Shown here: positions 1 to 32,683 of the stretch, one piece after another | Layout of the letters: each line of letters starts with the position of its first letter | Numbering within the stretch: position 1 is the first letter of the stretch | Assembly (NCBI GenBank): GCA_026394075.1 | Contig: JAPKYX010000296.1 | Location: 1 to 32,683 of the forward strand | Direction of reading: 5' to 3' | From: Acidobacteriota bacterium | Lineage (GTDB): Bacteria > Acidobacteriota > Terriglobia > Bryobacterales > Bryobacteraceae | DNA length: 32,683 bases | Translations under genes and position numbers: made by a program | The notes under the pieces: generated by a model | Told to the model about the DNA's origin: nothing | Databases searched by the model: none | What the model saw: only the letters and a program-made list of their open reading frames with translations

Positions 1-1287
1 CGCCCGCTGCACCAGTGGGTGCGCGGGCATGTCTTCCAGCAGCACGGCCAGCGCGAGGTAGCGCTGCCGCGCCTGGGCCGAAAGCCCATCCACGCTGACT
101 TGGAGGGCCTTCAGCAGGCCCGCATGGGGATATCCGCCTAACTGGAAGCCAATTCTTTCGAGGTCAGCACTTTTCAGCAGCTTCAGCACATGGGCCCAAT
201 AGGCCTGCGGCTTGCCGCGCAGCATCGCGCCGATCATGCTAACGGCCAGCGCCAACCGGCCACATTCGCCCACCAGTCCCGCCGCTTCCGAGGGCAGCGG
301 CGCGTCGCCCAGGCCGGAAGAGCGGGCCAGCAGCGCGCGAGATTCCTCCAGCGTCAGCAGACCCGCTTCATGCAGCGTGGCCTGGGTGGCGTTCGCGATG
401 TCGCCGTCACGGGTGGTGAACAACAGCCGCGATCGCGGTGATTCCGCCAGAAAGGGCTCAATGTCCTGGACCCGCCAAACGTCGTCGACAATCACCAGCG
501 CGGCCCGGTCCCGGAGGGTGGTGCGGTAGCAGTTGGTGCAGTGGAGCTCCGATTCATTGGCCCCGGGCTCATCGCCCAGCGCCAGCCGAATTTGCTGCAT
601 GCGGTTGAGCAGGCTGTGCGCAGGGTCCTGTCCGACGGTGACCCAAACGACGCCGTCGGGGTAAGCCTCCTGAATCACTGGGTCCCGGCTTAAGGCTTGG
701 GCGAGGATTGTTTTGCCAATGCCGCCCATGCCTTTCAGCGCCGTCAAGGCGACGCTGGGTCCCGGTTCATCGGCCAGCACGGCGGCGCGAAGGCGGGCGA
801 GTTCATCGTGGCGGACGATGTAGTTGCGGGGCAGCGGCGGGGCCGTCACATGCGTGGTGCGGAAGCGCTGCGGCAGCACGGCGGAGTCGATGGTGCCGCC
901 CAGTTCTTCCAGCAGGGCTTGCAGGCGTTGGGGGTAGTGGTGGTCGCCCGTGAAGTCCCGGTAGTTTTTGGTTTCGAGATGCAGCGGCCGGTCGGCCTGG
1001 GGTTCGCCCAACAGAGGAATGACGGACTTGCCCAGCCGCAAGCTCCGCAACTGCTCCGCGCGGCAGATGTCTGATTCGTAGGAGCCGCGCGTGAGGATGG
1101 CCAGCAGGACACCCGAGCGGTCGATGGCTTGTTCGATCTCAACGGTCCAACTGGCGCCGCCGCGGAGACGCTGCACGTCCAGCCAGGCGTCGAAGCCGGC
1201 GGCTTCCAGGTCACGCTGGAGGCGCTGCGCCAGCGCCGCGCCATCGCGGCGGGCGTAAGAGATAAAGATGCGGGGCTTATCCGGCAT
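1..1287 (-). CDS. TIR-NB-ARC (STAND) protein, C-terminus beyond window
   Basis: This reading frame is open from an ATG at 1287 to the first base of the window, giving 429 residues with no stop; the C-terminus lies outside. Residues about 6-95 look like a bacterial TIR_2 domain: IFISYARRDG near the start, W47 followed by an IE pair, and E78 in SDICRAEQL as the likely catalytic-glutamate position. Residues about 155-360 form an NB-ARC ATPase: Walker A GMGGIGKT (186-193), Walker B LVIVDDVW (264-271), a sensor segment LLFTTRD (288-294) and CGRLALAV (342-349) at the GLPL-motif position. In such STAND proteins the missing C-terminus usually holds a ligand-sensing repeat domain (TPR, WD40 or similar). 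Known relatives act in signalling or in anti-phage NAD+ depletion. A defence role here is inference only; no defence partner lies on the visible side. No clear Shine-Dalgarno sequence precedes the ATG. Confidence 0.85.
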   Translation of the reverse strand, partial: MPDKPRIFISYARRDGAALAQRLQRDLEAAGFDAWLDVQRLRGGASWTVEIEQAIDRSGVLLAILTRGSYESDICRAEQLRSLRLGKSVIPLLGEPQADRPLHLETKNYRDFTGDHHYPQRLQALLEELGGTIDSAVLPQRFRTTHVTAPPLPRNYIVRHDELARLRAAVLADEPGPSVALTALKGMGGIGKTILAQALSRDPVIQEAYPDGVVWVTVGQDPAHSLLNRMQQIRLALGDEPGANESELHCTNCYRTTLRDRAALVIVDDVWRVQDIEPFLAESPRSRLLFTTRDGDIANATQATLHEAGLLTLEESRALLARSSGLGDAPLPSEAAGLVGECGRLALAVSMIGAMLRGKPQAYWAHVLKLLKSADLERIGFQLGGYPHAGLLKALQVSVDGLSAQARQRYLALAVLLEDMPAHPLVQRA

Positions 1288-1412
1288 GGGCGGCGCGGGT
1301 CGAGTAACTATTGTCGCTAGTTAGTGGTGGGCTGGGGTATTTGGAGGGCGTATGGTGTTTTGAGGGCAGACCGCTCCGTTGCCGTCGCGGCTCGGTTTGG
1401 GGCGGCGGCTGC

Positions 1413-2333
1413 CTAGGCCTGGGCCTGCTTCAAGACCGCTTCCGACTTGGCCTTGATCTCTTTGGCCAACGTGAACGGATCAGCTTGCTGGAACTTGGGC
1501 AGGAATAGCTCGACGGAGATGGGTCAGGCATAGCCTTTGTCGACTAGCTTGCGGGCATAGCCTTTGTCTACTAGCTTGCGGAGGATGCGGGGCAGCGGGG
1601 CGACGCCGTCACCGGCGATGACGCGGGACTGTTGGTCCAGCAGTTCACGCGGCAAGTCCTGCGTGTCGTTCAAGTGGGCGTGCACGATCTCGCCGGGCCG
1701 GATCTGGTCCAGGTCCTCGAACTTACTGGGGCCGGACCAGAAGTGGTAGCAGTCGAACAGGACGCCAAAGCTGGGGTGCGCGGCGGCCCGGCACAGCCGC
1801 AGGGCGGTCGGCAGCGAGGCCATGTAGGTTGAGTTCCGCACGAACTCGGCCCCCACCTTCAACCCGAACTGTCGCGCCACCTCCGCCACTTGCCGGATGT
1901 TGTCGACGCCGCGGGCGTAGTCGTCCACGGTGAATTTGGCGCTGGTGGCGCAGGGTGAATAGACCACGGGCGCGCCCAGCTCGACAAACTGCGCACAGCG
2001 TTTCTTGAAGGCTTCGAGGTTCTCGGCGAACTTGGGGTTCGGCTCCCACAGGCCGGTGGTGCCGATGGCACCGGAGACGACGATGAGGCCGTTGTCGGTC
2101 AGCACCCGTTTGGCGCTGGCCATCGATTCGGTTTTGAGATACTCATCCAGCAGATTGGCGGCGGGCTCGACGAAGCGGATGCCCGCCTTGGCCCAACCTT
2201 CCAAAGATCGCTGGTAACCCGCGCCTGCGGACGTGTATTGGTGGAGACTGAGATTCATTTTGCCCGTTGCTGCCGTTGCGCCGCCCGAGGCCAGCGCCAA
2301 CGGGGTCAACAAGGCGGCGCGGCGGGTCAGCAT
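1413..2333 (-). pseudogene. Secreted sugar phosphate isomerase/epimerase-like TIM barrel with in-frame stop
   Basis: The frame encodes a xylose-isomerase-like TIM-barrel protein (AP endonuclease 2 superfamily). A Tat-like signal is seen at the start (TRRAALLTPLALASG). Probable metal-site residues are E163 (VGAEF), D194 (LFDCYHF) and H220 (VHAHLND). Translation stops at TGA 1524-1526 after 269 residues. The same frame then stays open for 36 more codons, starting PISVELFLPKF and ending at TAG 1413-1415, which is the expected C-terminal beta strand and helix of the family. The simplest reading is one GGA (Gly) to TGA change. The lost SVELF segment would carry the fourth metal-ligand glutamate. 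Immediately before the stop the nonapeptide RKLVDKGYA is present twice, from a 27-bp tandem duplication. The gene lies 39 bp after the HtrA-like gene on the same strand. Sequencing error or a conditionally read-through stop cannot be excluded from sequence alone. Confidence 0.75.
1527..1580. repeat. 27-bp tandem duplication inside TIM-barrel gene
   Basis: Two adjacent 27-bp copies, 1527-1553 and 1554-1580, differ at one base (cgac versus ctac). On the minus strand each encodes RKLVDKGYA, so the reading frame is kept. The premature TGA follows the last copy directly. Replication slippage is the likely origin. Confidence 0.95.
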
Positions 2334-2372
2334 GAGTTCTACAATACCCCGCCCGGGCCACAGCCGACGGAC

Positions 2373-3551
2373 TTAGAGCCGGTCTTCAGCCGGTGCCGCG
2401 CCCAAGGTGACTTTGAGCGACACGTTGCGCCCGCCGCGCGAGAGCGTCACTTCCAACTGATCGCCCGCACGCTTCTTGGACAACGTCCGGCTGATGGCGT
2501 CCAGTCGGTCCACTGGTTTGCCGTCCAAGGCCACGATCAAATCACCACCGACGCCGATTTCGGCATTGCCGATGATGGCCAGCTCACGTGGTCCGCGGAT
2601 GCCCGCCGCTTCCGCCGCCGAGCCGCGCGTCACGCCCTGCACCAACAGGCCTCCCTGCTGCGGCAAACCCAGCGCCTCCGCCAGTTCGCCCACCACATAG
2701 ACCACACTGACGCCCAGGCGCGGCGGCGAGTACTTGCGACCCGCCTGATAATCGTCCAGCATCGTCTTGGCCTTATTGATCGGCATCGCAAAGCCAATGC
2801 CAGTGGTCCCCATGCCCTGCGGACCGGCGAGAATCGCCGTGTTCACACCGACGACGTTGCCCTGGCTGTCGAGCAGCGGACCGCCGGAGTTGCCCTGGTT
2901 AATCGAGGCGTCGGTCTGCAGCAGGCCTTCCAGTTCGCGTCCGCGCTCGTCCTGAATCGTGCGGCCCATGCTGGAGATGACGCCCGTGGTCAGCGTGCCG
3001 TCGAGACCAAACGGATTGCCGATGGCCAGCACTTTCTGGCCCACCTGGATGGCATCGGAATCGCCCATCTTGAGGTAGCTGAACTTGCCGCGCGGTTCGA
3101 TCTTGATCAAGGCCAGATCGTTTAGCGGGTCCAGACCGAGAACGGAGGCGGTGTACGTGCTCTTGTCCGCGAGAGTGACCGTCAACTTCTTGCCGACACC
3201 TTGCCCGCCGCCAGTAATGACGTGGTTGTTGGTGAGGATGTGGCCTTTGTCGTCGATGAAGAAGCCGGACCCCGTGCCGGTGCGCGGCACCAGTTCCATG
3301 AACCAGTTGCGCTGGTAGACGGTGCTGGTGATGTTCACCGTGGCCGGATGGGCCCGTTTGTAGATGTCGATGCTGTTGACTTCGTCCGAGCTTAAGCCGG
3401 CTGAGCGGGCCACTTCCGGTGCGCTCCAGATCGGCAATCCGGTGCTGGTACGCGATGCAAACAGGGCGCGCCAGTCCCCCCGGGCCACAGACGTGGCGTA
3501 ATAGAAGCCGCCGGCCAATAGCGCCGCGATGATGAAAATTCTCGCCTTCAT
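2373..3551 (-). CDS. HtrA/DegP-like S1C serine protease with PDZ domain
   Basis: A 392-residue envelope protease of the trypsin-like S1C (HtrA/Deg) family, which degrades or refolds damaged periplasmic proteins. Residues 4-20 form a hydrophobic N-terminal segment that could be a signal peptide or a membrane anchor. The catalytic triad is readable: H110 in LTNNHV, D145 in DPLNDLALIK and S222 in INQGNSGGPLL. Residues about 275-385 form one PDZ domain, with an LGV start and GDLIVALDGKPV. Length and single PDZ resemble anchored DegS-type or short HtrA proteins rather than two-PDZ DegP. Its ATG overlaps the TGA of coaE by 4 bp (ATGA), which suggests translational coupling. The broken TIM-barrel gene follows 39 bp downstream. 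Confidence 0.93.
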   Translation of the reverse strand: MKARIFIIAALLAGGFYYATSVARGDWRALFASRTSTGLPIWSAPEVARSAGLSSDEVNSIDIYKRAHPATVNITSTVYQRNWFMELVPRTGTGSGFFIDDKGHILTNNHVITGGGQGVGKKLTVTLADKSTYTASVLGLDPLNDLALIKIEPRGKFSYLKMGDSDAIQVGQKVLAIGNPFGLDGTLTTGVISSMGRTIQDERGRELEGLLQTDASINQGNSGGPLLDSQGNVVGVNTAILAGPQGMGTTGIGFAMPINKAKTMLDDYQAGRKYSPPRLGVSVVYVVGELAEALGLPQQGGLLVQGVTRGSAAEAAGIRGPRELAIIGNAEIGVGGDLIVALDGKPVDRLDAISRTLSKKRAGDQLEVTLSRGGRNVSLKVTLGAAPAEDRL

Positions 3552-4141
3552 GCCAGACTCCGCAATTTTTGGTAGACCGCCCGGGTCTGCTCAATGGTCG
3601 ATTCCGGGCTGCCTGAGGTCTCAATGATATGGTCGGCAAACCGCCGCTTCTGTGCAAGGGGCAACTGGCGGGCCAGACGCGCCCGCACTTCCTGTTCACT
3701 TTGGCCGCTGCGGGCCATGGCTCGCGCCAACTGGACGGGTTCGTCACAGGTGGTGAGGATGATCTTCTGGAAGCGGCGGTAAGACCCTGATTCGATCAAA
3801 ATCGCGGCTTCGACGACGGCAATGGCATCGGGACGTAGGCTGGCCATCCAATCCTCCTCTTGTTGAAAGACGAGCGGATGGATGATTCCGTTCAATTCCG
3901 CCAGCTTCGCCGCATTCTGAAACACAATGGCGGCCAGGGCGGCGCGATCAATGCCTCCGGCAGCGTTCCGCACCGGAGATCCAAACGCCTGGACCACCGC
4001 GGGGACGGCGGCACCCCCTGCTTCCAGCAACCGGTGGCCCACTTGATCGGCCTGGAGCACGTCGCAACCCAACCGCTGCAATTCAGCCGCTACAAAGCTT
4101 TTGCCGGTGGCCATGCCACCAGTGAGGCCCACGCGCAGCAC
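3548..4141 (-). CDS. coaE: Dephospho-CoA kinase
   Basis: The enzyme phosphorylates the ribose 3'-hydroxyl of dephospho-CoA with ATP, the last step of coenzyme A synthesis, in the cytosol. The 197-residue protein begins VLRVGLTGG and carries the P-loop GLTGGMATGKS at residues 5-15. Further CoaE features are LQADQVGHRLL after the P-loop (the D that binds substrate) and the DEPVQLARAMAR segment typical of the lid region. I place the start at GTG 4139-4141. The upstream open frame is the shadow of folD and has no family similarity. The GTG lies 2 bp after the folD stop, and the CoaE stop overlaps the HtrA start (ATGA), so the three genes probably form one transcript. Length is normal for the family. 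Confidence 0.93.
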   Translation of the reverse strand: MLRVGLTGGMATGKSFVAAELQRLGCDVLQADQVGHRLLEAGGAAVPAVVQAFGSPVRNAAGGIDRAALAAIVFQNAAKLAELNGIIHPLVFQQEEDWMASLRPDAIAVVEAAILIESGSYRRFQKIILTTCDEPVQLARAMARSGQSEQEVRARLARQLPLAQKRRFADHIIETSGSPESTIEQTRAVYQKLRSLA

Positions 4142-4143
4142 GG

Positions 4144-4992
4144 CTAGGCCAGCCGTCGCGCGGCCGCGGAAACGGTGTTCGACATCAGCATGGCGATGGT
4201 GAGAGGCCCGACGCCGCCGGGGACCGGCGTGTAGGCGGAGGCCAGTTCCGACGCCGCCTCGGCTTGCACATCGCCCAGCACTTTGCCGTCCACCCGGTTG
4301 ATGCCCACATCGATCACCACCGCGCCGGGCTTGATGTGGGCCGCCCCCAGGATGGCGGGCCGGCCGAGAGCGGCCACCAGAATATCCGCGCGTTTGCATT
4401 CTTCGGCCAGATTAGACGTTTGAGAGTGGCAAATGGTCACGGTGGCATTTGCATGAAGCAACATCAGGGCCATGGGCTTGCCCACGATGTCGGACCGCCC
4501 GACGACGACGGCGCGTTTGCCGGCCACCGGCAGTTCATACCGGCGCAGAATCTCCATCACCCCCGCCGGGGTGCAGGCACGGGCACCGGGCTGGTTCTCC
4601 ACCAGCTTGCCGACGTTCATCGGGTGGAACCCATCGACATCCTTGGCGTGATCGACGGCGTGCAACACGGCCCGGGTGTCGACCTGCGGGGGCAGCGGCA
4701 TCTGCACCAGGATCCCGTCGATCTCCGGACGGGCGTTCAGGCTCTCGACCAACGCAATCAGCTCGGCGGTAGTGCTGGAGGCCGGGGGAGTATGTTTCTC
4801 GCTATAAATGCCCAGCTGGGCGCAGGCTTTCTCCTTGCTGCGCACATAAAGCTCGGAGGCCGGGTCGTGCCCTACCAGCACCACCGCCAAGCCCGGAGCC
4901 CGTCCCCGCAGGGCCAGTTGCTCGACCCGGGGCCGCAACTCGGCCAGAATCTCATCCCGGATCAATTTGCCGTCCAATAATTTAGCTGCCAT
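4144..4992 (-). CDS. folD: Bifunctional methylene-THF dehydrogenase / methenyl-THF cyclohydrolase
   Basis: FolD interconverts 5,10-methylene-, 5,10-methenyl- and 10-formyl-tetrahydrofolate using NADP+, feeding one-carbon units to purine and fMet synthesis. The 282-residue protein has the usual length. Visible signatures are YVRSKEKA (Y49 and catalytic K53), QMPLPPQVD, the DVDGFHP loop, the Rossmann segment VVVGRSDIVGKPMALML, and the C-terminal YTPVPGGVGPLT. The start is ATG 4990-4992 (MAAKLLDGKL); the 27 codons open upstream of it overlap the permease gene and are not FolD-like. It lies 19 bp downstream of the permease stop and 2 bp upstream of coaE, consistent with an operon. Confidence 0.95.
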   Translation of the reverse strand: MAAKLLDGKLIRDEILAELRPRVEQLALRGRAPGLAVVLVGHDPASELYVRSKEKACAQLGIYSEKHTPPASSTTAELIALVESLNARPEIDGILVQMPLPPQVDTRAVLHAVDHAKDVDGFHPMNVGKLVENQPGARACTPAGVMEILRRYELPVAGKRAVVVGRSDIVGKPMALMLLHANATVTICHSQTSNLAEECKRADILVAALGRPAILGAAHIKPGAVVIDVGINRVDGKVLGDVQAEAASELASAYTPVPGGVGPLTIAMLMSNTVSAAARRLA

Positions 4993-5011
4993 GAGATTAG
5001 TCGTCGCCTGC

Positions 5012-6412
5012 CTAGTCGCCCGCGGCCATGGCGGTCTGGGCCGGGCGGAAGCGGGAGTGGAACACGACCGCACCCACCACCATCAAGGCTGTGGCGGAAA
5101 GCGACACCACCGGCGAGTAGATGAAGCCATAGATAGTCATCCACGTCCCGGCCAGGATGAACACCACGGGCATCAGCGGCCAGGCAAAGTTGACGACGCC
5201 GGTCCGCTTCCAGCCGTCACGCCGCCGGAACATGAACAGTGAAGCCACCGCCATCACCGCAAAGAAGTTCAGCGTCATGCCGATGAACTGGATCAGCGAA
5301 GGGAAGGGCGTAAAGGTCATCAGGATGGAGATCCCACCCTGCAGCAGGATCGCGGCCACCGGCGTGTGGCGCTTGGGATCGACATAGGCGGCCAGCGACA
5401 GGAACGCGCCATTGCGCGCCATCGCGTAGTAGACCCGCGGCCCGATGGTGACCATCGCGTTCACGGTCGGCACCAGCGAGAGCGCCATCGCTCCGCTGAA
5501 GACACCGGCCACGCCCGCACCAAACAACTTAGACGCCGCAAACGAACCCACCGCGAAGACGCCCCGCATCTCAGCGAGCGGTGCGGCATAAACGAAAACC
5601 AAATTCATCCCCAGAAAGATCGCCGCCACCATGCCGGTGCCGATCATCAGCGCCAGGGGCAGCGTCCGCGCCGGAGCCTTGAGTTCTTCGGCGATGTAGG
5701 TAGCCGCATTCCAGCCGGAATAGCTCATGTAGACAAAGCAGAGGCTGATGCCGAACTGCGCAAACAAGGGCGTGGTGGAAGTGCGCTCCGTCATCTGGGA
5801 CAGGTTGGACCAGTTGCCATTGCCCATCGTCAGTCCCATGAAAATAAACGTCAGCAGCACCGTGATCTTCAAACCCGTCATCACGTTCTGGAAGCGGGCG
5901 GCCCTCAGAGTACCCAAGGTGTTGACGAGAGTCAGCGTCGCAATCAGCAGCACGGCCAGCACCTGCAAGCCACCGATCTGCACTTCAAACCAGGAAGGAC
6001 CCAGCGTCAGCAGGCTCTGCTTCAACCCCGGGAAGAAGTAGGCGACATAGCCGGAAAAGGCCAGCGCCGCCGCCGCAATGGGCGCGGAGAAGCCGGCAAA
6101 CAGTGAGCTCCACCCGGTCAAAAAGCCCCAGACCGGCCCGTAGGCTTGGGTGAGATAGACATACTCGCCGCCGGAGCTAGGGTAGTTGATGCCGAGCTCG
6201 CTGTAGCAGAACGCGCCGGCTAGGCTGACGACGGCGCCCACAATCCAGATAGCGAAGAACAGCGTGGGGTCAGCTAAGTCCCCGGCGAGAAAACCGCTGG
6301 AAGTGAAAATCCCGGTGCCCACCATATTGGAGACCACCAGCGCCACGGCACTGACCACTCCCAATTGCCGCAGCAATTCTGTGGGTGCTTTGCGCACCGG
6401 TTCGGAACTCAT
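5012..6412 (-). CDS. APC-superfamily amino acid permease
   Basis: A 466-residue integral membrane transporter with about 12 hydrophobic segments, read from ATG 6410-6412 (MSSEPVRKAP). The first transmembrane segment contains the unwound glycine motif NMVGTGIFTSSG typical of the APC family, where substrate and ion contacts lie. The loop YSELGINYPSSGGEYVYL after segment 2-3 is also characteristic (PxSGGxYxY). The protein most resembles the amino acid/polyamine exchanger branch (LAT/YfnA-like); the substrate cannot be told from sequence. It is the first gene of the minus-strand cluster with folD, coaE and the protease. Its upstream region to 6490 is shared with the divergent acylphosphatase gene. 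The 16 codons open upstream of the chosen ATG have no family support. Confidence 0.92.
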   Translation of the reverse strand: MSSEPVRKAPTELLRQLGVVSAVALVVSNMVGTGIFTSSGFLAGDLADPTLFFAIWIVGAVVSLAGAFCYSELGINYPSSGGEYVYLTQAYGPVWGFLTGWSSLFAGFSAPIAAAALAFSGYVAYFFPGLKQSLLTLGPSWFEVQIGGLQVLAVLLIATLTLVNTLGTLRAARFQNVMTGLKITVLLTFIFMGLTMGNGNWSNLSQMTERTSTTPLFAQFGISLCFVYMSYSGWNAATYIAEELKAPARTLPLALMIGTGMVAAIFLGMNLVFVYAAPLAEMRGVFAVGSFAASKLFGAGVAGVFSGAMALSLVPTVNAMVTIGPRVYYAMARNGAFLSLAAYVDPKRHTPVAAILLQGGISILMTFTPFPSLIQFIGMTLNFFAVMAVASLFMFRRRDGWKRTGVVNFAWPLMPVVFILAGTWMTIYGFIYSPVVSLSATALMVVGAVVFHSRFRPAQTAMAAGD

Positions 6413-6490
6413 GAAGGTATTGTAAGGGATTGGCCTTCCGCGAGACCTCACCCCTGGCATCCACCCGGGCGGGCCTGCTAGAGTCTTGAG

Positions 6491-6766
6491 TTGGCTGACA
6501 CGCTGACACGCCTATTTCTGGTCTCCGGACGGGTCCAGGGAGTTTATTTCCGGGCGTTTGTCCGGCAACATGCCCTACCGCTCGGGTTGACCGGTTACGC
6601 CAAGAATCTGGCCGATGGCCGCGTGGAAGTGCTGGCCACCGGGTCGCCGGAGGCGGTGGATACGCTGCGTGGTCATCTCCATGTGGGGCCCCGGTTGTCG
6701 GATGTGCGGCAGGTGGAGGAGCGGGAGGCCGCGCCCACTAAACGGTCGGGATTCGAGATCCGGTAG
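6491..6766 (+). CDS. acyP: Acylphosphatase
   Basis: A small (91-residue) cytosolic enzyme that hydrolyses carboxyl-phosphate bonds such as acyl phosphates. The family signature is clear: SGRVQGVYFRAFVRQHA, with the phosphate-binding arginine R21, and GYAKNLADGRVEVLATG, with the catalytic asparagine N39. The only plausible start is TTG 6491-6493, because no ATG or GTG lies in frame before the conserved core; the resulting length is normal for the family. The gene diverges from the APC permease, with 78 bp between starts, and converges with the secreted hypothetical gene, 8 bp apart. Confidence 0.9.
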   Translation: MADTLTRLFLVSGRVQGVYFRAFVRQHALPLGLTGYAKNLADGRVEVLATGSPEAVDTLRGHLHVGPRLSDVRQVEEREAAPTKRSGFEIR

Positions 6767-6774
6767 CAGCAGGC

Positions 6775-7539
6775 CTATTCGACCCGGAAGTCCCACACTT
6801 GCGGGTCGCCTTTGCCTTCGACGAAGGTCACCACCGCATATTCACCCGGCTCCAGGTCCTTGATGGGCCACAACTTGTAGAGACCTTCGGCGAACTGGCG
6901 GCGGAATGTCTCTACCACTTCGCGCTCCTCCACCATCTCCTTCACCACCGGGACAATCGAGACCTTTTCGACAATCCGGGAGCCCTTCTTGGACGCCTCC
7001 AGCTTGACGATCACCAGCGCCACATCGTCCTTCAGGCGCACCCAGAAATCAGGGCGGCGACCGCGGACCGTTTGCGCGGAAGCCACTTCGATGGTGGCCT
7101 TGCCGTTGAGCGGGATCTGGGTGATGGTTTTCAGGAAGCTGCGTTTCTTGTCGCTGACCAGCTTGACGTCCGCCTGGGGCATGGGCTTCAGCAGTTCCTC
7201 ATCCACCAGATAGACGCCGGGCTCACGCGGTACACGTCGGATCTCCTTGGCGAACTCGCGCTCCGCCTTCTCTTCGGCTTCCTCTTCGAGTGCGGCCTTC
7301 TTGACGCTCTCATCGATACGCACGCGCTCGGATTCGGTCTTCTTCAGGTCCACCAGTTCCACCGGCAGCTCTTCCCAATCGCCGCGTTCGGTGGAGAAGT
7401 ACTTCACCCGGTCGCCTTCCACCTGATACTCCCGGATGGTGTGGTGCGTGCCGTCCTTTAGGTAGAGCCGCAGCGTCGAGCCCCACAGGGGGGCGAAGGT
7501 CGTCGCGAGGCAGACCAGCAGAACAAGCAGGCGCGGCAT
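6775..7539 (-). CDS. Secreted hypothetical protein with charged coiled-coil segment
   Basis: I do not recognise a named family. The 254-residue protein starts with a signal peptide (MPRLLVLLVCLATTFAPLWG). A small beta-rich section follows (STLRLYLKDGTHHTIREYQVEGDRV in two parts), resembling the short SH3-like start seen in many acidobacterial exported proteins. Then comes a strongly charged helical stretch, about residues 66-100, rich in E and K. The C-terminal part (about 110-254) has alternating beta-type sequence ending DPQVWDFRVE. It probably acts in the periplasm. ATG 7537-7539 has AAGGAG directly adjacent, too close to be ideal. A GTG at 7555-7557 would add six residues (MTHSKE) and is an equally possible start. 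The gene diverges from the aldo/keto reductase gene. Confidence 0.75.
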   Translation of the reverse strand: MPRLLVLLVCLATTFAPLWGSTLRLYLKDGTHHTIREYQVEGDRVKYFSTERGDWEELPVELVDLKKTESERVRIDESVKKAALEEEAEEKAEREFAKEIRRVPREPGVYLVDEELLKPMPQADVKLVSDKKRSFLKTITQIPLNGKATIEVASAQTVRGRRPDFWVRLKDDVALVIVKLEASKKGSRIVEKVSIVPVVKEMVEEREVVETFRRQFAEGLYKLWPIKDLEPGEYAVVTFVEGKGDPQVWDFRVE

Positions 7540-7623
7540 CTCCTTAGAGTGTGTCACGGCTCCGCGCCGCCGTCAGGTCTATTCCCACCTTCATCTCGAC
7601 CAGGGATTTGCCATGCTGAAGAG

Positions 7624-8592
7624 GTGAACTATCGCACACTTGGACGCACCGGACTGAAGGTAAGTGAGATTGGCTATGGCGCCTGGGGCATTGGCGGCAA
7701 TCAATGGCGCGGAGGAGCCGACGATGATTCGTTGACCTCGCTGCGCCGGGCCATGGAATTGGGCCTGAACTTTATCGATACCGCCCTGGCCTACAACGAA
7801 GGCCACAGCGAACGCCTGATTGCGCAAGTGATCGCCGACGCGCCGCACCCGATGACGGTGGCCACCAAGATCCCGCCCAAGAACCGCGTCTGGCCGGCTC
7901 AGCCCGGGGTCGCCATCGACCATGTTTTCCCCTACGACTATCTGATCGAGAGCACCGAGACCAGCCTCCGTAACCTGAACGTGGAGACGATCGACCTGCA
8001 ACAGCTCCACGTCTGGAACCCGGAGTTTCTGGAGCGCGATGAATGGCGGCGCGGCATTGAAGACCTGAAGTCCTCCGGCAAGGTCCGCTACTTCGGCATC
8101 TCAATCAACGACCACCAACCCGATTCCGCGCTCTCGATCATCGAGACCGGCTTGATCGACGCCGTGCAGGTGATCTACAACGTCTTTGACCAATCGCCCG
8201 AGAAAAACCTCTTCCCCGCCTGCCAGAAAAACAACATCGGCGTGCTGGCGCGCGTGCCGCTGGATGAAGGCGCTCTGACGGGCAAGCTGACGCTCGACAC
8301 CACGTTTGAGGAAGGCGACTTCCGGGCCTGGTACTTCCGCGATGGCCGCATCGCGCAGGTGGTGGAGCGGGTGGCCGCGTTGCAAAAGGATCTGGGTGAG
8401 ATGAAGCAATCTCTCGCGGAAGTGGCGCTCCAGTTCTGCCTGGGTGCCAAAGCGGTGTCTACCGTGATCCCCGGCATGCGCTCTCTGCGAAACGTTGAGT
8501 CCAACTGCCGCGTCTCTGAATTGGGATCACTGTCTTCGGACCAATGGGGGGTACTGAGGAAACATGCCTGGAACAAGAATTTCTATCAATAG
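7624..8592 (+). CDS. Aldo/keto reductase
   Basis: A 322-residue NADPH-dependent oxidoreductase of the (beta/alpha)8 aldo/keto reductase superfamily. The catalytic tetrad is readable, counted from the proposed start: D52 (FIDTALAY), Y57, K82 (VATKIPP) and H129 (QLHVWN). The N-terminal VNYRTLGRTGLKVSEIGYG and the C-terminal VIPGMRSLRNVESN (coenzyme phosphate region) are typical of the YajO/Tas-like group. I choose GTG 7624-7626 because it starts the conserved fold. The frame stays open upstream to GTG 7549, but that extension (CHGSAPPSGLF and on) is proline-rich and not conserved-looking, and it would overlap the divergent gene. The substrate is unknown. The stop lies 26 bp inside the following secreted-protein gene. 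Confidence 0.9.
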   Translation: MNYRTLGRTGLKVSEIGYGAWGIGGNQWRGGADDDSLTSLRRAMELGLNFIDTALAYNEGHSERLIAQVIADAPHPMTVATKIPPKNRVWPAQPGVAIDHVFPYDYLIESTETSLRNLNVETIDLQQLHVWNPEFLERDEWRRGIEDLKSSGKVRYFGISINDHQPDSALSIIETGLIDAVQVIYNVFDQSPEKNLFPACQKNNIGVLARVPLDEGALTGKLTLDTTFEEGDFRAWYFRDGRIAQVVERVAALQKDLGEMKQSLAEVALQFCLGAKAVSTVIPGMRSLRNVESNCRVSELGSLSSDQWGVLRKHAWNKNFYQ

Positions 8593-9493
8593 CCTGCGCC
8601 GCGTCGCAGTAGGCTGGGCGTTTATGCTGTGCGCTACGGCTTGGCCGCTGGCCGCACAGAACTATTGGCCGCTCGACCCTGGCAACCTGTGGGTCTACCG
8701 CACCACGGACCGGGGCTTTGTGCGACTGCAGGTGGCGCGCACGGAGACGGTGGCCGGGAACACTTATGGCGTGCTGACCGGACTGCCGACGGGCGAAGCC
8801 TGGCTGCGCACGAATGAGGATGGCGTGGTGTTCAACCTGGACCCCACCACCCGCCGCGAAGGGGTCTGGTACAACTTTGCCGCGGGTGCGGGCGAGACCT
8901 ACGACACCACGCTGCCTAACGCCAATGGCCGGGCGCAGTTGCGCACGCGCAATGAATCTTTCCGGGGCCGGATCGGGCAGTTCTCGAATGCGCTGGCGAT
9001 TCAGTACTTGAACTCAAACTCCGCTCCGGGCTTGGCACGGGAGCTATTCCTGCCTTATGTCGGACCCGTCCAGCGGAGCTTCATCGGGGGCATTCAGGCT
9101 TCAGAGTGGGAACTGGTCTATGCCAGCCTGGGCGGCGTCACGTTTATCTCGCAGCCGGAGACGGCTTTCGGGATTGGCGTGGAGGGAAGTTCGGTGCGCT
9201 TGACGCTGAAGCATACAGGGCCGCAGCCACTTGACCTGACCTTCCCGTCATCGCAGCTCTACAACATTGCCGTCTACGATGATCGCGGCCAAGCGGTTTG
9301 GAACTGGGCGTCGACGCGCCTGTTTGCCGCTGTCCTCACGATGGAACGCATCACGGGCGAGCGGACCTGGATGGAAGCGCTACCCAATCTGCCGCCGGGC
9401 AATTACGCTGTGGAGGCTTTCCTGACGACGGCCGGCGGTCCGGTTTTCCGGGCGACGGCGCCGGTCACAATTGGCCCGCCGCCGCGCCCCTAA
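8564..9493 (+). CDS. Secreted protein with BsuPI-like (intracellular proteinase inhibitor) domain
   Basis: A 309-residue exported protein. Residues 1-32 form a signal peptide: a basic start with RR, the hydrophobic core VAVGWAFMLCATAWPL, and cleavage near AAQ. The middle part (about 35-195, WPLDPGNLWVYRTTDRG onward) resembles lipoprotein-type beta domains found beside acidobacterial and myxobacterial secreted proteins. Residues about 205-300 match the BsuPI pattern: SSVRLTLKHTGPQPLDLTF, then YNIAVYDDRGQAVWNW and LPPGNYAVEAFLTT. BsuPI domains are beta-sandwiches first known from a Bacillus protease inhibitor; inhibition here is not established. The ATG at 8564 lies inside the end of the aldo/keto reductase gene (29-bp overlap), so the two are probably co-translated. 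It converges with the ABC-F gene with 5 bp between stops. Confidence 0.8.
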   Translation: MPGTRISINSLRRVAVGWAFMLCATAWPLAAQNYWPLDPGNLWVYRTTDRGFVRLQVARTETVAGNTYGVLTGLPTGEAWLRTNEDGVVFNLDPTTRREGVWYNFAAGAGETYDTTLPNANGRAQLRTRNESFRGRIGQFSNALAIQYLNSNSAPGLARELFLPYVGPVQRSFIGGIQASEWELVYASLGGVTFISQPETAFGIGVEGSSVRLTLKHTGPQPLDLTFPSSQLYNIAVYDDRGQAVWNWASTRLFAAVLTMERITGERTWMEALPNLPPGNYAVEAFLTTAGGPVFRATAPVTIGPPPRP

Positions 9494-9498
9494 TCGGT

Positions 9499-11136
9499 TT
9501 ACGTGTAGATGCCGGGCGCTTCGTGGCCCAACGCCTGCACGTATTCAACGTAGCTGCCGGGGTAGAGGCGCGGGCTCTTGTCCGTGCCCGTTTCGCCGCC
9601 CAGCTCCAGCACCCGTGAGCCGAGTCCGCGCAGGAAGACGCGGTCGTGCGAGACGAAGATCATCGTGCCTTCAAAGTCCTTCAACGCTTCCACCAGCATC
9701 TCTTTGGTAGCCAGATCGAGGTGGTTGGTGGGCTCGTCGAGCACCAGGAAGTTCGGCGGGTCGTAGAGCATGCGGGCCATCGCCAAACGCGACTTTTCGC
9801 CGCCCGACAGCATCGAGATCTTCTTCTCGACGTCGTCACCGGAAAACTGGAACGCCCCGGCCAGGCTGCGCAGGCTGCCCAGTCCGTCGCGCGGGAAGTC
9901 CTTCTGCAGTTGGTCGATGACGGTGAGATCGGAATCCAGGATGTCGAGCGATTGCTGCGCAAAGTAGCCCATCCGCAGGCTGGCCCCCAGCCGGATACCG
10001 CCCGCGTCCGGCGTTAAAGTACCGGCAATCATTTTCAGCAGGGTGCTCTTCCCCGCCCCGTTTTTGCCCATCACCGCCCAGCGCTCGCCCCGGCGGATGG
10101 TCATTGAGAAATCGTCGTAGATCGACCGTTCACCGTAGCTCTTGCATACGCCTTCCACCATCGCCACCTGATCGCCAGACCGGGCGGGGACGCGGAACTC
10201 AAACTTCACCACCTGCCGCTTTTTGGGCAGTTCGATCTTCTCGATTTTGTCGAGCGACTTGATGCGGCTCTGCACTTGAGCGGCCTTGGCGGCGTGCGTC
10301 TTGAAGCGCTCAATGAACCGCTGCTCCTTGGCGAGCATGGCCTGCTGGCGCGCAAAGGCGGCCTGCTGGTTGGCTTCGCGGATGGCGCGCTCCCGCTCGT
10401 AGAAGTCGTAGTTGCCGGAATAGCCGATGATTTCGCCGCCGTCGATTTCGACGATCTTGTTGACGATGCGGTTCATGAACTCGCGGTCGTGCGAGGTCAT
10501 CAGCAGCGTGCTTTGCAGCGACTTGAGGAACTGCTCCAGCCAGATGATCGATTCCAGGTCGAGGTGGTTGGTCGGTTCGTCCATCAGCAGCACATCGGGC
10601 CGTCCAAGAAGTACGCGGGCCAAGGCCACACGCATCTTCCAGCCGCCGGAAAGCGCGCCGACATCGCCATCGATCTGCACGTCGGGGAAGCCCAGTCCGT
10701 GCAGCACTTCGCGGGCCTGAGCTTCCAGCGTGTAGCCGCCCAAATGCTCATACTCCTGCTGCACTTCGCCAAAGCGCGCCAGTGTCTCGTCCATCTGGTC
10801 GGCCTTGTCGGGGTCTTCCATGTCCCGCAGCAGGCTTTCGAGTTCGTGGTGAAGGTCGCCCACACGGCCGCTGCCCGCGATGGCTTCATCCAGCACGGAA
10901 CGGCCCTGCATTTCTTCAACGTCCTGCCGGAAGTAGCCGATGGTCAGCTTCTTGGGCACGGTGACGTCGCCGTCGTCGGCGGACTCCTCACCTGTGATCA
11001 GACGGAACAGCGTGGTCTTGCCCGCGCCGTTGGGGCCCACCAGCCCCACCTTCTCGCCCGGGTTCAGCTGGAACGAGGCTTCGACAAAGATCAGCTGCTT
11101 GCCGTATTGTTTATTGATATTGGAGAACGCAATCAT
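9499..11136 (-). CDS. ABC-F family ribosome-associated ATPase
   Basis: A 545-residue protein with two fused ABC ATPase domains and no membrane segments, as in the ABC-F family (EttA, Uup, YbiT, resistance proteins), which act on the ribosome. Domain 1 has Walker A GPNGAGKT (about 34-41), signature LSGGWKMRVALA (about 161) and Walker B VLLMDEPTNHLD. Domain 2 has Walker A GKNGAGKS (about 357), signature LSGGEKSRLAMA and Walker B FLVLDEPTNHLD. Between them (about 242-310) is the basic, helical P-site tRNA-interaction linker (YERERAIREANQQAAFARQQ). I start at ATG 11134-11136 (MIAFSNINKQYG); the 57 codons open upstream lack similarity and overlap the divergent promoter region. The C-terminus is short, with no Uup-type coiled coil. 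It looks closest to the YbiT/YdiF group. Confidence 0.93.
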   Translation of the reverse strand: MIAFSNINKQYGKQLIFVEASFQLNPGEKVGLVGPNGAGKTTLFRLITGEESADDGDVTVPKKLTIGYFRQDVEEMQGRSVLDEAIAGSGRVGDLHHELESLLRDMEDPDKADQMDETLARFGEVQQEYEHLGGYTLEAQAREVLHGLGFPDVQIDGDVGALSGGWKMRVALARVLLGRPDVLLMDEPTNHLDLESIIWLEQFLKSLQSTLLMTSHDREFMNRIVNKIVEIDGGEIIGYSGNYDFYERERAIREANQQAAFARQQAMLAKEQRFIERFKTHAAKAAQVQSRIKSLDKIEKIELPKKRQVVKFEFRVPARSGDQVAMVEGVCKSYGERSIYDDFSMTIRRGERWAVMGKNGAGKSTLLKMIAGTLTPDAGGIRLGASLRMGYFAQQSLDILDSDLTVIDQLQKDFPRDGLGSLRSLAGAFQFSGDDVEKKISMLSGGEKSRLAMARMLYDPPNFLVLDEPTNHLDLATKEMLVEALKDFEGTMIFVSHDRVFLRGLGSRVLELGGETGTDKSPRLYPGSYVEYVQALGHEAPGIYT

Positions 11137-11326
11137 CCGGTTCTCCCAAGCTAGCAGACGGGCCTGGAGCGCGGCCGGACCGTGGGCACGCAACGAGTTA
11201 TCCTGGCGCGCGCCGCCCCGAGCCGATGAAAGGCTGGTGAGCAATTTCGCCCGGAGCCTATGGCGACTTTTTGGTAAACTCTCTTCAAGAGATAGCAGTT
11301 CCGGCATTCAACTTGACGGGGGACGA

Positions 11327-13231
11327 ATGGAACGGATGAAACGGGTGATGGTGGCCGGACTTGCGGCTTCCGTGGTTTGGGCGCAGGACACGCCCGGTGT
11401 TAATTGTACGTTCCGCGATGAGCCGGACCGGTTCTTGAATGCCCAGGCGCGCGCCGTGGCGTTGGTGCAGGAACGTTTGGACCTCTACGGGCGCTCTGCG
11501 GCTTCCCGGCAGCTATCTGTTCGCGGTGCTTCGGTGGACACTCCGCCGGCGAACACTGGACGCACGGTGGATGCGAACGAGATTCCGCAGCGCAACTTCA
11601 TCGACGTCCAAATCCTGGGCCGGATGAGCGCCGCGGGAGTCCGTTCCGCCCCCTTGAGCGACGACTATGAGTTCGTCCGCCGCATCTACCTGGACCTGAC
11701 CGGCCGCATCCCCACGCCAGACCAGATCCGGGCGTTTGCCGCCGATGCGAATCCGCGGAAACGGGACGACCTGATCGATACCCTGCTCTACTCGCCAGAG
11801 TTCAGCTACAAGTGGCAGCACTGGCTGGGCGATCTGATGCAGAACGCGTCCAGCAACTCATTCCGGAACCTGAACATCAATGGGCGCAATGAGTATCACG
11901 CCTGGCTGCTGCGGTCGCTGAACGACCCCAGCGTCAACCTGCGCGACATCGTCTTTCAAGCCTTGACCGCAAAAGGCAACAACTACGTCAGCAGTTCCGC
12001 ACCGGCCAATTGGAGCGTCCGGTCCAGCACGGGCGGCGGCCCGGCGCAGGACACCTACGACACCGCGTTCAGCCGGGCGGCCACGCAGTTTCTGGGCATG
12101 GGCCACTATGACTGCATTCTCTGCCACGATGGCCGGGGTCACCTGGACCTGCTGAGTGTCTGGGGCCGGACGGCGCGCCGGACTGAAGCGCAGCGGATGT
12201 CGGCCTTCTTTGCGCGGTTGCGCTTTGTTGGCAACAACGACGCCACCAGCTACTTTTTCCAGAGCACGGAAGTGAATGACGCCACGGCGGGCACCTACGA
12301 CCTGAACACGAATTTCGGCAACCGGCCGGACCGGGTACCGGTGGGGTCCACTCGCAACCTGACCCCGGAGTACCGGTTGGGCGGTGCGCCGACCAACACC
12401 GATTGGCGCGGCACCTTTGCCGATAGCCTGCTGAAGGATCCGATGTTGACCCGCAATCTGGCGAACCGGATCTGGAAACAGGTGTTCAACATGGGTTTGG
12501 TGGAACCGGTCGACCAGTTGGATCCGGCACGGCTGGACCCGAAGAATCCTCCGGCGGCACCGTGGACGCTGCAAGCCACGCATCCGGAGCTGCTGGAAGC
12601 GCTGGCGGAGAATCTGGTGGGTACAAACTTCAGCCTGCGTGAGTTTGTGCGGGTGTTGGTGTCCAGCAGCAGCTACCAGCTGAGTTCTCGCTATGACGAC
12701 AGCTGGAAGATCGACTTTGTGCCCATGTTTGCCCGCCACTATCCGCGCCGTATGGAGGGAGAGGAAGTGCACGACGCGATCCAGCTGGCCACGGGCGTCC
12801 TGGGCACGTATACGGTGCAGGGCTGGACGGAGCCGGTTCGGTGGGCGCTCCAGTTTCCGGAACCCGTGGAACCCCGCTCCAATGGCGGCGTGGCGAACTT
12901 CATGAACGCATTTTTCCGGGGCAATCGTGACGGCGTGGAACGGCTGCAGTTGGGGTCGATTCTGCAGCAGTTGAATCTGATGAACGACACCTTTGTCACC
13001 AACCGCGTGAGAGTGGCCAATTCGGCCAACCTCCGGCGCATCGCCGGATTGCCGAATGCGACCGCGATCCCTGAGTTGTACCTGACGTTCCTGTCGCGGC
13101 TGCCGAATGGCACGGAGCAGGCCAAGACAGCCCGCTATTTGGACAGCCGTGGCGCGGCCAATCGCAATGCCTCATTTGAGGACTTGGCTTGGGCGCTAAC
13201 CAATCGCACCGAGTTCATCTTCAGCTACTAG
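11327..13231 (+). CDS. DUF1549/DUF1553 secreted protein with CXXCH motif
   Basis: A 634-residue exported protein with the DUF1549 (PSCyt2) and DUF1553 (PSD1) domains common in Planctomycetes and Acidobacteria. A signal peptide is seen at residues 1-20 (MKRVMVAGLAASVVWAQ). DUF1549 spans about 90-275 (FIDVQILGRM, then RRIYLDLTGRIPTPDQI and DDLIDTLLYSPEFSYKW). C263-x-x-C266-H267 (CILCH) in GHYDCILCHDGRGHLD could bind haem c. DUF1553 spans about 395-634 (LLKDPMLTRNLANRIWKQ, then THPELLEALAENLV). The start is ATG 11327-11329, with a GGGGGA Shine-Dalgarno at 11318-11323; the frame stays open upstream only through the divergent ABC-F region. The function is unknown. A DUF1501 gene follows 15 bp later, the usual partnership. 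Confidence 0.9.
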   Translation: MERMKRVMVAGLAASVVWAQDTPGVNCTFRDEPDRFLNAQARAVALVQERLDLYGRSAASRQLSVRGASVDTPPANTGRTVDANEIPQRNFIDVQILGRMSAAGVRSAPLSDDYEFVRRIYLDLTGRIPTPDQIRAFAADANPRKRDDLIDTLLYSPEFSYKWQHWLGDLMQNASSNSFRNLNINGRNEYHAWLLRSLNDPSVNLRDIVFQALTAKGNNYVSSSAPANWSVRSSTGGGPAQDTYDTAFSRAATQFLGMGHYDCILCHDGRGHLDLLSVWGRTARRTEAQRMSAFFARLRFVGNNDATSYFFQSTEVNDATAGTYDLNTNFGNRPDRVPVGSTRNLTPEYRLGGAPTNTDWRGTFADSLLKDPMLTRNLANRIWKQVFNMGLVEPVDQLDPARLDPKNPPAAPWTLQATHPELLEALAENLVGTNFSLREFVRVLVSSSSYQLSSRYDDSWKIDFVPMFARHYPRRMEGEEVHDAIQLATGVLGTYTVQGWTEPVRWALQFPEPVEPRSNGGVANFMNAFFRGNRDGVERLQLGSILQQLNLMNDTFVTNRVRVANSANLRRIAGLPNATAIPELYLTFLSRLPNGTEQAKTARYLDSRGAANRNASFEDLAWALTNRTEFIFSY

Positions 13232-13246
13232 CCTCCGGAGAAACCC

Positions 13247-14626
13247 ATGAGCAAGCAAGCCACTCCACCTTCAACCAAGGGCAGTTTCTTCTGGCGGGCG
13301 CCGCATCTGTCGCGGCGGGTGATGTTCCAGCATATGGCCTCGGCGCTGGGCGGCTATTTTCTGTTGCCGGCGGCGAAGCTGGAGGCGGCCGCGTCGGGCG
13401 GAACCCCGATGGGCACGGCCAAGAAGGTCATCTTCGTGCTGATGTCCGGTGGGCCCAGCCATGCCGACACGTTCGACTTTAAGATGTTTCCTGGCGCCAC
13501 GCCGGCGGCCTTTACGCCCGAGACCTATGGCAGCATTGTCTGGCCCCGGGGCATCATGCCACGGCTGGCCGAGCAGTTGGATTCAGTCACCCTGCTGCGC
13601 TCCGTGAGGAGCTGGGCGGCGGTGCATGAGCTGTCGCGGAACTGGGTGCAGATTGGCCGCAACCCCACCAGCGGCTTGTCGCGAATTGCGCCGCATATCG
13701 GCTCGGTCGTGTCGCTGGAGCTATCGCAGAAGGATGCCGTGCTGCCCGCCTTTATGTCGCTGAATGCGGGCCCCCAGCCGGGGCAAGGCTATCTCGCCAG
13801 CGATCACGCCCCGTTTTTCGTCAACCCCGGCGGTGGCGGCCTGGCCAACACCCGCAATCCAGAGGGCGAGGTGAATTTCCAGCGGCGCTACAACCTGCTG
13901 CGCGATCTCGCCGCCGAGGAAGTGCTGGTGAACGATCTCGGTGCCGGCCCGGCGGAGATCGGGGCCTACAATCTCAGCGCGCGGCGCATGATGTACAACA
14001 CGGACGTCGACCGGGCCTTCACCTTCTCCGCGGATGAGCGGACGCGGTACGGCAACACCGGGTTCGGCAATGCTTGCCTGGCGGCGCGCAATCTGGTGCG
14101 GTCGAATCTGGGAACGCGCTTTGTGCAGATCACGGTGGGCGGTTGGGACAATCATGCCGGCATCTACACGGGTGCTTTCAATCCCGCCAATGCCAACTCC
14201 ACCATCCGGCAGTTCGATTTGGGCCTGGGCATGCTGTTGAGCGACCTGCGGGCCTCCGGCGAGTTGAACGAAACGCTGGTGATCGCCATGGGCGAGTTCG
14301 GACGCACGGTCCGCCATGGCGGCGGCACGGCCCTGAATGCGCAGGCGGGCCGGGATCACCACCTGCAGCAGGCCGTATTGGTGGCCGGGGCCAAGGTGAA
14401 GGGCCGCAGCGTCATCGGCACCACCGATGCCCAAGCCTTCGAAACCCGGGACCACGGCTGGAGCGCCGGCCGTGACATCCGGCCCGAGGACATTGAGGCG
14501 ACCATCTACAGCGCCTTGGGCATCGACTGGACCACCATCCGCCGCGATGATCCCTTTGGGCGCGGCTTTGAGTATGTTCCGGTGGACGCCCGCTATCAGT
14601 TCCGCCCGGTGCATGAGCTTTGGTAG
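13247..14626 (+). CDS. DUF1501 (sulfatase-like fold) Tat-exported protein
   Basis: A 459-residue protein of the DUF1501 family, related to alkaline phosphatase/sulfatase folds and nearly always encoded next to DUF1549/DUF1553 genes. The N-terminus has a twin-arginine motif (LSRRVMFQHMASALGG, RR at 23-24) followed by a hydrophobic stretch. The domain starts KKVIFVLMSGGPSHADTFD (about 60) and includes AVHELSRNW, TVGGWDNHAG, VIAMGEFGRTVRHGG and AGRDHHLQQA, with several His/Asp residues suited to metal binding. It ends FGRGFEYVP near a typical C-terminus. ATG 13247 is preceded by GGAG (13237-13240). The upstream DUF1549 stop is 15 bp away and the DUF3224 frame overlaps its end, so the three genes are probably one transcript. 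The substrate is unknown. Confidence 0.92.
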   Translation: MSKQATPPSTKGSFFWRAPHLSRRVMFQHMASALGGYFLLPAAKLEAAASGGTPMGTAKKVIFVLMSGGPSHADTFDFKMFPGATPAAFTPETYGSIVWPRGIMPRLAEQLDSVTLLRSVRSWAAVHELSRNWVQIGRNPTSGLSRIAPHIGSVVSLELSQKDAVLPAFMSLNAGPQPGQGYLASDHAPFFVNPGGGGLANTRNPEGEVNFQRRYNLLRDLAAEEVLVNDLGAGPAEIGAYNLSARRMMYNTDVDRAFTFSADERTRYGNTGFGNACLAARNLVRSNLGTRFVQITVGGWDNHAGIYTGAFNPANANSTIRQFDLGLGMLLSDLRASGELNETLVIAMGEFGRTVRHGGGTALNAQAGRDHHLQQAVLVAGAKVKGRSVIGTTDAQAFETRDHGWSAGRDIRPEDIEATIYSALGIDWTTIRRDDPFGRGFEYVPVDARYQFRPVHELW

Positions 14627-15168
14627 ACGCCGCGGTGGCCGAATCAAGCGGGCATTCGCCCGGATGGTTCGCCTGGCGCAGCGCCGTTGCGATTTCGCTT
14701 CTGATTACTTTCGCGTGGACCGTGGACGCAGCCCAGGCCCCCCATCAAACCCGCTCCAAGGAGACTGTGTTGGCCAAGATTCGTGGTGAATTTCAGGTAC
14801 GGCTGAAACCGGGTGCACCGGACGAAGGCGGTGAACCCGCGATCGGCCGGATGTTGATCGACAAGCAGTTCCACGGTGACCTGGAAGCCGCCAGTCTGGG
14901 GCAGATGCTGGCGTTCCGGACCGCGACCGAAGGGTCCGCCGGCTATGTCGCGATGGAGAAAGTCACCGGTACGCTGGGCGGGCGCAAGGGCACGTTTGTC
15001 CTACAGCACAGCGGCACGATGAACCGCGGCGTGGCGGGTTTGGTGCTGACCGTGGTGCCCGATTCAGGCACCGGTGAACTGACTGGCCTGACCGGTCAGA
15101 TGACCATTGAGATCACGGGCGGCAAGCACTTCTACGGCTTCGAATACACCCTGCCCAAAGTGGACTAG
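14620..15168 (+). CDS. DUF3224 domain protein with N-terminal hydrophobic segment
   Basis: A protein of up to 182 residues. The C-terminal 130 residues fit DUF3224, a small beta-barrel family: KIRGEFQVRLKP, then GYVAMEKVTGTLGGRKGTFVLQHSGTM, VVPDSGTGELTGLTGQM and FYGFEYTLP. The segment WRSAVAISLLITFAWTVDAA (about 19-38) looks like a signal peptide, which is not usual for cytosolic DUF3224 proteins. The start is uncertain. TTG 14620 overlaps the end of the DUF1501 gene by 7 bp; GTG 14635 in the same frame is an alternative and keeps the hydrophobic segment. The biochemical role of the family is unknown. The transcript ends at the hairpin beginning at 15216. Confidence 0.8.
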   Translation: MVDAAVAESSGHSPGWFAWRSAVAISLLITFAWTVDAAQAPHQTRSKETVLAKIRGEFQVRLKPGAPDEGGEPAIGRMLIDKQFHGDLEAASLGQMLAFRTATEGSAGYVAMEKVTGTLGGRKGTFVLQHSGTMNRGVAGLVLTVVPDSGTGELTGLTGQMTIEITGGKHFYGFEYTLPKVD

Positions 15169-15215
15169 CGGCGCGCGCCTGAGTTGTTTGCTGGGGTTCG
15201 AAAGACAGGCCATTC

Positions 15216-15280
15216 AGCCCCATGCGTGAGCTTGGGGCTTTTTCGCGTACAGGAGAAGCCCCAAGCTGACGCATGGGGCT
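15216..15280. terminator. Nested inverted repeat, probable bidirectional terminator
   Basis: Arms 15216-15239 and 15257-15280 are reverse complements over 24 bp with one mismatch, separated by a 17-nt loop. Flanking cattc/gaatg adds five more pairs across a one-base bulge. Each arm is also a small hairpin by itself (AGCCCCA ... TGGGGCT). The first is followed by TTTTT (15239-15243), as in an intrinsic terminator for the plus-strand DUF3224 transcript. It lies between convergent genes ending at 15168 and 15303. Confidence 0.75.
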
Positions 15281-15302
15281 GGAATGCGCGCCGCCAGTGG
15301 GC

Positions 15303-15806
15303 TTAACTGAGTGTGATGTCGAACGGATAATCCAACTGATCGCCGTCGGCCGACACCAGGGTTAACAGATTAAAGCCCGGGTCCATCTCGCGGGCGGCCA
15401 CCATCACCGTCACTGAACCAACGGCCAACTGCGCTTCCGGCACAGCCATGGTAAAGCGTGCGGTGCCCGCCGCCGTCGCGAGACTGACGTGACTTGCCCC
15501 CCAACCCGGAGAAACCGGGATGGAGAACACCAAACTTTGGGCATAGCTGGGCACCGTGACTGGAACCCGCTGGTTCAGGACCAAAACCACCACCGCGACG
15601 AATTGCGCGTCGGTCTCGCGGACATTGCGGCCCACCACCTGCTTGGCGTTCGCCTCAAAAAGTGAAATCCAGCGGACTTCTTCGGCGCACTCCAGGCAGC
15701 CAAAGAAGTGCGCTTCAAACAGCTCAGCCTCATCGGGCGGCATCTGCCCCGTCGAGTAGCGCTCCGCGGCGCGGCTTTGAATGGCTTCGTTATGCTCCAC
15801 TGACAC
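15303..15806 (-). CDS. Anti-sigma factor with zinc-finger (zf-HC2/ZAS) domain
   Basis: A 167-residue protein whose first 45 residues carry a ZAS/zf-HC2 zinc-binding anti-sigma motif: AERYSTGQMPPDEAELFEAH, then H33-x3-C37-x2-C40 (HFFGCLEC). Such domains hold ECF sigma factors inactive. Most relatives have a transmembrane helix after this domain. Here only a short hydrophobic run is seen (FVAVVVLVLNQ, about 69-79), so the protein may be soluble. The C-terminal 90 residues look like a beta-sandwich (VSLATAAGTARFTMAVPEAQ and GFNLLTLVSADGDQLDYPF). The start GTG 15804-15806 overlaps the sigma-factor gene by 17 bp; a second GTG at 15798-15800 is an alternative. GGAAGGTGG lies just upstream of both. 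Confidence 0.82.
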   Translation of the reverse strand: MSVEHNEAIQSRAAERYSTGQMPPDEAELFEAHFFGCLECAEEVRWISLFEANAKQVVGRNVRETDAQFVAVVVLVLNQRVPVTVPSYAQSLVFSIPVSPGWGASHVSLATAAGTARFTMAVPEAQLAVGSVTVMVAAREMDPGFNLLTLVSADGDQLDYPFDITLS

Positions 15807-16386
15807 CCACCTTCCGCTGAATCACCATCGCTGCAGGCGCCCTCTTGACGAACTCCGCGCGGAAGCGGGACTTCGCCCGGTGCACCAACACCCGCAAATA
15901 ATCACCATCCACGTTAAACAGGCGGCAAATCTGTTCCTTCGGCACTTCTTCCAAAAAAATCATACGGAGGAGGCGGCAGTCCTTCTCGGGCAGTGCTTCC
16001 AGAATAGAGCCAATCTGCGCCTTCAGCTCTTCGTTCAGCAACGGACCGTCCAGGTCCACCCGTTCGTCGCGCGGCTCCGGGGCGTCATCGGACATCGGTA
16101 GCGTCCGTCCCTCCTTGCGGAGTTCCTCAAACATCACGTTGTTGGAGACCGTGTTCACAAACCCGCCCAACCGTTCCGGATGTTCAATCCCCTTGGCGCG
16201 GACCGTCTTCAGCACCCGCATCAAGGTCTCTTGTCGAATATCTTCAATCAGTTGCACGTTCCTGATGCGATGACGCAGCTTCAGAAACAGCAGTTCACCA
16301 AAGTACTTGGTGAAATGAGCCTCCGTTTCCGTATCACCCTCGGAGAGCCTTTTGACGTAGTCAGCGTCAAACTCTACGAAAATCAT
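15790..16386 (-). CDS. ECF-type RNA polymerase sigma factor
   Basis: A 198-residue sigma-70 family factor with only regions 2 and 4. Region 2 is seen at about 40-90 (QLIEDIRQETLMRVLKTV, then GFVNTVSNNVMFEELRKEGR). Region 4 is at about 130-190 (ILEALPEKDCRLLRMIFLEE, then VPKEQICRLFNVDGDYLRVL and VHRAKSRFR), including the helix-turn-helix. I start at ATG 16384-16386 (MIFVEFDADYVKRLSEGD). The frame extends 25 codons further up, but those codons look non-coding for this family. The overlapping downstream anti-sigma gene is the usual partner, so activity is probably controlled post-translationally. The target promoters cannot be named from this window. Confidence 0.88.
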   Translation of the reverse strand: MIFVEFDADYVKRLSEGDTETEAHFTKYFGELLFLKLRHRIRNVQLIEDIRQETLMRVLKTVRAKGIEHPERLGGFVNTVSNNVMFEELRKEGRTLPMSDDAPEPRDERVDLDGPLLNEELKAQIGSILEALPEKDCRLLRMIFLEEVPKEQICRLFNVDGDYLRVLVHRAKSRFRAEFVKRAPAAMVIQRKVGVSGA

Positions 16387-16476
16387 GCGGTGGACCCCGC
16401 GGACAGGTTCGCGTGGCGGGAGTTGCCCCACGCTGAAATTACAGTTGTCCGCGCCACGCAAGCCATCAGATGTACT

Positions 16477-17229
16477 TTACACTTCCACGCGGTCCATGCG
16501 CAGAAACTCCTGCACATGCGGGTGCTGGCAGCTATCCAGCTCAGCGACGGGGCCAAAGTAGACCACGCCGCCCTCGTAAAGAAAGACCACCCGGTCGGCG
16601 ACCTTGCGCATCAGGTCCAGGTCATGGGTGACCACGACGCTGGTCAACTGCAGCTGCTGCTTCAAGCGCAACATCAAGTCGCCCACCTGGGCGCACATGA
16701 TGGGGTCCACCATGGTGGTGGGTTCGTCGTAAAGAATGCATTCCGGCTGCGCCGCCAGTGCCCGGGCGATGGCGACCGCGCGTTTGTGGCCCACCGAAAG
16801 GTCCGTGGGCGCGGCATCCGCAAAGTCCGCCAGATCCACTAGGTCGAGCAGGCCGTGGACCACCGCCATCTTGTTCTCACGGTCATAGTCCTCGCGTGTT
16901 TCCAGCGAGAACTCAATATTTTCTGCCACCGTCAAGGAATCAAACAGCGCCCCGTTCTGGAAAACCATGGTGACTTTTTTGCGGATGCGGCGCATTTCGG
17001 CTTCATCAAAATCTGTGATATCTTCATGAGCCACAATCACTTGGCCGGAATCGGGCCGCAGGAAGCCCATGATGTTCAACAGGCTGACCGACTTGCCAAC
17101 GCCGCTGCGGCCGATGATGGCCACCGTCTCGCCGCTGCGGACATGAAAGTTGACGTCAACTAAAACGGGGCGATCGAACGTCTTAAAGACGTGGCGGAAT
17201 TCCAGGTAGTAGGGGAAAAGGTCGGGCAT
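16477..17229 (-). CDS. MlaF/Mkl-like ABC transporter ATPase with altered signature loop
   Basis: A 250-residue ABC ATPase closest to the MlaF/Mkl group, which powers MlaE/MCE-type phospholipid or lipid transport across the envelope. Seen: Walker A GRSGVGKS (40-47), Q-loop MVFQNGALFDSLTVAENIEF (88-107), Walker B CILYDEP (164-170, D168 and E169), VDPI typical of MlaF, and switch H202 (VVVTHDLDL). The signature loop reads LSVGHKRAVAIARALA (144 on) instead of LSGG, so the second glycine position is valine. No MlaE permease or MCE protein is encoded within the window on either side; mobA lies 18 bp upstream on the same strand. The start ATG 17227-17229 gives normal length. Confidence 0.85.
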   Translation of the reverse strand: MPDLFPYYLEFRHVFKTFDRPVLVDVNFHVRSGETVAIIGRSGVGKSVSLLNIMGFLRPDSGQVIVAHEDITDFDEAEMRRIRKKVTMVFQNGALFDSLTVAENIEFSLETREDYDRENKMAVVHGLLDLVDLADFADAAPTDLSVGHKRAVAIARALAAQPECILYDEPTTMVDPIMCAQVGDLMLRLKQQLQLTSVVVTHDLDLMRKVADRVVFLYEGGVVYFGPVAELDSCQHPHVQEFLRMDRVEV

Positions 17230-17247
17230 GGGGGCTACGGGAGTGGC

Positions 17248-17793
17248 TTAACCAGCCAGGGCCGTCCACTCCTCGGGCGTATTGGCGTTGGAGAGCTGGT
17301 CGACGGGCACCACCTGTACGGCCACACCGGCCAGCGCGGCCCGCACCCGGAACTCTTGACGATCCAGCGCCGCCCGCACGCTGGGCAGCAGGCTTTGATC
17401 CCACACCGCGCACAAAGGATGCCAGCGGCCATCCGGAGTTTCAGGCAGCACGCAAGCGGCATCACCCTGGAACAACCGCTCCAGCAGGGACGAATCGAGG
17501 TGGGGCATGTCGCACGCCAGGATCAGGTTGCGGCGGGCCAGCCCGGCCTCAAGCGCCGCTTCGATTCCAGCCAGTGGACCGCAATCCGGACGCCGGTCAG
17601 CAATCACGTTGAAGCCCATCCCCTGGTACTTAGCCGGAGAGCCCACGATGGTGACGGGAGAAGCGACGGCCGCGGCACGCCGGGCAATTTGCTCGATCAG
17701 CGGACGTCCGGCCAGCGGCAGCAAAGCCTTATCGCGACCCATGCGTCGGCTGGCTCCACCGGCCAGCACAAAGGCAGCGCGCTCTGCGGACAT
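17248..17793 (-). CDS. mobA: Molybdenum cofactor guanylyltransferase
   Basis: MobA transfers GMP from GTP to Mo-molybdopterin, forming the bis-MGD cofactor of DMSO-reductase-type enzymes. The 181-residue protein has the nucleotidyltransferase signature VLAGGASRRMGRDKALLPLAG at its start (given in part: LAGG 10-13, RMG 17-19, DK 21-22). It also has the acidic metal motif ACDMPHLD (D95 and D100), GPLAGIEAAL before it, and the C-terminal SNANTPEEW typical of MobA. No other molybdenum-cofactor gene is nearby. It is read together with the MlaF-like gene (18-bp gap). The ATG lies 103 bp from the divergent lytic transglycosylase start. Confidence 0.9.
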   Translation of the reverse strand: MSAERAAFVLAGGASRRMGRDKALLPLAGRPLIEQIARRAAAVASPVTIVGSPAKYQGMGFNVIADRRPDCGPLAGIEAALEAGLARRNLILACDMPHLDSSLLERLFQGDAACVLPETPDGRWHPLCAVWDQSLLPSVRAALDRQEFRVRAALAGVAVQVVPVDQLSNANTPEEWTALAG

Positions 17794-17896
17794 GAGGGAA
17801 GGATATCAGATTGAAGGATATAATCGTTTGAGGAACCATCGTTTGTGGAGTAGACTAAACTCGACGGTATTTTCACGCTTTGTTTCAAACATAGTT

Positions 17897-18670
17897 ATGC
17901 GAGTTTGTTTGATTACCGCCGTTTCCGCCTGCAGCCTATGGGCCGCGCCACCGGCCAGCCGCACGGTGGATTCCCACCCCGCCGCTGCGTCAGGATCGGT
18001 GCGCCGCAGTGCGGTGCGCGTGGATCCGCGGAGCGGGCGCCTGGTCCGTTCGGTGGTGGTGGAATCACGGAGTCTTGAGGCGCAACCGGTTGAGGCGCAG
18101 GAGATTCAGCCGCGTGAGATCCGGCCGCGTGAAGTATCGCTCACTCCCGCAGCCGCCCCGGCTGGCAGCCCGAAGCAGAATGTCCGGGAGTTGATTGCCG
18201 ATGCCGCGCGCAAGCATGACGTGGACCCGATGCTGGTGGAATCAATGGTCCAGGTCGAGAGCAACTACGACACCCGGGCGGTCTCCAACAAAGGCGCGAT
18301 GGGGCTGATGCAATTGATTCCGGCCACCGCGCGGCGCTTTGGGGTGGTCAACCCGTTCGACGCCCAGCAGAACATCGAAGGCGGAGTCCGCTACCTGAAG
18401 TATCTCCAGCAGCTTTACCGCGATGACCGGCTGGCGCTGGCGGCCTACAATGCGGGCGAAGGCGCAGTGGCCCGCTATGGGGCCATCCCGCCGTATGCTG
18501 AAACGCAGAACTATGTCTACGAGGTAGGGCGGCGGTATGGCCAAGCGCGGCGGGCCCAGCGCAGCTTGCAGGCCACGGTGCCCGATGGAACCGTGCCGGC
18601 CGCCGCGCCAGCACGCCAGATCGAGACGTTTACCGACGAGCAGGGGCGTATCCACTACCGGATGCCGTAA
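17897..18670 (+). CDS. Exported lytic transglycosylase (SLT domain)
   Basis: A 257-residue peptidoglycan lytic transglycosylase that cleaves the MurNAc-GlcNAc bond, forming 1,6-anhydro ends. A short signal peptide is seen (MRVCLITAVSACSLWAAP). Residues 22-90 are a low-complexity linker with a repeated PREI/PREV pattern. The SLT domain covers about 94-215: the catalytic E121 in VESMVQVESNYD, then NKGAMGLMQLIPATARRFGV, and LALAAYNAGEGAVARYG near its end. The tail QIETFTDEQGRIHYRMP is a short DUF4124-like piece. I start at ATG 17897; the frame is open far upstream only as a shadow of mobA. An exact TATAAT is present at 17819-17824 but I see no matching -35 box. Its TAA shares one base with the amidase ATG. 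Confidence 0.92.
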   Translation: MRVCLITAVSACSLWAAPPASRTVDSHPAAASGSVRRSAVRVDPRSGRLVRSVVVESRSLEAQPVEAQEIQPREIRPREVSLTPAAAPAGSPKQNVRELIADAARKHDVDPMLVESMVQVESNYDTRAVSNKGAMGLMQLIPATARRFGVVNPFDAQQNIEGGVRYLKYLQQLYRDDRLALAAYNAGEGAVARYGAIPPYAETQNYVYEVGRRYGQARRAQRSLQATVPDGTVPAAAPARQIETFTDEQGRIHYRMP

Positions 18671-20445
18671 TGAGATTTCTTGCCGCAGTGCCGCTTTGCG
18701 CGATCGCCTGTGGGGCTGCCGGGTGGGCTGCACCTGCGGACCTGACCGGCTTGACGGCGATCCGTGTGTCGGTGGCACCGCTAGAGGTAGTGATTGAGTC
18801 GACCGCGCCGCTCACCTTCCGGCAAGGCCGGCTGTCGAATCCGAGCCGTGCCTATTTTGATTTTGCGAACGCGGAACTGCGGTTAGCCGGCAAACGGTAT
18901 TTCTCCGCCGACGGCGGTTCAACCCAGGTGATCAAGGTCCGAGCCGCCGAAACGACGCCTGGCATGGTCCGGGTCGTGTTCGATTTGGCCTCAGACGATG
19001 TCCGGCTGACGGTGAGCCAGTTGGAGCAGCCCGCCCGGATGGTGGTGACCGTCAAGGCTGGCGGCACGGGAACTCCCCCACCGCCGCGGATTTCACTGGA
19101 CCAGATGCGCTCCGGAGCACGCGAAGCCGTGGCCACCGGACGCATCCCCGCGCCGCCGGCCGCGATCCCCGCAACCGGACCAGGGACAGAGCCCGGCAAA
19201 GCGCCGGCCGCAGCTGGGCGGGTGAGCGAGAAGCAAACTCCGGAGAAATTGTCGGCAGCGAATCGCAAGGCCAGTCAGCCTACGCCCGCGCGCATCGAAC
19301 TGTCCACGGCGACGCCCAAACTGCCGGCTGTGTCCCAAGGTAAGTCCAACGGAGTGAAGTCCGCCGCGAGCACCGAAGTCCCAGCCGGGTCCAAGTCCCC
19401 CGCGGACAAACCCGTCATCGCGGCGCGCCGCTCCGCTGCGGTCCCCCGGGCCGAGGAAGATCTGACGGCAACCCCCGGGCGCACGGCAGAGATAGCCGCG
19501 TCGGCACCTTCGGAGCCTGCTCCCGCGCCCGAGAACGGAGAGAGCCCGGGAGGGAATTCTTCGAACGGTACGGCTACGCCGCCGACGCTGATGGCGAATA
19601 CCGGGCCGGGTCTGAGTAACTCACCTAGCCCCACTCCGCCCGCTAGGCTCACTCCGACGCCTGGCCCTAGCCCGACGCCTGGTCTCAGTCCGACGCCGGC
19701 CCGTCGCGGCTCGCGGTCCTTGACCCGGGCTCTGGGACTCAAGTTGGGCCGGATCGTGATTGACCCCGGCCATGGCGGAAACGACTTCGGAACTTCCAGC
19801 GCGAACGGGCTCCACGAAAAGGAACTGGTACTGGATGTCGCCAAACGGCTGGGGCAGCTGCTGGAAGAGCAGCTGGGCTCAGAGGTGATCTATACCCGCG
19901 ATGACGACCGGTTTGTCGCGCTGGAGCGCCGCACCGAGTTCGCCAATGAGCAGCGGGCGGACCTGTTTGTTTCGATCCACGCCAATTCCTCGCCCTTTAA
20001 GCAGGCGGCCGGGCCGGAAACCTATTTCCTGAACTTCACTTCCGCCCGGGAAGCGCTGGAAGTGGCGTCGCGCGAAAACGCCTCGTCGGGAAAGACCATC
20101 TTTGAATTGAAAGACCTGCTGCAAAAGATAGCGCTGAATGAGAAGCTGACCGAATCGCGGGACTTTGCGTCCAAGGTGCAATCCTCGATGATTGCCATGA
20201 CCAAAGGCGCCGCACCGCAGCGGGACCGGGGCGTGAAGCGCGCTCCGTTTGTGGTGCTGATTGGCGCGCAGATGCCTTCAATCTTGAGTGAGATCGGCTT
20301 TGTCTCTAATGCCCGCGAAGAAGCGCTGTTGAAGCGCGGCGACTATCGCCAGAAGATCGCCGAAGCCCTGGCGAAGGGTGTGGTGCAGTATGCCACCTCA
20401 CTCAGCCGGTTCCAAGTGGCCCACGCCTCGCGCTCCGCTCAATAG
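18670..20445 (+). CDS. amiC: N-acetylmuramoyl-L-alanine amidase, AMIN plus Amidase_3
   Basis: A 591-residue zinc amidase that splits the amide bond between MurNAc and the peptide stem, as in daughter-cell separation. Residues 1-21 are a signal peptide. About 24-135 is an AMIN domain (IRVSVAPLEVVIESTAPLTF, then RAYFDFANAELRL and GMVRVVFDLASD), which targets peptidoglycan or septal sites. About 136-350 is a long Pro/Ala/Thr/Ser-rich linker. The catalytic domain starts at GRIVIDPGHGG, with Zn ligands H368, E383 (GLHEKEL) and H437 (VSIHANSS), and catalytic E541 (SEIGF). The linker is far longer than in E. coli AmiC. The start codon overlaps the transglycosylase stop (TAATG), so the two enzymes are probably made together. 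The symbol is by architecture and not certain. Confidence 0.92.
   Translation: MRFLAAVPLCAIACGAAGWAAPADLTGLTAIRVSVAPLEVVIESTAPLTFRQGRLSNPSRAYFDFANAELRLAGKRYFSADGGSTQVIKVRAAETTPGMVRVVFDLASDDVRLTVSQLEQPARMVVTVKAGGTGTPPPPRISLDQMRSGAREAVATGRIPAPPAAIPATGPGTEPGKAPAAAGRVSEKQTPEKLSAANRKASQPTPARIELSTATPKLPAVSQGKSNGVKSAASTEVPAGSKSPADKPVIAARRSAAVPRAEEDLTATPGRTAEIAASAPSEPAPAPENGESPGGNSSNGTATPPTLMANTGPGLSNSPSPTPPARLTPTPGPSPTPGLSPTPARRGSRSLTRALGLKLGRIVIDPGHGGNDFGTSSANGLHEKELVLDVAKRLGQLLEEQLGSEVIYTRDDDRFVALERRTEFANEQRADLFVSIHANSSPFKQAAGPETYFLNFTSAREALEVASRENASSGKTIFELKDLLQKIALNEKLTESRDFASKVQSSMIAMTKGAAPQRDRGVKRAPFVVLIGAQMPSILSEIGFVSNAREEALLKRGDYRQKIAEALAKGVVQYATSLSRFQVAHASRSAQ
19651..19704 (+). repeat. Three 18-bp tandem repeats in amidase linker
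   Basis: Three near-identical 18-bp units (19651-19668, 19669-19686, 19687-19704) encode TPTPGP, SPTPGL and SPTPAR. They form part of the proline-rich linker just before the catalytic domain. Such repeats can change copy number by slippage and so change linker length. Confidence 0.85.
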
Positions 20446-20463
20446 GTGGCGGCGGATCGCCGT

Positions 20464-21477
20464 CTACCGGGTGACGGGCTCAGCATCGCAATTGTGCTGG
20501 AACTCGGCGGGAGCGCTTTGGTCCTGCCGGGTGACAACGCGGTTGCGGCCCAGGCGCTTGGCTTCGTAGAGGGCTTCATCGGCCAGCTTGATGAGACCTT
20601 CCACGCTGATGGGTGAACCGGGGTAGTAGGTGGTGGCACCAAAGCTGGCGCTCACGGCAAGCAGCAGTTCCGGACTACCCGAACCACCACTGAGCGTGAG
20701 CGGCTCCCGCGAAACGGCCAGACGCAAGCGCTCCGCCTGTTGCGCGGCACATCCCAGATCACAGCCCGGCATCAAGACCAGAAACTCTTCGCCACCATAG
20801 CGCCCGATGGCATCGTAGGACCGGATCGAGGATTGCATCCGCAGAGCCGTCTGCTGCAGCGTGACGTCCCCCGCATCATGGCCGAAGGTGTCATTCACCA
20901 GCTTGAAGCGGTCAATGTCGGCCAGCACGACCCCCACGGGCGTCTGCTCGCGGGCCGCTCGCGCCAGTTCGGAACGCAGAATCTCCAAAATGCGGGACCG
21001 GTTAAACAAGCCCGTCAACTCGTCGTAGGTGGCCTGCTTGAAAAGCTTCTTCTGTGCGTCCAGCAGCGCTTCGTGCAGTTGCAGAATGCGCTTGCCCGCC
21101 TCCAGGCGGACCTGTAGCTCCTGCTGATCGAATGGCTTGATGATGTAATCATCGGCCCCGGAATTCATGCCGGCGATCAGATCTTCCTTCAGATTCTTGG
21201 AGGTCAGCAACAGGATATAGGTGTACTGCTCCCGGGCCAGGCTGCGAAGGCGGGTACACACCTCCGGACCCGTCATGATGGGCATCACCCAATCCAGGAT
21301 CACCATGCTGGGGGCATCATCGCGTTCCAGCGCGGCCCACGCCTCTGCGCCGTCACAGGCCACCGAAACCTCGTAGCCCCAGCGCCGGAGCGTGGCTTCG
21401 AGCAAGTGCCGGGACACAATGCTATCGTCGGCGATCAGTACGCGTTGAATGCCGGTCATGAGATGAGCCAACGCCAT
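20464..21477 (-). CDS. Response regulator-GGDEF diguanylate cyclase
   Basis: A 337-residue protein with a receiver domain followed by a GGDEF domain, as in PleD/WspR-type cyclases that make cyclic di-GMP from two GTP. In the receiver (10-125), the acidic pair D17/D18, phospho-acceptor D62 (VILDWVMP), T92 and K114 (YIIKPF) are all present. The GGDEF domain (about 150-320) begins ATYDELTGLFNRSRILE and has the active site GGEEF (228-232). An RxxD inhibitory site, RSYD (219-222), stands five residues before it, so product feedback is likely. The start may be ATG 21477 or ATG 21459 (MTGIQRVLI); neither has a clear Shine-Dalgarno. No histidine kinase is adjacent. It converges with the amidase gene, 18 bp apart. 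Confidence 0.92.
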   Translation of the reverse strand: MALAHLMTGIQRVLIADDSIVSRHLLEATLRRWGYEVSVACDGAEAWAALERDDAPSMVILDWVMPIMTGPEVCTRLRSLAREQYTYILLLTSKNLKEDLIAGMNSGADDYIIKPFDQQELQVRLEAGKRILQLHEALLDAQKKLFKQATYDELTGLFNRSRILEILRSELARAAREQTPVGVVLADIDRFKLVNDTFGHDAGDVTLQQTALRMQSSIRSYDAIGRYGGEEFLVLMPGCDLGCAAQQAERLRLAVSREPLTLSGGSGSPELLLAVSASFGATTYYPGSPISVEGLIKLADEALYEAKRLGRNRVVTRQDQSAPAEFQHNCDAEPVTR

Positions 21478-21791
21478 GCCAGGCGCCTGTTGGATTATCC
21501 TCCTAAGGGATTATCGGCCGCTAAATCGTACTATTTAATGCAATCCACTGTACCGTGCCCTTTACCAGGACACGCCAACAGTCTTAATACTACCTAAACC
21601 CGAGGACTACCACCAAGACAACGGCGGCACCAGCCTCGGGCTGTCGGACGTGGTCTTGGGCCACCACTCGTCAAGAATCTCACAATTGTCGCCCCAATTG
21701 TTACAGACCTAACCGGAAGAGCAGATGGACTAATTGTTTTACCTGAGCGCCACTTGGCTCCAGCCACGCTATCCTGGTACCAGGAGGCTGG
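21478..21791. other. Intergenic region between divergent GGDEF and clpP genes
   Basis: About 314 bp without a convincing gene, and lower in GC than its surroundings at the GGDEF end. It must hold the promoters of both divergent genes. TTTACC and TAATAC with an 18-bp spacer (starting 21561) is a weak candidate for clpP. Two interleaved 7-bp inverted repeats are present: 21599-21605 with 21634-21640, and 21613-21619 with 21653-21659. A minus-strand open frame at 21594-21854 has no protein-like features. The clpP Shine-Dalgarno AGGAGG is at 21782-21787. Confidence 0.5.
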
Positions 21792-22463
21792 ATGCCAGCA
21801 GATCGTAAGCTTTACGGGGAGACGCCGACACCCCACAATATGCCGACACCGCACAACATGTTGGTTCCCATGGTGGTGGAACAGAGTTCGCGGGGCGAAC
21901 GGGCGTTTGACATTTATTCACGCCTACTGAAAGAGAACATCATCTTCCTGGGGACGCCGATCGACGATCAGGTGGCCAACCTGATCATTGCCCAGATTCT
22001 TTTTCTTGCAGCTGAAGATCCGGAGCGTGATATTTCGCTCTACATAAATTCTCCAGGCGGCTCTATCACGGCCGGCCTGGCGATTTTAGACACAATGAAC
22101 CTGGTGGAACCAGACATCGTCACCTATTGCGTGGGCCAAGCCGCGTCCATGGGCGCGGTGTTGCTGGCGGCGGGTACGAAGGGCAAGCGCTTTACCCTGC
22201 CTCATTCGCGCATCCTGATCCACCAACCTTCGATGAGCGGCTTGGCCGGACAGGCCACCGACATCGACATCTACGCCCGCGAGATCCTCCGCATGCGCGA
22301 GATCCTGAACGGGATCCTGGCGAACGCAACCGGTCAGCCGGTGGACAAAATCGCCCGCGACGTGGAACGCGACTACATCATGGAAGCCGATGCCGCCGTG
22401 CAGTATGGCATTGTGGATCGCGTGATCTCTTCGCAGCGCGAAGTAGCACCGAAGCTTCCGTAA
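21792..22463 (+). CDS. clpP: ATP-dependent Clp protease proteolytic subunit
   Basis: The serine peptidase subunit that forms tetradecameric barrels with ClpX/ClpA-type ATPases for regulated protein degradation. All family features are present: S119 ([15 protein letters not shown]), H144 ([15 protein letters not shown]) and D194 ([10 protein letters not shown]), plus [15 protein letters not shown]. The 223-residue length is about 25-30 longer than the E. coli mature form. The extra N-terminus contains a tandem hexapeptide, PTPHNM twice. ATG 21792 has a strong AGGAGG four bases upstream, which favours this start over internal ATGs at M17, M23 or M27. No clpX or tig lies next to it in the window, unlike the common tig-clpP-clpX order. 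It ends at a strong terminator. Confidence 0.95.
21825..21860 (+). repeat. 18-bp tandem duplication in clpP 5' end
   Basis: Units 21825-21842 and 21843-21860 differ at two bases and each encodes PTPHNM. They lie between the first ATG and the conserved ClpP core, in the N-terminal stretch that is often a propeptide in this family. Confidence 0.85.
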
Positions 22464-22522
22464 CCCCACGGCAGCAGACTGAGGCGTAACGGACGCCCGC
22501 GTCCCGAAAACGGACATCCGTC

Positions 22523-22567
22523 AGGCGGCTGGTTCTGAAACTCTTCGGAATCAGCCGCCTTTTCTTT
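22523..22567 (+). terminator. Rho-independent terminator after clpP
   Basis: Arms 22523-22537 and 22546-22560 form a 15-bp stem with two G-U pairs and an 8-nt loop. They are followed by a T-rich run (TTTTCTTTG from 22560). The structure lies 60 bp after the clpP stop, as expected for an intrinsic terminator. Confidence 0.9.
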
Positions 22568-22625
22568 GCTTGCCGGCCGTGCCGGGTACCGCCCGCTTGG
22601 CATGTGGATTGCAAAATGGACCCAC

Positions 22626-25055
22626 ATGGATCGGTTCTGGTCGGATTGGCGGGTGGCTTGGCGGCGGACGATGAAGAGCCCTGGTTTTACCGCCGTGGCG
22701 GTGCTGACACTCAGCTTGGGCATCGGTGCCAACATCGTGGTCTTTACCCTGATGGATTCACTGTTCCTGGGTGCCCTGCCGGTGAACCAACCGCAGCAAC
22801 TGGTCTCAGTCAGCAGTTCCGCCAGCTCCTTCGCCACGCATTCCTACCCGAATTTCCAGGACCTCCAGCAACAGAACCAAACGTTCACCGGGCTGCTGGG
22901 CTATCGCTTTGTGCCCGCTGCCATGAATGCGCAGGGCCAACAGACCCGTATCTGGGGCTACCTGGCCACCGGCAACTACTTTCCCCTGCTGGGCGTGCAG
23001 CCGGCACTGGGAAGATTGTTGACCCCGGACGATGACCTGCGACAAGGTGCCCACCCGGTGGTGGTGTTGAGCTTTGGTCTCTGGCAGCGGCGGTTTGGTG
23101 GCCGGCCGGAGGCGATTGGTGAACGGATCAAGTTGAACGGTCTTGACTACACCATCATCGGCGTCGCCCCGCTTGGGTTCCGGGGCCTGGAGCGAATGTA
23201 TGGCGCCGAGTTCTGGGCACCCATGATGATGCAGCCCCAACTGGAGCCGGGTAACCCGTGGCTGAACAGCCGCCCCACCAACAATCTGTTCGTGGCCGGT
23301 CGGCTGAAGGCGGGCGTCACCCGGGAGCAAGCCACTGGCGACCTGAACCGCCTTGCGCAGGAACTGGGCCGCGTCTACCCCAAGATCAACGAAGGGCTGC
23401 GTTTCGACCTGGTGGAACCCGGCCTGGTCGGCAGCTTTCTGCGCCAACCCGTCATCGGCTTCACCAGCGTCATCTTCCTCATCACGGGACTGGTGCTGCT
23501 GATTGTCTGCACCAATCTGGCCAGCCTGTTGTTGGCCCGCGCCTCGGACCGCAGGCGAGAGGTGGCGGTGCGGCTCGCATTGGGTGCCAGCACGCGGGAT
23601 CTATTGCGGGAAGTTCTGACGGAGAGTCTGCTGCTGTCATTTCTCGGCTCGGTCGCGGGATTGCTGGCGGCGCAATGGCTGGTGAGCGGTCTGGCGGCGA
23701 TGAGGCTACCGATCGACGCTCCCATGACGCTGGAGCTCAGCTGGAACCTTCGGACCTTTCTATTCGCGTTGACCGCTGCCATGGTATCCACGCTTCTATT
23801 CGGGCTGGGCCCGGCGCTCACCTCCGCCCAAACCCGGCTGCTGCCCGCGCTGAAGAACGAAGCCGAGAGCGGGCGGATGCGCCATTGGCCGCTGCGGGAT
23901 CTGCTGGTGGGCGCGCAAGTGGCCCTTTCGGTAGTTTTACTCGCCGGATCGGTGCTGGTGATCCGAAGCCTGCAGCAGGCCATGGAGGTACCACTGGGGT
24001 TCCGGCCGGAGGGGATGGTCTCCGCGTCGATCGATCTGGCGATGGAGGGCTACTCCAAGGACCGCGCACGGGCGCTGGAGCAAACTCTGCTCCGTGAGCT
24101 CAGCCTGCGGCCGGGGCTGGAATCAGTGGCCCTCACCAGCTCCCTGCAACTCAGCCTGAATGTCTCGGCCGAATCGATCTTCATTGAAGGCAAACCTCAG
24201 CCCAAGGCGGCGGAGGCCCCCAGCGCCTATACCTATCAGGTTTCGGCCGGATACTTCGCCACGATGGGTACGCGTGTAAAACAAGGCCGGCTGTTTGATG
24301 ACCGGGACCAGCGCGATTCCACCTCCGTGGCCGTCGTGAATGAAACGTTCGCCCGGAGGATGTTCCCGAATGAGAACCCAATAGGCCGCCGTCTCGCCTT
24401 CGGCCCGGATGGCCAGAAGCATGAGATTGTCGGCGTGGTGGAGGACGGAAAGTATTTTTCGCTTTCGGAAGCGCCCGCGCTGGCCGTGTACCGTCCGGCG
24501 GAGCAATGGCTGCCGCTGGGTGTGTCGATCATTGCCCGGTCGAAGCTGCCGGCACCGGAGGCACTGCAACTGCTGACCAGTGCCGTTCACCAGCTGGATA
24601 GCGGCCTGACCATCTATGACCAGCGGAGCCTCTATGAGCATCTGGAGTTGCCCCTGTTTCCCGCCAAGATGGCCGCCCGCGTCCTGACGGCCTTTGGTGG
24701 CTTGGCCGCGCTGCTGGCGGCCGTGGGCATCTATGGGGCGGTGGCCTATTCGGTGGCCCGTCGCCGCAAAGAGATCGGCATCCGCATGGCCATCGGGGCC
24801 AGCGCCACCAACGTGTTGTCCGCCGTGCTGCACCGCACGGTGGTGATCACGGGAGCAGGCGTCGTAGCCGGGGTACTGCTGAGCATTCCCCTGGGCCGCG
24901 TGATGGGTGCCGTACTGTTCGGCGTGAACCCCCACGATCCGCTGCTGCTGGGGTTGGCGGTGCTGCTGTTGGTGGCCATCGCCGTGGCCTCCTCCTGGTG
25001 GCCAGCCAGCCGGGCGCTGAAGGTTGACCCGTTGGTGGCGTTGCGGACCGAGTAA
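22626..25055 (+). CDS. ADOP-family FtsX/MacB-like permease
   Basis: An 809-residue membrane protein with two MacB_PCD/FtsX modules, the acidobacterial duplicated orphaned permease (ADOP) arrangement. It starts MDRFWSDWRVAWRRTMKSPG, then a first membrane helix (FTAVAVLTLSLGIGANIVVF). A periplasmic domain follows up to about residue 280, then helices with ASLLLARASDRRREVAVRLA, a second periplasmic domain, and a C-terminal FtsX set ending in YSVARRRKEIGIRMAIGAS and VDPLVALRTE. Family members are thought to work with a separate MacB-like ATPase, and none is encoded beside it. The frame is open from 22566, but that part overlaps the terminator region. I choose ATG 22626 because it matches the usual ADOP beginning; ATG 22602 is possible. 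The substrate is unknown. Confidence 0.9.
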   Translation: MDRFWSDWRVAWRRTMKSPGFTAVAVLTLSLGIGANIVVFTLMDSLFLGALPVNQPQQLVSVSSSASSFATHSYPNFQDLQQQNQTFTGLLGYRFVPAAMNAQGQQTRIWGYLATGNYFPLLGVQPALGRLLTPDDDLRQGAHPVVVLSFGLWQRRFGGRPEAIGERIKLNGLDYTIIGVAPLGFRGLERMYGAEFWAPMMMQPQLEPGNPWLNSRPTNNLFVAGRLKAGVTREQATGDLNRLAQELGRVYPKINEGLRFDLVEPGLVGSFLRQPVIGFTSVIFLITGLVLLIVCTNLASLLLARASDRRREVAVRLALGASTRDLLREVLTESLLLSFLGSVAGLLAAQWLVSGLAAMRLPIDAPMTLELSWNLRTFLFALTAAMVSTLLFGLGPALTSAQTRLLPALKNEAESGRMRHWPLRDLLVGAQVALSVVLLAGSVLVIRSLQQAMEVPLGFRPEGMVSASIDLAMEGYSKDRARALEQTLLRELSLRPGLESVALTSSLQLSLNVSAESIFIEGKPQPKAAEAPSAYTYQVSAGYFATMGTRVKQGRLFDDRDQRDSTSVAVVNETFARRMFPNENPIGRRLAFGPDGQKHEIVGVVEDGKYFSLSEAPALAVYRPAEQWLPLGVSIIARSKLPAPEALQLLTSAVHQLDSGLTIYDQRSLYEHLELPLFPAKMAARVLTAFGGLAALLAAVGIYGAVAYSVARRRKEIGIRMAIGASATNVLSAVLHRTVVITGAGVVAGVLLSIPLGRVMGAVLFGVNPHDPLLLGLAVLLLVAIAVASSWWPASRALKVDPLVALRTE

Positions 25056-25169
25056 GCGGCGCCGCCTACCCGAGCCCTATTGGCCGCGTCCCGCGCCACT
25101 CTGCCCCACTCTGCCCCCCGCTGACCACAATCCGGCTTCGGCCACGGCAACTTCAGCCGAGTATGGACC

Positions 25170-26588
25170 ATGGTCTGCGCTGTCATCGCTCTTCTGGCCC
25201 AACTGAACGCCGTCGATCGCCTGATCACCGAGGGCAACCGTCTGCAGTCGGACCAGCTGTTTCCGGAAGCGGACAGCGTCTACGGCGAAGCTATCCGCAA
25301 AGCCCAGGCATGGGGCAGTGAGACCCATTTTGTGGCTCTGGCCGCCAACAACCGAGGCGCGGTGCGTTACCGTGCGGGACAGTATGCCGACGCGTTGACC
25401 GACTATCAGAATGCGCACCGGATCTGGTTGCAGTTGGGGAGGGCGGGCGATGCCGCCAAAGCGGCTACGAACCTGGCGGAGCTCTATCATGCCCGGGGCG
25501 ACGATGCTGCCGCCTTGCGGTGGTCGGAACTGGCGCTCACCACCGGTGACACCTCCGTGGCGGCACTCACCATCCATGGCAACACGCTGCGTAGCGTGGG
25601 GCGGCTGCCGGAATCGCTGAAGGTACTGAATGCAGCGGTGGCGCGTGAATCAGGGGGACGCAACAAGCTGCTGAGTTTGCCGCTGGCCTACGCCCTGTTG
25701 GGCCGAGCCCAAACGCAGCTGTCGCTGGGACTGCTGGATGAGGCGGACCAGTCCGCGACCTGGGCCAAGGAGATCCTGGTTACGTTTCGCGGGCCGGATA
25801 GTCTCGCCGTCAGTCGTGTCCTGCTTCAGCAGGCACATATCGCCCGCCTCCGGGGCGATGCGAACCAAGCGGAGCGATGGTTGCGGGAGGTGCTGCGGGT
25901 TCAGCAACAGGGCTTGCCCGACGGGCATCCCCAGATGGCCCCGACCATGGTGGAGCTGGCCGAACTGCTGGCCGCCCGGCAGCGCTTTGCCGAGGCTGAG
26001 AAACTGGCGCAGCGGGCGGCGGTGCTGGTTCGCCAAGGATTGGGCGAGTCGCACCCGGACTATGCCGGCTTGCTTCTCTCCATGGCCGATCTCTACCGTG
26101 GCCAACGGAAGTTTGACGACGCCGAACGCTACTACCGCGACGCCATTACCCACGCCCGGACGGCGGGTATTGAGACGCAGGCCCGCTTTGCCAGCTATCT
26201 AAACAACTACGCGGCGCTGCTGGTGGATCAAGACCGCTTCTCCGAAGCGGAGCCGCTGTTCCGGCAAGCCTTGGCCCACCGGGAGCGCTTCCTTGGCGCG
26301 GCGCATTTCCAGAATGCGGAACTGCTGTTTAACCTGGCGGTGGTCACGATGGCCGGACGCCGTTGGACTGAAGCCGAGGCGTTGGTGGAACGCTCGCTGG
26401 CACTCAAGCAACAGGTGGTGGGGAATGAGCATGCCAGCTTGACCCCTTCGCTGAAGCTCTACGGGCAACTGCTGCTCAGGAACGGAAAGAAGAAGCGGGC
26501 CCAGGACGTGGCCCGCCTGTACGCAAAGATCGAAGCCGGGCAACCCGGCCGGGCGGTCAACTGGCAGTCGTTACGCTCCTTCCGCTGA
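25170..26588 (+). CDS. TPR-repeat protein
   Basis: A 472-residue protein made almost wholly of tetratricopeptide repeats, likely a helical protein-binding scaffold. Typical TPR segments include NNRGAVRYRAGQYADALTDY, TNLAELYHARGDDAAALRWS, VELAELLAARQRFAEAEKLA, LSMADLYRGQRKFDDAERYY and LNNYAALLVDQDRFSEAEPL. The later repeats have the longer 42-residue kinesin-light-chain-like spacing (GESHPDY, GNEHASL). The N-terminus (MVCAVIALLAQLNAVDR) is short and hydrophobic, and could be a weak signal peptide. It follows the ADOP gene by 114 bp without a visible terminator between them, so co-transcription is possible. No catalytic domain is seen. Confidence 0.85.
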   Translation: MVCAVIALLAQLNAVDRLITEGNRLQSDQLFPEADSVYGEAIRKAQAWGSETHFVALAANNRGAVRYRAGQYADALTDYQNAHRIWLQLGRAGDAAKAATNLAELYHARGDDAAALRWSELALTTGDTSVAALTIHGNTLRSVGRLPESLKVLNAAVARESGGRNKLLSLPLAYALLGRAQTQLSLGLLDEADQSATWAKEILVTFRGPDSLAVSRVLLQQAHIARLRGDANQAERWLREVLRVQQQGLPDGHPQMAPTMVELAELLAARQRFAEAEKLAQRAAVLVRQGLGESHPDYAGLLLSMADLYRGQRKFDDAERYYRDAITHARTAGIETQARFASYLNNYAALLVDQDRFSEAEPLFRQALAHRERFLGAAHFQNAELLFNLAVVTMAGRRWTEAEALVERSLALKQQVVGNEHASLTPSLKLYGQLLLRNGKKKRAQDVARLYAKIEAGQPGRAVNWQSLRSFR

Positions 26589-26610
26589 ACAGTCGGACCC
26601 AGAAAACAGA

Positions 26611-26650
26611 AACCGGCCCGGGGGTAGGAGGCGCCCCGGGCCGGTTTTTT
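26611..26650 (+). terminator. Rho-independent terminator after TPR gene
   Basis: A perfect 13-bp inverted repeat (26611-26623 with 26634-26646), GC-rich with a 10-nt loop, is followed by six T. It starts 22 bp after the TPR stop. An A-rich stretch before the first arm suggests some activity for the opposite-strand PEP-CTERM transcript as well. Confidence 0.93.
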
Positions 26651-26692
26651 GTGCGGACAGTTGGCCAAGAGGCGGTCTCGGCTGGCCCAGGC

Positions 26693-27292
26693 TTAGCGGG
26701 CGGACCGGCGGCGGATCAGGCCCAACCCGACGAGAGCACCACCCATCAGCGCCAGTGAAGCCGGTTCCGGCGTGGCCACCGAGGAGATTCCCGGCTGGGC
26801 GATGTTGGTGAAGACGAACTGATGATCGTTGTAGTCGACATCGCCCAGGTTCGGCAGGTCTTCAAAGGCGACGTAGGTGCCGGTCGGGATGCTGCCCTTG
26901 CCAGCGAAAGCGGCGGAGTAGACGTGGTTCTTTCCATCGGAGTTCAGCGCCGGGTTTGAGTACCAGGAGGAATTCGTGTTCTGAACGTAAAGCCGGAACA
27001 CCAGGGTGTCACCCGCGTTCACGTTGCCCAACACCAGGCTGTCGCCGTAGCTCGAGGCATGGTTGGTCAGCCCCAGGATGCCAGTGGAGACACCGTTCAC
27101 CAGCAAGCCAATCTGGCTGGTATAGCCCGCGTCAGTCGCAAAAAAGTAGGCCGTGACGGTGCCCGTGTGAGCGGCGGTGAAGGTGTTCGCCGGGGCCGGT
27201 GTACCGATGTTCGCGTACGGAATCGAACCCGCCGCGGCGGGGAAAGTGAGAGCCGCAACCAGTGCGCAGGCGGAAAATAGGGTGATTTTCAT
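26693..27292 (-). CDS. PEP-CTERM sorted exported protein
   Basis: A 199-residue exported protein. A signal peptide is seen at 1-22 (MKITLFSACALVAALTFPAA, cleavage near AAG). The C-terminus is a PEP-CTERM sorting signal: VATPEP near residue 173, a hydrophobic helix (ASLALMGGALVGLGLI) and a basic tail RRRSAR. Such proteins are processed by an exosortase and often go to the surface or to extracellular polymer. The middle region contains FEDLPNLGDVDYNDHQFVF, resembling the DUF4114 pattern with Asp residues suited to calcium binding. The start ATG 27290-27292 has GGAG about 11 bases upstream. No exosortase is in the window. It diverges from the LytS-type kinase gene. Confidence 0.88.
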   Translation of the reverse strand: MKITLFSACALVAALTFPAAAGSIPYANIGTPAPANTFTAAHTGTVTAYFFATDAGYTSQIGLLVNGVSTGILGLTNHASSYGDSLVLGNVNAGDTLVFRLYVQNTNSSWYSNPALNSDGKNHVYSAAFAGKGSIPTGTYVAFEDLPNLGDVDYNDHQFVFTNIAQPGISSVATPEPASLALMGGALVGLGLIRRRSAR

Positions 27293-27428
27293 TTGAACGT
27301 GTCTCCGGGAAATCTTGTTATTGGGTCAACCGGTAGTGGCCGGGTGCCCGTGATCTCGGCCGCTGGCGGCTGGTCACAAACCAAGAATAGAGTTGAGACA
27401 GCGGCGGCTCCATGAGGCGCCGGTCCTA

Positions 27429-27462
27429 CCTGGTTCCGGTACCGGCGTTTGGCCAAACCAGG
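27429..27462. promoter_or_regulatory. Palindrome cluster between divergent PEP-CTERM and kinase genes
   Basis: Two perfect palindromes lie one base apart: CCGGTACCGG (27436-27445) and GTTTGGCCAAAC (27447-27458). Both sit inside a 7-bp outer inverted repeat, 27429-27435 with 27456-27462. A further partial copy, GTTTGGCCA, lies at 27496-27504. The position in a divergent promoter region suggests operators, but the regulator is not known. Confidence 0.35.
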
Positions 27463-27574
27463 CCCGGATGCCACCACTCACCACGGAAATCCCCAGTTTG
27501 GCCACAATCGAGGGGCGAACCACCAAGAAAACCGTCACTGTAGTTGAAGACATTTTTCGGTTCCTGGCGTTTTT

Positions 27575-28774
27575 ATGAGGCCAACGCTGGCCCCAAGTGA
27601 AAATTCAGGGGAACTGGACCGGACGCCCGAAGCGTACTTAATGGGGCAGGGTGATCTCGGATTGGACTTGAGCCGGAACTATGAAACAGCCACAATGACG
27701 CCCGGCTTGCCGCGGTGGGCCAAGATCTGGCTCCTTTGGACACTGTTTGGGCTGATCACAGCAGTCCAAACGCATTACCGCGCCTCGATGGGTGAGAACC
27801 CGTTCACCTGGTGGCAGTCGGTGAGCGCGGAGGTTAGCTTTGCCTGGATATGGGCGGTGCTGACACCCATCGTGTTGAGTTTGGCCAGCCGTTTCCCCCT
27901 CAACCGGCCGCACTGGTGGCGCAACTTGGCGCTCCATCTGACGGCCGCGGTGGCGCTGGGGATCTTGAGCAAGGCGCTGTGGGATGCGACCATGCTGCCG
28001 TTGCTGTTCCCCACCAAGCGGCTGGAAACGCTGGATGCGGTGCTGCGGATGGCGCTGCTGTCGCTGGATTACGGCGTTCTGCAATACGGCATCGTGCTAC
28101 TTTCGCAAATCGCGCGCGACTATCTGCGACGTGCCGAACGCGACCGCCTGCGGGCGACGCAACTGGAAGTGGAACTGGCGCGCGCCCAACTGCAAGCCCT
28201 GAAGATGCAGTTGCATCCGCACTTTCTGTTCAACACCCTGAACACGATCAGCGAACTGGTTCATTCTGATCCCGGTACCGCCGAACGGATGGTGATCCGG
28301 TTGAGCGAATTCCTGCGGCTGACCCTGGATCACATGGGTATTCCGGAAGTGCCGTTGATGGTGGAGATCGACTTTCTGAAGCGGTACCTGGAAATTGAGC
28401 AGATCCGGTTTGAAGAGCGCCTGAAAGTGACCTGGGAAGTGGACGCGGCGGCACTGCACGGCCGGGTACCCAATCTGGTGTTGCAGCCCATCGTTGAGAA
28501 TGCGTTGAAGCATGGGCTCTCGCAGATATCAGGCGTCGGAACGCTGTTGATCCGCGCCAAATCCGGTGGCGGCCGGCTGTTGCTGAAAGTGATCGACAAC
28601 GGCCCCGGGGTGGCCCAGAAGGGCACCATCAAGATCAAGGAAGGGGTGGGCTTGGCCAACACGCGGCGGCGGCTGGACCAGGTCTATGGCGTGGATCACA
28701 TTCTGTCGTTTTCGAATGTGGCCACGGGTGGATTTGAAGTAACAATTGAGCTGCCGCTTCGTCTAAGCCCCTAG
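27575..28774 (+). CDS. LytS/YehU-type sensor histidine kinase
   Basis: A membrane histidine kinase of the His_kinase (PF06580) type, up to 399 residues. Four hydrophobic segments are seen at about 50-66, 86-105, 118-135 and 158-178. A short coiled coil follows (RDYLRRAERDRLRATQLEVE), then the phospho-acceptor motif MQLHPHFLFNTLNTISELVH, with H216 as the likely site. The ATPase domain has the N-box LVLQPIVENALKHG and the G-box VIDNGPGV, followed by GVGLANTRRRL. The first ATG (27575) gives the longest form; ATGs at 27641 (M23) and 27695 (M41) also precede the first membrane segment, and none has a clear Shine-Dalgarno. The signal is unknown. The partner LytTR regulator follows 32 bp downstream. 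Confidence 0.92.
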   Translation: MRPTLAPSENSGELDRTPEAYLMGQGDLGLDLSRNYETATMTPGLPRWAKIWLLWTLFGLITAVQTHYRASMGENPFTWWQSVSAEVSFAWIWAVLTPIVLSLASRFPLNRPHWWRNLALHLTAAVALGILSKALWDATMLPLLFPTKRLETLDAVLRMALLSLDYGVLQYGIVLLSQIARDYLRRAERDRLRATQLEVELARAQLQALKMQLHPHFLFNTLNTISELVHSDPGTAERMVIRLSEFLRLTLDHMGIPEVPLMVEIDFLKRYLEIEQIRFEERLKVTWEVDAAALHGRVPNLVLQPIVENALKHGLSQISGVGTLLIRAKSGGGRLLLKVIDNGPGVAQKGTIKIKEGVGLANTRRRLDQVYGVDHILSFSNVATGGFEVTIELPLRLSP

Positions 28775-28806
28775 CTTGGGGCGGGGATTTTGTTTTTGGG
28801 GTGTTT

Positions 28807-29538
28807 ATGCCGATCGAAACTTTGATTGTGGATGATGAGCGGATCGCCCGCCAACGGCTGCGGCGGCTGCTGGAGACGCAGTCCGATATTGCGGTGGCCG
28901 GAGAGTGCTCCAGCGGCGCGGAAGCGGCGGCGTTTCTCGACCAGCGTCCGGTGGATCTGGTGTTCCTGGATATTCAAATGCCGGAGATGGACGGCTTTGC
29001 GTTCCTGGAATCGCAGAGCGCCACCAAGATGCCCATGGTGGTGTTTGTCACCGCCCACGACGTCCACGCCGTGCGGGCCTTTGAGGTAAGTGCGCTGGAC
29101 TATCTGTTGAAGCCCTTCGACCAGGAGCGGCTGGACCGTTGCCTGAACCGCGTGCGGAGCCATCACGACCTACAGCGCACATCCGGCAACTCGACCTCCG
29201 GCAAAGCCCGGCCCAACCGGCTGGCGGTCCGATCCTCGGGCAAAGTCTTCTTCGTGAAGATGGAAGACATTGACTGGGTGGAGGCGGCCGATAACTACGT
29301 GGTGCTCCACTTAGGGCACGAGACGCACATCCTGCGGGAAACGATGAACTCCATTCAGGAGCGGCTGAACCCGCAGAAGTTTATCCGCGTCCACCGCTCG
29401 CGCATCGTCAATGTGGAACGCATCAAGGAACTGCAGCCGTGGTTCCACGGAGAGTATCTGATCGTGCTGAACGACGGCACCCAACTCACGCTGTCACGCA
29501 GCTACCGGGAGCGGCTGATGGAGTTCATGAGCGCGTAG
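28807..29538 (+). CDS. LytTR-family response regulator
   Basis: A 243-residue response regulator. The receiver domain (1-120) has acidic residues D9, D10 and E11, phospho-acceptor D55 (VFLDIQMPEMDG), T82 and K102 (YLLKPFDQERL). The LytTR DNA-binding domain (about 140-243) shows NRLAVRSSGKVFFVKMEDID, then WVEAADNYVVLHLG, FIRVHRSRIVNVERI and LTLSRSYRERL. LytTR domains bind direct repeats near promoters of cell-wall, exopolysaccharide or secretion genes. I choose ATG 28807, with GGGG about eight bases upstream; the GTG at 28801 would add two residues. A weak GCCCC/GGGGC hairpin spans the kinase stop (28767-28782). Confidence 0.92.
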   Translation: MPIETLIVDDERIARQRLRRLLETQSDIAVAGECSSGAEAAAFLDQRPVDLVFLDIQMPEMDGFAFLESQSATKMPMVVFVTAHDVHAVRAFEVSALDYLLKPFDQERLDRCLNRVRSHHDLQRTSGNSTSGKARPNRLAVRSSGKVFFVKMEDIDWVEAADNYVVLHLGHETHILRETMNSIQERLNPQKFIRVHRSRIVNVERIKELQPWFHGEYLIVLNDGTQLTLSRSYRERLMEFMSA

Positions 29539-29554
29539 TTCGGCGAGGCCTGGT

Positions 29555-29690
29555 GTGGCGCAGGCTGTCAGCCTGCAGCGGGACTTTAGTCCCGCCAGTT
29601 CACCGCGGACACCTCAGACTATAGCCTTTTCAGCTTCCCCGCGCCCCGAGGCGGAATGAATTCCGCCTGCAGGCTGACAGCCTGCGCCAC
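29555..29690. mobile_element. MITE/REPIN-like element with 24-bp inverted termini
   Basis: The ends 29555-29578 and 29667-29690 are perfect 24-bp reverse complements. Each contains an inner near-palindrome (CAGGCTG, one base, CAGCCTG). Inside the left end is a second hairpin, 29578-29595 (GCGGGACT, TT, AGTCCCGC). Inside the right end is a third, 29649-29668 (AGGCGGAAT, GA, ATTCCGCCT). The ~50-bp centre has no coding frame. This layout fits a non-autonomous element moved by a REP-type transposase acting elsewhere. It lies between convergent genes. No second copy is seen in this window. Confidence 0.75.
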
Positions 29691-29732
29691 CATGCAACCA
29701 CTGGGGTTTCGGACGCAGTGCACAAATCTGAA

Positions 29733-30314
29733 CTAACTTCCGGCACCGGCCGTTTTCGGCCGCGCCGCCGCCAGCGCGGTCTTAACGTTGTTCTGATTGA
29801 CCAGTTGCAGGATCTTCGTATCGTAATCGGGGGCCGTGGCATACGGCGGCTGACCGTCGGCACCCTTCATGTCGGCCAGCAACTGCGGCAGGTTCTTATG
29901 TTCCTGGTAGCGCGCGAAGCGTGGCGCAAAGTACTTACCTTTCACCAGCAGGTTGGCGTAGGCGGTGAAGGCATCGGCCAGAGTAGGAAACGCCGCGAAC
30001 TGATCGACCATCATCACCTTCTGCTTGCCCCCGGTGCTGGGTTCCACGCTGCGGATCTCCTTGCCACTGGCCCGGACCCGGTCCAACTGCTGGGGAGTCA
30101 GAAACTCGGTGGTCAGCACTGGCGTCGAAGGTTGCCCCGCGCGCGCCTTGATGCCGAATGGATTGTTGCCGGGCGCTTTTTCGAGCCAGGCCGATTCGAG
30201 AATGCACTGGGCCGTGCAGAGTTCAGCGGGTACGCCGGTGGCGGCCTCGGTGGCGACGGCGGCGGCGGCAATGCGGGCCAGATTGGCGGTTCGTTGTTCC
30301 GGTGTCAGCGGCAT
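29733..30314 (-). CDS. Glucosaminidase-domain peptidoglycan hydrolase (FlgJ-like)
   Basis: A 193-residue protein with a Mannosyl-glycoprotein endo-beta-N-acetylglucosaminidase domain (PF01832), as in FlgJ and many endolysins. Seen: CTAQCILESAWLEKAPGNN with E40 as the likely catalytic acid, then NPFGIKA, the aromatic run DQFAAFPTLADAFTAYANLL, and PPYATAPDYDTKILQLVNQN. No signal peptide is present: the N-terminus MPLTPEQRTANLARIAAAAV is hydrophilic then mildly hydrophobic. It may therefore be exported by another route, act at lysis, or derive from a phage. No phage or flagellar gene is adjacent. The C-terminal tail is Ala/Lys-rich (AAARPKTAGAGS). It lies 43 bp from the repeat element. Confidence 0.85.
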   Translation of the reverse strand: MPLTPEQRTANLARIAAAAVATEAATGVPAELCTAQCILESAWLEKAPGNNPFGIKARAGQPSTPVLTTEFLTPQQLDRVRASGKEIRSVEPSTGGKQKVMMVDQFAAFPTLADAFTAYANLLVKGKYFAPRFARYQEHKNLPQLLADMKGADGQPPYATAPDYDTKILQLVNQNNVKTALAAARPKTAGAGS

Positions 30315-30371
30315 GTAAGAACTATAGTCTGCATTGCGCCGCGTGCCAACACTTTTCTGGAGACCGGTGTC

Positions 30372-31847
30372 TTACGCGGTCGCGGATCCCGGAGGTAGGC
30401 CGGCGAGATGCCGCGCCAATTCCTTCTTGGCTTCCAGGTTGGACTGCCGCGCGATCTGGATGCGTTGCGCTTGCGGGCTGCCCGCGCCGTGCATCGATTC
30501 GGTGAGATACCCCACCGCATTGCGGCCCAGCGTCATGTTCTCGATCAACCGGAAGACGCGCGCGCGGTCCTCGGCCGAGGCTCCATCGCGGCCCTGCAGG
30601 AACTTGCGCAACCGGTCGCCGGTGACGGGATTCGCAAAGTCTTTCTCGGAAGGCAGTGTCGCCACCAGGCCGCCCGCCAGGTCCTGCGCCAGCCGCCCCA
30701 GCTCATACGGGAAGCGCGTGACGTTTTGCTTGCAGACGTTGGCCAGCAGGTCATTGGGCTGATAGTTACCCGCCGCCGTGCGCTCTGATTCGTGGGAGGC
30801 GGCCATGCCGGTGCCGTAGATGGTCTCGTTGAGGTGAGTCATCTCCACCAGCTTGTCGCGGACGTGGCTGACCGCGCCCACGCCATTGAAATCCGCCGCT
30901 AGCGCCGCCGCACCAATCAGCACATCGCCCACGCCGGTCTTGCATACGTAGGAACGGCGGTGATAGGACGTGAACCGCTCCACCAGCATGGCGGCGAAGG
31001 CCGTTTCGCCATCCATGAAGATCAGTTCGTTGGGCACAAACACGTCATCGATCAGGATCATCGCTTCCTGGCCGGAATACTGCGCATTGCCCTGGTCGAT
31101 CTCGCCACCTTCGAGCGCGCGCGTATCGCAGGACTGGCGGCCATAGATGTAGGTGAGCCCCGGGTGGTCCACCGGAATCGCGGCCACCACGGCATAGTCA
31201 CGGTCAACCGGGCGGAGCCGCATGGTGGGCATCACGATCAGCCAGTGTGAGTTCAAGCAGCCAGTCTGGTGCATTTTCGCCCCACGGATGACGACACCAT
31301 CCGGGCGGCGTTCGACGATGCGGGTGAACATGTCAGGCTCGGATTGATCCGCCGGGCCTTTGCTGCGGTCGCCTTTGGGGTCGGTCATGGCGCCGCCGAT
31401 GACGTAGTTGGCTTCCTGCATGCGGATGACGAAGTCGCGGAAACGGGTGTGGTAACCCGTCCCATGCGCCAGGTCCATTTCGTGCGTCACCGAAAAGAGC
31501 GAATTGATCGCGTCCATCCCGACGCAGCGCTGGAAGCAAGTGCCGGTGAGTTGCCCCAGGCGGCGCTGCATGCGGTTTTGATCGACCACATCGGCGACAC
31601 TTTCGGTGACATGCAGGAAGCGATTGACCCGCCGGCCGGAGAGGCTGGACCAGGCGCTGGCCAATTCCGGGTTCTCCTGGGCCAGGTCAAACGTGCGGGC
31701 GACGGCGTTGATCGAAGGGCGAATGACGGGATGGTCCACCGGCTCCGCGATCCGCTCCCCCATGAAGTAGACCTCCAGGTTGCGTCCGCGGAGGCTGGCG
31801 ATGTACTCCGCGCCGCTCGAGATGGTGGTGGGCGGGGCTGCCGTCAT
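30372..31847 (-). CDS. abfD: 4-hydroxybutyryl-CoA dehydratase / vinylacetyl-CoA delta-isomerase-like protein
   Basis: A 491-residue member of the HpaB/AbfD flavoprotein family. It is much closer to AbfD, which dehydrates 4-hydroxybutyryl-CoA to crotonyl-CoA using FAD and a [4Fe-4S] cluster, than to 4-hydroxyphenylacetate hydroxylase. Cluster-ligand residues are present: C104 and C108 (CFQRCVGMDA), H296 and C302 (YHRRSYVCKTGVGD). The catalytic Y300 and E450 (TESMHGAGSPQAQR), plus GAMTDPKGDRS, GAKMHQTG and NVCKQNVTRFPYE, are also AbfD-like. H296 to C302 is six residues, while I recall seven in the Clostridium enzyme. The start ATG 31845-31847 is fixed by AAGGAG at 31855-31860, seven bases upstream. 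No CoA-transferase or 4-hydroxybutyrate dehydrogenase is adjacent, so the pathway (GABA or 4-hydroxybutyrate use) is inferred. Confidence 0.88.
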   Translation of the reverse strand: MTAAPPTTISSGAEYIASLRGRNLEVYFMGERIAEPVDHPVIRPSINAVARTFDLAQENPELASAWSSLSGRRVNRFLHVTESVADVVDQNRMQRRLGQLTGTCFQRCVGMDAINSLFSVTHEMDLAHGTGYHTRFRDFVIRMQEANYVIGGAMTDPKGDRSKGPADQSEPDMFTRIVERRPDGVVIRGAKMHQTGCLNSHWLIVMPTMRLRPVDRDYAVVAAIPVDHPGLTYIYGRQSCDTRALEGGEIDQGNAQYSGQEAMILIDDVFVPNELIFMDGETAFAAMLVERFTSYHRRSYVCKTGVGDVLIGAAALAADFNGVGAVSHVRDKLVEMTHLNETIYGTGMAASHESERTAAGNYQPNDLLANVCKQNVTRFPYELGRLAQDLAGGLVATLPSEKDFANPVTGDRLRKFLQGRDGASAEDRARVFRLIENMTLGRNAVGYLTESMHGAGSPQAQRIQIARQSNLEAKKELARHLAGLPPGSATA

Positions 31848-31907
31848 AGATTGTCTCCTTGTCGCTGGTGGGTGAATGAGCCGATTGTACAGCCCCACTA
31901 CCAGCGG

Positions 31908-32683
31908 TTATTGGACCAGTTCGCCGGCCAGCGCGGCCGGACCCGCCCGGGTGACCATCACGCGGCGGTACTCGCCCGCCAGTTCGCCGGGCGCGGCGAA
32001 GGTGATCGTCTTCAATTGCGTGGTCTTGCCCAGCCACTGGTTGGTGGCCTTGTTGAAGCCTTCCACCATCACCTCTTCGGTGCGGCCCACGTGACGGGCG
32101 TTACGGCGGATCTGGATGGCCCGTTGGTGCTCCTGGACCATCAGCAGGCGACGGGACTTTTCTTCCTCGGTGATATGGTCTTCCAGGGCCAGCGCCGGAG
32201 TATTGGGGCGCTTGGAGTACTTGAACGCGAAAATGGCGTCGTACTCAACTTCTGACAGCAGGCTGAGCGTGTCCTGCAGGTCCTGCTCGGTTTCGCCAGG
32301 GAAGCCCACAATGATGTCGGACGTGAGCGTGAGTTCGCGGCGGGTCGACTTCATCCAATCAATACGGCGTAGATACTCATCTCGCGTGTACTGCCGTTGC
32401 ATCGCCTTCAGCACCGCGGTCGAGCCGGACTGGACGGGCAGATGGACGTGGTTGCACAGCACGGGGTTCTCGTCGATGGCGTCGACAATATCCCGCACAA
32501 AATCCCGCGGGTGCGACGTCATGAAGCGCACACGGCGAATGCCGGGGACTTGGCCGACGCGGCGGAGCAGTTCGGCAAAATCTGAACCCAGGGGCCGCGA
32601 CGGGTCAGAATCCGGTGCCCGGAAGCTGTTCACGTTCTGGCCCAGCAGCTGAATTTCGGTGTAGCCAGCCGCTGATAGCTTGG
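31908..32683 (-). CDS. miaB: tRNA-2-methylthio-N6-dimethylallyladenosine synthase, N-terminus beyond window
   Basis: The C-terminal 258 residues of a methylthiotransferase of the MiaB type, which adds the ms2 group to i6A37 in tRNAs reading UNN codons. The frame runs off the right edge. Visible: YTEIQLLGQNVNSFRAP at the edge, RFMTSHPRDF, HVHLPVQSGSTAVLKAMQR, YTRDEYLRRI, LTSDIIVGFPGETEQDLQDT and YDAIFAFKYSKRPNTPA, all typical of the radical-SAM barrel of MiaB. A C-terminal TRAM domain follows (GRTEEVMVEGFNK to AGEL). The CxxxCxxC cluster motif and the UPF0004 domain must lie outside the window. The abfD-like gene starts 60 bp downstream with its own Shine-Dalgarno sequence. Confidence 0.92.
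   Translation of the reverse strand, partial: KLSAAGYTEIQLLGQNVNSFRAPDSDPSRPLGSDFAELLRRVGQVPGIRRVRFMTSHPRDFVRDIVDAIDENPVLCNHVHLPVQSGSTAVLKAMQRQYTRDEYLRRIDWMKSTRRELTLTSDIIVGFPGETEQDLQDTLSLLSEVEYDAIFAFKYSKRPNTPALALEDHITEEEKSRRLLMVQEHQRAIQIRRNARHVGRTEEVMVEGFNKATNQWLGKTTQLKTITFAAPGELAGEYRRVMVTRAGPAALAGELVQ

What the first reader, a model, noticed from the sequence alone, without database searches (positions are those of the whole stretch)
1413..2333. In-frame stop and 27-bp duplication disable a TIM-barrel gene
The frame stays open for 36 family-like codons after TGA 1524-1526, including the SVELF strand expected to hold a metal-ligand glutamate. A tandem duplication sits directly before the stop. 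This looks like a recent pseudogenisation, or else a read-through or assembly artefact.
Basis: seen in the sequence. Interest (0 to 1): 0.6.

Follow-up and report, generated by a model that had tools for sequence, protein, structure and literature searches.

The report
Freshly broken sugar-isomerase-like gene
One gene for a probable metal-dependent sugar isomerase in an environmental acidobacterium has a short internal duplication followed by a premature stop that cuts off an active-site residue, which is most likely an ordinary, recent gene loss.

Summary
On the minus strand (1413-2333) a xylose-isomerase-like TIM-barrel gene (PF01261) carries a 27-bp tandem duplication (26 of 27 bases identical) and, directly after it, an in-frame TGA (1524-1526). 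Thirty-six family-like codons follow before TAG. The closest relative found (same genus, 92% DNA identity) has neither and runs through. Of 80 homologous loci, 78 have Gly at the stop column (1 Arg, 1 unreadable), 79 keep the glutamate of SVELF, and none of the 79 readable ones has the insertion. In the family, 80 of 237 genomes hold the gene; 2 of 84 places contain a stop, the second at that protein's normal end. The lost piece holds strand 8, the last helix and a glutamate aligned with IolI E246. Silent changes dominate on both sides of the stop, so the break is young. Selenocysteine machinery exists here, but no notable hairpin follows the UGA and relatives have Gly. No reads could be inspected, so an assembly or strain-mixture error remains possible. 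Best reading: ordinary recent loss of a patchily distributed gene, beside a synteny break. Low interest.

The parts
1413..2333 (-). whole frame of the IolI-like TIM-barrel gene, interrupted by one TGA
   Evidence: the genome search reads it as one match to residues 1-294 of the relative's protein with 1 TGA inside
1524..1526 (-). in-frame TGA, at a column that is Gly in 78 of 80 homologous loci
1527..1581 (-). 27-bp tandem duplication, two copies, 26 of 27 identical, absent from the 79 readable homologous loci
1416..1523 (-). 36 codons after the stop: strand 8, glutamate of SVELF, C-terminal helix
1413..1415 (-). TAG at the end of the family frame; DNA synteny with the same-genus relative ends here
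1527..2333 (-). 269-codon truncated frame, twin-arginine-like N-terminus and PF01261 domain lacking its last part
   Evidence: twin-arginine reading recalled from the LTRRAAL stretch
2373..3551 (-). HtrA/DegP-like protease directly upstream, same strand

Best explanation
The gene encoded a metal-dependent TIM-barrel protein of the xylose-isomerase-like (AP_endonuc_2, IolI-like) family. In the lineage of this genome, after the split from its closest found relative, a 27-bp segment was duplicated in tandem (shown by comparison) and the codon right after it became TGA (shown by comparison). The truncated product would stop before the eighth strand and lack the fourth metal ligand and the closing helix, so it is very probably inactive (inferred from alignment and model). 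The break is recent (inferred): the 36 codons behind it still look like coding sequence. The gene is patchily distributed in the family, so its loss is likely tolerated (inferred).
For: Relative without repeat and without stop at 92% DNA identity. Gly at the column in 78 of 80 loci, Glu in 79 of 80, insertion in 0 of 79 readable loci. 2 of 84 places in the 80 matching family genomes hold a stop, and the other one (G046, TAG) lies at the normal C-terminal end; the two places whose match ends early, in G058 and G230, stop at contig ends. Alignment to IolI 1i60 puts E163, D194, H220 and E266 of the relative on E142, D174, H200 and E246 (that these are the IolI ligands is recalled); all four are invariant in the 6-row alignment. 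A review passage lists the corresponding Glu, Asp, His, Glu set of the related 3-epimerases among residues important for substrate binding (PMC7008614, passages). Model of the intact relative: strand 262-265 and helix 277-294 lie behind the stop column 261; best PDB match IolI 1i60, TMq 0.85. dN/dS against the relative 0.12 before and 0.09 after the stop, the latter from 6 silent and 2 replacement changes. No close paralogue in the genome (the other two matches are 28% identical). Gene found in 80 of 237 family genomes.
Against: No reads, transcripts or second assembly of this species were available. The low ratio behind the stop rests on 8 changes (one of them behind the relative's own end) and would also fit a product still made by read-through. 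Relaxed selection on the window's branch could not be shown. The loss of activity is inferred; no mutant was tested.
Confidence: 0.8

Rival explanations
1. Assembly or consensus artefact: strain mixture or a sequencing error made the repeat, the stop or both.
For: The genome is in 302 contigs with 2.19% estimated contamination, and the gene lies 1.4 kb from a contig end. Neither repeat nor stop was seen in any of the 79 readable relatives, so the only witness is this assembly.
Against: The two repeat copies differ by one base and the pair (55 bp) is shorter than ordinary short reads (recalled), so reads would span it. Over the stretch shared with the relative, 4 of 21 comparable ORFs of the relative are flagged as interrupted in the window; the other three have the stop at residue 20 of 258, at residue 3 of 118, or belong to an ORF antisense to folD, which I read as start choice or spurious ORFs.
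Confidence: 0.1
2. The truncated protein is still functional, with the duplicated stretch as a new C-terminus.
For: The frame before the stop is intact and dN/dS there is 0.12.
Against: It lacks strand 8 and the glutamate kept in 79 of 80 loci; none of the 79 readable relatives ends there. The ratio may reflect mostly the time before the break.
Confidence: 0.06
3. The UGA is read through, as selenocysteine or by leaky termination, and the full-length protein is made.
For: SelB over its cut-off and tRNA-Sec genes with anticodon UCA are in the genome. UGA followed by C is a leaky context (recalled; of the paper search only the listing was seen). The low dN/dS behind the stop would fit.
Against: No notable hairpin behind the UGA: z 0.11, 0.32, 0.67 and -0.32 for four stretches, with 113, 118, 148 and 73 of 200 shuffles folding at least as well (no local positive control). 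The column is Gly, not Cys, in 78 of 80 loci. The product would still carry a 9-residue insert seen in none of the 79 readable relatives.
Confidence: 0.04

Closest known systems
   Same: 96% protein and 92% DNA identity, same HtrA-like neighbour upstream
   Different: no repeat, no internal stop; ends two codons earlier than the window's frame; different downstream genes
IolI of Bacillus subtilis (PDB 1i60)
   Same: fold and four aligned metal-site residues in the intact relative
   Different: about 23% identity in the fold alignment; the window's truncated frame lacks the fourth residue; substrate unknown
Ordinary bacterial pseudogene by nonsense mutation (general kind, recalled)
   Same: single in-frame stop, conserved sequence behind it, intact relatives
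   Different: a short in-frame duplication sits directly before the stop

Membership tests
Xylose isomerase-like TIM barrel (PF01261, AP_endonuc_2) | profile match above the gathering score | tested here: met
   truncated frame 85.9 bits against 31.1; intact relative 102.7 bits
Xylose isomerase-like TIM barrel (PF01261, AP_endonuc_2) | complete barrel with Glu, Asp, His, Glu metal site | tested here: not met
   aligned and modelled in the intact relative; the window's frame stops before strand 8 and the last Glu, so it is filed as a remnant of the family, not a working member
Xylose isomerase-like TIM barrel (PF01261, AP_endonuc_2) | isomerase or epimerase activity | not testable with these tools
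   no assay; substrate unknown
Recent pseudogene | orthologues intact and continuing past the stop | tested here: met
Recent pseudogene | lesion present in reads of the organism | not testable with these tools
   no reads held
Recent pseudogene | relaxed selection after the lesion | tested here: inconclusive
   window branch, polarised with 8 of 80 loci: before the stop 4 replacement and 4 silent changes, after it 0 and 2; 23 changes unresolved
Selenoprotein | Sec machinery in the genome | tested here: met
   SelB, tRNA-Sec; selA and selD were not searched
Selenoprotein | stable hairpin just behind the UGA | tested here: not met
   four stretches, z from -0.32 to 0.67; no positive control from this genome
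Selenoprotein | Cys or Sec at the column in relatives | tested here: not met
   78 Gly, 1 Arg, 1 unreadable of 80

The most novel reading that the evidence does not exclude
The UGA is decoded in this bacterium, which has selenocysteine machinery, so that a full-length TIM-barrel protein with a nine-residue insert and a residue of new chemistry beside strand 8 is made.
Probability: 0.03. Interest if true: 0.5.

Novelty: new member of a known kind. Interest (0 to 1): 0.1.

Why it matters
As a pseudogene it is one more example of gene loss in a family where the gene is already patchy (80 of 237 genomes), and it warns that the 269-residue ORF would be a truncated, probably inactive enzyme. It would matter more only if the stop were read through.

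Tried and rejected
Genetic-code change: not indicated. The selB match has no stop inside. Of 21 comparable ORFs of the relative, 17 show no interruption in the window; of the 4 flagged, this gene is the only one that I read as a genuine interruption.

Frameshift: rejected, no gap other than the 27-bp one in the alignment of the gene with the closest relative.

Loss in the third genome of the genus (G002): no match to the gene at E 1e-20, but G002 also lacks a close match to the neighbouring htrA (best 41%), so the whole region may be missing from that assembly; inconclusive.

A second stop-bearing homologue (G046, TAG) was followed up: the TAG is at the natural end of that protein, not a second pseudogene. 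Two early-ending matches (G058, G230) end at contig ends.

Formate dehydrogenase as a positive control for UGA-coded selenocysteine: no match over the cut-off and no stop inside in three genomes, so there is no worked selenoprotein example from this genome and the hairpin test has no local positive control.

Literature: listings with abstract beginnings; passages of PMC7008614 and PMC7733943. No search for papers on this organism was made.

Rows dropped: only 8 of 80 loci served as outgroups; L116 is a gap at both columns because its match is out of frame and partly N, and L051 is the same sequence as the reference row, which I did not count twice. The scan kept the best 80 of 88 relatives. 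The stretch L035 (G006) was fetched and not used.

Full report
What is there. The minus-strand frame 1413-2333 begins MLTRRAALLTPLALASGG and matches PF01261, Xylose isomerase-like TIM barrel. It is interrupted by TGA at 1524-1526; 36 codons follow before TAG. Directly before the TGA lies a 27-bp tandem duplication, 1527-1581, the highest-scoring of 8 tandem arrays listed for the window; its units agree at 26 of 27 bases, and 200 simulated sequences reached at most 21. The duplication is in frame and adds the nine residues RKLVDKGYA.

Relatives. The window is contig 168 of a genome of 5.77 Mb in 302 contigs, 96.9% complete, 2.19% contaminated. The genus holds three genomes here; two have the gene. 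Over 921 aligned columns it is 92% identical, with one gap, the 27 bp, and a Gly codon at the stop position. A scan of GTDB genomes gave 80 loci (the best 80 of 88; the tool may leave out records of the window's own genome). At the stop column 78 have Gly, 1 Arg (L126) and 1 is unreadable (L116); the glutamate of SVELF is present in 79 of 80; none of the 79 readable loci has the insertion. In the family, 80 of 237 genomes have a match at E 1e-20 (the window's own included), with 84 places; two places hold a stop, the window's TGA and a TAG in G046, which is at the normal end of that protein. Two matches end early, in G058 and G230; both run into a contig end.

What the lesion removes. In the model of the intact relative (mean pLDDT 89.8) the stop column is residue 261; behind it come the strand 262-265 and the helix 277-294. 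The best PDB match is IolI 1i60 (TMq 0.85). The sequence alignment to 1i60 puts E163, D194, H220 and E266 on IolI E142, D174, H200 and E246; I recall these as the IolI metal ligands, and the structure paper was not held. [quoted passage not shown] So the truncated frame lacks strand 8, the fourth ligand and the closing helix. That it is inactive is inference.

Age. Against G001 the gene has dS 0.16 and dN 0.018; before the stop the ratio is 0.12, after it 0.09, from 6 silent and 2 replacement changes, one of these behind G001's own end. With 8 of the 80 loci as outgroups, the window branch shows 4 replacement and 4 silent changes before the stop and 0 and 2 after it, besides the stop; G001 shows 4 and 6 before, 1 and 0 after; 23 changes stay unresolved. 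Three of the window's four replacements before the stop lie behind codon 24, against none of G001's four; the numbers are too small to claim relaxed selection. The break is thus younger than most of the divergence from G001, or, less likely, the product is still made.

Is it an artefact? No reads can be inspected. Over the stretch shared with G001, 21 of 32 ORFs of G001 have a relative over at least 60% of their length in the window; 4 are flagged as interrupted. Besides this gene these are stops at residue 20 of 258 and 3 of 118, near the predicted starts, and at residue 108 of 178 of an ORF antisense to folD (the reading as start choice or spurious ORFs is mine). In the other direction 3 of 21 (of 30 ORFs) are flagged: an ORF inside the frame 9499-11307 on the other strand, and stops at residues 103 and 105 of 763 and 40 of 387, which I read as starts set too early. 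The contig is therefore not riddled with interruptions. The two copies of the repeat differ by a base, which a simple assembly stutter would not give.

Read-through. The genome has SelB over its cut-off and two tRNA genes called tRNA-Sec with anticodon UCA, so UGA can in principle be decoded. But no stretch behind the UGA folds notably better than its shuffles (z 0.11, 0.32, 0.67, -0.32), relatives have Gly rather than Cys, and a full-length product would carry an insert seen in no readable relative. I give this 4%.

Surroundings. Upstream on the same strand lie an HtrA/DegP-like protease, a dephospho-CoA kinase and FolD. The HtrA stands beside the gene in 1 of 80 loci, G001 itself, within flanks of at most 3 kb, shorter in some loci. 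DNA synteny with G001 ends at the gene's final stop: in the window a TIR and NB-ARC gene follows, in G001 other genes. The gene sits at a rearrangement border; whether that preceded its loss is unknown.

Verdict. A real, ordinary and recent loss of an IolI-like gene is most likely (0.8). Interest is low.

Noticed in passing
window 1-1287 (minus), synteny border at 1413: A TIR plus NB-ARC gene, cut by the contig end, stands where the same-genus relative has other genes; its only match in that relative is 49% identical on another contig.
   Followed up: partly
L043 1501-1594 and L044 1501-1596 (same genome as the window): Two different tRNA-Sec genes (73.9 and 64.3 bits); G001 and G002 show one at 73.9 and nothing else above 47.7 among the 150 candidates scored per genome, so the second may be acquired or a contaminant.
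   Followed up: partly
window 1413-25061 against L033 and L034: Silent divergence from the same-genus relative rises along the contig, from 0.16-0.57 in the 11 genes compared up to 14626 to 0.57-1.12 in the 8 beyond, as if the left part had recombined recently.
   Followed up: no
window 25062-32683: No DNA alignment to the fetched stretch of the relative beyond 25061, although about 6 kb of it were left; possible second synteny break.
   Followed up: no
G002 (same genus): No match to the TIM-barrel gene at E 1e-20 and only a 41% match to the neighbouring htrA; deletion or assembly gap.
   Followed up: partly
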